DNA from: an uncultured Lachnospiraceae bacterium
GTDB lineage: Bacteria; Bacillota; Clostridia; Lachnospirales; Lachnospiraceae
Assembly (NCBI GenBank): GCA_945919795.1
Contig: CAMEJJ010000008.1
Location: forward strand, 1-64,000
Length of the DNA stretch: 64,000 nt
Direction: 5' to 3'
In this document: in pieces, positions 1-64,000 of the stretch
Layout of the letters: each line of letters starts with the position of its first letter
How positions within the stretch are numbered: the first letter of the stretch is position 1
Notes under the pieces: model-generated
What the model was told of the DNA's origin: nothing
The model's database searches: none
What the model saw: only the letters and a program-made list of their open reading frames with translations
Translations under genes and position numbers: made by a program

Positions 1-77
1 AAATTTTCTCTTGGAATTTTTCAGGGTTGCATTGCTGTTTAGTTTTCAAGGTTCTTATGGTTTTGAAGATTACCAAC

Positions 78-165
78 GGAGAAGGAGGGATTTGAACCCT
101 CGCGCCGCTATTAACGACCTACTCCCTTTCCAGGGGAGCCCCTTCAACCTCTTGGGTACTTCTCC
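78..165 (-). tRNA. tRNA-Ser (anticodon GGA)
   Basis: Acceptor stem ggagaag/cttctcc, T-arm ggtttgaaccct-like (gggatttgaaccct on + strand), long variable arm, anticodon GGA read on minus strand (ctcccctGGAaag). Confidence 0.92.
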
Positions 166-223
166 AAAAAAGTTGAATTAACACTTTTTAACCATCTTTA
201 TTGAAAGGCTTTGAAAGCCTAAC

Positions 224-308
224 GGAGAGGGTGGGATTCGAACCCACGCGCCCTTGCGGACAAACGGTTTTCAAGACCGCCTCGTTATGACCACTTCGAT
301 ACCTCTCC
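224..308 (-). tRNA. tRNA-Ser (anticodon TGA)
   Basis: Acceptor ggagagg/cctctcc, ggattcgaaccc T-arm, class II variable arm, anticodon TGA on minus strand (gtcTTGAaaac). Confidence 0.92.
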
Positions 309-480
309 ACTCGTGTTCGACTGTTTTCTCTCAGCCGACGCAAGTGTTATTCTACCAAAGTTATTTTTTAGAGTCAATAACTTTTTTCAATTTTTTCACA
401 AAAATTTTCACAAAATTTGTCAACTCATTTTAATGAGTTATTTATTCCATAAATCAGTACAATATATGGCTATTTTGTAC

Positions 481-1194
481 TCACTTTTTTTCCTGCCTCA
501 AAAACAATTGGGCGATTTCCAGATCTTCCGGCGTTGTCAGTTTTATATTCTGATAACTGCCTTCAACGAATTTCACTTTCTGATCTGTAAACAATTCGGC
601 AACCATAGCGTCATCCGTTACGGCAATCCCATCCTTTATCAGTTGCTCTTCATTTTGCAATAGTCTTTCATAGGCATCTTTTATCAGTTGATATTCAAAA
701 ATCTGCGGTGTCTGAATCATCCATACCTGACTGCGTTTCGGCGTGCTAACTCCAAATCCGTCTGCGTCACTGATTTTAATGGTATCCTTAACCGGCATAC
801 CGATCACACAGGCCCTATATTTTTGAACAGCTTCCATTCCTCTTTCTATAATAGAAGAAGCAGCAAACGGTCTTGCTCCGTCATGAATAAAAACATAGTC
901 ACAGTCTTTATCTGCCGCCAAAAGTCCACACGCGACAGAATGATAGCGCTCTTTGCCACCTGCAACAATCTTTTTTACTTTTTTAAAATGATACTTTTCA
1001 ACTATATGCTCTTTGCAGTATTCCCGCATATCCTCACCGGTCACAAGAATAATTTCATCCACGGAGCTTTCTTCAAAGTTTTTCAGAGAATAATAAAGAA
1101 CAGGCTTTTCGTCCAAGAGCAAAAACTGCTTTGCGACGTCTGAACCCATTCTTTTCCCCTGCCCCGCTGCTAATACTATGGCAGTTGTTTTCAT
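481..1194 (-). CDS. ispD: 2-C-methyl-D-erythritol 4-phosphate cytidylyltransferase
   Basis: N-terminal AIVLAAGQGKRMGSDVAKQFLLL and VFIHDGARPF motifs. Confidence 0.93.
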   Translation of the reverse strand: MKTTAIVLAAGQGKRMGSDVAKQFLLLDEKPVLYYSLKNFEESSVDEIILVTGEDMREYCKEHIVEKYHFKKVKKIVAGGKERYHSVACGLLAADKDCDYVFIHDGARPFAASSIIERGMEAVQKYRACVIGMPVKDTIKISDADGFGVSTPKRSQVWMIQTPQIFEYQLIKDAYERLLQNEEQLIKDGIAVTDDAMVAELFTDQKVKFVEGSYQNIKLTTPEDLEIAQLFLRQEKK

Positions 1195-1196
1195 TT

Positions 1197-2219
1197 TTAT
1201 CGTTCTCCCAATTTTAAATTCGGAACCGCGTTCAAGTCCCAGCCGCTTCGTTTTCCCTGTACATATTCATAATAACCTGCCGCCGCTATCATAGCTGCAT
1301 TATCAGTACAGAGGATGGGGCTTGGGCAATAGAATAAAACGTCATGTTCTTTACATGCTTTTTCAAAGGCTGCTCTCAATGCGGAATTCGAAGCCACGCC
1401 TCCCGCAATGGCAAGCTTTTTAAAACCATATTTTTCTACGCCCATCATGGCATGATCCACCAACACATCGACAACCGCTTTTTGGAAAGATGCAGCAACA
1501 TCCGCAGTCGGAACCGTTTCGTGCTTCATTTCACAGGAATTGATATAATTAAGAACCGACGACTTTAATCCGCTGAAACTAAAATCATATTCGTTTCCTT
1601 CCACTTTCGCCCTTGGAAAAGGAATCGCATCAGGATTTCCCTCTTTGGAAATCTTATCAATTTTAGGACCACCCGGATATCCCAGACCAATTGCACGGGC
1701 GACTTTGTCAAAAGCCTCTCCTGCTGCATCATCTCTGGTTGCACCCAAAATCTGATATTTCCCATAATCCTCCACAACTACCAAATGCGTATGTCCGCCG
1801 GACACAACGAGACACGCAAAAGGCGGTTCTAAACCTTTATGCTGAATATAGTTAGCACTGATATGTCCCTCAATATGATGAACTCCAACCAAAGGCTTAT
1901 TGAGTGCAAAAGCAAGTGATTTGGCAAATGAAACTCCAACCAAAAGCGCTCCGACAAGTCCCGGTCCGTAGGTTACGGCAATCGCTGTAATATCATCCCA
2001 GTTCATTTGTGCTTCTTTCAGCGCCTGTTGCACCACCTGGTTGATTTTTTCAATATGTTTTCTGGAGGCAATTTCAGGGACCACTCCTCCGTATAATGTA
2101 TGTAAATCTATCTGGGAAGAAATCACATTGCTCAAAACTTCTCTTCCATTTTTTACAACAGAAGCCGCTGTTTCATCACACGAGCTTTCGATTCCCAAAA
2201 TATAGATATCTTCTGTCAC
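1197..2219 (-). CDS. tsaD: tRNA N6-adenosine threonylcarbamoyltransferase TsaD
   Basis: [34 protein letters not shown] motifs. Confidence 0.96.
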
Positions 2220-2236
2220 AATTACACTTCCTATTC

Positions 2237-2839
2237 TTAGTTTTCATCCTTCACGGCTTTCCAACCATAGATTTTATAATGCGCATTCTCATCTTTTCTT
2301 AAAATAAAACAAAGCGTCGTCTGATATAGTAAACCATCCTGGTTGATATCATAAACACAATAAAGCTTTGCACATTCATACCCATCTTTTGTAAATGTTT
2401 CCACATCTACACTCGAAGACGGAGAAAAATGCGAAATCGTCCGGTTGTTTTGCTTATACTCTTCAACATCCGACTTTAACAAAGACAAATACATTTCTTC
2501 TGTCTGGTTTGCAACCAGATCATCATCATATATTTCCCGCATCTTCAGTCCAAGATCCCGAAGTTCCTCGTCGGTATGCTCTTCGTTATAATAGCATTCT
2601 GTAATTTCACTGAAGTATTTGACCACTTCTCTGGGAGATGGCGGATAATTGGTTTCCAGATTTCTGCTCAAAACCTTCTGGCTGGCCGTCATGGTTTCTA
2701 CACTTATCTCTTCTGTTTTTTCCGGCATGCTCCGGTTTGACAGATAAAAGTAATAGCCCAGAACCAACAACACTAAAAACACCAGGATTACCATTCCCTT
2801 GGTTCCCTTAAACATTTTCATTAACTTATTCTTCCTCAA
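2237..2839 (-). CDS. hypothetical membrane-anchored protein
   Basis: N-terminal TM ([18 protein letters not shown]), extracytoplasmic domain; between rnz and tsaD. Confidence 0.7.
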
Positions 2840-3737
2840 ATTCTAACTCTACGGTTCTGCCATCCTTGGCAGTATGAATACGTGGGAATATTTTTTTCAT
2901 GTCTCGGATATATTCCTCGGGACGTATCAACGACGGACTGTAATGGGTAAGCCACAGTTCCTTCGGCTGCGCTTTTGCTGCAATTGTAGCAGCTTCCGAA
3001 AACATCATGTGCTTATGTTCCTTGGCCTTAGGCAATTTATCCGGCTCACCATACATTCCTTCTAAAATCAACAAATCTACATTTTGTGCATATTGTTCGA
3101 TTAAAGCTGTGGGTCTGGTATCCGTACAATAGGTTACGCTAATTCCTTTTCTTGCCTCTCCCATAACCATGCCGGGAGTAAACAGCTTGCCCTCATGCTC
3201 AACCGTTTCTCCGTGTTGGAGACGGTTCCAGCACGAAACAGGAATATTCTGTTCTTTCGCTTTGTCAACCATGAACCTTCCTTTTCGTTCCACCACAATC
3301 CGATAGCCATAGCAAATCACATTATGGTGTACCCGAAAAGCATCAATATGAAATCCCTCAAAAGGAATACTTTCTTCTTCTTCTGATATCTCATGAAAAA
3401 CAATCGAAAACGGAAGCTCCGGTGCAATCGTCCGTAGGGAATTCACAACTCTTTCAAGCCCCTTTGGACCAATCATCAAAAGCGGCTCCGTCCGTTCTGC
3501 ATTGCCCATGGTAAGAAGCAATCCCGGCAAGCCACTGATATGATCTGCATGATAATGGGTAAAGCACATAATATCGATTGGCTTCGGGCTCCACCCCTTT
3601 TCTTTCATTGCAATCTGTGTGCCTTCTCCACAGTCAATCAATATGCTTTTTCCATTGTATCTGGCCATCATGGATGTCAGATACCGATAGGGTAAGGGCA
3701 TCATGCCCCCTGTTCCGAGAAGACATACATCTAACAT
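2826..3737 (-). CDS. rnz: ribonuclease Z-like MBL-fold hydrolase
   Basis: LIDCGEGTQIAM, FTHYHADHISGLPGLL, LTHYSPS motifs. Confidence 0.88.
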   Translation of the reverse strand: MLDVCLLGTGGMMPLPYRYLTSMMARYNGKSILIDCGEGTQIAMKEKGWSPKPIDIMCFTHYHADHISGLPGLLLTMGNAERTEPLLMIGPKGLERVVNSLRTIAPELPFSIVFHEISEEEESIPFEGFHIDAFRVHHNVICYGYRIVVERKGRFMVDKAKEQNIPVSCWNRLQHGETVEHEGKLFTPGMVMGEARKGISVTYCTDTRPTALIEQYAQNVDLLILEGMYGEPDKLPKAKEHKHMMFSEAATIAAKAQPKELWLTHYSPSLIRPEEYIRDMKKIFPRIHTAKDGRTVELEFEEE

Positions 3738-3977
3738 TTATATAAGCTCCGTTTCTTCCTTACTGGTTACCGGAATTTGAAAAGAATGAACGAACCTGTC
3801 ATAACAATCTTCACACAAATCCCAGATCTGTGTTTCTCCGTCTTTATGCGAAAAATAGCCAAATGTCTGTTTTACCTCGAAACAACCCTCTCGAATCATT
3901 CCGTTTTCAACCTTAATCTGCTTTCCGCACTTATTACAGAAAACCTCTTTTAAAATATGATTTTCAAATTTTTTCAT
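3738..3977 (-). CDS. small zinc-ribbon-like hypothetical protein
   Basis: CNKCGK and CEDCYD cysteine pairs. Confidence 0.6.
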   Translation of the reverse strand: MKKFENHILKEVFCNKCGKQIKVENGMIREGCFEVKQTFGYFSHKDGETQIWDLCEDCYDRFVHSFQIPVTSKEETELI

Positions 3978-4117
3978 AATTCATGTCCCTTTCTTTTTCT
4001 TCATTTGCCCTTAACAAACTTACGCCATATAAGATTGCTTTAGTTAGCATTTGCTAATCTCTGATTATTATATAGGAACATGTATCCTGAATCCTAGCGG
4101 AAATGTTTTCCGCTGTT

Positions 4118-4225
4118 GTTTATCTTTTCCACTCAATAATGGAATTTCCTTTTATATATCTTTTCACATGATGGTATTTTCTGTTATTATCTTTTCCACA
4201 GCATAATGGTATTTTCTGTTATTAT
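4118..4225. repeat. degenerate ~35 bp tandem repeat array derived from the 3' end of rimI
   Basis: atggtattttctgttattatcttttccaca repeated; unit includes the TGGAAAAGATAA (WKR stop) codons of rimI. Confidence 0.85.
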
Positions 4226-4737
4226 CTTTTCCACATGATGATGGCATCCTCCGTCGGTTTTTCATAAAAATTCTTCCGGATGCCTTCCTGTACAAAACCA
4301 AGGCTCTCATACAAAGCAATCGCAGAATTGTTTCCGGCTCTGACCTCCAGCGTAATTTCTAAAAAACCTTCCTTTGCCATTTCTTCTATCATTGCAGATA
4401 CCATTCGTCTGGCAATTCCCTGCCTGCGATATGCGTTTGTCACTGCTACCTGATTGATGTCACCTTCATTGCACACACCGTATGCACCGCAATGACCGAC
4501 AATCTGTGTTCCGATTTTTGCAACAAAATAGAAAGAATTATTTTGTTGCAGCGCCTCTAAAAATCCCTGTTTTGTCCACGGCATACTAAAACATTCCTGT
4601 TCGATTTCTACTACACGGTCAACATCATCTGCCGACATTTTAACAATCTGTACTTCCATATCTGTATCCGTTTTACTTATCAGCATTCCGAGATTTGTTT
4701 CTACCGGCATTATATTCTTCCCGCATCTGATTCTCAT
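4222..4737 (-). CDS. rimI: ribosomal protein S18-alanine N-acetyltransferase (GNAT)
   Basis: GNAT fold: QVAVTNAYRRQGIARRMV, LEVRAGNNSAIALYESLGF; overlaps tsaB stop. Confidence 0.9.
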   Translation of the reverse strand: MRIRCGKNIMPVETNLGMLISKTDTDMEVQIVKMSADDVDRVVEIEQECFSMPWTKQGFLEALQQNNSFYFVAKIGTQIVGHCGAYGVCNEGDINQVAVTNAYRRQGIARRMVSAMIEEMAKEGFLEITLEVRAGNNSAIALYESLGFVQEGIRKNFYEKPTEDAIIMWKR

Positions 4738-5492
4738 TATTTTGCCGCATGTTCTTTCTCCATGCGTTCTCTTTCCGCCTGTGACAGACGCAGATACTCC
4801 GGTTTGTGCTCATAAGCCTTAATCAATTTTCCTTCTTTTGCATATTGCGCTGCCAAAACAGCCACAGCAGAAGCATGTTGTCGATTGCAGTTAGCCGGTG
4901 CAAACCCATAAGGCACTTTTAACTCAGTCCGGATGTCAGCATTTTGTACAGGTACGCCGTCTCCTAAAAACATAACCGGCCTGCCGATATCATTCAGCTC
5001 GCCAATTACCTCATGCATGTCTGCAACAAACTGCGGTTTTTCAACCACAAAAGTAACCCCTGTCTTGTCAAAAACATCTACTGTCTGATCACATTTTTCC
5101 TTTTTCATAAAGGAATAGTATCCGGTATAAACCTGATTGCGTCTGGCATCCATAATCGGACAAATGATTCCTTCATAGCCAATAAGCTGATATGCCATGG
5201 CATCCATGGTAGGAATTTCGGCAATTGGTTTATCCAATGCTTCGGCGATTCCCTTCGCAGTTGCAGAACCAATGCGCAATCCGGTAAAAGATCCAGGGCC
5301 TGCCGCTACGGCCACAACATCAATCGTTGCTAAATCCAGCTCTATCATACGCTTCACTTCATCTAACATAGGAAGTAAAGTCTGTGAATGCGTTTTTTTA
5401 TAATCAATGGTATATTCGGCAAGCAGCCTGTCATCTTCCGTAACGGCGACACTGGCTACCAGTCCCGAACTGTCAATTGCAAGAATTTTCAT
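4737..5492 (-). CDS. tsaB: tRNA threonylcarbamoyladenosine biosynthesis protein TsaB
   Basis: MKILAIDSSG, AAGPGSFTGLRIG motifs. Confidence 0.94.
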   Translation of the reverse strand: MKILAIDSSGLVASVAVTEDDRLLAEYTIDYKKTHSQTLLPMLDEVKRMIELDLATIDVVAVAAGPGSFTGLRIGSATAKGIAEALDKPIAEIPTMDAMAYQLIGYEGIICPIMDARRNQVYTGYYSFMKKEKCDQTVDVFDKTGVTFVVEKPQFVADMHEVIGELNDIGRPVMFLGDGVPVQNADIRTELKVPYGFAPANCNRQHASAVAVLAAQYAKEGKLIKAYEHKPEYLRLSQAERERMEKEHAAK

Positions 5493-5582
5493 AGATTACT
5501 CACCTGACTGTCTAAAATGTTTCCTCTTTCTCATCATTTATATTTCAATGAATAGATATTCTATCGATTTTTGCCCTTTCCC

Positions 5583-6017
5583 CTATACCGGGACATCATC
5601 CGATAACGTTATCTTGCGATAATCAAAACCTTTTTCCGGATTTTTTTCAATCGTAATCCATTTAGTCTCTTTGGGCATAATATCCTGAATCAGATTGGCC
5701 CACTCAACCAGACAAATCCCCTCTCCGAAAAAGCAGTCTTCGTATCCGATTTCTTCCATCTCTTCCGGATCACCGATGCGATAGACATCAAAGTGGTAAA
5801 AAGGTAATCTTCCTTCATCATATACCTGCAAAATGGTAAAAGTCGGACTGTTGACCGGCTCATTAATGTCCAGTCCGGATGCTACACCTTGTGTAAAAAC
5901 AGTCTTTCCAACTCCCAAATCACCGATTAAAGCGTAAATATCACCGGCTTTTGCATTTTTTCCAATTTGGTATCCTAATTGATACGTTTCTTTGTCATGA
6001 AATGTTTCTATTACCAT
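5583..6017 (-). CDS. tsaE: tRNA t6A ATPase TsaE
   Basis: GDLGVGKTVFTQGVA, SPTFTILQVY, LVEWA motifs. Confidence 0.94.
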   Translation of the reverse strand: MVIETFHDKETYQLGYQIGKNAKAGDIYALIGDLGVGKTVFTQGVASGLDINEPVNSPTFTILQVYDEGRLPFYHFDVYRIGDPEEMEEIGYEDCFFGEGICLVEWANLIQDIMPKETKWITIEKNPEKGFDYRKITLSDDVPV

Positions 6018-6038
6018 ATTTTTATTTTAACCTAAAGT

Positions 6039-6115
6039 TGATAATACCAGTATGCTTCTTTGCCTTTTTCATGCGAGCATGAAAAGTATGACCTTTTGAC
6101 CCTGGTATCATATTA
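6039..6115. repeat. inverted repeat / hairpin
   Basis: gataataccag...ctggtatcat arms with inner catgcgagcatg hairpin. Confidence 0.6.
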
Positions 6116-6757
6116 TTGCTTTATTTTCATCTTTTTAGGATCTACGTGTGTTGATAATACACGAATCAATGCGGTTGCATCCGGTTGCAAATCCCTGCGC
6201 GGAAAAATAGATGCTCTGTTTTTTCCGGTATAGACAATAATACTCTTGGAGGTTGCTACTGCTTTCACAATATAATCCCATCCAATCATTTCCTTGATAT
6301 CATCCTGCGATACTTCCATTCCGTTTTCATAAAAAGCATAGCGAAGTGGCTTTTGGAAAGTTTCCTGCATTGCCTGCTGGCGTGACATCAAAAACAGATT
6401 TATCGGAATATAAAATACAACAATAATTCCAAAAATCAAATATAACGGGCTCGCATTTTTTGCAAAATATGCGTATATCATCAAAATACCGACAATCGTA
6501 GAAAGCAGACCTCCTAACGAAGTATAGGAATGCCTGAGAGAATAGTCAAATAAATCTGATGCTTTAATCTGAACATCTATTTCATACAACGGATCTCCCT
6601 CAGGGGTCTCATATGTATATTCTTCGGATAGCTCATCTTGATTTTTTGTGGTTTCATCCGAATTGGTTTCATCGTATTCTTCTTGATTTGAATCGGTTTT
6701 ATCGTTTTCATTTTCATAGGTTCGTTTTTCTTCTACAAAATCCTGCTGATTTTCCAT
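6113..6757 (-). CDS. YcxB-like membrane protein
   Basis: Two TM segments then YAFYENGMEVSQDDIKEMIGWDYIVKAVATSKSIIVYTGKNRASIFPRRDL, YcxB-like pattern; acidic N-terminus. Confidence 0.65.
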   Translation of the reverse strand: MENQQDFVEEKRTYENENDKTDSNQEEYDETNSDETTKNQDELSEEYTYETPEGDPLYEIDVQIKASDLFDYSLRHSYTSLGGLLSTIVGILMIYAYFAKNASPLYLIFGIIVVFYIPINLFLMSRQQAMQETFQKPLRYAFYENGMEVSQDDIKEMIGWDYIVKAVATSKSIIVYTGKNRASIFPRRDLQPDATALIRVLSTHVDPKKMKIKQ

Positions 6758-6957
6758 GTTATATTTCTCCTAGCACAAGCAAAAATGCATAGTCATACAT
6801 AATTTATTATACTTGATTTCCACAAAAGTGCAAGCAATATACATGCTTGCCGGTCAAATGTTTCCCTGTCAAAACTCCCTTTTCAAAATTAAACTTCCCG
6901 AAAAGAATACATGAAGAATGCGAATGTCGGGAACAAAAATTCGAAAAAGAAATAATA

Positions 6958-7008
6958 AAAAGGCTTTTGACAAAAGTATCATACCTTCATCAAAAGCCTC
7001 TTTTATAT
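6958..7008 (-). terminator. rho-independent terminator-like hairpin downstream of ribU
   Basis: aggcttttga...tcaaaagcct stem with A/T-rich flanks. Confidence 0.65.
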
Positions 7009-7062
7009 TTTTAGAAGTAGTTAAATCCTGTGTATCTTCCATTTTATAATCTTCAACTTTTA

Positions 7063-7692
7063 TTATTCTTCATTCCCCTTCAAAATAGGTGAAATCCGTT
7101 TATAAATAATAAATGTAATCACCACACTGATCATACCCTTTATAAAAGTGAAAGGTGCATTGAATACGATCAGACATTCCAGAATATTCTTCACCCCGCC
7201 GAAAATCAACTGATATGCTGCAAGAATTGCATCCTGAGGCATGAAATTGTAGTAAATGGGATATACCAGAAAATAGTTAGAAATAATACTGAATACACCC
7301 ATAATAAATGCTCCAAGGACAGAGCCGATTAAAGCGCATTTTCTGGTCTTTTTGAATCGATACACTCCTCCGGCAACAAGTACAAATGAAGCTCCCAGCA
7401 AGAAATTACTAAGTTCACCAACGCCACCGGTTGTTGTAATCATCAGATGAATTACATTTTTTACCAGACAAATGACAACTCCGGCAACAGGGCCATATGC
7501 AAAAGCACCAATCAATGCAGGAAGTTCCGATAAATCCATCTTAATAAAGCTTGGCATAAACGGAACGGAAAAATCCAAAAACATCAAAACATATGCAATT
7601 GCCGAAAGCATGGCTGTTCCGGTCAGTTTGCGGACGCTAATTCTTTTTGTCGTTCTCTTGTTTACAGTTCCTTGTGTTGTGTTTTCACTCAT
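7063..7692 (-). CDS. ribU: riboflavin ECF transporter S component RibU
   Basis: LTGTAMLSAIAYVLMFLDFSVPFMPSFIKMDLSELPALIGAFAYGP; downstream of FMN riboswitch. Confidence 0.9.
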   Translation of the reverse strand: MSENTTQGTVNKRTTKRISVRKLTGTAMLSAIAYVLMFLDFSVPFMPSFIKMDLSELPALIGAFAYGPVAGVVICLVKNVIHLMITTTGGVGELSNFLLGASFVLVAGGVYRFKKTRKCALIGSVLGAFIMGVFSIISNYFLVYPIYYNFMPQDAILAAYQLIFGGVKNILECLIVFNAPFTFIKGMISVVITFIIYKRISPILKGNEE

Positions 7693-7769
7693 GATTGAGT
7701 TCTCCTTTCAAATGAATGCGCAAAAGCATTTTTTAAAGGACACTTCTTCTGTTTTGTGTATTTGTCGCA

Positions 7770-7800
7770 AAAAAATCCCCGATGCATAACATCGGGGATA
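7770..7800 (-). terminator. intrinsic terminator of the FMN riboswitch
   Basis: minus strand atccccgatg ttatg catcggggat followed by TTTTTTT, between riboswitch and ribU. Confidence 0.85.
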
Positions 7801-7854
7801 TCATAATCTGCTAAAATGCACATAAAAGCCAAACCGTATCAATCGGTTCTTTCG

Positions 7855-7970
7855 ACTTTCTTCTCTCATCCAGACTATACTGTCGGCTCCGGAATTACAC
7901 CGGATCATGCGAAAAACGCTCGCGGGCTTTACCGCCGGTAGGGAATTTAACCCAACCCCGAAGAATTGTT
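7855..7970 (-). promoter_or_regulatory. FMN riboswitch (RFN element)
   Basis: minus strand ...ttaaattccctaccggcggtaaagcccgcgagcg...gatccggtgtaattccggagccgacagtatagtctggatgagagaag. Confidence 0.95.
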
Positions 7971-8092
7971 CTTTTCAATTGGTGATTATAAACCATTCTA
8001 TCTGACTCGTCAACCTAAAATCTCATTGCTAACGAAATCGCTAACTAACGAAATCCTATAATCTCATCACTAACGAAATCGTTCACGAAATC

Positions 8093-10234
8093 CTAAAATC
8101 TCATCGTTAACTGAATTCTCTTCTTGGCAAGATCGACACTGAGCACTTCTACTTCCACAATATCACCTACACTGACTACTTCTAACGGATGCTTGATATA
8201 GCGGTCCGTAATCTTGGAAATATGTACCAGGCCATCCTGATGCACGCCAATATCCACAAAGATACCAAAATCAATGACATTGCGGACAGTTCCTTTTAAT
8301 CGCATGCCGGGTTTTAAATCTTCCATATTCATAACATCACTGCGCAAAATGGGAGCCGGCATATCAGCACGCGGATCACGGGAAGGCTTTTCCAATTCTT
8401 TCGCAATATCCATAAGTGTCATCTCACCGACACCGAGTTCGTCAACCAGAGCCTTCATTTCTTTGCTTCCGGCCTTGGGGAGGGAAAGCTTCGCATGTCC
8501 GACATCGGAAAGCGTCTGACCTGTTTTTTCCAATAATGCTTTTGCCGCATCATAAGCCTCCGGATGAACACTGGTTGCATCCAAGGGGTTTTTACCGTCC
8601 CGGATGCGCAAGAAGCCTGCACATTGTTCATATGCCTTAGGACCAAGCTTGGCAACCTTTAACAGTTCTTTTCTCTCTTGGAACGCACCATTGGCTTCCC
8701 GGTAAGCAACAATGTTTTTGGCAATCACTTTGGTAATGCCGGAAATATAGGATAGAAGCGGCACGGAAGCTGTATTGAGATCAACGCCCACGCTGTTTAC
8801 ACAGTCTTCGACCACACCGCAAAGCGCTTCATCCAGTTTTTTCTGATTCATGTCATGCTGATACTGTCCGACACCAATTGATTTCGGATCAATCTTAACC
8901 AGCTCTGCAAGCGGATCCTGCAGTCTTCTGGCAATGGATGCAGCACTTCTTTGTCCGACATCAAAATTCGGAAACTCTTCTGTTGCAAGCTTGGAAGCAG
9001 AATATACACTGGCTCCCGCCTCATTTACAATCACATAAGAAACCGGAAGTCCGCTTTCTTTGATAAAATCCACAATGACCTGTTCCGATTCTCTGGACGC
9101 CGTTCCATTTCCGACAGAAATCAGAGAAACATGATATTTTTGAATCAGTTTCTTAAGTTCTGCCTTGGCTTCGGCCACTTTATTCTGCGGTGCAGTCGGA
9201 AAAATCACTTTGGTATCCAAAACTTTTCCCGTTTCATCCACAACAGCCAGCTTACAACCGGTTCGAAATGCAGGGTCCCATCCCAATACAACCTTTCCGG
9301 CAATCGGAGGCTGCATTAAAAGCTGCTTTAAATTTTTACCAAACACGGCAATGGCACCCTCTTCTGCCTTTTCTGTCAGCATGGTGCGGATTTCTCTCTC
9401 AATGGATGGTGCAATCAGTCTTTCATAGCTGTCTTTTACAACATCCTTTAAAATGTCATTGGTATATTTGTTGTCTCTTACAATCACTTCCTGTTCCAGA
9501 TAAGAAAGAATCTTTTCGACCGGTGCTTCTATTTTAACCATCAGAATCTTTTCAGCTTCTCCACGATTTAAAGCCAGAATGCGGTGTCCGGCAATCTTTT
9601 TCACAGTTTCCGAAAAATGATAGTACATTTCATAAACACTTTGTGCTTCCTCATCCTTTGCTTCCGAAACAATATTTCCTTCTTTCTCCGTCAAGAAACG
9701 AATACGGGTACGGTAATCCGCCTCATCCGAAATTGCTTCGGCCAAAATATCTTTCGCTCCTGAAATGGCGTCTTCAACCGTTTCCACACCCTTTTCCGAA
9801 TCTAAGTAAGCTTCTGCTTCCTTTTCTACCGGCTTATTCGTCATCTGCAGATAAATAATATTTGCTAGCGGTTCCAGCCCTTTCTCTTTGGCAACCGATG
9901 CGCGGGTTTTCCTTTTGGGTTTATACGGTCTGTATAAATCTTCCACGGCAACCATGGTCTGTGCCGCCACAATTTTTGCTTTTAATTCTTCGGTCAGTTT
10001 TCCCTGCTCTTCGATACTCGCAAGCACCGTTTCTTTCCGTTCTTCCAATCCGCGCAGATACGTCAGACGTTCATGCAGATTACGGAGCACCTCATCATTC
10101 AGTGCACCGGTCACTTCTTTTCGATAACGGGAAATAAACGGAATGGTGTTTCCCTCGTCAATCAATTGAACGGCTGCATCCACTTGCCATTTTTGTACCT
10201 TTAATTCTTCACTTAAAACCTGATTAATGTCCAT
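8093..10234 (-). CDS. tex: Tex family RNA-binding transcriptional accessory protein
   Basis: IPFISRYRKEVTGALNDE, GWDPAFRTGCKLAVVD, C-terminal S1 domain. Confidence 0.95.
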   Translation of the reverse strand: MDINQVLSEELKVQKWQVDAAVQLIDEGNTIPFISRYRKEVTGALNDEVLRNLHERLTYLRGLEERKETVLASIEEQGKLTEELKAKIVAAQTMVAVEDLYRPYKPKRKTRASVAKEKGLEPLANIIYLQMTNKPVEKEAEAYLDSEKGVETVEDAISGAKDILAEAISDEADYRTRIRFLTEKEGNIVSEAKDEEAQSVYEMYYHFSETVKKIAGHRILALNRGEAEKILMVKIEAPVEKILSYLEQEVIVRDNKYTNDILKDVVKDSYERLIAPSIEREIRTMLTEKAEEGAIAVFGKNLKQLLMQPPIAGKVVLGWDPAFRTGCKLAVVDETGKVLDTKVIFPTAPQNKVAEAKAELKKLIQKYHVSLISVGNGTASRESEQVIVDFIKESGLPVSYVIVNEAGASVYSASKLATEEFPNFDVGQRSAASIARRLQDPLAELVKIDPKSIGVGQYQHDMNQKKLDEALCGVVEDCVNSVGVDLNTASVPLLSYISGITKVIAKNIVAYREANGAFQERKELLKVAKLGPKAYEQCAGFLRIRDGKNPLDATSVHPEAYDAAKALLEKTGQTLSDVGHAKLSLPKAGSKEMKALVDELGVGEMTLMDIAKELEKPSRDPRADMPAPILRSDVMNMEDLKPGMRLKGTVRNVIDFGIFVDIGVHQDGLVHISKITDRYIKHPLEVVSVGDIVEVEVLSVDLAKKRIQLTMRF

Positions 10235-10262
10235 TTTCTTTCTCTCGCTGTGTTATTATTTG

Positions 10263-10430
10263 CTCCCCATTTTTTGTTTTTTAGGTGCTTTGCCATTCTA
10301 CTCACAGACTGTATGACAACGTCAGCACTTAATGAGCAATTTATTGCGAATTTAGTACTGCTACGTTGTCATCCAAGTGAGAACGCGTCTGTGATAGAAT
10401 AGCAAACACCATTAAAACAAAAATGGGGAG
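10263..10430. repeat. long imperfect palindrome (~168 bp)
   Basis: ctccccatttttt...ggtgctttgccattcta.tcacagac...atgacaacgt arms repeated in inverse on the right side. Confidence 0.85.
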
Positions 10431-10439
10431 TATGTTCGT

Positions 10440-12716
10440 TTATTTAGCTTCTGCTAACAGATAAATCAAAGGTGAATTCCAGTAAACGGTAATTTCGTTA
10501 CATGAATAGCTTTGTGAATTATCCACATAGCAGAGTGCCTGCGGTTTTCCTTTTAATACTGCTGCCGCGTAAGGATCTTCTAATCCAGCATTCGGACCGC
10601 CGACAAGCATACCTTTTAATGTGGTTCCAAGCACCTGGCTAGGTCTGTGATGTGTTCCTTCGGGAGACAGGGTTCCGTAACCCGTCAGGAAACAGTAACT
10701 GTTGCCGTTATTGCCAAGCAGGTAGTCCAACTGCGCTTTTGTCTCTGCCGAATAGTCTTTTTCGGATACTTCCGCATACAGAGAAAGCATCATACCGTTA
10801 TCTGCGGCTAACATATTGCTTCCCCAGACATAGTCCTTAAAAATAGAACAACCATAAGTGTCTTTGCCAATATTTTTAACAATCTGTGCCGCACCGTCAT
10901 CCATTTTTTTCATAACATCTTTTGCAAAAGTGTCATTTGTATATTCGCTTGTCAAATATGCATAAGCAGCATAATAGCCAACGTCTGCCCAGCCAAGACC
11001 GTATTTTACTTTTTCCAAATCCATATCGGCTGCAGCTGTTTCGTATGCCGGATCACCGGTTGCTTTAAACAATTCCGCATATGCCCAGAACCGTTCATCC
11101 GCATCAAAGTTGTCCGGATACTCACCTGTTACAATCTCTTCCGGATTGGTAAAAGGCTGATTTTCATTTTTATCAAGATAAGCTGCTGCTTTTTTTGCTG
11201 CAGCAAGACAGGTATCTGCAAAAGAAGCATCCACATCCCCGTATACTTCATATGCCATCGCCATAATTGCCGCAAAATCACCGGTTGCCGTAGTTGAAAC
11301 AGGCGATACAATCAATTCTTCAACTTCTTCCTGCGGCATTACGGTTTCCGGGAAATTAGCACAGGTTACCTTGTGGTAAACCCCTCCGTCGGATGCCTGC
11401 ATTTTGAAAAGCCACTCCAATTCATATCTGGCTTCATCTAAAATATCCGGTACACCGTTTCCGCTTTCCGGAATATTTAAATCATCTGAAAATGCGTTGG
11501 GATATTTTTGGTACGCTAATAAAAGATCTGCAACCGCTTTTACGCCGGATACCGTATAACGGCCATAATCTCCGGCATCATGCCATCCGCCGGAAACATC
11601 AATTTTGTTTGATGTACCGTAAATCACAGCTTTATCAGCATGGCAAACCGGATGTGCAAAATCACCGGCAAACTCTTCTGTCAGTTCCGTACCGCATCTT
11701 TGCATATAGAGCATACGAACTGCATCATCTAACGCTTCATCATAGATGCCTTCTCCAATTGTAAATTCATAGGATTCGCCACACTTGTCGCCCACAATCT
11801 TATATGTACCGGGTGTTGAAAGAGCCGTAAAATCTCCGGCAGCTTCATTGGTTTTTGTATTTTTATTTACGGCAGCCGTTCCGACTTTGCCTTCAAACAC
11901 ACTTTCTCCCGATGCGACATCCACAACGCGGAATGTCTCATCCATATCATCTCCACAGAATACTGCTTTTTTTACATCATCCGGGCGATAACCGATTTGA
12001 TTGATCTGAACAGACGGTGTTTCCACTGCTGCCTCAGGTTTGATTCTTCCGCTTTCATCGATACACTGAAAATCAAAATTATCAAATACAATCGTATGCT
12101 CACCGGGATCATTGCCTTCAATATAACCCATGTTCATGCAAAGTCTGGGAGCGGGATCACTTCCTTCTTCCATGGTAAATTTGATATCAAAATGCTGCGT
12201 CTCGGGAGTCAAAACCAGATACTCCCCATTGTATGCATGGTAATCGCCGCCATTGATCTGAGAACGATACTGAATGGTTCTCTCTACCGTCGAAGAAGCA
12301 TCAAACTGGATTTCATATTCACATCCGGTTTCCAAAGTAAAACCGTCGTAATAAATCTGAACGCCATGTTCTTCTTTTCCGACACCGGTAATATTTACGG
12401 ATAACTCTTCATTTTCATAAGACATGGAAGCAGTGCCGGCATTCAAATAAAGAAACCATTTTTCTTTTCCTTCGGAAAAATCTCCATCCTCAACCATATT
12501 GAATCCCATTAAAGAAGCCAGTTCTTCTTCCTCTTCCGGTTCTTCTTTTTCTGTACTTTCGTCTGTTTGTGGCTCCTCTTTGACTTCTTCAGTATCCTGT
12601 GTAGCCTCCGTCTTGGTTACCGTCTCCTCACTCTCTGTGGGTGCTTTACCCTGACAGCCAAAAAGCGATGCCGTCATACTGACACACAAGAATAGTGCCA
12701 ACCATTTCTTTTTCAT
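10440..12716 (-). CDS. glycoside hydrolase family 9 lipoprotein (cellulase-type, with CelD-like N-terminal Ig and carbohydrate-binding-like domains)
   Basis: Lipobox LFGC; VSGGWHDAGDYGRYTV, VGGPNAGLEDPY, EITVYWNSPLIYLLA. Confidence 0.88.
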   Translation of the reverse strand: MKKKWLALFLCVSMTASLFGCQGKAPTESEETVTKTEATQDTEEVKEEPQTDESTEKEEPEEEEELASLMGFNMVEDGDFSEGKEKWFLYLNAGTASMSYENEELSVNITGVGKEEHGVQIYYDGFTLETGCEYEIQFDASSTVERTIQYRSQINGGDYHAYNGEYLVLTPETQHFDIKFTMEEGSDPAPRLCMNMGYIEGNDPGEHTIVFDNFDFQCIDESGRIKPEAAVETPSVQINQIGYRPDDVKKAVFCGDDMDETFRVVDVASGESVFEGKVGTAAVNKNTKTNEAAGDFTALSTPGTYKIVGDKCGESYEFTIGEGIYDEALDDAVRMLYMQRCGTELTEEFAGDFAHPVCHADKAVIYGTSNKIDVSGGWHDAGDYGRYTVSGVKAVADLLLAYQKYPNAFSDDLNIPESGNGVPDILDEARYELEWLFKMQASDGGVYHKVTCANFPETVMPQEEVEELIVSPVSTTATGDFAAIMAMAYEVYGDVDASFADTCLAAAKKAAAYLDKNENQPFTNPEEIVTGEYPDNFDADERFWAYAELFKATGDPAYETAAADMDLEKVKYGLGWADVGYYAAYAYLTSEYTNDTFAKDVMKKMDDGAAQIVKNIGKDTYGCSIFKDYVWGSNMLAADNGMMLSLYAEVSEKDYSAETKAQLDYLLGNNGNSYCFLTGYGTLSPEGTHHRPSQVLGTTLKGMLVGGPNAGLEDPYAAAVLKGKPQALCYVDNSQSYSCNEITVYWNSPLIYLLAEAK

Positions 12717-12992
12717 AACCCGTTTCTCCTTCCAATCATTTGCAAAACCCTTATTTGATGTAAGTTATTGACTCCCGAACACCGAGAACGTAATAAAATG
12801 ACGAGAATACGACATTTTATGAAAGTTCGAGGTTGTTCAAGGATTGCGAAAATTGCTTTGCAATGTAGCAATATAAATACATCAGCAAGTAGCAAAATCT
12901 ACTTTTGCCACTTTATAATTATATTAGAAATTGGCTCTTTATTCAATCAGCATTTCGTGTTAAAATGAAATTTAACAATATGGAGGTTTCCT

Positions 12993-13388
12993 ATGGACTA
13001 TTACTCAGAACAGTCACAAAACACACCCCCGGGAAAGGTCATCATAGTACCAAATCTGTTTCTGGTTTTTTCCGTGATTTGTGCAATTCTTTCCTGCACG
13101 TGTGGTTGTTTTATATTATCTTCCATCTTTTTTGGATCGCTATCCATACTTTTCGCCATCTTATCAAAGGGGCACAAACAGCAAATGATTCCCGCAGCCA
13201 GAAGTTGTGTTATTCTTTCGGCAATTGCCATGGTATTGTCAACCATGACCACAACGGTATCTGTTTATCAGGTATTTAGCGATCCCGAAATGTATCAGGA
13301 ATTTAATACACAATACGAAAGTCTGACAGGCGTTTCTTTCGAAGAAGAACTAAACACATTAAAGGAATTATACGGTATAAACTTTTAA
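12993..13388 (+). CDS. small two-TM membrane protein (DUF4190-like)
   Basis: VFSVICAILSCTCGCFILSSIFFGSLSILFAILSKG.. hydrophobic pair; RBS ggagg upstream. Confidence 0.65.
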   Translation: MDYYSEQSQNTPPGKVIIVPNLFLVFSVICAILSCTCGCFILSSIFFGSLSILFAILSKGHKQQMIPAARSCVILSAIAMVLSTMTTTVSVYQVFSDPEMYQEFNTQYESLTGVSFEEELNTLKELYGINF

Positions 13389-13539
13389 TACATTCTTTCT
13401 TTAATAAAAAAAAGATATGAAAATCTCAAAATAGAATTTGTATCTGAAAATGATATTATAATCTGAAATAAATATTTTATATTAAATTTGAAACAGAAAT
13501 ATTATTCAATGATTATTTAACACAAAGGAGGTATCTGGT

Positions 13540-14040
13540 ATGAATATGGGAATTCAAGGTTCTTTTTCCCCGTACAGTGCATATAGCAGCTATGGTTCTT
13601 TCGCTGTTTCCGGTCAGGATGATTCCAAACCGATTTTAAATCCAAGCGAATCAACTGAGAAAAAACCGGGCGCAAAGTCTTCTCCCGCAGAATGCGAAAC
13701 ATGTAAAAACCGAAAATATCAGGATGGCTCCAATGAGATGGTTTCTTTTAAATCGCCCTCTCATATTTCTCCGGGTGCGTCTGCTGCCGCAGTTATGGGG
13801 CATGAACAGGAACATGTTTCCAATGCCTACAAGAAAGCTGCCACGAACAATGGCAAGGTTTTGCAGGCAAGTGTATCACTAAAAACCGCTGTCTGTCCCG
13901 AATGTGGACGAAGCTATGTTGCAGGTGGCGAAACCCGTACGCAGATTAAGTATTACAACGAAGAAAATCCTTATCAGAAAGATTTAAAATTACAAGACTC
14001 GACCAAATATAAAGGCATGAATATCAATCAGGCCGGCTAA
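13540..14040 (+). CDS. SprA-related putative metalloprotease
   Basis: CETCKNRKYQDGSNEMVSFKSPSHISP and GHEQEHV (HExEH) motif; RBS aaaggagg. Confidence 0.65.
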   Translation: MNMGIQGSFSPYSAYSSYGSFAVSGQDDSKPILNPSESTEKKPGAKSSPAECETCKNRKYQDGSNEMVSFKSPSHISPGASAAAVMGHEQEHVSNAYKKAATNNGKVLQASVSLKTAVCPECGRSYVAGGETRTQIKYYNEENPYQKDLKLQDSTKYKGMNINQAG

Positions 14041-14049
14041 AGAAAGGTT

Positions 14050-14838
14050 TTGAATGTTTTTATGAAACTGAATACATCGGAAATAAAGGCAACAGCCAGA
14101 GGATGTCTTGCAGGCAGATATGCAACCATTGTCATTGCTTATATGCTTGCCCGCTTTCTTACGAATCTTCCTACGCTGCTTATATCTAATATGTCGGTTA
14201 GCAACAGTACTATCCGTGATTTAATTGATATATCCGTAGGTTTGATTATTGCTTTTATCATGACCGTTTTTATTGTCGGACAAAACCGGATATGTCTAAA
14301 ATATATCCGTTCCAAGGATCCGGTTATGGTAAATGAAATGTGGTATGGTTTTAAAAATCTGGCCGACCAGACCATTATTGCATATTTTCTTATCATCATA
14401 AGGATGCTCATACCCAGTGTTCCTTTTATAACCTGTATGTTTTTCTTATCCAGAGACCTTGCCAATGTTTTCTGGATGACTGCATCCATTATAACAGGAA
14501 TTCTGATGTTTATCCTGATTACTGTGATTTATCTGGATTATGTATTGGTTTTCTTTTTAATCATCGACCATCCCGATGAAAATCCTTCCAAATTGCTTAC
14601 AAAAAGCAAAGAACTCATGAAAGGAAACCGCCTGAAATATCTATACCTTCAGGCAAGCTTTTTAGGCATGTACCTGCTAGGCATTTTATCTTTTGGTGTC
14701 GGTTTGTTGTGGGTAAACCCATATGTTAAAATGGCAGTTACCAAATTTTATATATTGTTGATTGGAGAGAAAAACGAGACAGAACAGTTGCTCGAAGGAA
14801 AGTTAGAAGATCCCAATTATTTTAAAGAGGTTTATTGA
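14050..14838 (+). CDS. DUF975 family multi-TM membrane protein
   Basis: SEIKATARGCLAGRYATIVIAYML start and multiple TM segments. Confidence 0.7.
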   Translation: MNVFMKLNTSEIKATARGCLAGRYATIVIAYMLARFLTNLPTLLISNMSVSNSTIRDLIDISVGLIIAFIMTVFIVGQNRICLKYIRSKDPVMVNEMWYGFKNLADQTIIAYFLIIIRMLIPSVPFITCMFFLSRDLANVFWMTASIITGILMFILITVIYLDYVLVFFLIIDHPDENPSKLLTKSKELMKGNRLKYLYLQASFLGMYLLGILSFGVGLLWVNPYVKMAVTKFYILLIGEKNETEQLLEGKLEDPNYFKEVY

Positions 14839-14861
14839 TGATACAGACGCTGTGGAATTTA

Positions 14862-14962
14862 GCGAGGTTTCTTGGCATTTCTTAGCGGCATATGCGAACA
14901 AAAATAATGCCCGGTTTCAACTATCCAAAGACAAAGTCTGAATTTTGAAACCGGGCATTTAA
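14862..14962. repeat. structured intergenic repeat, copy A
   Basis: gcgaggttt...ttcttagcggcat..gcgaacaaa..taatgcccggtttcaa...ttgaaaccgggcatt; second copy at 48723-48821. Confidence 0.85.
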
Positions 14963-14969
14963 TAGTCTA

Positions 14970-16097
14970 TTAAGATTGATTTTCTTCTGTTGCTTTCGTC
15001 GCATTCCATTTCAGATAACCGTTGATAAAAATATCAATGGCACCGTCTAAAACAGCACCTGTATTAGCAGTTTCCACATCGGTACGCAAATCCTTAACCA
15101 TGTTGTAAGGTTGCAATACATAGGAACGAATCTGATTTCCCCATCCGATATCTTTTACTTCACCACGAATATCCGATAACTTTTCCGCATTGGCCTCTTT
15201 TTGCAGCATCAACAATTTTGCCTTTAACATCTGCATAGCCTTATCCTTATTTTGGAACTGGCTTCGCTCATTCTGACACTGTACCACAATGCCGGTAGGC
15301 AGATGTGTAATACGGATTGCCGAAGAGGTCTTGTTGATATGCTGACCGCCGGCACCGGAACTTCGATAGGTATCAATACGCAAATCATCATCATTGATAT
15401 CTAAATCAATATCTTCTTCGATTTCCGGCATAACATCCAGCGACACAAAGGATGTCTGACGTTTCCCCTGTGCATTGAAAGGTGATATACGAACCAGACG
15501 ATGAACACCTTTTTCCGATTTCAGATAACCATATGCATTGGGGCCGTTTACCTGAAAAGTAACCGACTTGATTCCGGCTTCATCTCCATCCAGATAATCT
15601 AAAACTTCAATATCATATCCCTTTTTTTCAGCCCAACGGGTATACATACGATATAACATGGAAGCCCAGTCACAGCTTTCTGTTCCGCCGGCTCCCGCAT
15701 TCAATTTCAAAATGGCATTGTTGCCGTCATATTCTTCAGATAATAAGGTCTTAATCCGGATGCCGTCTAAAGTGGAAACGAACTGCTCATATTCTTCCTT
15801 TGCTTCTGTCGCAAGTTCCGCATCATCTTCTTCGTTTCCCATCTCAATCAAAGTCATAATGTCTTCATATTGGGAATAGAGATGATGATAGGTTTCAACA
15901 TCATCCTTCAGGCTTTTGGATTCTTTGGACAATCTCTGTGCTTTTTCCGCGTCCAACCAGAAATCAGGCATCTCCATTAAGCGGTCCAATTCTTCTATTC
16001 TTTTTGTCTTATTGTCTAAATCAAGCGATTCTTTTACTTCAGCTAATTGTGTTTCATAAGCCTGAAGATCCAGTTTTAACTGATCTAATTCGACCAC
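14970..16097 (-). CDS. prfB: peptide chain release factor 2, single uninterrupted ORF
   Basis: SGAGGQHINKTSSAIRITHLPTGIVV; full N-terminus in frame. Confidence 0.95.
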   Translation of the reverse strand: MVELDQLKLDLQAYETQLAEVKESLDLDNKTKRIEELDRLMEMPDFWLDAEKAQRLSKESKSLKDDVETYHHLYSQYEDIMTLIEMGNEEDDAELATEAKEEYEQFVSTLDGIRIKTLLSEEYDGNNAILKLNAGAGGTESCDWASMLYRMYTRWAEKKGYDIEVLDYLDGDEAGIKSVTFQVNGPNAYGYLKSEKGVHRLVRISPFNAQGKRQTSFVSLDVMPEIEEDIDLDINDDDLRIDTYRSSGAGGQHINKTSSAIRITHLPTGIVVQCQNERSQFQNKDKAMQMLKAKLLMLQKEANAEKLSDIRGEVKDIGWGNQIRSYVLQPYNMVKDLRTDVETANTGAVLDGAIDIFINGYLKWNATKATEENQS

Positions 16098-16110
16098 TTA
16101 TTTCACCACC

Positions 16111-18675
16111 TTATTTTCTGCCACAGCAGTTTTTATATTTTTTGCCACTTCCGCAAGGGCAGGGATCATTGGGATAGATTTTTTGTTCCGCACGTTTCAT
16201 AGGACCGGAAGAAGCGCCTTCATCTTTATTGGTTCCCGTAACCTGTGCAACCTGTTCTCTTTCCACTTTCTGTTCCACTTTAACAGAGAAGATCAGGCGA
16301 ACCGTATCCTCCTTGATGTTGGCAATCATCTCGTCAAACATATCATAGGCGCTCATCTTGTATTCTACAACCGGATCCTTCTGACCGTAAGATGCCAGTC
16401 CGATACCCTGACGAAGCTGTTCCATATCATCAATGTGCGTCATCCATTTTCGGTCAATTACCTTTAACAGAATCACTCTTTCCACTTCACGAATGGCTTC
16501 CGCATTGGGGAACTCTGCTTCTTTATCTTCGTATAATTTCACAGCTTCTTCTTTTAACGCATGCAGAAATTCTTTCTTTTTCATACCCTGAACCATATCC
16601 GGGGTATATTTCTTGATGGGAACGATGCGTCCAAGCACCTGCATCAGCTCTGCCAAATCCCATTCATCAGAGGATATGTCATCGCCAATACACATATTGA
16701 CAGCACCTTCCACAACATCGGTAATCATCTTGTAGATAACCTCACGCATACTTTCACCATCCAGTACACGGCGACGCTCTGCATAAATGATTTCTCTCTG
16801 TTCATTCATAACCTGATCATAATCTAACAAGCTTTTACGAATTCCATAGTTGTTACTCTCTATTTTTTTCTGCGCATTTTCAATAGCCTTTGAAAGCATC
16901 TTGTGCTCAATCTGCTGACCTTCCGGAATTCCCAATGCATTAAACATATCAATCATACGCTCGGAACCAAACAGACGCATCAGATCATCTTCCAGGGAAA
17001 TATAGAATCTGGAAACACCCGGATCTCCCTGACGACCGGAACGACCACGCAGCTGATTATCAATTCGACGTGATTCATGACGCTCCGTACCGATGATACG
17101 AAGACCACCGGCAGCTTTGCTTTCCTCATCCAGCTTAATATCGGTACCACGACCTGCCATATTGGTCGCAATGGTGACATGACCATGAATACCGGCATCT
17201 GCAACAATTTCTGCTTCCATTTCGTGAAATTTGGCATTTAAGATTTTATGAGGGATACCGTTTTTCTTTAACATCCGTCCCAATTCCTCGGATGCATCAA
17301 TATTGATAGTACCAACTAATACCGGCTGTCCTTTTTCATATGATTCTTTTACTTCTTGTACAACCGCATTCAGTTTTTCTTTGCGGGTCTTGTATACCGC
17401 ATCCTGCTCGTCGATACGTGCAACCGGTCTGTTAGTGGGGATTTCCACAACATCCATGCCGTAAATATCACGGAATTCTTTTTCCTCTGTCAATGCAGTA
17501 CCGGTCATACCGGCTTTCTTTTCAAATTTATTAAAGAAATTCTGGAAGGTAATCGTTGCTAACGTCTTGCTTTCATTTTTTACCTTCACATGCTCTTTTG
17601 CCTCAATTGCCTGATGCAGACCGTCTGAATAACGACGTCCCGGCATAATACGTCCTGTAAAACTGTCGACAATCAATACCTGATCATCACGTACCACATA
17701 GTCCTGGTCGCGGAACATCAGATTGTGTGCGCGGAGTGCTAGAATAATATTGTGCTGAACCTCCAGATTTTCCGGATCGGCAAGGTTATCAATGTGGAAG
17801 AAGCTTTCAACCTTTTTGACACCTTCTTCGGTCAGATTTACAACCTTGTCCTTTTCATTGACAATATAATCTCCGGTTTCTTCCTGCTCGATACCCATCA
17901 AAATATCCATTTTGGACTGTTCTTCCAAATCGGCACCACGTTTTAACTGTCTTGCCAGAATATCACACGCTTCATAAATACGGGTGGATTTTCCGCTGAC
18001 ACCGGAAATAATCAAAGGGGTGCGCGCTTCATCAATCAATACCGAGTCCACCTCGTCGATGATTGCATAGTGCAGATCCCTTAATACTAACTGCTCTTTA
18101 TACAATGCCATGTTGTCACGAAGATAATCAAATCCCAATTCATTATTGGTAACATAGGTAATGTCACATTTGTAAGCCTCTCTTCTTTCGTCCGATTTCA
18201 TATCATTTAATACGACACCGACTTTTAACCCGAGAAACTCATGCACCTGTCCCATCCACTCGGCATCACGCTTAGCCAGATAATCATTGACCGTAACAAC
18301 ATGTACGCCTCTGCCGGTTAATGCATTTAAATATGCCGGAAGGGTGGATACCAAGGTCTTACCTTCACCGGTACGCATCTCCGCAATACGTCCCTGATGC
18401 AGGATGATACCACCGACAAGCTGTACGCGGTAATGCTCCATATTTAAGACACGGCGTGCAGCCTCTCTTACCGTGGCATATGCTTCCGGAAGTAAATCAT
18501 CCAAAGTCTCCCCATCTGCATATCGGTTCTTGAATTCTTTCGTTTTATTTTTTAATTCCTCGTCTGATAAAGCCATCATGGAATCTCTGAGTGATTCAAT
18601 CTTATCCACAGTCGGATAGATACGTTTTAATTCTCTCTGACTATGAGTTCCAAATACTTTTTCAACAACATTCAT
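16111..18675 (-). CDS. secA: preprotein translocase subunit SecA
   Basis: [31 protein letters not shown]-terminal [16 protein letters not shown]; start chosen at MNVVEKVFG after ggagc RBS. Confidence 0.97.
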
Positions 18676-18951
18676 TTTATTTGCTCCTTCATTTGGGCAT
18701 AGTAGCCCCATTAAAACCTAAAGCATATTGTAACAGATTTGAAAATACTATGCAATCAGATACCTGTTTCCATAATATTAACTTTTTATGAACGACCATA
18801 AAACTTTTTAAAATCTGTGAAGAAACGAAAGAAACTTTTTAAAATCTGTCAACAATCAAAATTGCTTTTTATAATAAGTAGTGCTAAAATTTTAAATAGT
18901 GTGGGGTTGCCCACAAATTATGAATTCAATACAAGAAAGAGGTAAAAGCAA

Positions 18952-19872
18952 ATGACAAAAAGTTTTGATGAGTTAATTGCAAAATTAGACGGTTGTCCTT
19001 TGAAAAAGGTTTCTGTAGCCGTTGCTCAGGACGTTCATGTATTAGAGGCAGTAAAAGTTGCAAAAGAGCGTAATATCGCAGATGCCATCTTAGTTGGTGA
19101 TGCCGATCAGATTAAAGAAATTGCTGACAGCATCAATATGGATTTATCTTCTTATGAAGTCATTGACATCAAAGATATGACAGAAGCTGCAAGAAAAGCT
19201 GTTTCATTAGTATCTGACGGCACCGCAGATATGTACATGAAAGGTGTTATCGACACAAAAGGATTCTTAAAGAGCGTTTTAGATAAAGAAGTTGGTCTTC
19301 GCACCGGAAAACCTTTATCACATGTTTGTGTATTTGACGTAGAAGGCATTGATCATCTCTTATTCTTAACCGACGTTGCATTCATGCCTTACCCTACTTT
19401 GGAAGATAAAGTTTCTATTATTAACAACACCGTAGAAATCTGCCACGCAGTTGGTGTTCCCAATCCCAAGGTTGCTCCTTTGGCAGCAGTTGAAGTTGTT
19501 AACCCTAAAATGCCTGTTACGGTTGAAGCAGCAGAGTTAACAAAGATGAACGACGAAGGAAAGATTACCGGCTGTATCGTAGACGGTCCCCTTTCTTTAG
19601 ACCTTGCCATCTGTCCCGAAGCTGCTCAGCATAAAGCAGGTGCTTCTGACCGCAAGATTGTCGGTGACGCAGATGTATTATTATTCCCCGATATCCATGC
19701 AGGTAACCTTGTATACAAAGCAATGGTACATACTGCAAAAATGGTTAACGGCAACTTATTAACAGGAACCAAGGCTCCGGTTATCTTAACAAGCCGTTCC
19801 GACTCTGTGGAAGTAAAGGTCAACTCTTTAGCTCTCGGTGCTGTTGTTGCTGATTTTATGAAAAATAACTAA
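18952..19872 (+). CDS. ptb: phosphate butyryltransferase
   Basis: Phosphate acyltransferase family; adjacent to butyrate kinase; KKVSVAVAQDVHVLEAVKVAKERNIADAILVGD. Confidence 0.93.
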   Translation: MTKSFDELIAKLDGCPLKKVSVAVAQDVHVLEAVKVAKERNIADAILVGDADQIKEIADSINMDLSSYEVIDIKDMTEAARKAVSLVSDGTADMYMKGVIDTKGFLKSVLDKEVGLRTGKPLSHVCVFDVEGIDHLLFLTDVAFMPYPTLEDKVSIINNTVEICHAVGVPNPKVAPLAAVEVVNPKMPVTVEAAELTKMNDEGKITGCIVDGPLSLDLAICPEAAQHKAGASDRKIVGDADVLLFPDIHAGNLVYKAMVHTAKMVNGNLLTGTKAPVILTSRSDSVEVKVNSLALGAVVADFMKNN

Positions 19873-19997
19873 TTGGTTCTTTCTTGTTTCGGTCTGTTTC
19901 TGTATCAAGATCTCAAAAGACCGGATGCACAGAATGCAATTGATTTATATTTCTCGAAAATAATAAATAAATATAACAATTTAGAAGGAGAAAAAAC

Positions 19998-21065
19998 ATG
20001 TCAATCAAAAGTTTGATTATCAATCCCGGTTCCACATCCACAAAAATTGGTGTGTTCGAGGATGAAACATTATTATTTGAAGAAACTCTCAGACATTCTA
20101 CAGAAGAAATTGCACAGTATGCAACTATCGTAGATCAGAAAGATTTCCGTAAAGAGATTATCTTAAACTTACTTGCCTCTAAAGACTTTGACATCAAATC
20201 TTTAGATCTTGTTGTTGGTCGTGGCGGTATGTTAAAACCCATCCCCGGTGGTACTTATGCAGTTAGCGATGAATTACTGCATGACCTTGAAATCGGAAAA
20301 CAGGGTCAGCATGCTTCTAACTTAGGTGGTATTTTAGCAAGAGAAATCGGTGATTCCATTGGAAAACCTTCTTTCATCGTTGACCCTGTTGTTGTTGATG
20401 AGTTAGAGCCCACTTCCAGATATTCCGGTGTTCCGGAATTACCCCGTACCAGCGTTTTCCATGCTTTAAATCAGAAAGCAGTTGCAAAGCGTTATGCAAA
20501 AGAAGTCGGCAAATCTTATGATGAGTTAAATTTAATTGTCGTTCATATGGGCGGTGGCGTATCTGTCGGACCTCACAAACACGGTAAAGTAGTAGATATC
20601 TTTAATGCTCTCGACGGAGACGGTGCATTTTCACCCGAGCGTTCCGGTGCTGTTCCGGTTGGTCAGTTAGTAAAAATGTGCTTTTCCGGTCAGTACACCG
20701 AGAAAGAAGTTTACAAAAAACTGGTTGGAAACGGTGGTTTCAATGCATACCTTGGCACCAACGATATGCGTGATGTAGAAAAAATGGTAGATGAAGGCGA
20801 TGCCAAAGCAAAAGAAGTTCGCGATGCATTTATTCAGCAGATGTCAAAAAATATCGGTGCTATGGCAACCGTATTAAACGGCAAGGTTGATCAGATTATT
20901 GTAACCGGCGGTATTGCTTACGACAAAGCCGTTGTAGCAGGCTTAAAAGAAAGATGTGAATGGATTGCACCTTTTACTGTATATCCCGGCGAAGATGAAT
21001 TGTTAGCTTTGGCACAGGGCGGCTTAAGAGTTGTTACCGGTGCTGAAAAAGCTATGGAATATTAA
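19998..21065 (+). CDS. buk: butyrate kinase
   Basis: [35 protein letters not shown] acid kinase. Confidence 0.96.
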
Positions 21066-21098
21066 TTTCCATTTTTCTCAATTCCAAATATGTAAATC

Positions 21099-21136
21099 AA
21101 AGGACAAGCAGATGTATTTCTGTTTGTCCTTTTTTC
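21099..21136 (+). terminator. rho-independent terminator of ptb-buk
   Basis: aaaggacaagcag atgtattt ctgtttgtcctttttttc. Confidence 0.9.
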
Positions 21137-21176
21137 ATTGGACTCTGGGCGCTGTTCCGGACGCTTTTTCCCGGAC

Positions 21177-21382
21177 GCTGTGACAGATTGGTATTATTTT
21201 TCTTCTCAGTATGCTTCGCTTAGTGGGAGTAAATGTCGGCGCAAGTATTTTTCTTTTCATGTCACAAAAAATATAACGCACTCCGTTTGAACGGATATTT
21301 TTTGTGACAGGTATCGTAGCCGACATTAACTCCCACACAGCTTAGCATAAATCGAAGAAAAATAATACCAATCTGTCACAGC
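21177..21382. repeat. long imperfect palindrome (~206 bp)
   Basis: gctgtgacagattggtattatttttcttc (left) is exactly inverted at gaagaaaaataataccaatctgtcacagc (right); inner gtcacaaaaaatat...atattttttgtgac. Confidence 0.95.
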
Positions 21383-21570
21383 TGATGATGGAAAAAGCAG
21401 GGGTAAAGAGATAAAGTGTTTTTTATGAAATTTATAATTAATAGAGATACCGATTAAATGGCTAAAGATAATATTATATGGTAAAGGGATGGTAAATCGT
21501 GGTAGAATATAAAAAATTAGGTAATGGAAATGTTCCTTTTTGCATCTGAGTTTACATAAATCAAAATATG

Positions 21571-21800
21571 TAAGTCCAATATTTGAAATGTTGTTGTTTT
21601 GGCATGACTAGTTGCACGATGTAGTAGGTCCATTCCTTGAAACGATGTCGCTTTGGCATGACTAGTTGCATGATGTAGTAGGCCCATTTCTTGAAACGAT
21701 GTTGCTTTGGCATGACTAGTTGCATGATGTGGTAGGTCCATATCTTGAAACGATGTTGCCCTGGCATGACTAGTTGCATGATGTGGTAGGTCCATATCAT
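21571..21800. repeat. 54 bp tandem repeat array (about four copies)
   Basis: ttgaaacgatgtygctttggcatgactagttgcatgatgtrgtaggyccat unit repeated. Confidence 0.92.
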
Positions 21801-21901
21801 GATTTAAAATAAATTTGGGTTGACAGATAGCAAGAATATATAGAATTAATGCAGGATATGATATGAGTTAGCAATTTTTCACATCTAAGGGAGATATTAA
21901 A

Positions 21902-23407
21902 ATGTTTTTATATAATTTACTTTCTTTATTCATGATATTTATTTGCATATTGGATATTTGTAAGGTCATAGATTTATCAAAGAAATGGTGCTTTATTACA
22001 TATCTGTTTTTTATGCCACATTTACCGCTTCTCTGGTTTCACTTTTGGATTAATGAGGTTACGGGAAACAGCGGTGCAACAACCTATCTGACTGTAACCA
22101 TATTTGCCATTGCAACGGTGATATTCCAGCTTTATACAACGCTTCGTCTCCACTTCCAGTCTGTTCGGAAGAATAAGACTGATAATCCACGTATCAACAT
22201 CATTTATTCCGGAAGGAATCTGATTCAGTGCGGTCTCTGGGGACTATATTTATTGGTTGTCTGGTATCTCATATGCTATTTTGTTTTGCCAACAAATCCC
22301 TATCAGGAACTAATCGGACATACATTTTCTTTTCTTCCGTCTGTTCATAATACAGCCAAAACCGTCGCCGCCTTGTCATTCGAGGTAATTTATGCAGTAA
22401 TTTTTATCTGGCTATTTTTAATAAACGGTTGCCTACGCATCTTTTTTGGTTCACGGAATTTGGTCATTGGAAAACGTGTTTTTATCCTATTGTTTATGTG
22501 GGTTCCGATTGTACAGCTATACTTAGCCCATATCATGTGTCGTGCGGCAAAGGACGAGTACCTGGTGACAGTAAGCCGTAGCAAACAGGAAGCCTTTACC
22601 AAAACAGATGAATTGTGTCAGACACAATATCCCATTGTCATGGTCCACGGCATTGGTTTTCGTGATTTGCAATACTTTAATTACTGGGGACGAATCCCAC
22701 AAATCTTGCAGCAACACGGAGCAAAGATATATTACGGTCACCAGAATGCCTGGGGAACCATTGAAGACAATGCGGCTGCCATCGCAAAGGTAATCGATAC
22801 AGCGCTGTCTGAAAATAACTGTGAAAAAGTGAATATCATTGCACACTCCAAAGGCGGTCTGGACTGTCGTTACTTAATCACATCCATGGGATATGCGAAT
22901 AAGGTTGCCAGTCTCACAACCATCAACACACCGCATCGCGGATCCGAACTGATTACGTTACTCAACAAGTTACCGGACTATGTCTATCAATACATTGCCA
23001 AGCAATTAAATAAGCCCTTCTTATTGGCGGGTGATACCAAGCCCGACTGCTATGCGGCAAGCAAACAATTAGATCCGGTTTTTTGTGCGGAATTTAATCA
23101 AAAAAATCCCGATGCAGATGGTGTCTATTATCAGAGCTATACTTCTATTATGAAGAATCTCTTCAGCGATTCTTTGTTGTGGCTTCCGTACCTATTGATG
23201 TGCACACAAAAAGGCCGCCAGAATGACGGCCTGGTAGATGCTTCCAGTGCTATATGGGGAGACTTTAAAGGTATTTTCAAAAGCACAAACAATCGCGGTA
23301 TCTCCCATGGTGATATGATTGACTTAAAGCGTGAAGATATCAAAGGTTTTGATGTCTTAAAGAAATTTTATGATATCGTATGTGAATTGAAAAATATGGG
23401 ATATTAA
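21902..23407 (+). CDS. membrane-anchored alpha/beta-hydrolase, triacylglycerol lipase-like
   Basis: N-terminal multi-TM region; PIVMVHGIGFRD, IAHSKGGLDCRYL, NTPHRGSEL motifs. Confidence 0.8.
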   Translation: MFLYNLLSLFMIFICILDICKVIDLSKKWCFITYLFFMPHLPLLWFHFWINEVTGNSGATTYLTVTIFAIATVIFQLYTTLRLHFQSVRKNKTDNPRINIIYSGRNLIQCGLWGLYLLVVWYLICYFVLPTNPYQELIGHTFSFLPSVHNTAKTVAALSFEVIYAVIFIWLFLINGCLRIFFGSRNLVIGKRVFILLFMWVPIVQLYLAHIMCRAAKDEYLVTVSRSKQEAFTKTDELCQTQYPIVMVHGIGFRDLQYFNYWGRIPQILQQHGAKIYYGHQNAWGTIEDNAAAIAKVIDTALSENNCEKVNIIAHSKGGLDCRYLITSMGYANKVASLTTINTPHRGSELITLLNKLPDYVYQYIAKQLNKPFLLAGDTKPDCYAASKQLDPVFCAEFNQKNPDADGVYYQSYTSIMKNLFSDSLLWLPYLLMCTQKGRQNDGLVDASSAIWGDFKGIFKSTNNRGISHGDMIDLKREDIKGFDVLKKFYDIVCELKNMGY

Positions 23408-23410
23408 GCT

Positions 23411-24388
23411 CTATTTCACAATAGCATGTGTTTTCAAATAATCTGTCCAAAGTGGAACATACTGCGCATAAAGATGCACGCCGTCAAAGGTGTATTCTGC
23501 ATTTAAACATCCGTTATCATCACATACCACACTATTTATGTCCAAATAGAACGTATCCCTGCCGTTGTCTAACTCTTTTAGACGCTCATTCCGAACCCGA
23601 ATTGCTTCGTTGTTGATATAATCTCCCTGCGCATCTCTCTCGGCACTGACATTCATAATGCTCATGATATATATGATTGCATCCGGCTGCCATTCATGGA
23701 TTTGATACACCATATCAGAATAATGATTCATGAAATAATCCAGATCGCCTACACCCATATCATTAATTCCAAGCATGATATAAACTTTTTTATATTGTTC
23801 CTGCTGCAGTGCATCCGCAATATTTACCTTCCAGTTACCATCCTTCCATCTGCCTGTGGGATCTTTAAATACTCCGCCAAGTGTCATACCGGATGAACAA
23901 TAATAAGTCGCCTCTTTCCAGTCAGAATACTCATAAAGACTGACAACTCTGGAATCGCCAATAAAGACTGCATCATCAAAATAGTCATCTGAAACTTCAC
24001 AAAAACTCAAAGGGACCTCTGGTTCTTCATTTTCCAAATCATCTGAAGCATTTGTGTGGTTCATGACATTATCCGTATTGTTCTCCATATTGTTGCCAGC
24101 GATATTGTTTTCCGGGTTATCGTCCATGTTACCAGCCGCGTTGTTTTTCAGGTTATCATCCATGCTATTATCACTGCCGCCAGCAATCGAAGCACTTTCA
24201 CCATTCGAATGTAGCTTTCCATCTTCATCTACAGAATTTGCCGACATCGAAATGGTTTCCACAACTTCACTCTCATCCTGACCATGGTCTTTTTTGATTA
24301 GTTCAAGCGGAAAGCCGGTCAGAAGTGAACAAATCAATCCGCCCACAAGTAGCAAAAAAAGATATCTGTAATTCTTCCATTTATTCAT
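23411..24388 (-). CDS. SGNH/GDSL-type hydrolase, secreted/membrane-anchored
   Basis: FIGDSRVVSLYEY, IMLGINDMG, DGVHLYAQYVPLW; Asn-rich linker. Confidence 0.8.
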   Translation of the reverse strand: MNKWKNYRYLFLLLVGGLICSLLTGFPLELIKKDHGQDESEVVETISMSANSVDEDGKLHSNGESASIAGGSDNSMDDNLKNNAAGNMDDNPENNIAGNNMENNTDNVMNHTNASDDLENEEPEVPLSFCEVSDDYFDDAVFIGDSRVVSLYEYSDWKEATYYCSSGMTLGGVFKDPTGRWKDGNWKVNIADALQQEQYKKVYIMLGINDMGVGDLDYFMNHYSDMVYQIHEWQPDAIIYIMSIMNVSAERDAQGDYINNEAIRVRNERLKELDNGRDTFYLDINSVVCDDNGCLNAEYTFDGVHLYAQYVPLWTDYLKTHAIVK

Positions 24389-24402
24389 CTGAAAGTTCCT
24401 CC

Positions 24403-25923
24403 CTAAAATCTAAAATAAAGGAAAGGATTGTTTCCCATGATATGTATGTACCAAACAGCCAGCCAGAATAAAATTACAAGCGCTATCATTCCAATCCTGC
24501 TGTTTTTCAGCTTCCGGTAACATCTGTGCGCCGTCTTTGTACAAAGGAATAGTGCAATCAAAATCGTCACACCATATTTTTGCAACATGGTAATACATAC
24601 GTTGTCATTGACACGAATCCCTTCAAGCAAGCCAAACATTCTGCCAAGATACACGGATAAATCCTGTAAATCTGTGATAGCAAAGCATGTCCAGGATAAT
24701 ACAATGATGAATAACACATAGAAATGTTGCATGGTTGATTTCAAAGTTAATTTTAAATTTAACTTTTTAACTTCTATATATTTATCCTCATTTCTCTCAC
24801 CAAGTTCATCTAAAGTTTTTTCTTCATTTGCCTTTCTGGATACATCTTCTACGGAAATATTCTCTCGATTTTTATGACATGCATATACAATCACTTTTTC
24901 AACCATAATAACAAAACATAACAACATGCCCCATAACACAAAGTTGACACTAATGCCATGCCACAATGCCGTCAAAACCCATACCACAAATAAATTTCGC
25001 AATGTCTTTTTCATTCCGTTTCGGCTTCCTCCGAGCGGAATATAGACATATTTTGCAAACCATCTTCCCAATGTCATATGCCATCTGCGATAAAAATCCC
25101 GGACACTGGTCGCTGTGTATGGAAGATCAAAATTTTTCGGCAGACGGAAGCCAAGCATTTTTCCAAGCCCGATTGCCATCAAGGAATATCCGAAGAAATC
25201 AAAATAAATCTGAAGGGAATAGGAAACAGAACCCATCCACAACAAAAAGGAAGGTGCACTGATATAACCGATTTTGGCAATTTCATTCCAAAGCAGAGAC
25301 AAGCGATCCGCCATCAAAACTTTTAAAATCAATCCAACAGAAAAATCTTTTAATCCGTCATCAAAATCAGTTGAAGAAACAACCGGCCGGTTTAACGTTG
25401 CTGTCACCTCGCGATATGCTACAATCGGACCGGCAACTAACTGCGGAAACATACAAATATAGGTTCCGAGTTTTATAAAAGACGTTTCTGCCGCAATTTC
25501 TCCTCGATAGACATCAATCAAATAAGATATGCTCTGAAACGTAAAGAAGCTAATTCCCAATGGAAGTCCGATTTTTCCCGGCGCAATCTTAAAAATAAGA
25601 AGAAGTGCCAGATTTAGAATAAGCGCAATTAAAAAACACAGTTTATTTAAAAAGCTTCGGGAGATGGATAGATCAGCATTTTTTTCATCAGGCAATTCAA
25701 CTGCAACACTCCTGGAATTTTGAAATACAATGCCTCGCGCCAGAAAATAATTCACAAACATGGATGCAATTAATAAAAATACAAATTTAGGTTCTCCATA
25801 AGCATAAAAAACAAGGCTTCCAAACAGTAATATAACATTACGATAAGAAACTGGTGTTATGTAATATGCAATTAAAAACACAGGTAAAAAAATAAGTATA
25901 AATTCTACAGAAGAAAAAACCAA
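24403..25923 (-). CDS. MBOAT family O-acyltransferase
   Basis: FFTFQSISYLIDVYRGE, DFYRRWHMTLGRWFAKYVYIPLGGSRNG, LTALWHGISVNFVLWG. Confidence 0.93.
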   Translation of the reverse strand: MVFSSVEFILIFLPVFLIAYYITPVSYRNVILLFGSLVFYAYGEPKFVFLLIASMFVNYFLARGIVFQNSRSVAVELPDEKNADLSISRSFLNKLCFLIALILNLALLLIFKIAPGKIGLPLGISFFTFQSISYLIDVYRGEIAAETSFIKLGTYICMFPQLVAGPIVAYREVTATLNRPVVSSTDFDDGLKDFSVGLILKVLMADRLSLLWNEIAKIGYISAPSFLLWMGSVSYSLQIYFDFFGYSLMAIGLGKMLGFRLPKNFDLPYTATSVRDFYRRWHMTLGRWFAKYVYIPLGGSRNGMKKTLRNLFVVWVLTALWHGISVNFVLWGMLLCFVIMVEKVIVYACHKNRENISVEDVSRKANEEKTLDELGERNEDKYIEVKKLNLKLTLKSTMQHFYVLFIIVLSWTCFAITDLQDLSVYLGRMFGLLEGIRVNDNVCITMLQKYGVTILIALFLCTKTAHRCYRKLKNSRIGMIALVILFWLAVWYIHIMGNNPFLYFRF

Positions 25924-25936
25924 AATAAATCAACTC

Positions 25937-26422
25937 TCAATCTACAATAATATCACCATATGTGCCGCCACAGGCTTTGCACAAATCATCCGGAGCCAGC
26001 ATAATCTGACATCCGATTTTGCCTCCACTCACATACATATGTTGTAGATTTTTTGCAGTCTGACTAATCACGGTTTTATACTGCTTTTTCATACCGATGG
26101 CCGTACATCCTCCGCGGACATATCCGGTTACTGCAGTAATATCCTTGACATGAATCATGGAAACGGATTTTTCACCAACGGCTCTGGCAGCTTTTTTCAT
26201 ATCCAGTTCCGCTTCTATGGGCAACACAAAGACAAAGTATTGATTACTGCTCCCCACCGTTACCAACGTTTTATAGACCTGTTCATGCGAAAGTCCGAGA
26301 TGGTCTGCCGTCTGGATACCATCAACAAACTCATCACATTCATAGGATTGATGTGTATATTCTATTTTCATGCGGTCTAAAATCCGCATTGCATTCGTTT
26401 TAACTTCTTTTTGTTTCGCCAT
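25937..26422 (-). CDS. ybaK: YbaK/EbsC-type Cys-tRNA(Pro) deacylase
   Basis: VYKTLVTVGSSNQYFVFVLPIEAELDMKKAARAVGEKSV, YVRGGCTAIGMKKQYKTVI. Confidence 0.9.
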   Translation of the reverse strand: MAKQKEVKTNAMRILDRMKIEYTHQSYECDEFVDGIQTADHLGLSHEQVYKTLVTVGSSNQYFVFVLPIEAELDMKKAARAVGEKSVSMIHVKDITAVTGYVRGGCTAIGMKKQYKTVISQTAKNLQHMYVSGGKIGCQIMLAPDDLCKACGGTYGDIIVD

Positions 26423-26502
26423 AAAATCACCTTCTCTTATGTAATTCGTCACCTAAGAAACAAATCTGACAATCCACAAAGAAAAAGTGAATTTTTTGTT
26501 TC

Positions 26503-27069
26503 TTAACAGTCTTTAAACATCGTCAGTCCAAATACTCCACCGCATATACCACCGACAATATGCGTAAGCTGTGAAATATTATCTCTTACAAACAATCCGT
26601 CTGCAATCTGTCCGCCCAAATACAAAATAACAACAACAATTAATGTCAGCGGAATTTTATCTTCTTTGACGCTGGTTACGGAAGATAAAATAATCATCAT
26701 AAAGACAATACCACTTGCCCCAAGTAAGCCCGTTGAAAAAAAGAGTGTATTGATGATACCGGTCACAAAAGCCGTAATCGTCATCATTATGAGCAGGTTT
26801 TTGGAACCGTATTTTTCTTCCAGCATTGGCCCAACCAAAAGCATCATCATCATGTTATTGACATAGTGTTCTAAATTGGCATGCCCGAGGACATGTAAAA
26901 ACAATCTGGGATACATAAAAAGATCCGTAAATGAGGAACGATATACACAAAACAGAAGATTTGTGGAAAGCCCTCCGGTCAGATATCCCAAAATCAGTAC
27001 AGCAAATGAAATAAAAGCAAAGCTTAACACCACCGGCGCATTATAATCGATTTTCTTTAGTAATTTCAT
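26503..27069 (-). CDS. rhomboid family intramembrane serine protease
   Basis: LFLHVLGHANLEHYVNNMMMMLLVGPMLEEKYG, GASGIVFMMI, HIVGGICGGVFG. Confidence 0.88.
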   Translation of the reverse strand: MKLLKKIDYNAPVVLSFAFISFAVLILGYLTGGLSTNLLFCVYRSSFTDLFMYPRLFLHVLGHANLEHYVNNMMMMLLVGPMLEEKYGSKNLLIMMTITAFVTGIINTLFFSTGLLGASGIVFMMIILSSVTSVKEDKIPLTLIVVVILYLGGQIADGLFVRDNISQLTHIVGGICGGVFGLTMFKDC

Positions 27070-27159
27070 TGTTTTATCCCCCGTCTTATTTAACAATAGA
27101 TAGTATAGCACAATTTATTCTTTTAAACAGTACTCCGGTGAAAATATTTTATCCATGAC

Positions 27160-27969
27160 CTATCCAAATATTTCCAGCTTAATAATTGCAAAAAATTCCC
27201 TCACCGTATAGTGAATCCCAACCGGCAATAACGTGCGGGAAGGAATTCCACACACATTGTCGTGTCCCTGCTTTTGGGCAATCCTGGTAGCACGATAGAT
27301 ATGGAAGCCATTTGATAAAATTCCGACTTTTTCCGTATCTTCCGGTATCATGGTAAAACTGTTTCTGATATTTTCCTCTGTGCTTTTAGACTGATCTTCC
27401 AGTAAAATCCGATCCGGATCAACACCTTTTTCCACCAGATACTCATAGATACACTGTGCTTCGCTCAAATCTTCATTCGGTCCCTGTCCGCCGGATGCTA
27501 TGACGATGGTTTCCGGATTATCTTCCAGATATTCTGCCGCGGCCTGCATCCGCAAAAGTAAGGGCCTGGTCGGCGCACTCCCCCGAATACCGGCTCCAAG
27601 CACAATCATATATGGCAGATCTTGCTCCGGTACGGTATTCATTCCGCCAATCACAAGACTTTCAACATAAACAAAAATAACCAATCCCGTCACAAAACAC
27701 ACTCTGTATAAGATTCGGAATAAAAGCGGAATTTTGATGCGTGCTTTCCCTTTTATCTGCCTTGATAGCATCCAAAACCTAACAAAACAGAAAGCAGCAA
27801 AAAGCGGCCATATCCAGATCCAGGATAGCACCAGACCTGCATATAAAACGCACACCAAAAAGTATCCGATACACAATACGGATAGCAACAAGTACAATAT
27901 GGATTTCACTTTTTTCCAGGTTTTAAACATACAATCTGTATTCCTTTCTATCATATCTCTAGTATACAT
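27160..27969 (-). CDS. YdcF/ElyC-like DUF218 membrane protein
   Basis: YMIVLGAGIRGSAPTRPLLLRMQAAAEYL, IVASGGQGPNEDLSEA, STEENIRNS. Confidence 0.85.
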   Translation of the reverse strand: MYTRDMIERNTDCMFKTWKKVKSILYLLLSVLCIGYFLVCVLYAGLVLSWIWIWPLFAAFCFVRFWMLSRQIKGKARIKIPLLFRILYRVCFVTGLVIFVYVESLVIGGMNTVPEQDLPYMIVLGAGIRGSAPTRPLLLRMQAAAEYLEDNPETIVIASGGQGPNEDLSEAQCIYEYLVEKGVDPDRILLEDQSKSTEENIRNSFTMIPEDTEKVGILSNGFHIYRATRIAQKQGHDNVCGIPSRTLLPVGIHYTVREFFAIIKLEIFG

Positions 27970-28037
27970 CCTGAAATCTTACTACTCAATGATTTATTGA
28001 AGGGATTTAAGTCACCAGTTTTATATAACGATAATAA

Positions 28038-28261
28038 GGTGCAAGTAAATGTTATCGTCAGTTGCAGAGTTCAAAAAGGTTATCTTCTAACTGAATACGG
28101 GAAAGAGATTGAAGTTGATTCGGGTCGTCGTCAAATCGACATCCATGTCGAATGACGACTAAAATTGCCATCCGGGCAATTTCCCCCTTGGTTATTGAGT
28201 ATTCAGTAAGAAGATAAGACCTTTTTATACAATGCAACTGAAGACAACATTTACTTGCACC
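28038..28261 (-). repeat. palindromic mobile-element-like repeat, copy 1 (inverted relative to copy 2)
   Basis: Terminal inverted repeats ggtgcaagtaaatgt/acatttacttgcacc; body is the reverse complement of 36047-36265. Confidence 0.92.
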
Positions 28262-28369
28262 AGCCCATCACCATAGCAGAAATCAAAAAAAGCCCAAAAC
28301 CAGCATTCGGACTTCTTTTGATACGAAACTTTTATGTGATAACAATGTTTTCTCTATATTATCTTACTT

Positions 28370-29263
28370 TTAAAACGAATTGCATCCTATTAACCGCATA
28401 AACTCAGTAACCTCTTTAGTCTCCAAAGCAAGCTCATACCATGATTGTAATTGAGCAGCGTCTCCTGTCTCTTCCAATTTTTCCTGCAATCCTGCCGGAA
28501 TATCTCCCTGCTTTTTGAAATAGGTCAGTATACAACTTATCAAAGTTTTCTCAGATGCTTCATTACGCTCACAGTCAATAATATCTCCCAGTGTCATATA
28601 CTCATTCCTCACTTCCGGCAAGTTTCTTACCTGCTCCACGATCTCATTTAGTTCCTCTGTTGCCTTATCCGTTGCATTTTCTTTTCTGCTGTTCTGAAAG
28701 TAATTCAGCATTGTCCGGATACTTTCATTGCCACCTTTGCTCCCGCCGGTATAGAAATAAATAAACTCTAATCCATCATCATAGCAAAGGTCGGAAACTT
28801 CCATACATTGATTTTTAATACGATACATCATATACCCATAACCAAAAGGATCATAATTTGTAATCGTTATCACGTACAGATTGGGCAATTTCAAAAAATC
28901 ATCTTCTCCACTCTTTAGATGCCTTGCATCTATCTTCGCCTGATAAAAGCGGTTATGTCTGGGCAAATGCACTCTTTTACGAAGATTGGGCTCCAAATCG
29001 TAAATATTTACAGGTTCATTTTCTTCATCTTCTGCCTCAAATTCCTGGATTTCTACATCCATACGGATACCTCTGTGTTCCGGCGTAAATGGCGGAATCA
29101 TTCTTTGAGACAGCACCTTAATCTTTCCGATTTTCCTCTGCAAAAGAACGGACAGTGACATTCTGCAAAACTCTTCTCCAAGCTTTGGTGTTGTCACAAT
29201 GGCGTTCATAAGGAAATCATCCAGTACATTTAATTCCGCTAATGTTTTGTTTGTATAACTCAT
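28370..29263 (-). CDS. Rpn family / PD-(D/E)XK nuclease family transposase-like protein
   Basis: LDDFLMNAIVTTPKLGEEFCRMSLSVLL, RGIRMDVEIQEFE, RKRVHLPRHNRFYQAKIDARHLKSGEDDFLKLPNLYVITITNYDPFG; start at MSYTNK after aaaggagt RBS. Confidence 0.8.
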   Translation of the reverse strand: MSYTNKTLAELNVLDDFLMNAIVTTPKLGEEFCRMSLSVLLQRKIGKIKVLSQRMIPPFTPEHRGIRMDVEIQEFEAEDEENEPVNIYDLEPNLRKRVHLPRHNRFYQAKIDARHLKSGEDDFLKLPNLYVITITNYDPFGYGYMMYRIKNQCMEVSDLCYDDGLEFIYFYTGGSKGGNESIRTMLNYFQNSRKENATDKATEELNEIVEQVRNLPEVRNEYMTLGDIIDCERNEASEKTLISCILTYFKKQGDIPAGLQEKLEETGDAAQLQSWYELALETKEVTEFMRLIGCNSF

Positions 29264-29508
29264 TAGACTCCTTTCCTTGGCGAAATCCATGGTTATACAT
29301 CTTTCTTTTGGTTTTCGCCAACTTTTCATTTTTTCGTGTGAAAATATTGGCGAGATGCCAAAGATGAATGCCAGTCGCAGAAAGACCGGCGAAACGATTT
29401 TCACGGGTTGTAATATTTGATTTACTACAATTGTATAGTAAATTACATTTATCAATTTGTCAATAATATTTTTTTGTTTTATCATTTGCAATATAGATCT
29501 AAATATTT

Positions 29509-29750
29509 CTATCTGCTTCACTGATTTCAAAAATTACCATTGAAATTATCCCCCATGATGTATCAGCATGTTTTATCGAATAGAAGAGTGCTATCTGGGC
29601 ATCCTCCAAAGTATTGCAATCTTCATCCATGAATAAAGTAATCCCCATTTCTGTAGCATATACAGGACCAAGCTCAATCTCTGTTGAACCACATCATTGC
29701 CTGATAATATATCCACTGCCTTTCACAATGTCTTTATAAACGAAATCATA
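29509..29750 (-). pseudogene. degraded ORF fragment (unknown family)
   Basis: Minus strand reads STEIELGPVYATEMGITLFMDEDCNTLEDAQIALFYSIKHADTSWGIISMVIFEISEADRNI without start; upstream reads MISFIKTL*KAVDILSGNDVVQQ in another frame. Confidence 0.45.
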
Positions 29751-29917
29751 TTATGTTCCTTTCGTAGCTGTAATCCTTCCAGACCATTTCCGCCTTCTTG
29801 TGTTTTTCTGCATCGCTTGCAAGAATGCTTCACTCATTGGAAACCAAAAGTGACCTTCGTTCTAAAGCAAAAACACCAGCTAACTTAATGACTGATGCCT
29901 ACACAGTACTTATTATT

Positions 29918-30634
29918 CTATAAACTTAACTCTTGTTTTCTCTTCTCCAACCTTGTATCTACTATTTCTTTAAGATATGTAATTACCTTTCTACAGGTTT
30001 CTTTATTAATGTCAATTTCTCTCTTAAGACAAACCTTTGCATGCACAGAATTCCTACTTTTTCGGATAAAATGTGCTTTTTCACTTGACTCCATCCAATC
30101 AGGTCTTTCAAGTTCCTTAATTTGATCAATATATACATTCAATTGATCCTTCTTTTCCCATCTATATGTTCCATCCGCTTTTTGTACTCTTATTTTGTAG
30201 GGTTCTTCAAAATAATTCTTTCCATCAATTTCCGAAAGCCAATCAAGAAGAAATGCCTCCAAGGCAGAACCAGCAAGAATTAATGTTGCCTTATATGCAC
30301 CAGAAGAATAGCAAGTATCTAACTCATCAACATCTTCTTTCATCGAATCACACAAATGCTGATAATCTGAAACTAAAAAATCAAATATACTCTTATAAAG
30401 ATTCTTTACCTCTTCTGTTTGATCTTTCATGCGTTGAAAACGCTTATAATATGCCAACAAACGTCTTCTCATTGCATACACATTATTCGTTCTAACTTCA
30501 ACATCAATGGATACTCCATTCAGTTCTAAAGAATAATCTGTCACACCAACACCTTTTGTTTTCTGTGTTTTAGTAGTTTGCTCATCATAATCTGAAACAG
30601 CCTTTTTCAAGGCATCCCAATCGATACCATTCAT
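29918..30634 (-). CDS. HEPN/DUF4145-like domain protein
   Basis: YSSGAYKATLILAGSALEAFLLDWL helix and RKSRNSVHA (R-x(4-6)-H-like) motif. Confidence 0.55.
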   Translation of the reverse strand: MNGIDWDALKKAVSDYDEQTTKTQKTKGVGVTDYSLELNGVSIDVEVRTNNVYAMRRRLLAYYKRFQRMKDQTEEVKNLYKSIFDFLVSDYQHLCDSMKEDVDELDTCYSSGAYKATLILAGSALEAFLLDWLSEIDGKNYFEEPYKIRVQKADGTYRWEKKDQLNVYIDQIKELERPDWMESSEKAHFIRKSRNSVHAKVCLKREIDINKETCRKVITYLKEIVDTRLEKRKQELSL

Positions 30635-31054
30635 AATCTCACTTCCATTTCAATAATTTGACACACCCATAGGCATTATATTAACATTTCATATTGCAGT
30701 CATTATATTTTTACAATTCCTTCAACAAGAAAAACTTCATTTTTTAGACAATTTTTCAATATCTATAATCAAAAAAGAGGCCTGTTAGACACATCATCTA
30801 ATTGCCTCCTTACTTTTCCTCATGTACTATTTTTTGACCTTCTCCCTTTATTTCCAAAGTATGCAAAGCTGAATCTCCTGTCTCTTCCAATACATTCAAT
30901 CATCAACACATACAAATCTTATCTCACAAAATCTTTTGAAAAGGAAGCGAAAAATTTACCATCTTTCAGCTTCCTTATTCAATGAATCATATAGTAATTA
31001 TACATATTATAAATAAATAAGAATATGAATATCATTATTATATCTGTATGTAAT

Positions 31055-34000
31055 CTAAATATCATTGAGGATTTCTCTAATATAAGAAATACTAGTCTCG
31101 ATATCATTATATGTTACCGGATTTGAACCTCGATGCGCTCCTTTATTTCCCACCATTCGCACATGGTGCAACATTCTTATTATATTTTCACCATAAATAT
31201 TCTGTCCTTCCAAAAATTGAATTTTATCAAAAGAATTATCACTTTCTATTGATAATCGGCATTGTCTAAATATCATATTCAATATATCTTCCAAACAATA
31301 CCTTATCTGCATTGCGGCAGACTCATAATCTCCCTGATTGGCATATGTCTTAGCACGATTAATAAAATCATCAAATCCCAGTTTTTTAGTCTGCAATACT
31401 TTCTGTATATTTCCATCGGATAACATATTCTGTGAGTATGTCTTTCCTTGTGCTGCTGCTTTCTGAAACCAAAATGCTGCCTCATAATAATCTCTTGCAA
31501 CTCCAATTCCATAATAATAACAATCTCCTATTGCAGACTGTGCATCTGCATATCCATTCTCTGCAGATTTTAAAAACCATTCTGCTGCTTTTGGATAATT
31601 CTGATATACTCCTATGCCTTTATAATAGTAAAATCCTAAATTATATTGCGCAACACGGTGTCCTTTATTTGCAGCTTTTTCATACCACTCTATTGCAGTT
31701 TGCATATTAATAAGCTTCCTCGAGAAAAAGTATTTTTTTCTTTTACTATCCCGCTCACGATCTTTTGCAAATTGACTATCAAACAGTGTGCCTAATTTAA
31801 ACTGTGCATTTTCGTTTCCTTGATTTGCAGCTTCCAAATACAATTCATATGCTTTCTCATAATCTTTGCAGACACCTTGTCCATTTTCATAACACTCGCC
31901 CAAACAATACTTTGCCCATTTATGCCCACCGTCAACCGCCTTTTCAAACCATTGAACTGCAATATCATAATTTTGAAAAATGCCGGTTCCGTCTCGATAA
32001 CATCTTGCTATATTATATTGACCATACACATCTCCCTGTTCCGCTGCTTTTTCAAAGAATTCAGCTGCTTTCCCATAATCTTGCTTCACACCTTGTCCAT
32101 TCTCATAACACCACCCAAGATTGTTCTGTGCAGTTGCATTTCCTTGCTCTGCGGACTTTTGATACCAGAATACTGCTTTTTCATAATCTTGCGGCACACC
32201 TTGTCCTTTCTCATAACGCACCCCAAGATTGTTCTGCGCCCATTTATTTCCTTGCTCTGCTGACTTTTGATACCAGAATACTGCTTTTTCATAATCTTGC
32301 GGTACACCTTGTCCATTCTCATAACACCACCCAAGATTCTTCTGTGCAGTTGCATTTCCTTGCTCTGCTGACTTTTGATACCAAAATGCGGCTTTTTCAT
32401 AATCTTGCGGCACACCTTGTCCTTTCTCATAACGCACCCCAAGATTGCTCTGGGCATCTGCATGTCCCTGCTCTGCGGACTTTTGATACCAAAATGCAGC
32501 TTTTTCATAATCTTGCGGCACACCTTGTCCATTAGCATAACGCACCCCAAGATTGTTCTGCGCCCATTTATTTCCTTGCTCTGCGGACTTTTGATACCAA
32601 AATGCGGCTTTTTCATAATCTTGTGGCACACCTTGTCCTTTATCATAACACACCCCAAGATTGTTCTGTGCATCTGCATGTCCCTGCTCTGCGGACTTTT
32701 GATACCAAAATGCGGCTTTTTCATAATCTTGTGGCACGCCTTGTCCTTTATCATAACACACCCCAAGATTATACTGTGCAATTGCATTTCCTTGCTCTGC
32801 GGACTTTTGAAAGCATTCTACTGCTTTTTCATAATTTTGTTTCACATATTTGCCATCATAATATAATTTTCCCAAGCGATACATTGCTTCAGGATTTTCT
32901 TCCATATATTCATATAAATGCACGATTTTTTCTTTAATTAAATCGTTTGAGATGGGATGAATATTTTCATATATATCTTCCGGAATAAATTTAGCCTTCA
33001 GTAATTCTTCATATAAATTTACTGATTTGAACAGGTCCCTTACATCTTCTACATTTTCATAAATATAAGCTAAATTGCTCTTTGCATATTTATTTCCTTT
33101 TCTTGAAGCTTTTTCATAATATTCCAAAGCAATTTTTAAATCAGCAGTAATACCATCACCTTTTTCGTAAATTGCACCAATTAAACAGGCATAATCTCCG
33201 CCATTTTTTTCAGCTTTCATCAAGTATTCCAATGCTTTTTTAGAATCTTTTTCTACAATTTTTCCATATAAATATGTTTTTCCAAGACAACCACAACCAT
33301 ATGCATCTCCCTGTTCTGCAGATTTTTGATACCAATCCATTGCTTTTTCACAATCCTGTATTACACCATTTCCAGTCTCATAACACAACCCAAGATTGCA
33401 CTGCGCTGTTGCATATCCCTGCTGTGCAGACTTTTGATACCAAAAAACGGCTTTTTCATAATCTTGCCGCACACCTTGTCCATTCTTATAACACGACCCT
33501 AGATTGTTCTGTGCTCTTGCATTTCCTTGCTCTGCGGATTTTTGATACCAGAATACGGCTTTTTCATAATCTTGCCGCACACCTCGTCCATTCTTATAAC
33601 AAACTCCAAGACAGCACTGTGCTTCCGCATATCCCTGCTCTGCGGACTTTTGATACCAAAATGCGGCTTTTTCATAATCTTGCGGCACACCTTGTCCGCT
33701 CTCATAACACCACCCAAGATTCTTCTGTGCACCTGCATATCCTTGCTCTGCGGACTTTTGATACCAAAATGCGGCTTTTTCATAATCTTGCGGCACACCT
33801 TGTCCATTCTTATAACGATTCCCAAGATTGTTCTGTGCCCATTTATGACCTTGCTCTGCTGACTTTTGATACCAGAATGCGCCCTTTTCATAATCTTGCA
33901 ACACACCTTGTCCATTCATATAACACACTCCAAGATTGTACTGCGCACTTGCATGTCCTTGCTCTGCGGACTTCTGATGCCAAAATGCAGCTTTTTCATA

Positions 34001-34420
34001 ATCTTGCGGCACACCTTGTCCTTTAGCATAGCACACCCCAAGATTGTTCTGCGCCCATTTGTTTCCTTGCTCTGCGGACTTTTGATACCAAAATGCGGCT
34101 TTTTCATAATCTTGCGGCACACCTTGTCCATTCTCATAACACACCCCAAGATTATTCTGCGCATTTGCATGTCCTTGCTCTGCTGATTTTTGATACCATT
34201 CTACAGCTTTATCAAAACTTTTATATACACCCTTCCCATATTCATAAGACACTCCCAGCTCATACATAGCTTCTGGATTTCCTTCATGCGCCAGTTGATA
34301 AAATATCTTTGTAGCTTCTTCAACGTTGCCACTTTCTTTTAACGACAACGCATAATCCATCTTTGGTATCTCTTCTGTTATCTCTTTTTTCTTAAATAAA
34401 TCCAGTAGCATATAACCCAC
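31055..34420 (-). CDS. giant Sel1-like (TPR-type) repeat protein with C-terminal DUF4145/HEPN-like domain
   Basis: ~26 Sel1 repeats of form WYQKSAEQGxxxAQxNLGxCYxxGQGVPQDYEKAAF; C-terminus IRYCLEDILNMIFRQCR...LHHVRMVGNKGAHRGSNPVT. Confidence 0.9.
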   Translation of the reverse strand: MGYMLLDLFKKKEITEEIPKMDYALSLKESGNVEEATKIFYQLAHEGNPEAMYELGVSYEYGKGVYKSFDKAVEWYQKSAEQGHANAQNNLGVCYENGQGVPQDYEKAAFWYQKSAEQGNKWAQNNLGVCYAKGQGVPQDYEKAAFWHQKSAEQGHASAQYNLGVCYMNGQGVLQDYEKGAFWYQKSAEQGHKWAQNNLGNRYKNGQGVPQDYEKAAFWYQKSAEQGYAGAQKNLGWCYESGQGVPQDYEKAAFWYQKSAEQGYAEAQCCLGVCYKNGRGVRQDYEKAVFWYQKSAEQGNARAQNNLGSCYKNGQGVRQDYEKAVFWYQKSAQQGYATAQCNLGLCYETGNGVIQDCEKAMDWYQKSAEQGDAYGCGCLGKTYLYGKIVEKDSKKALEYLMKAEKNGGDYACLIGAIYEKGDGITADLKIALEYYEKASRKGNKYAKSNLAYIYENVEDVRDLFKSVNLYEELLKAKFIPEDIYENIHPISNDLIKEKIVHLYEYMEENPEAMYRLGKLYYDGKYVKQNYEKAVECFQKSAEQGNAIAQYNLGVCYDKGQGVPQDYEKAAFWYQKSAEQGHADAQNNLGVCYDKGQGVPQDYEKAAFWYQKSAEQGNKWAQNNLGVRYANGQGVPQDYEKAAFWYQKSAEQGHADAQSNLGVRYEKGQGVPQDYEKAAFWYQKSAEQGNATAQKNLGWCYENGQGVPQDYEKAVFWYQKSAEQGNKWAQNNLGVRYEKGQGVPQDYEKAVFWYQKSAEQGNATAQNNLGWCYENGQGVKQDYGKAAEFFEKAAEQGDVYGQYNIARCYRDGTGIFQNYDIAVQWFEKAVDGGHKWAKYCLGECYENGQGVCKDYEKAYELYLEAANQGNENAQFKLGTLFDSQFAKDRERDSKRKKYFFSRKLINMQTAIEWYEKAANKGHRVAQYNLGFYYYKGIGVYQNYPKAAEWFLKSAENGYADAQSAIGDCYYYGIGVARDYYEAAFWFQKAAAQGKTYSQNMLSDGNIQKVLQTKKLGFDDFINRAKTYANQGDYESAAMQIRYCLEDILNMIFRQCRLSIESDNSFDKIQFLEGQNIYGENIIRMLHHVRMVGNKGAHRGSNPVTYNDIETSISYIREILNDI
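32080..34200. repeat. 108 bp (36-codon) tandem repeats inside the Sel1-repeat gene, two blocks
   Basis: Near-identical tgctctgcggacttttgataccaaaatgcggctttttcataatcttgcggcacaccttgtcc units. Confidence 0.95.
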
Positions 34421-34622
34421 GCCTCTCCATTCCGTCTATATATTTTCAATATTTTAAAAAGCCAAATTTATACTTACTTTCAAGCTTAACTCTTCATCTA
34501 TACCTATATTTTATAATAGTTTTACAAATTTCTCCAGTTATTATAGTGCTTTTGAATCTATAAAGTCTTTTATAAAACTTGAAATCATATTTCTAATTCA
34601 TTCCTAAATGATAACGATAAGA

Positions 34623-35183
34623 TTATTTATCGAACCAATCGTGACAGATTTTTTTCAAAAGAAATTTTGTCAAAAGTAACATAATAGAAATACCTATATA
34701 ATAAAATCTTTTAGAAATCGGTAACACAAAAGGGGAACCAAAAACACTAACCAAAAGAAGGATCCAAGATATAATTTGTGACATGCCCATAACCAAACAC
34801 ATTCCGGAATATTTAAAATTAATGATAATATCTTCTAAAGATAGTTCTTTTCTATGTAACAAAATATTTTTTTCCATATGGATCCAAGCATCTCTACATA
34901 ATAGTTTCTCACCGGATAATTTGCTAACCGAAAGCAATCGATATAAGCGTCTTATACCTTTGTCAGAAACATAGGAAATTGCTTCATATATATATCCATG
35001 CAAAATGATTGCACATTGATAAAAAGTACCTTTCTTCCCTCTATGCAACATTTCCTGTTGTTTATAGATAGCACCACAATGTTCTAACACACCAACAACA
35101 TATAATTCTTGAAAATTCTCTTGATACTCCATATATCGCCTTCCCAATTTTTCATTCTTTTGCTCATGTAAAGTATGTATCAT
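34623..35183 (-). CDS. hypothetical membrane protein
   Basis: Two C-terminal TM segments; start 1 nt after upstream gene stop. Confidence 0.6.
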   Translation of the reverse strand: MIHTLHEQKNEKLGRRYMEYQENFQELYVVGVLEHCGAIYKQQEMLHRGKKGTFYQCAIILHGYIYEAISYVSDKGIRRLYRLLSVSKLSGEKLLCRDAWIHMEKNILLHRKELSLEDIIINFKYSGMCLVMGMSQIISWILLLVSVFGSPFVLPISKRFYYIGISIMLLLTKFLLKKICHDWFDK

Positions 35184-35184
35184 T

Positions 35185-35916
35185 TTACTGATTATTTTCT
35201 ACCGGCGGATATTTTTCCGTTATATTATCAATTACATCTTGTACAACAGCATCCCATTGGCTTGGGTCATTTATATCCAGCCACATGTCATGCCATTCCT
35301 GTGAATATTCTATAGGCGGAACTGTATCCGGTATATCTTTGGGATTGAATGCTTTAACAGGTTGAGAAGAATCTCCTGTTGTAGAGCCTGTTGTAGCGTC
35401 TGTTGTAGTGCTTGTTGTAGCGTCTGTTGTTGCACTCGGCTGAACCGGTTGTTCAGGCGCATTCTGAACCTCATTATTATTTGCCATATCCGGCGCATCA
35501 CTGCTGGGACCAGATGTAATTTCAACCGTCGTATCATCCGCAGTATCCGTTGTCTCTTCGCTCACAGATTTTATATTCTTTTTTTCTTCAACCGGGCGAA
35601 CTACATTCTTGTCTTTTGTGGTATTTGCTTTCGCTTTCTGAAGAGGATCCTCTTTGGAGACTTCTTTTTGCTCTTCTTTAGGTTCTTCTTTTTGCTTTTC
35701 TTCACTTTCTTCCACAACTTCTTCAATAGTTGTAGCACAAGTCGAATCCATATTTTCATCAGTATCAACTGCATTTTGAGTCTGTACCGGAACCGGTTCT
35801 TTTTCTTTGCATTTAAAATAAGCAATTGTACTACCTGTACCAATTACCATGCATACAAAACCTACTAAACAAAACTGTAATAATCTATTATTTTTCATAA
35901 TAATCATCCTTTCCAA
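35185..35916 (-). CDS. single-TM anchored, low-complexity Glu/Lys and Thr-rich protein
   Basis: N-terminal LLQFCLVGFVCMVIGTGSTIAYF TM; (ATTDATTSTTTDATTGSTT) linker. Confidence 0.65.
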   Translation of the reverse strand: MERMIIMKNNRLLQFCLVGFVCMVIGTGSTIAYFKCKEKEPVPVQTQNAVDTDENMDSTCATTIEEVVEESEEKQKEEPKEEQKEVSKEDPLQKAKANTTKDKNVVRPVEEKKNIKSVSEETTDTADDTTVEITSGPSSDAPDMANNNEVQNAPEQPVQPSATTDATTSTTTDATTGSTTGDSSQPVKAFNPKDIPDTVPPIEYSQEWHDMWLDINDPSQWDAVVQDVIDNITEKYPPVENNQ

Positions 35917-36046
35917 TATCTTATTTCTTTGTACTTCATTATTTGTATCCGCAGCGAATATTATAAAATAGCATAACTCTTACGACTTGTAAATACCCAA
36001 ATTAAATTTTTTTAATTTTTTGTTTTATCATTTGCAAACAAATAAA

Positions 36047-36265
36047 GTGCAAGTAAATGTCGTCGGCAGTTGCATTGTACAAAAAGGTCTCATCTTCTTA
36101 CTGAATACTCAATACCTAAGGGGGAAATTGCCCGGATGGCAATTTTAGTCGTCATTCGACATGGATGTCGATTTGACGACGCCCCGAACCCAATCCATTT
36201 CCTTTCCCGTATTCAGTTAGAAGATAACCTTTTTGAACTCTGCAACTGACGACATTTACTTGCAC
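36047..36265 (+). repeat. palindromic mobile-element-like repeat, copy 2
   Basis: gtgcaagtaaatgtcgtc...gacgacatttacttgcac termini; internal hairpins gtcgtcattcgacatggatgtcgatttgacgac and attgcccggatggcaat. Confidence 0.92.
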
Positions 36266-36482
36266 CGTCCCCATAACTGTAATAGCGCAAAAAAGCAGCC
36301 CGGAACCAGCGTCCGAACTGCTTTTTGTTCTGAAATAAATATAAATCAGTTGTTACAGGCGGCAAATTGTACGGTGGCCAACCTGCAAGATAAGTAAAAA
36401 CAAATTACTTTATCTTCGTGCCTTTCGGCATGAATTCATTTTGTATATCCACAACACAGTTGTGGATGGTGGCGATATTCGC

Positions 36483-37550
36483 CTACTTCTCAGCTAAAAC
36501 TTTTTTGATTTCTTCTGTTAACTGAGGAACAATCTTATTCAGATCACCAACTACACCGTAGTCAGCAACATCAAAGATCGGTGCATCTTCGTCTTTGTTG
36601 ATTGCAACGATGATGTCTGATTCTTCCATACCTGCAACGTGCTGGATAGCACCGGAAATACCGATTGCAAAGTATACGTTAGGACGAACTGTCTTACCAG
36701 TCTGACCAACCTGAAGATCTTTGGGTTTCCAGCCTGAGTCTACAACGGCACGTGAGCATGATACGGTACCGCCAAGTACTTCTGCTAAATCCTCTAATAA
36801 TTTGAAGTTTTCAGGAGAACCAACTCCACGACCACCGGATACTAAGATCTTAGCAGCCATAATATCAACTGTATCAGATACCGCTTTTACAACTTCTTTG
36901 ATGGTTACATATTTGTTGTTGGGTGTGAAACCGGGATTGTATTCAATCACTTCAGCTTTTGCTCCATCGATAGGATCGATTTTCTGCATAACACCGGGAC
37001 GAACGGTAGCCATCTGAGGACGATTGTCAGGACATGCGATAGTAGCGATTGTGTTACCACCGAATGCGGGACGAGTCATTAATAACTGATTGTGTTTCTG
37101 TTCAGCTTCTTTACCGGGAACTGCTACTAACGGGAAATCACCGATTTCCAATACAGTACAGTCTGCTGTTAAACCTGTCTGAACTCTTGCTGAAACAGTA
37201 GGGCCAAGGTCACGACCGATTGCTGTAGCACCTACTAATACGATTTCAGGTTTGTATTCATTGATTACAGATGAAAGCGCATGTGCATAAGGCTCTGTTC
37301 TGTAGTCTTTTAATTCCGGATCGTCAACAACGATAACGCGGTCTGCGCCATATGCTGCCAACTGATCAACAAGGCCCTTCACATCTGAGCCGATTAATAC
37401 TGCTGTAACTTCTTTTGTCTCTAAAGAAGCAGCTAATTCTTTTGCTTTTCCGAGTAATTCGAAAGCAATGCCGCTGATTTCATTATCAACTTGCTGTGCA
37501 AATACAAAGACACCTTTGTACTGTGCAATTACTTCAGGACTCATTTTCAT
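36483..37550 (-). CDS. etfA: electron transfer flavoprotein subunit alpha
   Basis: [41 protein letters not shown]. Confidence 0.97.
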
Positions 37551-37578
37551 AATTATTCACCACTTTTCCTTTATTTCA

Positions 37579-38364
37579 TTAGATTACATGTTTCTCTTTT
37601 AATTTTCCTACGATATAAGCTACTGCTTCATCCGGAGAATCGGGAGTAACTTTTTCGCCGGCACCTTTACGAACTTTGTCAGATGCTTTTGCGATTTTTG
37701 TAGGAGATCCGTTCAGACCTAAGTTGCCGTCTTCAACGTCTTTTAAATCTGCACGACCCCAGGTTGTGATCTCAGCCTTGCAGGCATCGAAGATTCCACC
37801 GGGTGTCATATAACGGGGATCGTTTAATTCAGAAAGTGCTGTAACTAATGCAGGCATCTTAACTTCTACGACATGATATCTGTCATCATACTGACGCTGA
37901 ACAACAACTTTGTCGCCTTCGACTTTGATATCCTGTGCGTAAGAAATTACGGGAAGTCCCAAATGCTCAGCGATCTGAGGACCAACCTGAGCGGTATCAC
38001 CGTCGATAGCCTGACGACCTGTGATGATTAAGTCATATTCCATGTTTCTTAATGCACCGGCAATTGTTGTAGATGTAGCCCAAGTATCGGCACCACCTAA
38101 AACTCTATCTGTAACTAATACACCTTTATCAGCGCCCATAGCGATTGCTTCACGAAGAACGTCTGTAGCTTTGGGAAGACCCATTGTTAAAACGGTTACT
38201 TCTGCGCCGTACTGATCTTTTAATCTTAAAGCTGCCTCTAAACCAGCTTTATCATCGGGGTTCATGATTGCAAGCATTGCTCCTCTGTCCAGAGTTCCAT
38301 CCGGATTGAATTTAACGCCGCCCTTTGTATCAGGAACCTGTTTAATACAAACTACGATTTTCAC
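37579..38364 (-). CDS. etfB: electron transfer flavoprotein subunit beta
   Basis: MKIVVCIKQVPDT; IITGRQAIDGDTAQVGPQIAEHL. Confidence 0.97.
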   Translation of the reverse strand: MKIVVCIKQVPDTKGGVKFNPDGTLDRGAMLAIMNPDDKAGLEAALRLKDQYGAEVTVLTMGLPKATDVLREAIAMGADKGVLVTDRVLGGADTWATSTTIAGALRNMEYDLIITGRQAIDGDTAQVGPQIAEHLGLPVISYAQDIKVEGDKVVVQRQYDDRYHVVEVKMPALVTALSELNDPRYMTPGGIFDACKAEITTWGRADLKDVEDGNLGLNGSPTKIAKASDKVRKGAGEKVTPDSPDEAVAYIVGKLKEKHVI

Positions 38365-38377
38365 GATAACGTACCTC

Positions 38378-39550
38378 CTATTTTAATAAACTTCCAGAAA
38401 TTACCATACGCTGAACTTCTGAAGTTCCTTCGTAGATTTCTGTAATCTTTGCATCACGCATCATACGTTCTACATTGTACTCTTTGATGTAACCATAACC
38501 ACCGTGTAACTGTACACATTTGGTTGTTACTTCCATAGCTACTTCTGCAGCGTATAATTTAGCCATTGCAGCTTCTACGGAATAAGAAACTTTAGCACCT
38601 GCCTGGTACTCATCTTTCTTTCTTGCAGCTTTGTAAACCAGTAATTTAGCAGCTTCTACTTTTGTAGCAAGGTCAGCTAAAACAAACTGTGTATTCTGGA
38701 ACTGAGCGATAGAACGACCGAACTGTTTTCTTTCTTTTACATATTCGATTGTTGTTTCTAAAGCGCCTTCTGCAATACCAAGTGCCTGAGCTGCGATACC
38801 GATACGTCCACCGTCAAGTGTATGCATAGCGATAGCAAATCCTTTACCCTTCTGACCAAGTAAGTTGCCTGCAGGGATACGGCAGTCTGTGAAAATCAAT
38901 TCATAAGTAGATGATGCACAGATACCCATTTTGTTTTCTTTGGTACCAAATGTAAATCCGGGTGTTCCTTTTTCAACGATGAAAGAAGAGATTTCTTTCT
39001 GGATACGGCCACGTTTTTCAACTTTACCGGTAACTGCGATGATAACATAAACATCAGCTTCTTTACCGTTTGTAATAAAGCACTTAGAACCGTTTAATAC
39101 CCATTCATTGGTAGCTTCATCAAAAACAGCTTTTGTCTGCTGACCCTGAGCATCGGTACCTGCACCGGGCTCAGTTAAACCGAAAGCACCGAGTTTTTTA
39201 CCGGATGCTAAATCGGGAACATATTTTTCTTTCTGTTCGGGAGTACCATATGTTAAAATCGGGTCTACACAAAGAGATGTATGTGCAGAAACGATAACAC
39301 CTGTAGTACCGCAAACTTTGGATAACTCCTCAACACACATAGCGTATGTTAAGATATCACATCCCTGACCGCCCATTTCCTTCGGTACCGGAATACCTAA
39401 GAAACCATATTTAGCCATTTTCTCTACTGTCTCTCTGGGGAATCTGTGTTCTTCATCAATTTCCTGAGCGAGAGGCTTTACTTCGTTTTCAGCGAAATCT
39501 TTAAATAACTGTCTCGCCATTTCATGTTCTTTGCTTAAAGTAAAATCCAT
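38378..39550 (-). CDS. bcd: butyryl-CoA dehydrogenase
   Basis: Acyl-CoA dehydrogenase family, GAFGLTEPGAGTDAQ, MRDAKITEIYEGTSEVQRMVI; in but operon. Confidence 0.96.
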   Translation of the reverse strand: MDFTLSKEHEMARQLFKDFAENEVKPLAQEIDEEHRFPRETVEKMAKYGFLGIPVPKEMGGQGCDILTYAMCVEELSKVCGTTGVIVSAHTSLCVDPILTYGTPEQKEKYVPDLASGKKLGAFGLTEPGAGTDAQGQQTKAVFDEATNEWVLNGSKCFITNGKEADVYVIIAVTGKVEKRGRIQKEISSFIVEKGTPGFTFGTKENKMGICASSTYELIFTDCRIPAGNLLGQKGKGFAIAMHTLDGGRIGIAAQALGIAEGALETTIEYVKERKQFGRSIAQFQNTQFVLADLATKVEAAKLLVYKAARKKDEYQAGAKVSYSVEAAMAKLYAAEVAMEVTTKCVQLHGGYGYIKEYNVERMMRDAKITEIYEGTSEVQRMVISGSLLK

Positions 39551-39592
39551 GATTTTTATTTCCTCCGTTTTATTTTATCAAAAACTTATTAA

Positions 39593-40465
39593 TTAGAGTG
39601 CATCAACAGGTGTTTTGGTACGATCTGCGTTATATACGTAGAAACCTTTACCTGATTTGCATCCAAGATTTCCGCCACGAACCATTTTACGGATCAAAGG
39701 ACAAGCACGATATTTGCTGTCACCTGTTTCGTTGTAAAGAACATCCATGATAGCAAGGCAGATATCAAGACCAATGAAATCACCTAATTCAAGCGGTCCC
39801 ATAGGATGATTTGCACCAAGTTTCATAGCAGCATCAATACCTGCGATATCAGAAACACCTTCCATTTTGATGAAAGCAGCTTCGTTAATCATAGGGATTA
39901 AGATACGGTTTACTACGAAACCGGCAGCTTCGTTAACCTGTACGGGTGTTTTGCCGATTTCTTCGGAAATCTTTTTGATAGCTTCTACTGTTTCAGCGGG
40001 TGTATTAACACCGGCGATAACTTCTACTAATTTCATACGATCAGCAGGATTGAAGAAATGCATACCGATCATAGGACGTGTTAAGCCGTTTCCGATTTCT
40101 GTGATAGAAAGGCTTGATGTATTGGAAGCAAAAATACATTCGGGTTTTGCAATTTTGTCTAACTCAGCAAATGTAGTCTTTTTAACTTCCATATTTTCGA
40201 ATGCAGCTTCTACGATTAAATCGCAATCTGCGCAAAGGTCTTCTTTCAGACCGGGTGTAATGCTTGCCAGGATTCCGTCAACAGCTTCCTGTGTCATTTT
40301 TCCTTTTTCTACAAGTCTTGCATAGCCTTTAGCGATTTTGTCTTTTCCGCCTTCAGCCCATTCCTGTTTGATGTCGCAAAGTGCAACTGTGTAACCTTCA
40401 ACCTGAGCAAATGCTTTTGCAATGCCCTGGCCCATGGTTCCTGCGCCAATAACGCCAACCTTCAT
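39593..40465 (-). CDS. hbd: 3-hydroxybutyryl-CoA dehydrogenase
   Basis: VGVIGAGTMGQGIAKAFA; GMHFFNPADRMKLVEVI. Confidence 0.97.
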   Translation of the reverse strand: MKVGVIGAGTMGQGIAKAFAQVEGYTVALCDIKQEWAEGGKDKIAKGYARLVEKGKMTQEAVDGILASITPGLKEDLCADCDLIVEAAFENMEVKKTTFAELDKIAKPECIFASNTSSLSITEIGNGLTRPMIGMHFFNPADRMKLVEVIAGVNTPAETVEAIKKISEEIGKTPVQVNEAAGFVVNRILIPMINEAAFIKMEGVSDIAGIDAAMKLGANHPMGPLELGDFIGLDICLAIMDVLYNETGDSKYRACPLIRKMVRGGNLGCKSGKGFYVYNADRTKTPVDAL

Positions 40466-40678
40466 TGTTTGTTCCTCCTAAAAATATAATTATAGTGAAT
40501 TACCAACACAAATTCATATACGTTTCCTTTGTATTGTCATTCGTTATTAATCCGGCAAAACAATCTGAAAAGATTCATCCTGCCGGAATAATATACAGTT
40601 TTCATTCATTTATTCTATTTCATTTCAACCATATTCCAACCATAGCATGTAATCAGACCGAAATCATATAGTAATAAA

Positions 40679-41509
40679 TTATTTGTTCTGGAAAGGTACA
40701 ACTTTTAATTTTTTCTCTTTGTCTTTTTCTAAGAAGTTGCCCATTCCGGCTTTCTGGTCTTCTGTCTCGAAGCAGTCACCGAATAATTTCTCTTCGATCA
40801 CGATTGCCTGATCCATATCAACCTGAAGACCTTCATTGATTGCTTTTTTGCAGTTGCGAACAGCAATCGGAGCCTGCATAGCGATACCTGCTGCCATTTT
40901 TTCTGCTGCTGCCATTAAAGCTTCTTTGGCAGTCTTAACAACATTGCCTGCTTCATCTACTTCTGCAGAAACAACCTGATTTACTAAACCGATTCTGTAA
41001 GCTTCTGCTGCCTTGATGTTGCGTGCTGTATAAATGAGCTGTTTTGCCATTCCGGGGCTTACCAGTCTTGCAAGTCTCTGTGTGCCACCGAAACCGGGTG
41101 TAATACCAAGACCTACTTCAGGCTGACCGAATACTGCATTGTCAGAACAAATTCTGATATCACAGCTCATGGAAATCTCACATCCGCCGCCTAATGCAAA
41201 ACCGTTAACGGCTGCAATAACGGGAAGCGGGAATGTTTCTAATTTGCGGAAAACGTCATTTCCTTTTTTGCCGAAAGCTTCGCCTTCTGCTTTTGTCAAT
41301 GTACTCATTTCTCCGATATCTGCACCGGCAACAAAAGATTTCTCTCCTGCACCTGTTAAAATAAGACATCTTGTTGTCTCTAAGTTAACTGCATCCAAAG
41401 TAGCATTTAACTCATCGAGCACCTGGGAATTTAACGCATTTAATGCTTTTTCTCTGTTGATGGTAATGATACCAACGGCACCTTTTTCTTCGTATAATAC
41501 GAAATCCAT
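40679..41509 (-). CDS. crt: 3-hydroxybutyryl-CoA dehydratase (crotonase)
   Basis: Enoyl-CoA hydratase family, FVAGADIGEM, NGFALGGGCEISMSCDIRI. Confidence 0.96.
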   Translation of the reverse strand: MDFVLYEEKGAVGIITINREKALNALNSQVLDELNATLDAVNLETTRCLILTGAGEKSFVAGADIGEMSTLTKAEGEAFGKKGNDVFRKLETFPLPVIAAVNGFALGGGCEISMSCDIRICSDNAVFGQPEVGLGITPGFGGTQRLARLVSPGMAKQLIYTARNIKAAEAYRIGLVNQVVSAEVDEAGNVVKTAKEALMAAAEKMAAGIAMQAPIAVRNCKKAINEGLQVDMDQAIVIEEKLFGDCFETEDQKAGMGNFLEKDKEKKLKVVPFQNK

Positions 41510-41619
41510 GTTTGTTTCTCCTTTCGAATTGAGTTATCTTTATACGCAACATAGATGAAACACGTTGTGCGCGTTCCATCTATGATTAGCAGTCTAAATC
41601 TATTGTAATTTAATCGATA

Positions 41620-42801
41620 CTAGTCTCTTTCAACGATTGTAGCACAGCCCATACCGCCGCCGATACATAATGTTGCAAGACCTTTCTTAGCATCTTTTGC
41701 TTCCATCTCATGAAGTAAAGTAACTAAGATACGGCAGCCTGAAGCTCCTACGGGATGACCTAATGCAATAGCACCACCGTTGGGATTTAACTGCTTGTCT
41801 ACATCAATACCAAGATCTCTTCCTACTGCGATAGACTGAGCTGCAAATGCTTCGTTTGCTTCGATGATATCGAAATCTTCAATCTTGTAGCCGGCTTTAG
41901 CCATAGCTTTCTGTGTAGCGGGAACCGGTCCGATACCCATTACTTCAGGTCTGCATCCTGCAAGAGCACCTGCAACGAATGTAGCCATAGGTTTTACACC
42001 AAGTTCTTTTGCTTTTTCTTCACTCATAACAACGATAGCTGCAGCACCGTCATTGATACCTGATGCATTACCTGCTGTAACAAAACCATTGGGGTTGATT
42101 GCACGAAGTTTTGCAAGACCTTCCATGCTTGTACCGGGTCTGGGTCCTTCATCTTTGTTGAAGATAACGGTTTCTTTTTTCTTTTTGATTTCTACAGGAA
42201 CGATTTCTTTATCAAATGCTCCTGCTTCCTGAGCTGCAACTGCTTTATTCTGGCTCTTTACAGCAAACTCATCTAATTCTTCACGGGTAATTCCCCATTC
42301 TTCACAGATGTTGTCAGCTGTTTTAATCATATGATAATCATTGAATGCATCCCATAATGCATCGTTAACCATGGTATCAACCAATACACCATTGTTCATT
42401 CTGTATCCGAAACGGCCGTTCATCATTGCATAAGGTGCTTTGGACATGTTTTCCATACCACCTGCTACAACGATATCAGCATCGCCTGCCTGAATCATCT
42501 GAGCAGCCATGTTAACACAGTTAAGACCGGAACCACATACAACGTTGATGGTAACTGCGGGAACTTCATTGGGTAATCCTGCTTTGATGGAAGCCTGACG
42601 TGCAACGTTCTGACCCTGACCAGCCTGGATTACACAACCCATGTATACATGATCTACATCTTCCGGTTTTACACCTGCTCTGTTTAAAGCTTCTTTGATT
42701 ACGATTGCACCCAAATCAGCTGCGGGTGTATTGCTTAATGATCCACCCATTGTACCGATAGCGGTACGGCATGCGCCTGCTAATACGACTTTTTTTGCCA
42801 T
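41620..42801 (-). CDS. thlA: acetyl-CoA C-acetyltransferase (thiolase)
   Basis: [42 protein letters not shown]; start MAKKVVL after ggagg. Confidence 0.96.
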
Positions 42802-42920
42802 TTTTTCTTCCTCCATATTAAGTAATCATTTAATAATTTACGATATGACAATGATTGTTATTTTTTTATCATTGCCCGCTGTTCATATTTTAACATAGGG
42901 ATATACTTTTTGCAATGTTT

Positions 42921-43982
42921 TTAAGGGGAAACAATCGGGGAATCTTCCATATCATACACGCGCTTCCATTCTCTGGTATCCCCTATTTTTTCAACTGCAG
43001 ACTGGTTCTGATACAGAAATTTTGTCAATTCGTAACAATCAATCCAGATTTCATTGTCCGAATCTTTCTGGCTTTCATCAAATATGATTTCCATTCCGAA
43101 ATGAAGATGTGTGACATCAATATTGTTTACATTTTCGGTCGCACTGTAGCCGGTATGCCCCATGTATCCAATCACATCTCCCGCTGTCACATAGCTACCT
43201 TCTTCAAGACCTTCCGCGTAAGGGTAATTTTGTCTCAGATGTGCGTAATAGTAATATCTCTTTTTGTCCAGACTCCGAATACCGATACGCCAGCCACCAT
43301 ACTGATTCCATCCGAGCGCTTCCACATAACCGGATTCTACAGCGATAATCGGTGTACCGATCTGTCCCATCATGTCATGCCCTAAGTGTCTCCTTTTATA
43401 TCCGTAGCTTCGTCCCGTCCCGAAATCATCATAGTCATTATAATAAACCCCCTTGGCAATCGGAGAAAAGGCTTTTAATCCATAGCAATCCTGCCAGGTA
43501 ACATTTCCCTCATCATCAGAAACCTCTATGCGATAATTTCCCACCATACCATCAAGTACCGCCGAAAGAATTTCATGATAATAGGAATAGTATTTCATCT
43601 CCTCAAGTGCTTCCATATCTTTTTCGCCACTGCGTACTGCCTCGGCATATTCATTCATCGCCCGGATTACTTTTTTATCAAATTTCCCTCCGCCTTTTAC
43701 CGCTCCATAGGCAAGCAGGGTAATCCAATCAATGTGAATCGGGTCAGAAACAGTTTCCACATCCCAGTCATATGCAGTCTGCATCGCTTCTTTTGTAGGG
43801 GTAAATTCCATCCAGCGGATGAATTCTCTTTTGTCATTATCCCCTCTTTTTTCATTCATTTCCCATTTCATTGTCTCCCAGAAAGCATAATTGCCCTGCA
43901 TGATTCCAACAAAAAGCTGACAGTTCTCCCATGCTAATACAAATATCAGCCCGAGAATCAGAATACCGGCAGCACATTGCAT
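42921..43982 (-). CDS. M23 family metallopeptidase
   Basis: RRHLGHDMMGQIGTPIIAVESGYVEALGW, THLHFGME. Confidence 0.85.
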   Translation of the reverse strand: MQCAAGILILGLIFVLAWENCQLFVGIMQGNYAFWETMKWEMNEKRGDNDKREFIRWMEFTPTKEAMQTAYDWDVETVSDPIHIDWITLLAYGAVKGGGKFDKKVIRAMNEYAEAVRSGEKDMEALEEMKYYSYYHEILSAVLDGMVGNYRIEVSDDEGNVTWQDCYGLKAFSPIAKGVYYNDYDDFGTGRSYGYKRRHLGHDMMGQIGTPIIAVESGYVEALGWNQYGGWRIGIRSLDKKRYYYYAHLRQNYPYAEGLEEGSYVTAGDVIGYMGHTGYSATENVNNIDVTHLHFGMEIIFDESQKDSDNEIWIDCYELTKFLYQNQSAVEKIGDTREWKRVYDMEDSPIVSP

Positions 43983-44069
43983 TTTCTTTTTAATAGAAAT
44001 CCCCCCGTCTTACTTTCTTTACACGCTCTGTTCCTATCAATTTATGAAAATACAAATGTAAAAATGACA

Positions 44070-44108
44070 AAAGGCAGATGAATTACTCCACCTGCCTTTA
44101 TTCTTCCG
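44070..44108 (-). terminator. terminator-like hairpin downstream of hpf
   Basis: aaaggcag atgaattactccac ctgccttt. Confidence 0.7.
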
Positions 44109-44208
44109 TTTATCCGGAAGCATATATTCTGTTTTATATTCTATCTCAGCGATACTTCCTCATCAATACTTCCTCATCGCTGTAGAACACTATTTGCGGC
44201 TTGTCCGA

Positions 44209-44745
44209 TTAATCTTCAGGCTCAATCAAACCGTAAGTATTGCCTTTTCTCTTGTAAACAACATTGACCTGATCTGTTTCCGCATTGCAGAAAACGTAGA
44301 AATTATGTCCAAGAAGCTCCATCTGGATGCATGCATCTTCAGGATACATGGGCTTGATATCAAATTTTTTGGAACGGATGATTTTAATCTCTTCATCGTC
44401 CATATAATCTTTTTCGATGTAATCCTGCTTAAAGAATCTGGCAGCCTGCTGCTGCTCTGTTAATTTTCTTTTGTATTTCTTTAACTGTCTCTCGATAATT
44501 TCCTCAACCAAATCGATTGATACATACATATCGTTGCTTACCTGCTCAGATCTGATAATACTGCCCTTGACGGGAATGGTAACTTCGATTTTCTGTCTGT
44601 CCTTTTCTACACTTAAAGTAACATGTACTTCTGTCTCCGGTGTAAAATATTTTTCAAGTTTTCCGATTTTATCCTCCACTGCGGCTCTTAATCCGTCTGT
44701 TACTTCAATGTTTTTGCCTAAGATAATGTATTTCATGATACCCAT
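44209..44745 (-). CDS. hpf: ribosome hibernation-promoting factor (long form)
   Basis: MKYIILGKNIEVTDGLRAAVEDKIGKLEKYF; C-terminal FDIKPMYPEDACIQMELLGHNFYVFCNAETDQVNVVYKRKGNTYGLIEP. Confidence 0.95.
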   Translation of the reverse strand: MGIMKYIILGKNIEVTDGLRAAVEDKIGKLEKYFTPETEVHVTLSVEKDRQKIEVTIPVKGSIIRSEQVSNDMYVSIDLVEEIIERQLKKYKRKLTEQQQAARFFKQDYIEKDYMDDEEIKIIRSKKFDIKPMYPEDACIQMELLGHNFYVFCNAETDQVNVVYKRKGNTYGLIEPED

Positions 44746-45261
44746 CCCTTTCTGTTTAAAGTGTATGGTAATTATACCATGTTTTTGGTAAATTATGCAA
44801 CAATTTTACATATTGTTCGCAATTATTTCACATTGAAAAAGTCAACCCCAAAAACGTACTTTTTGCAAAATAAGATTAATTTCATCATTTCTATACAAAA
44901 CGTCCGTTCGACACGGTTTCCATAAAATTGAGTTATTTTTCATTATTTTTTTGTGGATAATGTGGATAACTTCGTGTATAAATCAATTCCCCCCATAAAT
45001 CAAGGATTCTATATGTGGATAACTTTCTGTCAAAATTCAAGTCAAATCGTCTGACAATTCCATTTTCTTTTCCGATTTTATGCAAAATGCACAAAACCAA
45101 CAAATTTCGACGACCATCTGTGAAATATTTTGCATTTATACAAACCCCTTTCCTTTTTCCCATTCCCATATCAGGTTTCTCTCCAGGGATCGATGTTCCG
45201 TTATCTATAAGCAGAAAGCGGGATATATGGAACACAAATCCGAAAAGAAAAAAACATAAAA

Positions 45262-45298
45262 AAGACCCCCGCGTTTGCGAAGGTCTTTAATTTTGCTT
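45262..45298 (-). terminator. rho-independent terminator downstream of the C40 peptidase
   Basis: minus strand aaagacc ttcgcaaacgcggg ggtctttttta. Confidence 0.75.
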
Positions 45299-45308
45299 GT
45301 ATTGGTTA

Positions 45309-46562
45309 TTAGAAAATACGTCTTACAGATAATACCTGTCTGTATCCGGCATTGGATACTTTGATACCGGTTGCTGCTGTAGAAGCATGGACAATCTGTC
45401 CACCACCGATATAGATACCAACGTGACCGGAGTAGCATACGATATCACCGGGCTGTGCATTGCCAAGGCCGCCAACATCATAACCGCAACCTCTCTGTGC
45501 ACCGGATGAATGAGGAAGTCCTACGCCGAAATGAGCATATACACTCATAACAAAACCGGAACAGTCAGTACCGTTTGTCAAGCTTGAACCACCATATACA
45601 TAAGGATTACCTACAAACTGTAAAGCATAGCTTGCAACAGCAGAACCGGTACTGGAACCACCACTAACAGATGCGGATGATCCGGAAGATTTACCGCCTG
45701 CACTCTTAGCAGCTGCGGCATTTGCTTTCTTTCTTGCGGCTTCCTCAGCAGCCAGACGAGCTTCTTCTTCTGCTTTGGATTCAGCTTTTACAAATTCAGT
45801 AGAAAGTGTAACAAACTCTGAAGAAACATAGCCTTCACCTTCTTCGATGGATACCTTAATCCATCCTTCATCAACACCTTCTTCTACGACTGTTAACTCA
45901 TCTTCAATCGGAACCATACCAATGACTGACGATTCAGTAGATGGCATCTCTCTTACATATAAAGTAGTTGTTGTAACAGTTGCAATTCGTTTACCCACTT
46001 CTTTGGCAAGGGCAATCGCATCTGTACCGGTAACAACATATTCTGCTTTTACATATCCGCGGCAGTTACCGGATGCAATCTCATACCATCCATCTTTCTC
46101 TGAAAGATATGTACCAACGGATTTATCATATAATTTTCCAACAATCTCTGCTTCTTCACTTGCATCGCTTCTGACATTGACATAGTCATTAACTTTTGCA
46201 ATAACAAGATTTGCATATTCCATATCGATATCATTCATGGAAACGCTCGGCTCTTCCGCCGGCTCTTCCGCCGGCTCTTCCACCAAAACAGTATCTTCAA
46301 TTACCGTATTTGCTTCGCTTTCGACTTCCGGAACAACATCTGAATGAATAGATGTAAATTTATCTGCGCTCACACCACCAACTGACATAACAACCGGTGT
46401 CGTAGCTGCAACAGTTGCTTCCTGATCTTTTACACTGGTTGCTTCCAAAGCAGGTGAAGCACCGGCTGAAGGAAAAGCGCTTGCGTGTACCGGAACGGTA
46501 GCCGTCATAACCACTGCTGCTGCGCATATTACAGAAAGAACTTTGCTATATTTTCTTAACAT
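45309..46562 (-). CDS. secreted SH3 domain / NlpC-P60 (C40) peptidase
   Basis: Signal peptide; two SH3b-like domains; NGTDCSGFVMSVYAHFG, GDIVCYSGHVGIYIGGGQIVHAS. Confidence 0.93.
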   Translation of the reverse strand: MLRKYSKVLSVICAAAVVMTATVPVHASAFPSAGASPALEATSVKDQEATVAATTPVVMSVGGVSADKFTSIHSDVVPEVESEANTVIEDTVLVEEPAEEPAEEPSVSMNDIDMEYANLVIAKVNDYVNVRSDASEEAEIVGKLYDKSVGTYLSEKDGWYEIASGNCRGYVKAEYVVTGTDAIALAKEVGKRIATVTTTTLYVREMPSTESSVIGMVPIEDELTVVEEGVDEGWIKVSIEEGEGYVSSEFVTLSTEFVKAESKAEEEARLAAEEAARKKANAAAAKSAGGKSSGSSASVSGGSSTGSAVASYALQFVGNPYVYGGSSLTNGTDCSGFVMSVYAHFGVGLPHSSGAQRGCGYDVGGLGNAQPGDIVCYSGHVGIYIGGGQIVHASTAATGIKVSNAGYRQVLSVRRIF

Positions 46563-46765
46563 ATTGCCTCCGAAATTATTTTAAATTTTGTTACGATTTG
46601 TTACAAAATTGTTACATTCCTTACATAGAATATCAAAACCGACTCTTTTTGTCAACTCTTCGGGGCAATTTAAATGGTTTTTTCGTAAAAAAACGAAAGA
46701 GTATCGATTTATCAAATCTATAATGCTATACTATATATGAGTATTTTCAAAGGAGGACACACAAT

Positions 46766-47485
46766 ATGAAGCGCTGTGCATTCATTACCGGAGCAAGCCG
46801 CGGTATTGGAAAAGCGATTGCCATAGCTCTTGCCAAGGATGGATATGACCTTTATCTTGTCTGTAAAAACAGTGAAGACCAATTATTACAATTAAAAAAG
46901 GAATTGGAAAATCAATTTTGTGTTTCCGTAACCTGTCTTATTGGCGATGTTTCTTCCTTTTCTTTTATAGAAAGCTGTTTTTCAAAGATTGATCATCTGG
47001 ATGTCCTTATAAACAATGCCGGAATATCTTACATTGGTCTTCTTTCCGAAATGTCACCGGATGAATGGGACCGCGTCATTTCCACGAATCTTTCTTCTGC
47101 TTTTTACACATCCAAATGCGCAATCCCAGTGATGTTGCAAAAGCACTGCGGTAAAATCATTAATATATCTTCTGTCTGGGGAAATGTCGGTGCATCAACC
47201 GAAGTTGCCTACTCCGCCTCAAAGGGCGGTCTAAATGCTTTTACAAAAGCACTTGCAAAAGAATTAGCCCCCAGCAACATTCAGGTTAATGCAATTGCAT
47301 GTGGAGTCATAGACACAGAAATGAATTCGTGCTTTAATAAGGAAGAGATGGATTCTTTAATAGAAGAAATTCCTTCCGACCGCTTAGGCCGTTCGGAAGA
47401 GGTTGCCCAAATGGTTTTAAGGCTTTTAGACAGTCCCGCCTATTTAACCGGACAGATTATTACGCTCGACGGTGGTTGGCAGTAA
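46766..47485 (+). CDS. SDR family oxidoreductase (FabG-like)
   Basis: CAFITGASRGIGKAIA, YSASKGGLNAFTKALAKELAPSNIQVNAIACG. Confidence 0.88.
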   Translation: MKRCAFITGASRGIGKAIAIALAKDGYDLYLVCKNSEDQLLQLKKELENQFCVSVTCLIGDVSSFSFIESCFSKIDHLDVLINNAGISYIGLLSEMSPDEWDRVISTNLSSAFYTSKCAIPVMLQKHCGKIINISSVWGNVGASTEVAYSASKGGLNAFTKALAKELAPSNIQVNAIACGVIDTEMNSCFNKEEMDSLIEEIPSDRLGRSEEVAQMVLRLLDSPAYLTGQIITLDGGWQ

Positions 47486-47661
47486 TGTAACCGGAATTAT
47501 TAATATGATAAGTAGCCCGATTAGGGCAGATTTCGAATGTTTTGGAATTGCGAAAGTACAAAGTGTGTAGCAATCCGTTGGTATCATGGTGTCATAATAC
47601 CTGTTATAAATATAAATAAGAAAAAATAAAAATCAGAAATATGAGAAAGCGAGGATACTCC

Positions 47662-48672
47662 ATGGATTTCATTGACTATATCCAAAAATATAAGGGGCAG
47701 CATATTTTTATTCAGACCCATAATTTCCCTGATCCGGATGCCTTAGGCAGTGCCTATGGACTTGCCGGTCTGTTAGCACATTATGACATCGAAACAACCT
47801 TGTGCTATGACGGAAGAATCGATAAATTAAGCACGCGTAAGATCATGGAAGAATTTAATATGGAAATCTTCTCAAAAGATCAATTAAAGGATATGAATGA
47901 AAAAAGCCCCATTATTTTAGTGGACAGCCAGAAAAATTCAGGTAATGTAACAGATCTGATCGGAGACGAAGTTGCCTGTATCGATCATCATCCGACCATC
48001 GTTGACATTGACTATGAATATAAAGAAGTCCAAATTGTCGGTGCTTGCTGTACATTGATTGCCCAATATTTCAAAAAATATCAGATTGAACTGGATATCA
48101 AAACCGCAACCGCATTGCTTTATGGATTGAAAATGGATACGAACAATTTTACCCGCGGTGTCACCGATGCCGATATTGAAATGTACGCCTATCTGAATCA
48201 ATATTCCGATATGGTTTTACTCAACCGCGTATCCTGCAACACTTTAGAATTCTCTGATTTATCCGCCTACGGAGCGGTATTCGAAACCATTCAGGTGTTT
48301 GACCGGATTGGGATTGCCCATATTCCTTTTCCCTGCCCGGATGCACTGATTGCCATGACATCTGATTTTATTTTGGCTTTGGAAAATGTTGATTTTGTCA
48401 TCATATATGCAAAAAGAGACAACGACTGGAAATTCTCGGTGCGAAGTGAAACGCCCGCCATGGATGCAGGAGAAATCATTCACGAAGCACTTTTAGGAAT
48501 TGGAAACGGTGGCGGACATGCCGCTATGGCCGGTGGAATGATTGCCAAAGAAAATCTTTATCTTCTTGGTCCCAAACCGGATAATAAGATTTGCGAATTG
48601 TTTTTAAGTACTATAAAAAGACTGAGCGAAGAAAACGATGAAGCTGATGAATCCGAAGAAGCTGAAGATTAA
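47662..48672 (+). CDS. DHH/DHHA1 family phosphoesterase (NrnA-like)
   Basis: IFIQTHNFPDPDALGSAYGL, CIDHHPT, GIGNGGGHAAMAGG. Confidence 0.85.
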   Translation: MDFIDYIQKYKGQHIFIQTHNFPDPDALGSAYGLAGLLAHYDIETTLCYDGRIDKLSTRKIMEEFNMEIFSKDQLKDMNEKSPIILVDSQKNSGNVTDLIGDEVACIDHHPTIVDIDYEYKEVQIVGACCTLIAQYFKKYQIELDIKTATALLYGLKMDTNNFTRGVTDADIEMYAYLNQYSDMVLLNRVSCNTLEFSDLSAYGAVFETIQVFDRIGIAHIPFPCPDALIAMTSDFILALENVDFVIIYAKRDNDWKFSVRSETPAMDAGEIIHEALLGIGNGGGHAAMAGGMIAKENLYLLGPKPDNKICELFLSTIKRLSEENDEADESEEAED

Positions 48673-48674
48673 GA

Positions 48675-48912
48675 TACAAGTCGGCCGCCCAGAACATAAT
48701 ATATCTTTACCCGCCGGCTTTTACGAGGTTTTGTGTCTTTCTTAGCGGCATGGCGAACAAAGTTAATGCCCGGTTTCAACTGTTCGAAGACGAAGTCTGA
48801 GTTTTGAAACCGGGCATTGAATTGTATATTTTGTGAGCGTGCCGCTTAGAAAGACTAAAAACCGAAGTACGAGGCGGTAAAGATATATTATGTTCTGGGC
48901 GGCCGACTTGTA
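48675..48912. repeat. 238 bp long palindrome with 37 bp perfect terminal arms
   Basis: tacaagtcggccgcccagaacataatatatctttacc (left) exactly inverted as ggtaaagatatattatgttctgggcggccgacttgta (right). Confidence 0.97.
48723..48821. repeat. structured intergenic repeat, copy B, nested in the 238 bp palindrome
   Basis: High identity to 14862-14962. Confidence 0.85.
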
Positions 48913-48937
48913 TAAAAATTTGAGATTTAAATCAGTT

Positions 48938-51046
48938 TCATTCTATATAATAATCCAGATCCACATTTCCCGATATTCCGCTCACACTTCCGGTATTGGA
49001 GTACTGCCACATCTGATATGTACCGCGATAAGCAGGAGCGTCTTTACTTTGATAGTCAGCAACCCATATTTTAATATTTGACAGGCGGGATGTATCGATG
49101 GTATTTTGGGAATCTGCTTCTACATCATAATAAACCATGGCTTCATATCCGGCAGATTGAATTTCATTACAAAATGCAATCGCCAAATCCGTGCGCTGCG
49201 CGGTATTCAAAAAATTGGATCGCTTCTCTCTCTGATTGCTATATTCTAAATCAAATGCAACCGGGAGAGCTAAATCCGCATTCTGCAGTTTATCAATCAC
49301 AAAACGTGCCTCTTCTTTCGCTTCATTCACATCTACGGCTTCCGAATGGAAATACACCCCCACTCTTAAACCTGCATTCTTTGCATTCTGCAGATTTTGC
49401 AAAAAGTAGTCATCCGTATTCAGACTCCCTGCACTTCCATAACCCCGAAAGCCCAATCGGATCATGGCTCCCCGGACACCCGATGCAGCTACTTTTTTCC
49501 AATCGATATTTCCCTGATAAGCCGATACATCAATCATTGGTATCGTTGAAATCTGTCCGGTTTTAGTATCTGCTTCTTCATCTGTTTTAGCAGCTATTTT
49601 ATTTGATGCATCTGTTTTATTTGATATATCTGTTTTATTCGATATATCCATTTTAACAGTTGTACTCTCTAATTCTTTGGAAACGTCCTGCCATTTCAGT
49701 TTGGTAGCAACAATCCGTATTACTGCGTCGTCGATACGCTCTTTTAGAATGGTTCCATCCTCTGCTGCCGCAATAACCCCTGCGGCTGCCTCATAAAAAT
49801 CAGCCGGCATCAACAATAAATCGGCTCCCGCCAAAACAGCGGATACAGCTGCCTCAGAAGAAGAATAGTTTTGTACAATCGCCCCCATGTTAAGGGCATC
49901 GGTAATAATCAGTCCGTCATAACCCAAATCATTTCGAAGAATTTGGGATATCATTTTTTCGGATAACGAAGCCGGTGTCTCATCCCCAGTTACATTAGGA
50001 AGTGAAATATGTCCGACCATAACCGCATCGATGCCAAAATCCTGTGCCTTTTGAAAAGGTATCCATTCCGCCTGCATGAATTGCTCATACGTCTTATCCG
50101 AATAAGCAAACCCGTCATGGGTATCCTGTTTCACAGCACCGTGGCCGGGAAAATGTTTGAACGTACTAAGAATACCTTGCTCATGTAATCCATCTGAAAC
50201 TGCGCCTGCAAAGCTTGCCACCAGCTGCGGATTATCTCCAAACGATCTGGCACCAATGGCATCATCGCCTCCATTGGTCAGTACATCCGCATCAGGAGCA
50301 AAATCAAAATTAAATCCCAAATCTTTCAAATAGGATCCAATATAGGCCCCGGCTTCATATGCTTGTTGTGAATCCGTGATATCCTGCATATCTCCAACAT
50401 TTTTTACACCAAAGGAAGAATTACCGGCAATGCGTGTTACCTTTCCACCTTCCTCATCCACACATAAAAACAACGGCACTTCCTGCGTTTTAAGGGCGTA
50501 TTCCTGTGTCTTTGAAAGCATTGTCCGGGTTTGATCCCCATCAACCAGATTTTTTGCAAAATAAACCAGTCCTCCTACCGGATACTGTTCCAATGCTTTT
50601 TCTGTGGTCTGCCCTGCTGTCGTTACGGTATCAACCTCCGTCAACGCCTCCGGTGTAATGATAAATAACTGATACACCTTTTCTTCCAACGTCATCCGGC
50701 TAACCATCTCTTCTGCCTGCAAAATATATGTTTCCATCGCATCTTTGGTCTCTGTATCCTCAGATTCGGTTTTCAAATCAGTCTCAGACAGTGCAGTCTC
50801 TGTATCGATTGCTTTGTTTTCTTCTACAAAATCGTTTTCGTCGGTCGTTTCTTCCGTACTATTTTCTCTGAAAGGCTCTTCCATAGCCATTTCTCCGACC
50901 GCTTCTTCTTTGTCGGCATTCTTATTCCGGCTCACGGCTTTTATCCCCAGCACGCACAAGAAAACAACTGCCAAAACCAGAAGTAAGGCAGCTGATATAT
51001 AGAGAAATCTTTCCAATTGATGTTTCCGTCGTTTATTCATGAACAT
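48938..51046 (-). CDS. bifunctional GH3 beta-N-acetylglucosaminidase / GH25 lysozyme fusion
   Basis: GH3: FKHFPGHGAVKQDTHDG, DGLIITDALNMGAI; GH25: IDVSAYQGNIDWKKVAASGVRGAMIRLGFRGYG, FDLEYS. Confidence 0.92.
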   Translation of the reverse strand: MFMNKRRKHQLERFLYISAALLLVLAVVFLCVLGIKAVSRNKNADKEEAVGEMAMEEPFRENSTEETTDENDFVEENKAIDTETALSETDLKTESEDTETKDAMETYILQAEEMVSRMTLEEKVYQLFIITPEALTEVDTVTTAGQTTEKALEQYPVGGLVYFAKNLVDGDQTRTMLSKTQEYALKTQEVPLFLCVDEEGGKVTRIAGNSSFGVKNVGDMQDITDSQQAYEAGAYIGSYLKDLGFNFDFAPDADVLTNGGDDAIGARSFGDNPQLVASFAGAVSDGLHEQGILSTFKHFPGHGAVKQDTHDGFAYSDKTYEQFMQAEWIPFQKAQDFGIDAVMVGHISLPNVTGDETPASLSEKMISQILRNDLGYDGLIITDALNMGAIVQNYSSSEAAVSAVLAGADLLLMPADFYEAAAGVIAAAEDGTILKERIDDAVIRIVATKLKWQDVSKELESTTVKMDISNKTDISNKTDASNKIAAKTDEEADTKTGQISTIPMIDVSAYQGNIDWKKVAASGVRGAMIRLGFRGYGSAGSLNTDDYFLQNLQNAKNAGLRVGVYFHSEAVDVNEAKEEARFVIDKLQNADLALPVAFDLEYSNQREKRSNFLNTAQRTDLAIAFCNEIQSAGYEAMVYYDVEADSQNTIDTSRLSNIKIWVADYQSKDAPAYRGTYQMWQYSNTGSVSGISGNVDLDYYIE

Positions 51047-51114
51047 TCATCTCCTGCCATTGCTTTTGTTTTAGCATGTGCATTTTCTCTCTTTTTCTAT
51101 TCACAAAATGATTT

Positions 51115-52236
51115 TTAATTTGAATCGATATTTTTTTGCAACCATGCGCGATAGTCTTCCCGTATTTCCTGAATTGACACCAAAATGCCGTCACGCTTTA
51201 CATACCAAACCTCAAAGCCATTCAGCCTTTTAGCTTTTACACCTTTTACCTTTGCCGCACAACTGTGCATATCCGTGATTTTTCCTTTATAAAGAAGTTT
51301 TCCGTCTGCCTGCAAAATACCGCCTTTTGTTCCATCCTGTAAATAGAACATCTCCTCATTAAAAAAGAAACCGTTTTGAATCATCTCCGACATCTTGGCT
51401 GTTAAAGGCTTTGTGTCAAAGACAGCGTTGGCAATATCCGAATCTTCAAACACTTCGCGTTCAATTCTTTGTTTACCGTACTCGTAATATTTGGGATCCC
51501 GCTCAATCATAAAATAGTTTCGTCCCAGCCTTTTTGCAATGGCTCCCGTAGTCATAGTTCCGCCAAACGGGTCTAATACCATATCGCCGACATTGGAAGA
51601 TATCGCAATAATACGGTATAGCAGTTCTTCCGGCTTTTGTGTTGTATGAAGCTTTTCACCCTGTTCATTTTTTAGTCGCTCGTTTCCGGAGCACACTGCA
51701 ATTTTCCAAACCGATCCCAATTGCTTGCGAATTCCCTTTTCATAATCAGCTTCATCCACCGTATCCAGATTCAGCTCTTTTGCCGTTTTATAGTGAAAAG
51801 TATACTTGGATTTTTTGCTTTTCGTAGCCCAGATTAATGTCTCATGACTGTTATTTAATCTTGTCCCCTTAAAATTCGGTGTCGGATTTTTTTTATGCCA
51901 TACGATATCATTGATTAGCCAGTATCCGATTTCCTGCATAATAGCGCCAATGGTATAGATACACTGCATCCCGCCGATTACCCAGATGGAGCCGTCGGGC
52001 TTTAAAATCCGGTAGCATTCACGAAGCCATTCTTTAGTGAAGGCTTCATAATCTTCCAGACTTTCAAACTGATCCCATGCATCCATACAACCATCAAAAT
52101 CCGTTCCCTCCACACGTTTTAAGACTCCTTCCACTCTCATCCAGTAAGGAGGATCGGCAAAAATCAGATCAATGCTGTTTTCCTCAAGCTTTTTCATCTC
52201 CTCTATCGAATTGCCATTGATAATCATACTTTCCAT
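51115..52236 (-). CDS. beta-class DNA adenine methyltransferase, CcrM/HinfI-like
   Basis: LIFADPPYWMRVEG, WDQFESLEDYEAFTKEWL, IWVIGGMQCIYTIGAIMQEIGYWLINDIVWHKKNPTPNFKGTRLNNSHETLIWA, TTQKPEELLYRII; C-terminal RAMA-like domain. Confidence 0.88.
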   Translation of the reverse strand: MESMIINGNSIEEMKKLEENSIDLIFADPPYWMRVEGVLKRVEGTDFDGCMDAWDQFESLEDYEAFTKEWLRECYRILKPDGSIWVIGGMQCIYTIGAIMQEIGYWLINDIVWHKKNPTPNFKGTRLNNSHETLIWATKSKKSKYTFHYKTAKELNLDTVDEADYEKGIRKQLGSVWKIAVCSGNERLKNEQGEKLHTTQKPEELLYRIIAISSNVGDMVLDPFGGTMTTGAIAKRLGRNYFMIERDPKYYEYGKQRIEREVFEDSDIANAVFDTKPLTAKMSEMIQNGFFFNEEMFYLQDGTKGGILQADGKLLYKGKITDMHSCAAKVKGVKAKRLNGFEVWYVKRDGILVSIQEIREDYRAWLQKNIDSN

Positions 52237-52264
52237 TCTATTAACCTACTCTTGCTTAAAATGT

Positions 52265-52867
52265 TTATTTCACACCCAGATATCCCTTTAGTTCGTTCCA
52301 GTTAGCTGACATATTGGTACTTGGTGCATCAATAAAATAAAACTGCAACTTAATCGGCTCTCCATTTACAACAAATGTATTGGCTCCCGAAGACTTCCAC
52401 GGATACTCCGTTTCCCATGTAGACCCATTAAAAAAGATAGGATCTTTCTTCTTGTCGGGCCAGTATGCCACAAAATATACCGTATAGGCTTTATGCAAAT
52501 CCGTATCCTTAAATGTTTTATAATCTCCCATTCCCACAATCAGCATATAAGGATCTACATCCGCCGTTTCCAGTATTTTTTTTGCCTCAGGTTTACCAAG
52601 CCAAGAAACATCACCATACGGATTGCTTCCAACCAGACTGTCATCATTGATTCCCACCACCGAATCATGCGCATATAGCTCCGTCAATTCCGTCTGTGTA
52701 GCCGTCATGCAGTTTTTGGCCTCCAACATATACTGATCCTTTTTTGCCCTGTCAATGTATCCTAAAAGCTGTGGCACAAGAATGGCAGCAAGAATTGCCA
52801 GTATTACAAGTACAACAATCAATTCTACCAATGTAAAACCACTGTGATTCATCATTCTTCTTTTCAT
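52265..52867 (-). CDS. type IV pilin-like prepilin
   Basis: NHSGFTLVELIVVLVILAILAAILVPQLLGYIDRAK class III signal peptide. Confidence 0.88.
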   Translation of the reverse strand: MKRRMMNHSGFTLVELIVVLVILAILAAILVPQLLGYIDRAKKDQYMLEAKNCMTATQTELTELYAHDSVVGINDDSLVGSNPYGDVSWLGKPEAKKILETADVDPYMLIVGMGDYKTFKDTDLHKAYTVYFVAYWPDKKKDPIFFNGSTWETEYPWKSSGANTFVVNGEPIKLQFYFIDAPSTNMSANWNELKGYLGVK

Positions 52868-52955
52868 CTTTATCTGCTCTTTTCTATTCTGTCGTAAAAA
52901 GATATCTCTTCACCTTGTAATTGTTATCAGTATACCATATATATCGGCTCATTTC

Positions 52956-53888
52956 CTATTTTGTTTCCCTATCCTTTAAAATCCGATGAATCTTATTGCT
53001 TAATATCCAATCTTCTTTGGTGCGCATATTCTTGATTTCGGCTAAATAAGATTCATTTAAGGATATATCATATAAAGCTGCAAGATACAAAACCCTTGCA
53101 TAACTTGGCTCATGAAGTTTCTCCAGTTTCTTTTTTATAACCATGTATGCTCTGGAAGGATCAAGTGTAATAACGGCATTGATAACGCCCAAATCTCCCT
53201 GGTCAAATCTTTCAAAAATTGTATTTTGCAACTCCAGTTTCTCATTATCGTATAATGCATCTACAAAATCAGGTGCATGTCCTTTTAACTCCGGAACGGA
53301 AATCTGTTGTATAAAATTTATGTAAGACTGACTATGTTCTTCATCACATGCAGGATAAAACCTTTCTCTTATCTCTTCTTTTAGATTATCCTTTGTAAGA
53401 ATTTGTAATGAGGTTATGGCACCGGAAGAAATTCTCTCATGTACTATGGGTCCCTCACAATTTTGCCAAGTGATGCCCTCATAGTCCTCAAAAAAGTATG
53501 TTGTTTCTCCAAAAACATGATCGGCAAATTCTTTTGAAGCAGCATTCCATAGTTTCATAGGATCATATTTATTTCCGGTTCCAAAATTGTTTTGCCAGGG
53601 GAACTTCACATTTAACCATTCCCATTCGTCCAACACTTTACCTCCCGGAGTACTATTAAAGGTTTGCCATCCCATGATCTGTGCTATTTTTGTGATCCTT
53701 TTCTTGTCACCACTCCAAAAACATGCTCTGTCTTTGGATGTTGAAAAATCGAGTCCCTTAACAAATCCGTGATAATCCTCTTCTAAGAGCATTTGAAACA
53801 AATCATGCACTTCTTTTTCATCAGATGCATAAGGCATCATCCTTATCAGGAATTCCTGATATCCTGCTTTATCCAAATCTGAAATCAT
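52956..53888 (-). CDS. protein with ADP-ribosyl cyclase (CD38-like)/NADase-like N-terminal region
   Basis: ACFWSGDKKRITKIAQIMGWQTFNSTPGGKVLDEW...LWNAASKEFADHVFG...WQNCEGPIVHERI order of motifs; start at MISDLD overlapping stop of radical SAM gene (ATGA). Confidence 0.42.
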   Translation of the reverse strand: MISDLDKAGYQEFLIRMMPYASDEKEVHDLFQMLLEEDYHGFVKGLDFSTSKDRACFWSGDKKRITKIAQIMGWQTFNSTPGGKVLDEWEWLNVKFPWQNNFGTGNKYDPMKLWNAASKEFADHVFGETTYFFEDYEGITWQNCEGPIVHERISSGAITSLQILTKDNLKEEIRERFYPACDEEHSQSYINFIQQISVPELKGHAPDFVDALYDNEKLELQNTIFERFDQGDLGVINAVITLDPSRAYMVIKKKLEKLHEPSYARVLYLAALYDISLNESYLAEIKNMRTKEDWILSNKIHRILKDRETK

Positions 53889-55414
53889 AAAATCACCGGC
53901 TTCCATACGAATGAAGGAAATGTTTGATCCTGTTCATAACAGGCATCCTCCAAGTTTTCTCTTATATTATCGAGTTTCTTTAAAACCTGTATCGTCTCGT
54001 CCGTATGCAGTTTTTTGCCATAATATAAATCCAGAAACAGTTCATATACAGCCCGATTTAATTCTCTCATGACTGCCTGATATTCTTCTTTTCTGAAATA
54101 TTTCTCTATGAATTCTTCTCCAAAAAAATTTTTTACTGCATTTAAAAAGTTTGCAAAAAAATGCGTATACAACTCACTTTTATTCAGTATTTCTTTTCCC
54201 GTACTGTCGCTACATGCCTTCACAACTCTGTCACAAAATTCTTTCACTCTGAAATCTTTAAAATTGTAATTATAATAATCGATATCAGCCGCAGTTTCCT
54301 TTAATAACCCATCCTCTTTGATACGGTCGTAAAGTTTTGTTCCTTTAACAATCATCAGTCTGTGAACATAATGACTCAGACTTGAAAATCCATATTCATA
54401 AAGCATCTGTGCATTTTCCAGTATTCCTTCCATGGTAGAATAAGGATGAATATTGATAAAACCGATATCCAGATTGAAACCGTGGTTTCTGACAAAATTG
54501 ATAGCAAGCCTTATATCCTGCAGTGTCTGCTTCTGAAAAATATGTAATTCATTTTCCTGAAACGATTCAATGCCAAGATAGATCGTGGATAATCCTGCTT
54601 CCTTTAATACTGCTATTTCACGCTCCGAATAAAGTTTATATATGGAAGTCCTGAAATTTGCTGCAAACACAATCGGAAGTTTCATTTGGATAAGCTTTTG
54701 TGCAATCTCAATTGAGCGGTGTGCCTTTGTCCTGTTATAATACTCTGCATCTTCATCTTCAAAGCTGCTGTCAGCAAATCTTAGTATTAAAAATGGTTGA
54801 TTCTGATACAACCTTTTGATCTCATCGGCAATATCTTTCACACTCCGTCCTCTCCAACACTTTTGTATTCTTAAAGCCGGATCTGTACAGAAGCTACATT
54901 TTCTGGTACATCCGATGGATGTCAGCAACATTTCTTCTCTGTATGGATTCGCACAGATGGGTTCGCTTTGCGGAAACGAATCCCGCATCTTTATATACTT
55001 ATATAACTGTTTTTCTTTCAGTCTGAAATGCACTTCATCCGCACAATCATCAAATGGAAATATTCTGTCACAGATTTCTATATCACTATATTTTTTCAAA
55101 ACGTCCTTATAATAACAGGCTGTATATCCCCAAAGTACCACCTTGATATCCGGCTGAAGTTCTTTTACCTTATGTATAAAATCCATCGTTAATGATATAG
55201 AACAGCTCATATATTCATATCTAAAGTCAAAAACACTGATATAAAGTACATCATAGGAACCTTTGGTCACAAATGAAACTGCTTTTTCTACCTGATTAAA
55301 ATACCCAAGCTTAGCTTCACATCCGTTGTCTATTAGATATTGAAAAAAATATTCGGCATTTTGATGATGCTCCAGATATTGGTTATTATCTTGTAAAGAA
55401 ATAATTGCATACAT
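53885..55414 (-). CDS. B12-binding-type radical SAM protein
   Basis: N-terminal Rossmann-like region VLYISVFDFRYEY..VVLWGYTA; CTRKCSFC (CxxxCxxC); YLGIESFQENELHIFQK. Confidence 0.85.
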   Translation of the reverse strand: MYAIISLQDNNQYLEHHQNAEYFFQYLIDNGCEAKLGYFNQVEKAVSFVTKGSYDVLYISVFDFRYEYMSCSISLTMDFIHKVKELQPDIKVVLWGYTACYYKDVLKKYSDIEICDRIFPFDDCADEVHFRLKEKQLYKYIKMRDSFPQSEPICANPYREEMLLTSIGCTRKCSFCTDPALRIQKCWRGRSVKDIADEIKRLYQNQPFLILRFADSSFEDEDAEYYNRTKAHRSIEIAQKLIQMKLPIVFAANFRTSIYKLYSEREIAVLKEAGLSTIYLGIESFQENELHIFQKQTLQDIRLAINFVRNHGFNLDIGFINIHPYSTMEGILENAQMLYEYGFSSLSHYVHRLMIVKGTKLYDRIKEDGLLKETAADIDYYNYNFKDFRVKEFCDRVVKACSDSTGKEILNKSELYTHFFANFLNAVKNFFGEEFIEKYFRKEEYQAVMRELNRAVYELFLDLYYGKKLHTDETIQVLKKLDNIRENLEDACYEQDQTFPSFVWKPVIL

Positions 55415-55510
55415 AATATTTCCCCATTTATGTCTTGTTTGTACATCTGTTTTATTTGTGTTTTCGTTTTATTTATAATTCTTTCATTCGTGCTTATTTA
55501 TCATTTGTAT

Positions 55511-56212
55511 TTATATCTTTTTTTGGCTTCTCGTATATATTTTGCTCGGTCTGTGCATTTGTCCTGTTGTATATTCGTCGGTTTCAGATACCAGTTCTTT
55601 TATCTTCTTACGAAAGTTAGCTTTGTATAATTTCTTATCAAGCAATATCTCATATATCTTCTGTAAATCCGGGAGTGTAAATTTTTCCGGCAGAAATTGA
55701 AATGCTATGGAAGTATACGCAACCTTATTTTTAATTCGCTCTCTTCCGTACTGAATCATTTTCTTATGATCAAAGGCTATGGCATCGTCTTTTTCCTCAT
55801 TTAAAATATCTTTAACAGAAAACAGATGCCTCCTAATATCCCCAAGCTGATCACATGTATATAATTCTTCTTTGGGAACCAATGCCAGATAGGAAACCGA
55901 AATAATACGCATTCTTGGGTCCCTGTCTACCTCACCCCATGTATACAACTGTTCAAAATATATATTCTCCAAACCAGCCTTATCAAGCAATCCTCTTTTG
56001 ACCGCATCTTCCAACGATTCATGGATTCCAACAAATACACCCGGCAAAGACAATCTGCCCACGAAAGGGGAAGCCTTCCTTTCAACCAAAAAAATTTTCA
56101 ATTCATCATCCTCTATTGTAAATATGAGTAAATCAACCGCTACGGATGGTTTTTCATACTCCCGACTGTCATACTGGGCCAGAAATTGTTCATCAGCCAA
56201 TTCATTTGTCAT
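55511..56212 (-). CDS. NrtR-like Nudix-related transcriptional regulator
   Basis: Nudix-like domain SVAVDLLIFTIEDDELKIFLVERKASPFVGRLSLPGVFVG plus C-terminal winged helix KFTLPDLQKIYEILLDKKLYKANFRKKIKEL...HRPSKIY. Confidence 0.8.
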   Translation of the reverse strand: MTNELADEQFLAQYDSREYEKPSVAVDLLIFTIEDDELKIFLVERKASPFVGRLSLPGVFVGIHESLEDAVKRGLLDKAGLENIYFEQLYTWGEVDRDPRMRIISVSYLALVPKEELYTCDQLGDIRRHLFSVKDILNEEKDDAIAFDHKKMIQYGRERIKNKVAYTSIAFQFLPEKFTLPDLQKIYEILLDKKLYKANFRKKIKELVSETDEYTTGQMHRPSKIYTRSQKKI

Positions 56213-56241
56213 TATTTGGTCCTCCTTTATGTATTTTTAGT

Positions 56242-56293
56242 TAGTAGCATATCGATACTTTGTTGTAATTATATTAGTATACTTTTGCTACTA
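56242..56293 (-). promoter_or_regulatory. candidate operator dyad upstream of the NrtR-like gene
   Basis: tagtagcatatcgatact (56242-56259) and inverted agtatacttttgctacta (56276-56293). Confidence 0.5.
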
Positions 56294-56364
56294 TGTCAAC
56301 AAAAAATATTTAGAAATAAAAAGGTACCTTTTTTGCACCGTGTGCTGAATTATGGATATAGAAA

Positions 56365-56395
56365 AGCCCTTGCAAACATAGAGTTTGCAAGGGAG
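56365..56395. terminator. terminator-like hairpin
   Basis: cccttgcaaac atagag tttgcaaggg. Confidence 0.6.
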
Positions 56396-56426
56396 TGGTA
56401 AATTTTAAATATTTTACTCTTTATAA

Positions 56427-57461
56427 CTACAGCCAATTTATACGCTTTTCGAACACTACTTTATGCTCTCCTTCTTCTATTATTCCAATCTCATAACAAT
56501 CATAGAACTGACTAATATGTGCCATTCCATGTATAATATCTCTATCAAACAAATCTTTGATTGATTTATAATATGGCGTATGAGGTTTCATGATCTGTTC
56601 TATAAATGTTAATCCATCTATTTTATCCAACTTTATTTGCGGCATTTTGTCCATCAATAACCGAATCAATGAATATCCATTTGTATGAAGACCATTAGAG
56701 GCAATCGCTAAAACAGAATCTCCTTTTTGGATTGCTGTTCCGTCTATTACCTTTGATTTTTCAACAATACCGGCAATGCTTGAAGTAAGTACATAAACCC
56801 CTGATTCTACAACTAATGGCTGAATGGAAGTCTCTCCACCTACAAGGGAACATTCATTTTCTCTACAAGCTTCCGAAACACCCTTTACCAATGATTTTAT
56901 TGTGTCTTTTTCTGCATTACCACAAACAATCGTATCCAACACCGCCAAAGGCTTGGCTCCCATAACTATAATATCATTTACCAGATGATTAACCATATCG
57001 TGGCAAATTGATTCTGTATAACCATATTCCATGGCAAGTTTTTGTTTAGATCCAGGTTCCTCTGCCTTTAATACCAAAACAGGATTCTCAATCTCAGCGA
57101 ATTTGATATCATATAAGGAAGCAAAAGGTCCCAAACCATTCAAAACACGTTTGTCCTTGGTTTCCAAATGCTTTGACATTTCTTTCTTGATGGAATCTGT
57201 ATAGGTAATATCGATTCCAGCCTTACTGTATGATAATCCTTCTACATCTTTTTCACTACCGGCCAGAATTTCATCTACCGATACCTCTAACACAATCGCC
57301 AGATCTCTCAATATTTCAATGTTAGGATATGTGGTTCCGTTCTCCCACTTTGATATTGCCTGAAAAGAAATGTTTAACTTATCTGCAAGCTGTTGTTGCG
57401 TCAACCCAAGAGCCTTACGTTTTTCCATTATAAAATTGCCAACTTTAATACTGTCAAGCAT
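56427..57461 (-). CDS. XRE-family HTH protein fused to a degenerate PurM (AIR synthase)-like domain
   Basis: HTH GLTQQQLADKLNISFQAISKWENGTTYPN; PurM-like LNGLGPFASLYDI, CHDMVNHLVNDIIVMGAKPLAVLD, CSLVGGET, NGLHTNGYSLIR, HGMAHIS; start MLDSIKV after ggaggt RBS. Confidence 0.85.
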   Translation of the reverse strand: MLDSIKVGNFIMEKRKALGLTQQQLADKLNISFQAISKWENGTTYPNIEILRDLAIVLEVSVDEILAGSEKDVEGLSYSKAGIDITYTDSIKKEMSKHLETKDKRVLNGLGPFASLYDIKFAEIENPVLVLKAEEPGSKQKLAMEYGYTESICHDMVNHLVNDIIVMGAKPLAVLDTIVCGNAEKDTIKSLVKGVSEACRENECSLVGGETSIQPLVVESGVYVLTSSIAGIVEKSKVIDGTAIQKGDSVLAIASNGLHTNGYSLIRLLMDKMPQIKLDKIDGLTFIEQIMKPHTPYYKSIKDLFDRDIIHGMAHISQFYDCYEIGIIEEGEHKVVFEKRINWL

Positions 57462-57608
57462 CGGAAATACCTCCGTTTTTATTTTATAATAGCTTACCTT
57501 GCAGCCATGAAACAATAACCGCGAAAGGGAGTTCTAAAACATAACTCAACTATGAGTTGAATTGATGTATATTCATAGGATTTCTGACATACACAAATCC
57601 CTCTTTCA

Positions 57609-57637
57609 TTGTAAATTTTTCATTTTACTGTTATAAT
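57609..57637 (+). promoter_or_regulatory. sigma70-type promoter of the small toxin-like mRNA
   Basis: TTGTAA (57609-57614) -17 nt- TATAAT (57632-57637); predicted start at about 57644. Confidence 0.7.
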
Positions 57638-57748
57638 TAATTTGGTGCTACCCTATTCGGTAGGCGGTTAGTCCTTCAGCAGAGGGACTGTGACCCTCTG
57701 ATTACATAGAAATCATCTTGTATGAAATTTATCAAAGGAGGGATGCCA

Positions 57749-57844
57749 ATGTTGACTCTTGAAGGTCTCATTGCAGTTTTAAGTTTTGGTTTAACCTGCT
57801 TTGGACTTGGATATACAATCGGTAATAAATCACGAAAAAAATAA
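57749..57844 (+). CDS. 31-aa holin-like toxin peptide
   Basis: RBS caaaggaggg; MLTLEGLIAVLSFGLTCFGLGYTIGNKSRKK, single TM with basic tail, Hol-Tox-like pattern. Confidence 0.8.
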   Translation: MLTLEGLIAVLSFGLTCFGLGYTIGNKSRKK

Positions 57845-57880
57845 TCGCCCCCGGTCTGGTAAACTGAGGCGATTATTTTA
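57842..57880. terminator. bidirectional terminator shared by sense and antisense RNAs
   Basis: aaaataatcgcc ... ggcgattatttt. Confidence 0.75.
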
Positions 57881-57920
57881 ATCAATTCATAAACTGGACT
57901 AACCGTCTATCGGTAGCACC
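57842..57920 (-). ncRNA. predicted antisense antitoxin RNA
   Basis: Minus-strand promoter TTGTTA (57946-57951) -17 nt- TCATAA (57923-57928); predicted RNA starts GGTGCTACC, the same as the sense mRNA, and runs to the shared terminator. Confidence 0.5.
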
Positions 57921-58034
57921 TTTTATGAGTTAATAATAACATTATTAACAAAACATGTCAAATGTATAACGCCCCGTGAATGCAAGCATTCCGGAGCTTT
58001 AATACATTTTTCATTTGTAGATAACTGCTATACA

Positions 58035-59795
58035 TTATCTAAAACTCTTAACCCAATTCACCAATGATCCATGATGGGTATTTTCTCTGACAGTTTTTAA
58101 CATATAGTCTGTTACAGGTCCATTACTTCTCATTTTTTCCAGAATTGCCTCCTGCAACTCTTCAACTGTCATATCTTCATAGGATTTAGACCAGTCAACG
58201 CTGACTGCTGTCTCAGTCTTTACCGAAACAGTCTCATCTACTGATGGCTCAATCTTTACCGGAGCAACCTCATCTGCCAATGTCTCAGCCTTCACCGGAT
58301 CAACCTCATCTACCAGTGTCTCAACCTTCGCCGGAACAACTTCGTCTACCGTTGTCTCAAACTTCGCCGGAGCAACTTCCTTCGCCGGTGTCTCAATCTT
58401 TGTCGGGGTAACAATTTCCTCCGTCTTTAAAGGTGCAAGACTTTCGCTCATAAGCTCTTTTGGAATCCAAATTTCACCTGAGTTTGCAGGAACACTGACT
58501 TGAATTCTTCCATTATTTACAGAGACGCTTCTTCCTGTCAATGCACCAACATATTCTGATGATTGTGCCATCGCTTCTACATTCATACATACTTCATTAT
58601 CACCATTATTCACGGTCGTAATAACACTTTTTCCGTCCAAAATTCTCGCATATGCAAAACACGTATTTTGTAATTCCAACTGCTTATACTCACCATAACA
58701 AAGAGCTTTGACATTCTGACGCAGTTTTCCAAGGGTTGCAATTAACTTCGTACATGGATTCGTCTGAACCGCATCTTTATAATCGTCATAATTCAGAGCT
58801 GGTCTTAACGAATCATCGGAGTAACGATCCTTGCGTCCTTCAATTCCAAACTCTGAACCATAATAAAGAGAAGGAATTCCGGGCAATGTGTAAAGCATGA
58901 TATGAACCGGTTCAAAATGTGCTTTATTATTAAGCTTTGTATAGATACGCTCCACATCATGATTATCGACAAAGGTATATAATTTCAGATTGTTTCCAAC
59001 CATGTCGTTAACATATTTAATCGTATGTGCCACTTCAAAATAATTATGGTCATTGTGCGCGGAATACAATGCTTTGTGAAGCATATAATTTGTAACAGAA
59101 TGAAGGGTTCCGTCATTGGCCCATCTTGAGTAATCCCCATGAATTACCTCGCCCATAAGCCAAAAATCCGGTTTCACTTCGTTCGCTACATTTCTCAGGG
59201 CTTTCATATATTCAAAATCCATGACATCTGCGGCATCGAGGCGAATTCCATCAATATCAAATTCGCTGACCCAAAATCTGATCACGTCACAAATATAGTC
59301 CTTAACCGCAGGATTTTTTTGATTTAGCTTTACTAAAAGGTCATATCCACCCCAGTTTGCATAAGAAAAACCGTCATTGTAAGAATTATTACCCCAGAAA
59401 TTCACATCACAATACCAGTCTTTATATTGTGAATTTTCTCTATTCTGCTTAATATCCTGAAAGGCAAAAAAATCACGACCTGTGTGATTAAACACACCGT
59501 CTAATATAACCCGAATTCCCTGCTTGTGACATTCTGCAACAAAACTAGTCAAATCCTCATTCGTCCCAAGTCTGGCATCTAACTTCTTATAATCGGTTGT
59601 CTCATATCCATGTCCGACGGACTCAAAAAGAGGCCCAATATAAAGTGCATTGCATCCGATTTCCTTAATATGTCCAATCCAGGGAAGCAATGTATTCAGA
59701 CGATGTACCGGCTCCTCATAAGAATTTTCCTTTGGTGCTCCTGTAAGCCCCAAAGGATATATGTGATAAAATACTGCTTCATCGTACCATGCCAT
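58035..59795 (-). CDS. alpha-amylase family (GH13) glycosidase with C-terminal repeat region
   Basis: VILDGVFNHTGRDF, DGIRLDAADVMD, MGEVIHGDY, FVDNHDVERI; VxPxKxETxxDE repeats at C-terminus. Confidence 0.9.
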   Translation of the reverse strand: MAWYDEAVFYHIYPLGLTGAPKENSYEEPVHRLNTLLPWIGHIKEIGCNALYIGPLFESVGHGYETTDYKKLDARLGTNEDLTSFVAECHKQGIRVILDGVFNHTGRDFFAFQDIKQNRENSQYKDWYCDVNFWGNNSYNDGFSYANWGGYDLLVKLNQKNPAVKDYICDVIRFWVSEFDIDGIRLDAADVMDFEYMKALRNVANEVKPDFWLMGEVIHGDYSRWANDGTLHSVTNYMLHKALYSAHNDHNYFEVAHTIKYVNDMVGNNLKLYTFVDNHDVERIYTKLNNKAHFEPVHIMLYTLPGIPSLYYGSEFGIEGRKDRYSDDSLRPALNYDDYKDAVQTNPCTKLIATLGKLRQNVKALCYGEYKQLELQNTCFAYARILDGKSVITTVNNGDNEVCMNVEAMAQSSEYVGALTGRSVSVNNGRIQVSVPANSGEIWIPKELMSESLAPLKTEEIVTPTKIETPAKEVAPAKFETTVDEVVPAKVETLVDEVDPVKAETLADEVAPVKIEPSVDETVSVKTETAVSVDWSKSYEDMTVEELQEAILEKMRSNGPVTDYMLKTVRENTHHGSLVNWVKSFR

Positions 59796-59869
59796 GCTGC
59801 TCTCTCCTTAAATACAATTTATCGAGATGTATTTTACCACATCTTGTTCGATTTAGCATCAAATATCTA

Positions 59870-60000
59870 TCAAAATCGTTTAATCTTTTTGGTTGTATTT
59901 TTCTCAAATTCTGTCTCGCGAATTTTTAATTTAACTACACGTTTATAAAGCGGAGCATTCCGATTGTATTCATCCAATATTTCCTGAAGATTACTTCTCT
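59870..60000 (-). pseudogene. 3' relic of an AMP-dependent acyl-CoA synthetase/ligase
   Basis: Minus strand encodes SNLQEILDEYNRNAPLYKRVVKLKIRETEFEKNTTKKIKRF*, preceded by in-frame stop; matches the C-terminal tail style of long-chain acyl-CoA ligases. Confidence 0.6.
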
Positions 60001-60058
60001 ATATCTATATGACATTTTCAACTGCCTCCTATACTCAATTATCTGTTATAGCTTCCTA

Positions 60059-60127
60059 TGAATTGCAGGATATAAAAAGAACTCCTCGAGTAAACTCGGG
60101 AGTTCTTTCCATATCCTGCAATTCGCA
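60059..60127 (-). terminator. long hairpin terminator downstream of rpsI
   Basis: gaattgcaggatat aaaaagaactcc...ggagttcttt ccatatcctgcaattc. Confidence 0.88.
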
Positions 60128-60134
60128 GTAATCC

Positions 60135-60533
60135 TTATCTCTTTGAAAACTGAGGCGCACGACGTGCTGCTTTGAGACCGTATTTCTTTCTTTCTTTCAT
60201 ACGAGGGTCACGTGTTAAGTATCCGGCTTTCTTTAATGTAGGTCTGTAATCAGCATCTACTGTTAATAAAGCTCTTGCGATACCGTGTCTGATAGCACCG
60301 GCCTGTCCGGTGTATCCGCCACCTTTAACATTTACAAGTACATCAAATTTATCAGCTGTTTCTGTAGCTACTAAAGGCTGACGAACGATAACTTTTAATG
60401 TTTCAAGTCCGAAATATTCATCAATGTTTCTTTTATTAATAACGATATTTCCCTTACCGGGTGTTAAATATACTCTGGCAATTGATTTTTTTCTTCTTCC
60501 AGTTCCATGATATCTTTCTGCTGTTTTAGCCAT
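60135..60533 (-). CDS. rpsI: 30S ribosomal protein S9
   Basis: [38 protein letters not shown]. Confidence 0.98.
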
Positions 60534-60562
60534 TTTAATTTTCTCCTTTCAACTTCCTTTAA

Positions 60563-60991
60563 TTAAAATGTTAATACTTCAGGTTTCTGAGCTTCATGTT
60601 TGTGGTCAGGTCCTGCGTATACGTGAAGTTTTGTGAACATCTGTCTTCCTAAAGGTCCTTTGGGAAGCATGCCTTTAACAGCAAGTTCGATAACCTTTTC
60701 AGGTTTCTTATTTAACATTTCTTTTAATGTAGTTTCTTTCATACCACCTACATAATCTGAATGATGGTAGTAAACTTTCTGATCCAGTTTCTTACCTGAA
60801 ACTTTGATCTTTTCTGCATTAATAACGATTACATAATCACCTGTATCGATGTGAGGTGTGAAAATCGGTTTATTTTTTCCTCTTAATACTTTAGCAACTT
60901 CAGAAGCTAAACGTCCTAAAGTCTGATCTGTAGCGTCAACTACATACCATTTTCTATCAACATTTGCTGTGCTTGCCATAAATGTTTTCAT
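60563..60991 (-). CDS. rplM: 50S ribosomal protein L13
   Basis: [28 protein letters not shown]. Confidence 0.98.
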
Positions 60992-61275
60992 GTTGTGTTA
61001 CCTCCAAAATAATATAACAAATAGTCTCTCTTGTTTTCCGGGGGCGTCCGAAACCCCTCTTCAAACACTTTTTCTCCATCATGACAATGTCCGAAATCAT
61101 GACTTCGATTCCACAATCCGCGGAATTTGTTTATTTCCTGCGACCAGTCAAGGTGCTCCGGGGCTTTGGAGAACTCTCAACAAATGTCGCCACTGTGAAA
61201 CATTATATTATACGTATCCACGTGTGTCAACCAAAAATTTGCATAAAATACCAGCGATTCGCCCGTATTTCCTAT

Positions 61276-62019
61276 CTATTTTTCCATAAACTCATATCCG
61301 ACAAGTAAAAGACCTCTCGCCGGAGCTGTCGGTCCTGCCTTTTGTCTGTCCAATGCCTCTAAAATCCGGTTTATTTCTTCCGGCTCCATATTGCCGCGAC
61401 CGATTTCCAATAAGGTTCCGACAATAATTCTTACCATATTAAACAAAAAGCCATTGCCGCTGATTCGAAAGATCAGATAATCTCCTTCTTTGCGAAAATC
61501 TGCCTCATATATGGTCCGCACCGTTGAAAGAACCTGTGCGCCAACGGCACAGAAGCTTTTAAAATCGTGTTCACCGACAAGATAATCCGCTGCTTTTTGC
61601 ATGTTTGCAATGTCTAACGGGACATATACAAAATGTGCATACTGTCTGCCAATGGGATTTTCGAAGCGGTTCATATAGATCCGGTATTCATAGGTCTTCT
61701 TTGTATTGCAATGTCTGGGATGAAAATCCGGTTCCACTTCTTCTGATTTGAGCACCCGTATATCTTCCGGCAGCCTGGCATTTAATGCCGCAGAAAACTT
61801 TTCCGGAGCAATTCTTGACTCGGTATCAAATACCGCCAGATTTCCCAGCGCATGCACGCCGGCATCCGTTCTGCTGGCTCCGATGACACGGATATTTTCA
61901 CCGGACAAATCATTAAGAGCCTGATTTAGTTTTTCCTCAATTGTGACACCGTTTGGCTGTATCTGCCATCCATGATAAGCCGTTCCGTCATATGCCACAG
62001 TTATCATAATTCGTTTCAT
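61276..62019 (-). CDS. truA: tRNA pseudouridine(38-40) synthase TruA
   Basis: VAYDGTAYHGWQIQPN, ASRTDAGVHALGNLAVFD. Confidence 0.97.
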   Translation of the reverse strand: MKRIMITVAYDGTAYHGWQIQPNGVTIEEKLNQALNDLSGENIRVIGASRTDAGVHALGNLAVFDTESRIAPEKFSAALNARLPEDIRVLKSEEVEPDFHPRHCNTKKTYEYRIYMNRFENPIGRQYAHFVYVPLDIANMQKAADYLVGEHDFKSFCAVGAQVLSTVRTIYEADFRKEGDYLIFRISGNGFLFNMVRIIVGTLLEIGRGNMEPEEINRILEALDRQKAGPTAPARGLLLVGYEFMEK

Positions 62020-62024
62020 TTACA

Positions 62025-62846
62025 TTACACCTGCAAAATATGCAAGGGGAAGAATTTACCAAGAACAATGGCTACGATTAAATATACCAATAAAAACAAA
62101 TATGCTAAATAGTCTGTTTTCTGATATTTCAAAGGTTTCATTTTGGTTCTGCCCTCTCCGCCCTGATAACAGCGTGCCTCCATGGCCATGGCCAGATCAT
62201 TGGCGCGACGGAACGAAGAAACAAACAGCGGAACCAGCAGAGGTATCAGTGCCTTAACCTTTTTTATGATATTGCCGCTTTCAAAATCCGCACATCTGGC
62301 CATCTGTGCCTTCATAATTTTATCCGTTTCTTCCATTAAAATAGGAATGAAACGAAGTGCAATCGACATCATCATGGATATTTCGTGAACCGGAACCTTG
62401 ATTTTATTCAATGGTTTCATTAAGCTTTCCAAGCCGTCTGTCAGTTGATTGGGCGTTGTTGTCAATGTCATAAGCGATGATCCGATAATTAAAAAAATCA
62501 ATCGGATAGCCAGATAAAAAGCAGCTGCAATTCCCTCATAGGTTAAAGAAAATCTCCAAAATGATACAATTGGTTCACCCGGTGTCAAAAACAGATTAAA
62601 CAATGCCGTAATAATGAGTAAAATGACAATTGCTTTCAATCCTCTGACAATAAATGAAAACGGTACTTTGGAAAGACGAATCGTAAAAATTAAAAACGAC
62701 AATGCAATCAGGTAAATTGTCAGGTTACGAAACATAAATAACGTAACAATATATGCAATTGTACCTACCAGCTTTACACGTGGGTCCAGTTTATGTACAA
62801 CCGAATCTGCCTGATAGTATTGTCCCAGAGTAATATCTTTGAGCAT
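62025..62846 (-). CDS. ecfT: energy-coupling factor transporter transmembrane protein EcfT
   Basis: HKLDPRVKLV, AMEARCYQGGEGRT. Confidence 0.95.
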   Translation of the reverse strand: MLKDITLGQYYQADSVVHKLDPRVKLVGTIAYIVTLFMFRNLTIYLIALSFLIFTIRLSKVPFSFIVRGLKAIVILLIITALFNLFLTPGEPIVSFWRFSLTYEGIAAAFYLAIRLIFLIIGSSLMTLTTTPNQLTDGLESLMKPLNKIKVPVHEISMMMSIALRFIPILMEETDKIMKAQMARCADFESGNIIKKVKALIPLLVPLFVSSFRRANDLAMAMEARCYQGGEGRTKMKPLKYQKTDYLAYLFLLVYLIVAIVLGKFFPLHILQV

Positions 62847-62919
62847 GTGTGTAATATCCTTCTAATATAAAAACCAATTCAAAAGTTTCTTTCAACATTT
62901 CAGTTAATCGATTACAACA

Positions 62920-63783
62920 TCAAATTGTTCCCTTAACATTATGATACAAATTTACCAAAGCATCAGTTGCATCCGAAAGCGTGGTAACGCTTTCATCTAC
63001 CGGATATCCCAGTTCTTTCACCTGATGCATGATATCGGTAACGGTAGGAACCGCAAGCCCAATTTCTTCCAGTTCCTGTTTGTGGGAAAATACTTCTTTG
63101 GGCGTTCCGTCCAAAAAGACCTCCCCATGATTCATAACAATAATCCGTTCTGCATAATCCGCAACATCGTCCATGCTGTGTGAAACCAGAATGATGGTAC
63201 ATTTCATTTTTTCATGCAGATCGCGAATCATATTCAGAATTTCTTCCCGGCCTTTCGGGTCAAGACCGGCCGTAGGCTCATCCAAAATCAAAACCTGTGG
63301 TTTCATCGCAATCACACCTGCAATTGCCACACGACGTTTCTGTCCGCCTGATAAATCAAATGGTGACTGATAAAAGAATTCATCCTCTAACCCAACCATT
63401 TTCAAGGCTTCGTAAGCTCTTAATTCCACTTCTTTTTTCGGCAGTCCCAAATTCTTGGGACCAAAGCAGACATCCGAAAAGACATCCACTTCAAACAATT
63501 GATGTTCCGGGTACTGAAAAACCAATCCAACCTGACTGCGCAGTTTCTTCCTGTCAAAATCATCATCGTGGATATCTTCTCCATTAAAATAGATTTCTCC
63601 GCCGGTTGGTTTTATCAAGCCGTTTAAATGCTGAACCAGCGTGGATTTCCCGGAACCCGTATGACCGATCAGGCCAATGAACTGTTCATCCTGCAAAACC
63701 AGATTAACATCTTTTAAAGCCGCAACTTCCATGGTTGTGCCTTCTTCATATATGCAGTTTACGTGATTTAGGATAATAGGCAC
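62920..63783 (-). CDS. ecfA2: energy-coupling factor transporter ATPase EcfA2 (GTG start)
   Basis: GLIGHTGSGKSTLVQHLNGLIKPT, LSGGQKRRVAIAGVIAMKPQVLILDEPTAGLDP; ggagg RBS before GTG at 63783. Confidence 0.93.
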   Translation of the reverse strand: MPIILNHVNCIYEEGTTMEVAALKDVNLVLQDEQFIGLIGHTGSGKSTLVQHLNGLIKPTGGEIYFNGEDIHDDDFDRKKLRSQVGLVFQYPEHQLFEVDVFSDVCFGPKNLGLPKKEVELRAYEALKMVGLEDEFFYQSPFDLSGGQKRRVAIAGVIAMKPQVLILDEPTAGLDPKGREEILNMIRDLHEKMKCTIILVSHSMDDVADYAERIIVMNHGEVFLDGTPKEVFSHKQELEEIGLAVPTVTDIMHQVKELGYPVDESVTTLSDATDALVNLYHNVKGTI

Positions 63784-64000
63784 TGTAATTCCTCCATAAA
63801 CTCTTTTGTTGTTAAAATTCCTTTTGAGAAAGGCATTCCTGCTTTTCTGCATGCTTCTGCTAACAATGTAACCTGTGGAACCGTTAATCGCAGTTTCTGC
63901 AACTCATCAACCTGCGAAAAAATTTCCTTTGGTGTTCCTTCCATTCGGATTTGTCCTTTATCCATGACAAAGACCTTGTCGGCATAAACAACTTCTTCCA
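63768..64000 (-). CDS. ecfA1: energy-coupling factor transporter ATPase EcfA1, C-terminal part (truncated by window edge)
   Basis: MDKGQIRMEGTPKEIFSQVDELQKLRLTVPQVTLLAEACRKAG; overlaps ecfA2 start. Confidence 0.85.
   Translation of the reverse strand, partial: EEVVYADKVFVMDKGQIRMEGTPKEIFSQVDELQKLRLTVPQVTLLAEACRKAGMPFSKGILTTKEFMEELQCLLS

Follow-up and report, generated by a model that had tools for sequence, protein, structure and literature searches.

The window, a stretch of 64,000 nucleotides from an uncultured Lachnospiraceae bacterium, carries a gene for a protein that joins a long array of Sel1 repeats to a C-terminal DUF4145 domain (the Sel1-HEPN protein). The gene and its surroundings contain the following features.

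31055-34420, minus strand: Sel1-repeat/HEPN (DUF4145) protein of 1121 amino acids; GTG start, with an alternative ATG at codon 4
31448-34282, minus strand: Sel1 array, residues 47-991
31058-31417, minus strand: C-terminal domain with a predicted HEPN fold, residues 1002-1121; DUF4145 covers residues 1023-1111
31133-31171, minus strand: LHHVRMVGNKGAH motif, residues 1084-1096, containing R1088-x3-N1092-x3-H1096; R1040 and E1044 are its partners in helix 2
29492-36015, no strand: variable block of 6.5 kb with the Sel1-HEPN gene and three ORFs, absent from the closest relative (G003)
29470-29491, plus strand: first copy of a 22-bp perfect direct repeat (TTTTTTGTTTTATCATTTGCAA)
36016-36037, plus strand: second copy of this direct repeat
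34623-35183, minus strand: ORF of 186 amino acids without family match; two hydrophobic C-terminal stretches
35185-35916, minus strand: ORF of 243 amino acids adjoining the 186-aa ORF; hydrophobic N-terminal stretch, then low complexity
29918-30634, minus strand: ORF of 238 amino acids with an RNSVHA motif (RNLVHA in its one relative)
28067-28232, minus strand: TwoAYGGAY RNA element (RF01731), left-hand one of two that flank the region in inverted orientation
36075-36241, plus strand: TwoAYGGAY RNA element (RF01731), right member of the pair

The reading frame of the Sel1-HEPN gene is intact over its 1121 codons, and the further ORFs within 31055-34420 are frame shadows of the Sel1 repeat. Searches against Pfam matched Sel1 to 24 stretches of the protein (E 7.5e-269). 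A register scan counted 24 tandem 36-residue repeats between residues 47 and 991, together with degenerate ones, so the earlier note's figure of about 26 repeats ahead of the C-terminal domain is fair. The array is also visible at the DNA level as a 108-bp tandem repeat. DUF4145 (PF13643) matched residues 1023-1111 with E 5.2e-8 and 33.3 bits, where the curated cut-off is 23.1, and the signature peptide LHHVRMVGNKGAH previously noticed in this domain was located at residues 1084-1096. No other Sel1-repeat gene is present in the genome; the second and only other DUF4145 lies N-terminally in a type I restriction HsdR, adjoining an HsdS-like gene.

The Sel1-HEPN gene is accessory. In the closest relative, 25 bp take the place of positions 29488-36040, and the flanking DNA is 94-96% identical on both sides. 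The perfect 22-bp direct repeat bounds the block on either side, where chance would predict none. The surrounding genes are ordinary: one flank holds an etfA/etfB/acyl-CoA dehydrogenase/crotonase/thiolase cluster, named by reading the sequences, and the other holds DUF218, rhomboid, YbaK-like and MBOAT genes, all but DUF218 named in the same way. When the neighbours and ten further window proteins were compared with PADLOC, nothing matched besides the DUF4145 and repeat parts of the Sel1-HEPN protein itself, and no defence gene was located nearby among the window proteins scanned.

Several other elements of the window deserve mention. The inverted TwoAYGGAY pair encloses an Rpn-like gene together with the Sel1-HEPN block here, and the Rpn-like gene only in G003. 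The genome contains 31 copies of the element, many as minus-plus pairs a few hundred bases apart, and whether such pairs may be mobile or MITE-like in nature is a question that they raise. The Rpn-like gene (28370-29530, minus strand), which adjoins the variable block, resembles the Rpn-family recombination-promoting nuclease/putative transposase at a score below the cut-off (TIGR01784, 36.5 bits); two or more such copies or fragments occur near etfA in another relative (G001). Further away, positions 48938-51046 (minus strand) encode a 702-aa protein combining a GH3 N-terminal domain with one of the GH25 lysozyme type, perhaps a cell-wall hydrolase with two enzyme activities. A 355-aa ORF at 19998-21065 (plus strand) matches the acetate kinase model, 392 positions long, over positions 177-339 only.

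The earlier note had allowed that the protein might turn out to be a conserved housekeeping secretion factor; its absence from relatives speaks against this. Sel1 repeats often occur in proteins of the envelope and in secreted ones, and this general knowledge is what would suit a Sel1-family scaffold with a conserved role in housekeeping, secretion or the envelope. We consider such a role very unlikely, since G003 lacks the gene at this locus, no such fusion was found in the family (396), class (388) and phylum (398) genomes searched, the genome encodes a single Sel1 protein, and the N-terminus (MGYMLLDLFKKKEITEEI) has neither a signal peptide nor a hydrophobic stretch.

The four ORFs of the block all lie on the same strand. 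Among 297 other genomes of the family, the 186-aa protein was not found and the 238-aa protein had one relative (in G093), 44% identical, with which it shares AGSxLEAxLxDWLSEI and RKxRNxVHAK. No library searched recognised the 238-aa protein as HEPN; by inspection only, it is possibly another HEPN-like protein. Four same-strand ORFs that share a 6.5-kb variable block ending in direct repeats, together with the RNSVH motif conserved in the relative of the 238-aa protein, would suit a small toxin-antitoxin or conflict module carried as selfish cargo, in which the Sel1-HEPN protein would be the toxin, flanked by the 186-aa and 243-aa ORFs upstream and the 238-aa ORF downstream. This arrangement appears unlikely: none of the neighbours resembles a known antitoxin, the gaps of about 200 bp (towards the upstream ORFs) and 420 bp beside the gene argue against one operon, and next to the sole relative of the 238-aa protein found, no Sel1 gene was seen within the 2.3 kb read. 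An operon of the Sel1-HEPN gene with its two upstream ORFs, implied when 31055-35916 had been proposed for joint expression, is doubtful and was dropped because of the gap, in which a promoter-like site was found as well.

Within the array, 15 homogenised core repeats (residues 83-370 and 544-795) lie on either side of a degenerate middle zone (residues 371-543), and the register scan found a second degenerate zone at the end. Amino-acid identity among the core repeats averages 77.6% (best pair 91.7%) and stays below the high internal conservation of more than 85% identity over at least 100 amino acids. Five positions (4, 7, 11, 14 and 15), all on one face of helix A, account for 45% of the pairwise amino-acid differences between them, and nine positions hold 71%. 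Compared with 15 Sel1 repeats from unrelated proteins, the core repeats are near frozen at positions 17, 21, 24, 25, 28, 31, 35 and 36, which do vary among the unrelated ones, and at positions 4, 7 and 14 their variability equals that between unrelated proteins. In TPR-like superhelices, this helix-A face lines the concave groove, and the variable face is presumed to do so here.

For the face, simple counts at positions picked after inspection gave a pN of 0.45 versus a pS of 0.27 (13 repeats) to 0.32 (15 repeats); the resulting ratio of 1.4-1.7 (bootstrap range 1.3-2.2) uses no codon model and ignores recombination between repeats. Near-fixation of silent sites was ruled out, pS being about 0.3. 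The overall repeat pN/pS of about 0.42 shows purifying selection on the repeat scaffold, and the variation, with modest evidence of selection, hints at a putative binding surface diversified on this conserved scaffold. A neutral repeat ORF, newly acquired and expanded and having no selected function, would fit the rarity of the protein and the slippage-prone tandem DNA repeats. We give it hardly any weight, in view of the open frame of 1121 codons, the purifying selection on the scaffold and the conservation of the HEPN core residues.

To model the C-terminal domain, we aligned it with 11 relatives, each 17-28% identical to it. The AlphaFold2 model from this 12-sequence alignment (pLDDT 93.6, pTM 0.86) has helices at domain positions 3-27, 31-52, 62-71, 77-94 and 103-119, forming a bundle of four long helices with a short one inserted after helix 2 and ahead of helix 3, which is the arrangement of the HEPN fold. 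In a Foldseek search of the PDB, places 1-31 were all taken by HEPN or HEPN-type proteins, among them MntA-HepT, SO_3166-SO_3165, AF0298 (TM 0.76), ST0689, TM0613, YutE and their kin; the top matches, with TM values of about 0.5-0.76, include active HepT toxins. The E-values were weak to modest (best 0.009), and almost every one of the first 30 matches had a probability of 1.00. The model being confident and the top PDB matches being HEPN proteins, a HEPN fold of the predicted domain is therefore well supported, and the HEPN relationship first proposed from the letters of the sequence is borne out by the DUF4145 match, the model and the Foldseek matches. A sequence search of the PDB returned designed TPRs only, with E above 1. 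Because the whole-chain AlphaFold2 model, run without an alignment, had a pLDDT of 42.9, we make no claim on the packing of the array against the HEPN domain.

HEPN domains of this kind occur in RNA-cutting toxins and in proteins of phage defence. The HEPN RNases of the literature have Rx4-6H where helix 3 ends, and in it the R is followed by a polar residue; helix 2 often supplies an acidic one. HEPN domains without the motif are thought to bind RNA. In our model, helix 2 bears R1040 and E1044, helix 3 bears R1088 and N1092, and H1096 lies just beyond helix 3; a motif near the end of helix 3 and the acidic E1044 in helix 2 correspond to the layout described for HEPN RNases. All five residues are invariant in the 12 aligned sequences (12/12). 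On the RNase effector that the earlier note held possible, the domain points both ways: the HEPN fold, the helix-2 Glu and R-x3-N-x3-H are present, but the canonical Rx4-6H is absent from the domain, the spacing being R1088-x7-H1096, and the position of the HepT catalytic Arg, five before the His, is occupied by G1091. A profile alignment with HepT-like proteins, though weak, pairs N1092 (at H-4) and H1096 with the N and H of the HepT RNxxxH.

This displacement extends beyond the present protein. R-x3-N-x3-H occurs in 30 of 36 DUF4145 segments of relatives, so DUF4145 as a class, the Sel1-HEPN protein included, has a shifted arginine; canonical RNxxxH is found in addition in three HsdR copies only, and at the catalytic Arg position nearly all of the DUF4145 domains examined carry another residue. 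In the literature found, RNase activity had been demonstrated for no DUF4145 domain. As R1088, N1092, H1096 and E1044 are typical of the family, RNase activity of the Sel1-HEPN domain is possible.

Relatives were sought in more than 1,000 genomes, drawn with some overlap from the family (396), the class (388) and the phylum (398), and no other protein was found to align over both the last Sel1 repeat and the DUF4145 domain. A single-protein scan of the genome contigs detected no close relatives of the C-terminal domain, and an alignment scan detected 11 DUF4145 loci, none with Sel1 (0/11). The nearest domains, 17-37% identical, belong to DUF4145-TM-SH3b proteins, HsdR and DUF4145-helicase proteins. 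The annotated phage collection contained no match; a plasmid search gave three distant matches, and phrog_1305 and phrog_22005 of PHROGs matched the C-terminal domain. Two Firmicutes proteins of about 700-800 amino acids (L066 and L068) have an internal DUF4145 followed by a region that looks degenerate Sel1-like by eye and has no Sel1 match.

The reverse order, with an N-terminal DUF4145-like domain and C-terminal Sel1, was found in two genomes (G866 and G1085) of one genus from another Firmicutes family; the DUF4145-like match is just above the cut-off in G866 (23.7 bits) and below it in G1085. Pairing of Sel1 with DUF4145 therefore probably arose more than once, judging from these sequences. 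The proteins concerned (L100 157-1881 and L117) have a middle region of unknown kind, and G1085 seemingly has more than one paralogue. Both genomes have lost the motif's N and H, and retention of the module without the motif favours a structural or binding role in that lineage.

These observations bear on a second explanation of the Sel1-HEPN protein, a non-catalytic adaptor in which the HEPN domain would serve for dimerisation or for binding RNA or protein, a role proposed for MtlR, and the Sel1 array would scaffold a host complex or a regulatory pathway, with neither RNase activity nor suicide. Loss of the motif N and H in the Sel1-fused domains of G866 and G1085 is consistent with such an adaptor, as are the rarity of Arg at the catalytic position across DUF4145, the thought that motif-less HEPN domains bind RNA, and the presence of related domains in TM-SH3b proteins, which look like envelope or signalling proteins. 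On the other hand, the closer relatives keep R, N and H without exception, seemingly beyond mere structural need, and the gene is accessory rather than conserved. We regard the adaptor as nearly as likely as an active sensor-effector.

Anantharaman et al. 2013 (PMC3710099) assigned DUF4145 to the HEPN superfamily, and Table 1 of that survey lists DUF4145 fusions in Firmicutes that include Sel1, with Zn ribbon, TM and SH3. These Sel1 fusions share our DUF4145 domain, and TM-SH3 relatives were recovered here too; the portion of the survey drawn on here gives architecture only, and a long homogenised array, a variable face and the genomic setting are not described in it. The Sel1-HEPN protein is a new, long example of an architecture listed in 2013, and published work largely foreshadows the finding. 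We did not find reports of the shifted arginine in such a protein, of groove-concentrated repeat variation or of a repeat-bounded accessory block.

BxaP (PMC10799925), a DUF4145 protein that gives 1000-fold protection against T4 in E. coli with an abortive-type response, likewise combines DUF4145 with a predicted helical-repeat part, as compared by description, but its DUF4145 is N-terminal, its C-terminus is HEAT-like and it occurs in BREX or RM loci. The N-terminal part of the PADLOC candidate PDC-M16A (930 aa) matches the Sel1-HEPN C-terminal domain (E 4.6e-10), and the DUF4145-helicase proteins recovered here are about as long as PDC-M16A, with a helicase in place of Sel1. Type I HsdR has the same domain, with R-x3-N-x3-H in most copies, but at the N-terminus and fused to a restriction motor. 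MntA-HepT toxins (6m6w, 5yep and 7ae9), which are top Foldseek matches, share the fold; unlike the Sel1-HEPN protein, they have a canonical Rx4H in a stand-alone toxin with an MNT antitoxin and no repeats. For the array, Avs5 offers a parallel, a defence receptor in which a C-terminal TPR/Sel1 repeat region is the sensor and is essential for activation. Fungal NLRs (PMC4986451) have repeats of high internal conservation, defined by a cut-off of 85% identity; they share with the Sel1-HEPN array homogenised repeats that vary at predicted contact positions, whereas the Sel1-HEPN protein has no STAND ATPase and its core identity of 78% is under their 85%.

Taken together, a sensor-effector or sensor-adaptor of the conflict or stress type is the most likely identity of the protein. 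Our tentative preference, at a probability of roughly 0.4, is that it acts as a horizontally variable, cytosolic, single-chain sensor in which the repeats control an active HEPN effector. Like other HEPN toxins, the HEPN domain would act as a dimer, and an unengaged array would hold it in check; engagement of the array by a phage or a stress-induced protein would release it to cut or bind RNA, and translation would stop. What we infer here is that the array binds a ligand and restrains the domain, that the domain dimerises and cuts or binds RNA, and that the protein has a role in defence.

This sensor-effector reading is supported by the HEPN layout and PDB matches, the five invariant residues, the variable block and the one-face repeat variation, and by analogy with DUF4145 relatives in HsdR and DUF4145-helicase proteins, phage protection by BxaP and the Sel1 sensor of Avs5. 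Weighing against it are the absence of Rx4-6H, the lost motif in G866 and G1085, the lack of a nearby defence gene among the window proteins scanned and of a match in the phage records, the modest signal of selection on the face (pN/pS about 1.4-1.7) and the weak Foldseek E-values. The evidence for an anti-phage role in particular is indirect: an accessory gene, and DUF4145 relatives in HsdR, helicase-type candidates and BxaP, would be consistent with it. A bolder version, rather unlikely, would have the protein be a minimal, ATPase-free NLR-like receptor, with a Sel1 array under concerted evolution, a hypervariable concave stripe that shuffling of repeats would re-sort to follow changing ligands, and a directly coupled HEPN effector whose R-x3-N-x3-H site is non-canonical.

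DUF4145 domains are spread through restriction enzymes and defence candidates, and in the literature found their biochemical activity had not been demonstrated. If the sensor-effector reading is true, the Sel1-HEPN protein would provide a direct test of whether DUF4145 domains are RNases despite the missing canonical arginine, and one gene would link a sensor built of repeats to a HEPN toxin, with neither an ATPase nor a second subunit.

Follow-up and report, generated by a model that had tools for sequence, protein, structure and literature searches.

An ADP-ribosyl cyclase-like protein with a fused immunity-like domain in an NrtR-led radical SAM operon of an uncultured Lachnospiraceae bacterium

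An NrtR-led three-gene operon

The window analyzed here is a 64,000-nucleotide stretch (contig CAMEJJ010000008.1) from an uncultured Lachnospiraceae bacterium. Three minus-strand open reading frames (ORFs) were confirmed at 52956-56293, and they encode an NrtR-type regulator of 233 aa (55511..56212), a radical SAM protein of 509 aa (53885..55414) and an ADP-ribosyl cyclase (ARC)-like protein of 310 aa (52956..53888), for which an alternative in-frame ATG at 53906 would give a product 6 aa longer. The original prediction, made from this sequence, placed an NrtR-like gene at the head of the operon, and both the ORFs and matches to the Pfam models NrtR_WHD (PF21906, 74 bits) and NUDIX (PF00293, 30 bits) bear this out. 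The CxxxCxxC radical SAM protein that it described is recovered by PF04055 (44 bits), with the iron-sulfur motif read at residues 169–176 (54887..54910, minus strand), and the coupling of the third gene is found as an ATGA at 53885-53888 in which the radical SAM stop overlaps the start of the ARC-like gene. The range first given for the operon, which extends up to 56293, takes in part of its promoter. Inspection by eye revealed no small peptide gene in the 97-bp gap between the NrtR and radical SAM genes.

NrtR-family regulators sense products of NAD breakdown. The protein encoded here combines the NrtR winged helix with a Nudix-like domain whose Nudix box is broken (the region reads VFVGIHESLEDAVKRGLLDKAGL), and it matches the NCBIfam model NF050029 with 147 bits, which is below the equivalog cut-off of 400. 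NrtR-family proteins may sense sugars instead (AraR, PMC4666351). Upstream of the gene lies a promoter-like site, TTGACA and TAATAT separated by 17 nt (56271..56299, minus strand), with 10/12 consensus matches; because such matches are about as frequent in shuffled sequences, it is position alone that argues for this site. Between its -35 and -10 elements we identified a candidate NrtR operator, AGTAGCAAAAGTATACT (56276..56292, minus strand), that has four mismatches to the palindrome AGTAGTAAAATACTACT, and a second, weaker candidate, AGTATCGATATGCTACT (56243..56259, minus strand), has five. The palindrome is perfect at the equivalent promoter position of the canonical NrtR operon of this genome, and the similarity of the candidate operator to it is modest, with permuted palindromes matching the site equally well in about 2% of trials. 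The operator class pattern has exact matches at two places in 3.1 Mb, namely both NrtR promoters, the two sites from which the pattern had been derived. The DNA-reading segment is nearly identical between the two NrtR proteins of the genome.

This canonical operon (G000:C14, L023) is of the standard-looking NrtR-pncA-pnuC-nadR type, in agreement with the earlier view that the three genes studied here are not a standard NAD salvage operon. Both operons are headed by a Nudix-winged helix regulator and have similar candidate operators and reading helices; however, the salvage operon encodes PncA, PnuC, a NadR-like protein and nicotinate phosphoribosyltransferase where ours encodes the radical SAM and ARC proteins. 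Because it sits elsewhere in the genome, we dropped the possibility that the three genes belong to the salvage operon proper.

The ARC domain and the immunity-like half

The 310-aa protein matches PF02267 with 20.1 bits (E 4.6e-4), which taken alone is below the curated cut-off of 25; the ARC assignment is nevertheless firm because profile and structure searches back this match. A profile of three sequences, of which the divergent third, from another genome (G405), was needed to reach solved ARC structures, matched ARCtox (9ro8, 6e-6), a CD38-like entry (5bnf, 6e-5), Aplysia cyclase (1lbe, 9e-5) and Tac1 (9ouf, 1e-4) in the PDB, and searches of solved structures with a single sequence or a two-row profile returned no ARC entry. 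The structure model of the protein has low confidence (pLDDT 63), so that the docking of its halves is not readable from it, and an earlier two-sequence prediction (pLDDT 40) was set aside. With this low-confidence model as the query, the best 50 Foldseek matches were all ARC-family members, including 9ro8 with a TMt of 0.60. Judged by profiles and model, residues ~46–165 (53394..53753, minus strand) have the two-lobed ARC/CD38 fold. The original prediction had likened the third protein to ADP-ribosyl cyclase/CD38 and named an unrelated fold as grounds for giving up the comparison; profile searches and Foldseek both uphold it. Residues 1–45 (53754..53888, minus strand) form a helical segment in the model (helices 4–20 and 24–36, pLDDT about 50–76) for which no homolog was found, and profile searches of the 310 aa found no secretion or trafficking domain.

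The ARC half keeps the catalytic equivalents W58, D87, W114, S118, and E145, of which alignments with 9ro8 and Aplysia cyclase placed E145, W58, and W114. E145 (codon 53454..53456, minus strand) corresponds to the essential glutamate (CD38 E226, ARCtox E356, Tac1 E573), and D87 is the counterpart of CD38 D155. The second glutamate, which serves hydrolysis of cyclic ADP-ribose (cADPR) (CD38 E146, Tac1 E516, ARCtox E299), is replaced by N78 (codon 53655..53657, minus strand) in both genomes that carry the operon. N78 was placed by gapless alignment to the G405 domain, which keeps a glutamate here that aligns with the glutamate of the Aplysia TLEDT motif (E98). In CD38, the E146A change increases cADPR synthesis, for which D155 is required (PMC7734206), and Tac1 E516A as well as Nac1, which has alanine at the E516 site, release cADPR (PMC12356396). 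Because the cADPR-hydrolyzing glutamate is replaced, the ARC half is predicted to release cADPR. Neither this exchange nor the fused domain described next was part of the original prediction.

Residues 183–310 (52959..53342, minus strand) were delimited by hhalign, BLASTP, and alignment as an immunity-like domain of a kind without a Pfam family. In G405 (locus L021), an ARC cassette at 4766-5200 is followed by an overlapping ORF at 5190-5801, and the products of these ORFs match the N- and C-terminal halves of our protein with the order preserved. Because the C-terminal half is homologous to the protein encoded directly behind this cassette, we interpret the 310-aa protein as a toxin fused to its immunity protein; on the strength of these alignments, the cognate immunity protein is present as a domain, fused in cis and shortened. 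The homology to free-standing proteins extends over residues ~183–308; against a free-standing homolog, the domain gave an hhalign E of 6.5e-8 (probability 94.6), and the immunity-like half matched the L003 protein, a free-standing homolog without an adjoining toxin, with a BLASTP E of 3e-10. The free-standing homologs are longer (about 203 aa), and with the immunity half shortened, inhibition may be lost or changed.

Several characterized ARC systems resemble parts of this protein. Its best profile match among solved structures is ARCtox PANA_2924 of the Pantoea type VI secretion system (T6SS), which differs in being fused to PAAR and in having a separate, small immunity protein, ARCimm PANA_2923, that has been modeled in the catalytic cleft of the toxin (PMC12605009). 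Tac1/Tci1 of the Streptococcus parasanguinis type VII secretion system (T7SS) likewise combines the ARC fold, conserved tryptophans, and essential glutamate with an immunity protein that follows (PMC12356396); however, Tac1 carries an LXG domain for secretion, the cADPR-hydrolyzing E516, and a separate immunity protein of the Imm74 family, whereas our fusion has no secretion domain, N78 in place of E516, and the immunity domain in the same chain. The 'nontoxic' Nac1 of Actinophytocola oryzae, like the fusion, has no E146/E516-type glutamate and no adjoining polymorphic-toxin machinery (PMC12356396), but it has alanine at this site, carries a signal peptide and lacks an immunity protein, in contrast to the asparagine, fused immunity-like domain, and NrtR-radical SAM operon found here. 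The toxinless L003 homolog and the loss of the E146-type residue would also suit a decoy or immunity protein whose ARC half has no activity and which shields the cell from ARC toxins delivered by competitors, as an orphan immunity gene might. We consider this very unlikely: the protein retains the two tryptophans and the essential glutamate, constraint is strongest in the ARC half (see below), and it is the immunity half that is truncated.

Recurrence, inheritance, and the radical SAM partner

The unit is known from two genomes only. In the second (G693), gene order and the open fused frame are the same as here, with identities of 79% for the ARC-immunity fusion, 71–76% for the radical SAM protein, and 43% for NrtR, so that the three genes do occur together in another genome, a point the original prediction had proposed to check; the G693 NrtR promoter is without the candidate operator. 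An assembly error as the source of the fusion was dropped because the same fused frame is open in this genome. Between the two genomes, dN/dS for the fusion ORF is 0.11 overall, 0.04 for the ARC half, and 0.26 for the immunity half; the open frame, low dN/dS, and repeated gene order together indicate more than chance. dS is 1.0–1.1 for the radical SAM and fusion genes and saturated for UvrB and NrtR in this comparison: the radical SAM and fusion genes have one shared history, which is probably horizontal, and NrtR has another. The genes flanking the unit are not alike in its two genomes. A PF02267 search of 300 genomes of the phylum gave two weak matches, the window itself and one sequence with an internal stop, and the ARC profile matched only the window among 291 genomes of the class. 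Searches of phages, plasmids, and viral contigs with the whole fusion or with either its ARC or its immunity domain gave no relatives in the query-collection combinations covered.

By sequence, the partner protein belongs to the radical SAM superfamily and lacks the B12 domain with DxHxxG expected of cobalamin-dependent (class B) members: its N-terminal region is B12-binding-like (PF02310, 14 bits only) and has no DxHxxG. We found nothing that links radical SAM chemistry to NAD. The close translational coupling to the fusion gene and the history shared with it would fit a biosynthetic pair: an activated ADP-ribosyl (cyclic) nucleotide made by the ARC half would be modified by the radical SAM protein into a small molecule, with NrtR controlling supply. 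Genes for AMP-ligase, aminotransferase, and transketolase-like proteins do cluster with distant radical SAM relatives (32–34% identity). This is distinctly unlikely, however, since the conserved unit contains no additional biosynthetic or export genes, the flanks differ, and the protein matches only general B12/radical SAM models, far below their cut-offs.

Among the neighboring ORFs, which were read by eye and in part searched, we recognized no secretion or trafficking machinery and no toxin-system context; a lone DNA methyltransferase, a candidate link, is the sole defense gene recognized near the operon. In CapRel(SJ46), a toxin domain and an antitoxin-derived domain also follow one another in one polypeptide, and the C-terminal antitoxin domain restrains the N-terminal toxin and senses a capsid protein (PMC9712102). 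By the same architectural logic, the fusion could act in abortive infection, with the immunity-like half serving as lock and as sensor: binding of a phage product to it would free the ARC half, NAD would be depleted, and the infected cell would stop growing. NAD depletion is a common defense output, the distribution of the unit is sporadic and apparently horizontal, and evolution is faster in the immunity half than in the ARC half, as would be expected if the former provided a sensor surface. Even so, this role appears unlikely: PADLOC gave no match for the fusion, defense genes other than the methyltransferase were not recognized, neither NrtR nor the radical SAM protein is obviously needed for defense, and Tac1 without an E146-type residue has lowered NAD turnover (PMC12356396). 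CapRel(SJ46) also differs in its unrelated domains (its toxin pyrophosphorylates tRNA) and in lacking both a regulator and a radical SAM partner.

A possible role in NAD metabolism

The original prediction had raised the possibility of a new NAD-consuming or signaling system. We give about even chances to a domesticated NAD cyclase/hydrolase that is restrained in cis and controlled by an ADP-ribose-type ligand; a polymorphic-toxin ARC domain and its immunity protein would have been fused and recruited as a regulated enzyme. In this view, the ARC half would bind NAD (or NADP) and split off nicotinamide via E145, and with N78 at the cADPR-hydrolyzing position a sizeable share of the product may be cADPR rather than ADP-ribose alone. 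The shortened immunity half may occupy the ARC cleft and restrain the enzyme until a signal loosens it. The NrtR paralog would repress the operon through an operator resembling that of the NAD-salvage operon and would dissociate upon accumulation of an ADP-ribose-type ligand, formed either by the ARC enzyme itself or downstream of it. Because it is translationally coupled to and coinherited with the fusion, we place the radical SAM protein in the same pathway, where it may modify the ARC protein or its nucleotide product.

To our knowledge, bacterial ARC enzymes were first characterized in 2025, in most cases as toxins that are secreted. The role of non-toxin ARC enzymes and of cADPR in bacteria was left open by the authors (PMC12356396). 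A more specific and doubtful extension of the regulated enzyme is a cADPR signaling loop, in which the captured immunity domain would hold the ARC half and act as the sensor, and the NrtR paralog would read the product, cADPR or a derivative modified by the radical SAM protein, and switch the operon on; if true, ARC-made cADPR would have a physiological role in bacteria outside warfare. We found no description of an ARC-immunity fusion beside radical SAM and NrtR genes, and by joining a cyclase-type ARC active site, an inhibitor derived from a toxin system, and the NrtR family, the operon offers a compact locus for the question of bacterial cADPR. Its immunity-like half also points to an ARC-toxin immunity family that is missing from Pfam.

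Operon layout and an ADP-ribosyl cyclase domain

The unit consists of three co-directional genes on the minus strand. A likely terminator of the upstream gene (56393-56367) and a promoter-like site, TTGACA-17-TAATAT (56299-56271), precede the gene for an NrtR-type regulator (56212-55511), which is followed after about 96 bp by a radical SAM gene (55414-53885) and then by a gene for a 310-aa protein (53888-52956), the start of which overlaps the radical SAM stop codon as ATGA. Because the next downstream gene, a pilin-like ORF, starts 88 bp after the third gene and is absent from the corresponding place in the second genome that carries the unit (G693, a Eubacteriales MAG), we count three genes. 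Also on the minus strand are an ORF encoding an unusual chimera of a Cro/CI-type helix-turn-helix and a C-terminally short PurM/AIR-synthase-like domain (56427-57515), two genes downstream of the operon, a lone DNA methyltransferase-like ORF with no visible restriction partner (51115-52236), and a short ORF built of repeats such as DLPHHATSHAKATSFQ, perhaps only a DNA tandem repeat (21517-21795).

The original prediction had recognized in the 310-aa protein a motif order like that of CD38-type ADP-ribosyl cyclases (ARC), and profile and structure comparisons bear this out. On its own, the protein matches PF02267 below the curated cut-off (E 4.6e-4), and a phmmer search of the PDB with it alone matched no ARC entry. 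A profile of the protein and one close relative retrieved a divergent 144-aa domain in G405, a genome of the same phylum (E 1.4e-8; pairwise with the 310-aa protein, 4e-16), and a search with this domain alone recovered Aplysia cyclase, the Pantoea ARC toxin, Tac1, and CD38 proteins. The joint profile including the G405 domain matched PDB entries 9ro8 (6e-6), 5bnf (6e-5), 1lbe (9e-5), and 9ouf (1e-4). A structure predicted from five input sequences was of modest confidence (pLDDT 63, pTM 0.41), and its best 50 Foldseek matches were all ARC-family proteins (CD38, CD157, Aplysia cyclase, and two bacterial ARC-type domains). The third protein is almost certainly homologous to ARC.

In profile and sequence alignments W58, W114, S118, and E145 correspond to W125, W189, S193, and E226 of CD38, respectively. 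The second glutamate position (CD38 E146, Aplysia E98, Tac1 E516, ARCtox E299) is N78, an asparagine common to the protein and its close relative, and is glutamate in the G405 cassette. The E226-type glutamate is essential in CD38, Tac1 (E573), and ARCtox (E356) (PMC12356396, PMC12605009). D87 lies nine residues past N78, the same spacing as from E146 to D155 in CD38, where D155 is reported to be crucial for cyclic ADP-ribose (cADPR) synthesis (PMC7734206). The Tac1 E516A variant releases cADPR, and the natural Nac1, which has alanine at this site where our protein has asparagine, yields roughly as much cADPR as ADP-ribose (PMC12356396). By analogy with these two proteins cADPR release is predicted, and the chances that cADPR is a main product appear evenly balanced.

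The immunity-like C-terminal half

In G405 the ARC ORF (L021:4766-5200) overlaps the following 203-aa ORF (5190-5801) by 11 bases. A toxin gene followed by its immunity gene is the usual order and, given its place directly behind the ARC ORF, we infer that the 203-aa product is an immunity protein. No Pfam family covers it; the described ARC immunity proteins fall into Imm74 and an unrelated family of T6SS type (PMC12356396). In G405 the ARC cassette stands in line with what appear to be further orphan cassettes for polymorphic toxins, and with immunity ORFs, over L021:1-7200 (G405:C21); the junction EAYNLSGFH/Y recurs along this row. A free-standing protein in G297 is 47% identical to the 203-aa protein; its gene (L003:1213-1833, minus strand, G297:C9) has no toxin within the surrounding 3.3 kb and is probably an orphan immunity gene.

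Residues 183-308 of the 310-aa protein align with both proteins (hhalign E 6.5e-8, probability 94.6), and a BLASTP match to the G297 homolog had an E value of 3e-10. Compared with the free-standing homologs, the version in the 310-aa protein lacks ~50 residues at the C-terminal end and one stretch inside the domain. An immunity-protein origin of this half is very probable. Since the two halves match consecutive separate genes elsewhere in the same order, we read the protein as fused toxin and immunity halves, kept in that order in one polypeptide and intact in two genomes.

In the best reading, a captured ARC toxin-immunity pair would work inside the cell as a restrained NAD cyclase or hydrolase, with the radical SAM protein as partner and under control of an ADP-ribose-type repressor; restraint of the ARC half in cis by the immunity-like half is about as likely as not. 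The main rival is a defence role like that of CapRel, a fused toxin-antitoxin acting against phages. The dN/dS ratios indicate stronger constraint on the ARC part (0.04) than on the immunity part (0.26), which argues for an active enzyme joined to a faster-changing restraint or sensor surface. Bacterial ARC proteins as described either come with secretion domains or occur by themselves, as Nac does (PMC12356396, PMC12605009), and the main text of both 2025 papers mentions neither radical SAM nor NrtR. No literature combining NrtR and radical SAM was found in a search that left most subscription journals outside, so novelty is unproven.

Radical SAM protein and inheritance of the unit

The second protein has a B12-binding-like region at its N-terminus, which lacks the cobalamin motif DxHxxG, and a radical SAM domain with CxxxCxxC. 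Its best named models, lipid and hopanoid radical SAM enzymes, score far below cut-off, and our searches found no orthologs beyond this genome and G693. The one hint at its function is that it has been inherited together with the ARC fusion. Distant relatives (32-34%) in L016 (G166) and L017 (G345) are encoded in a cluster common to both, alongside AMP-ligase, aminotransferase, and glyoxalase-like genes, to which L017 adds transketolase-like genes; these clusters look biosynthetic.

Among 84,980 species genomes scanned, the only close relative was in the Eubacteriales MAG (L001), and 397 family genomes yielded only the window's own copy and one orphan immunity-type gene. The same gene order recurs in G693, where residues 1-255 of the radical SAM protein are encoded at an end of contig C6 and residues 260-509 at an end of C59, and we infer continuity of the unit across them; the flanking genes differ. 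Identities between the two genomes are 79% for the fusion, 71-76% for the radical SAM protein, 43% for NrtR, and 69% for the core gene product UvrB. Synonymous divergence is 1.0-1.1 for the radical SAM and fusion genes but saturated for UvrB and NrtR. Judged from these two genomes and one core gene, the former two have travelled together, probably by horizontal transfer, and NrtR has a separate history. An NrtR-type regulator heads the unit in both genomes despite this differing history.

The regulator and a candidate operator

A further NrtR gene in the same genome, whose product retains a nearly intact Nudix box, heads a canonical NAD-salvage operon (L023, G000:C14) with pncA, pnuC, a nadR-like gene, and nicotinate phosphoribosyltransferase, as read off the translations. 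Its promoter carries a perfect palindrome, AGTAGTAAAATACTACT, immediately after TTGACA, and the promoter of our unit carries AGTAGCAAAAGTATACT at the equivalent position, a match with a chance of about 2% against permuted palindromes. The class pattern AGTAGYAAAAKWMTACT, drawn from these same two sites, matches exactly only at these two promoters in 3.1 Mb. The winged-helix segments of the two regulators are nearly identical (FTLPDLQKIYEILLDKKLYKANFR versus FTLPDLQKVYEILLGKTLYKTNFR); the G693 regulator differs in this segment, and the G693 promoter differs too. Control of the operon by its NrtR-type regulator is likely.

The Nudix boxes are broken in the regulators of both units, as is usual among NrtR sensors, and ADP-ribose, the product of NAD cleavage, frees the Shewanella and Synechocystis NrtR from DNA (PMC4666351). 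The family also has members for arabinose and xylose (PMC4666351), so ADP-ribose is a candidate ligand here. In the canonical operon, the interval between the NrtR and pncA genes is taken up by a tandem repeat of 74 bp (L023:4633-4892), present in 3.5 copies with 91% matches.
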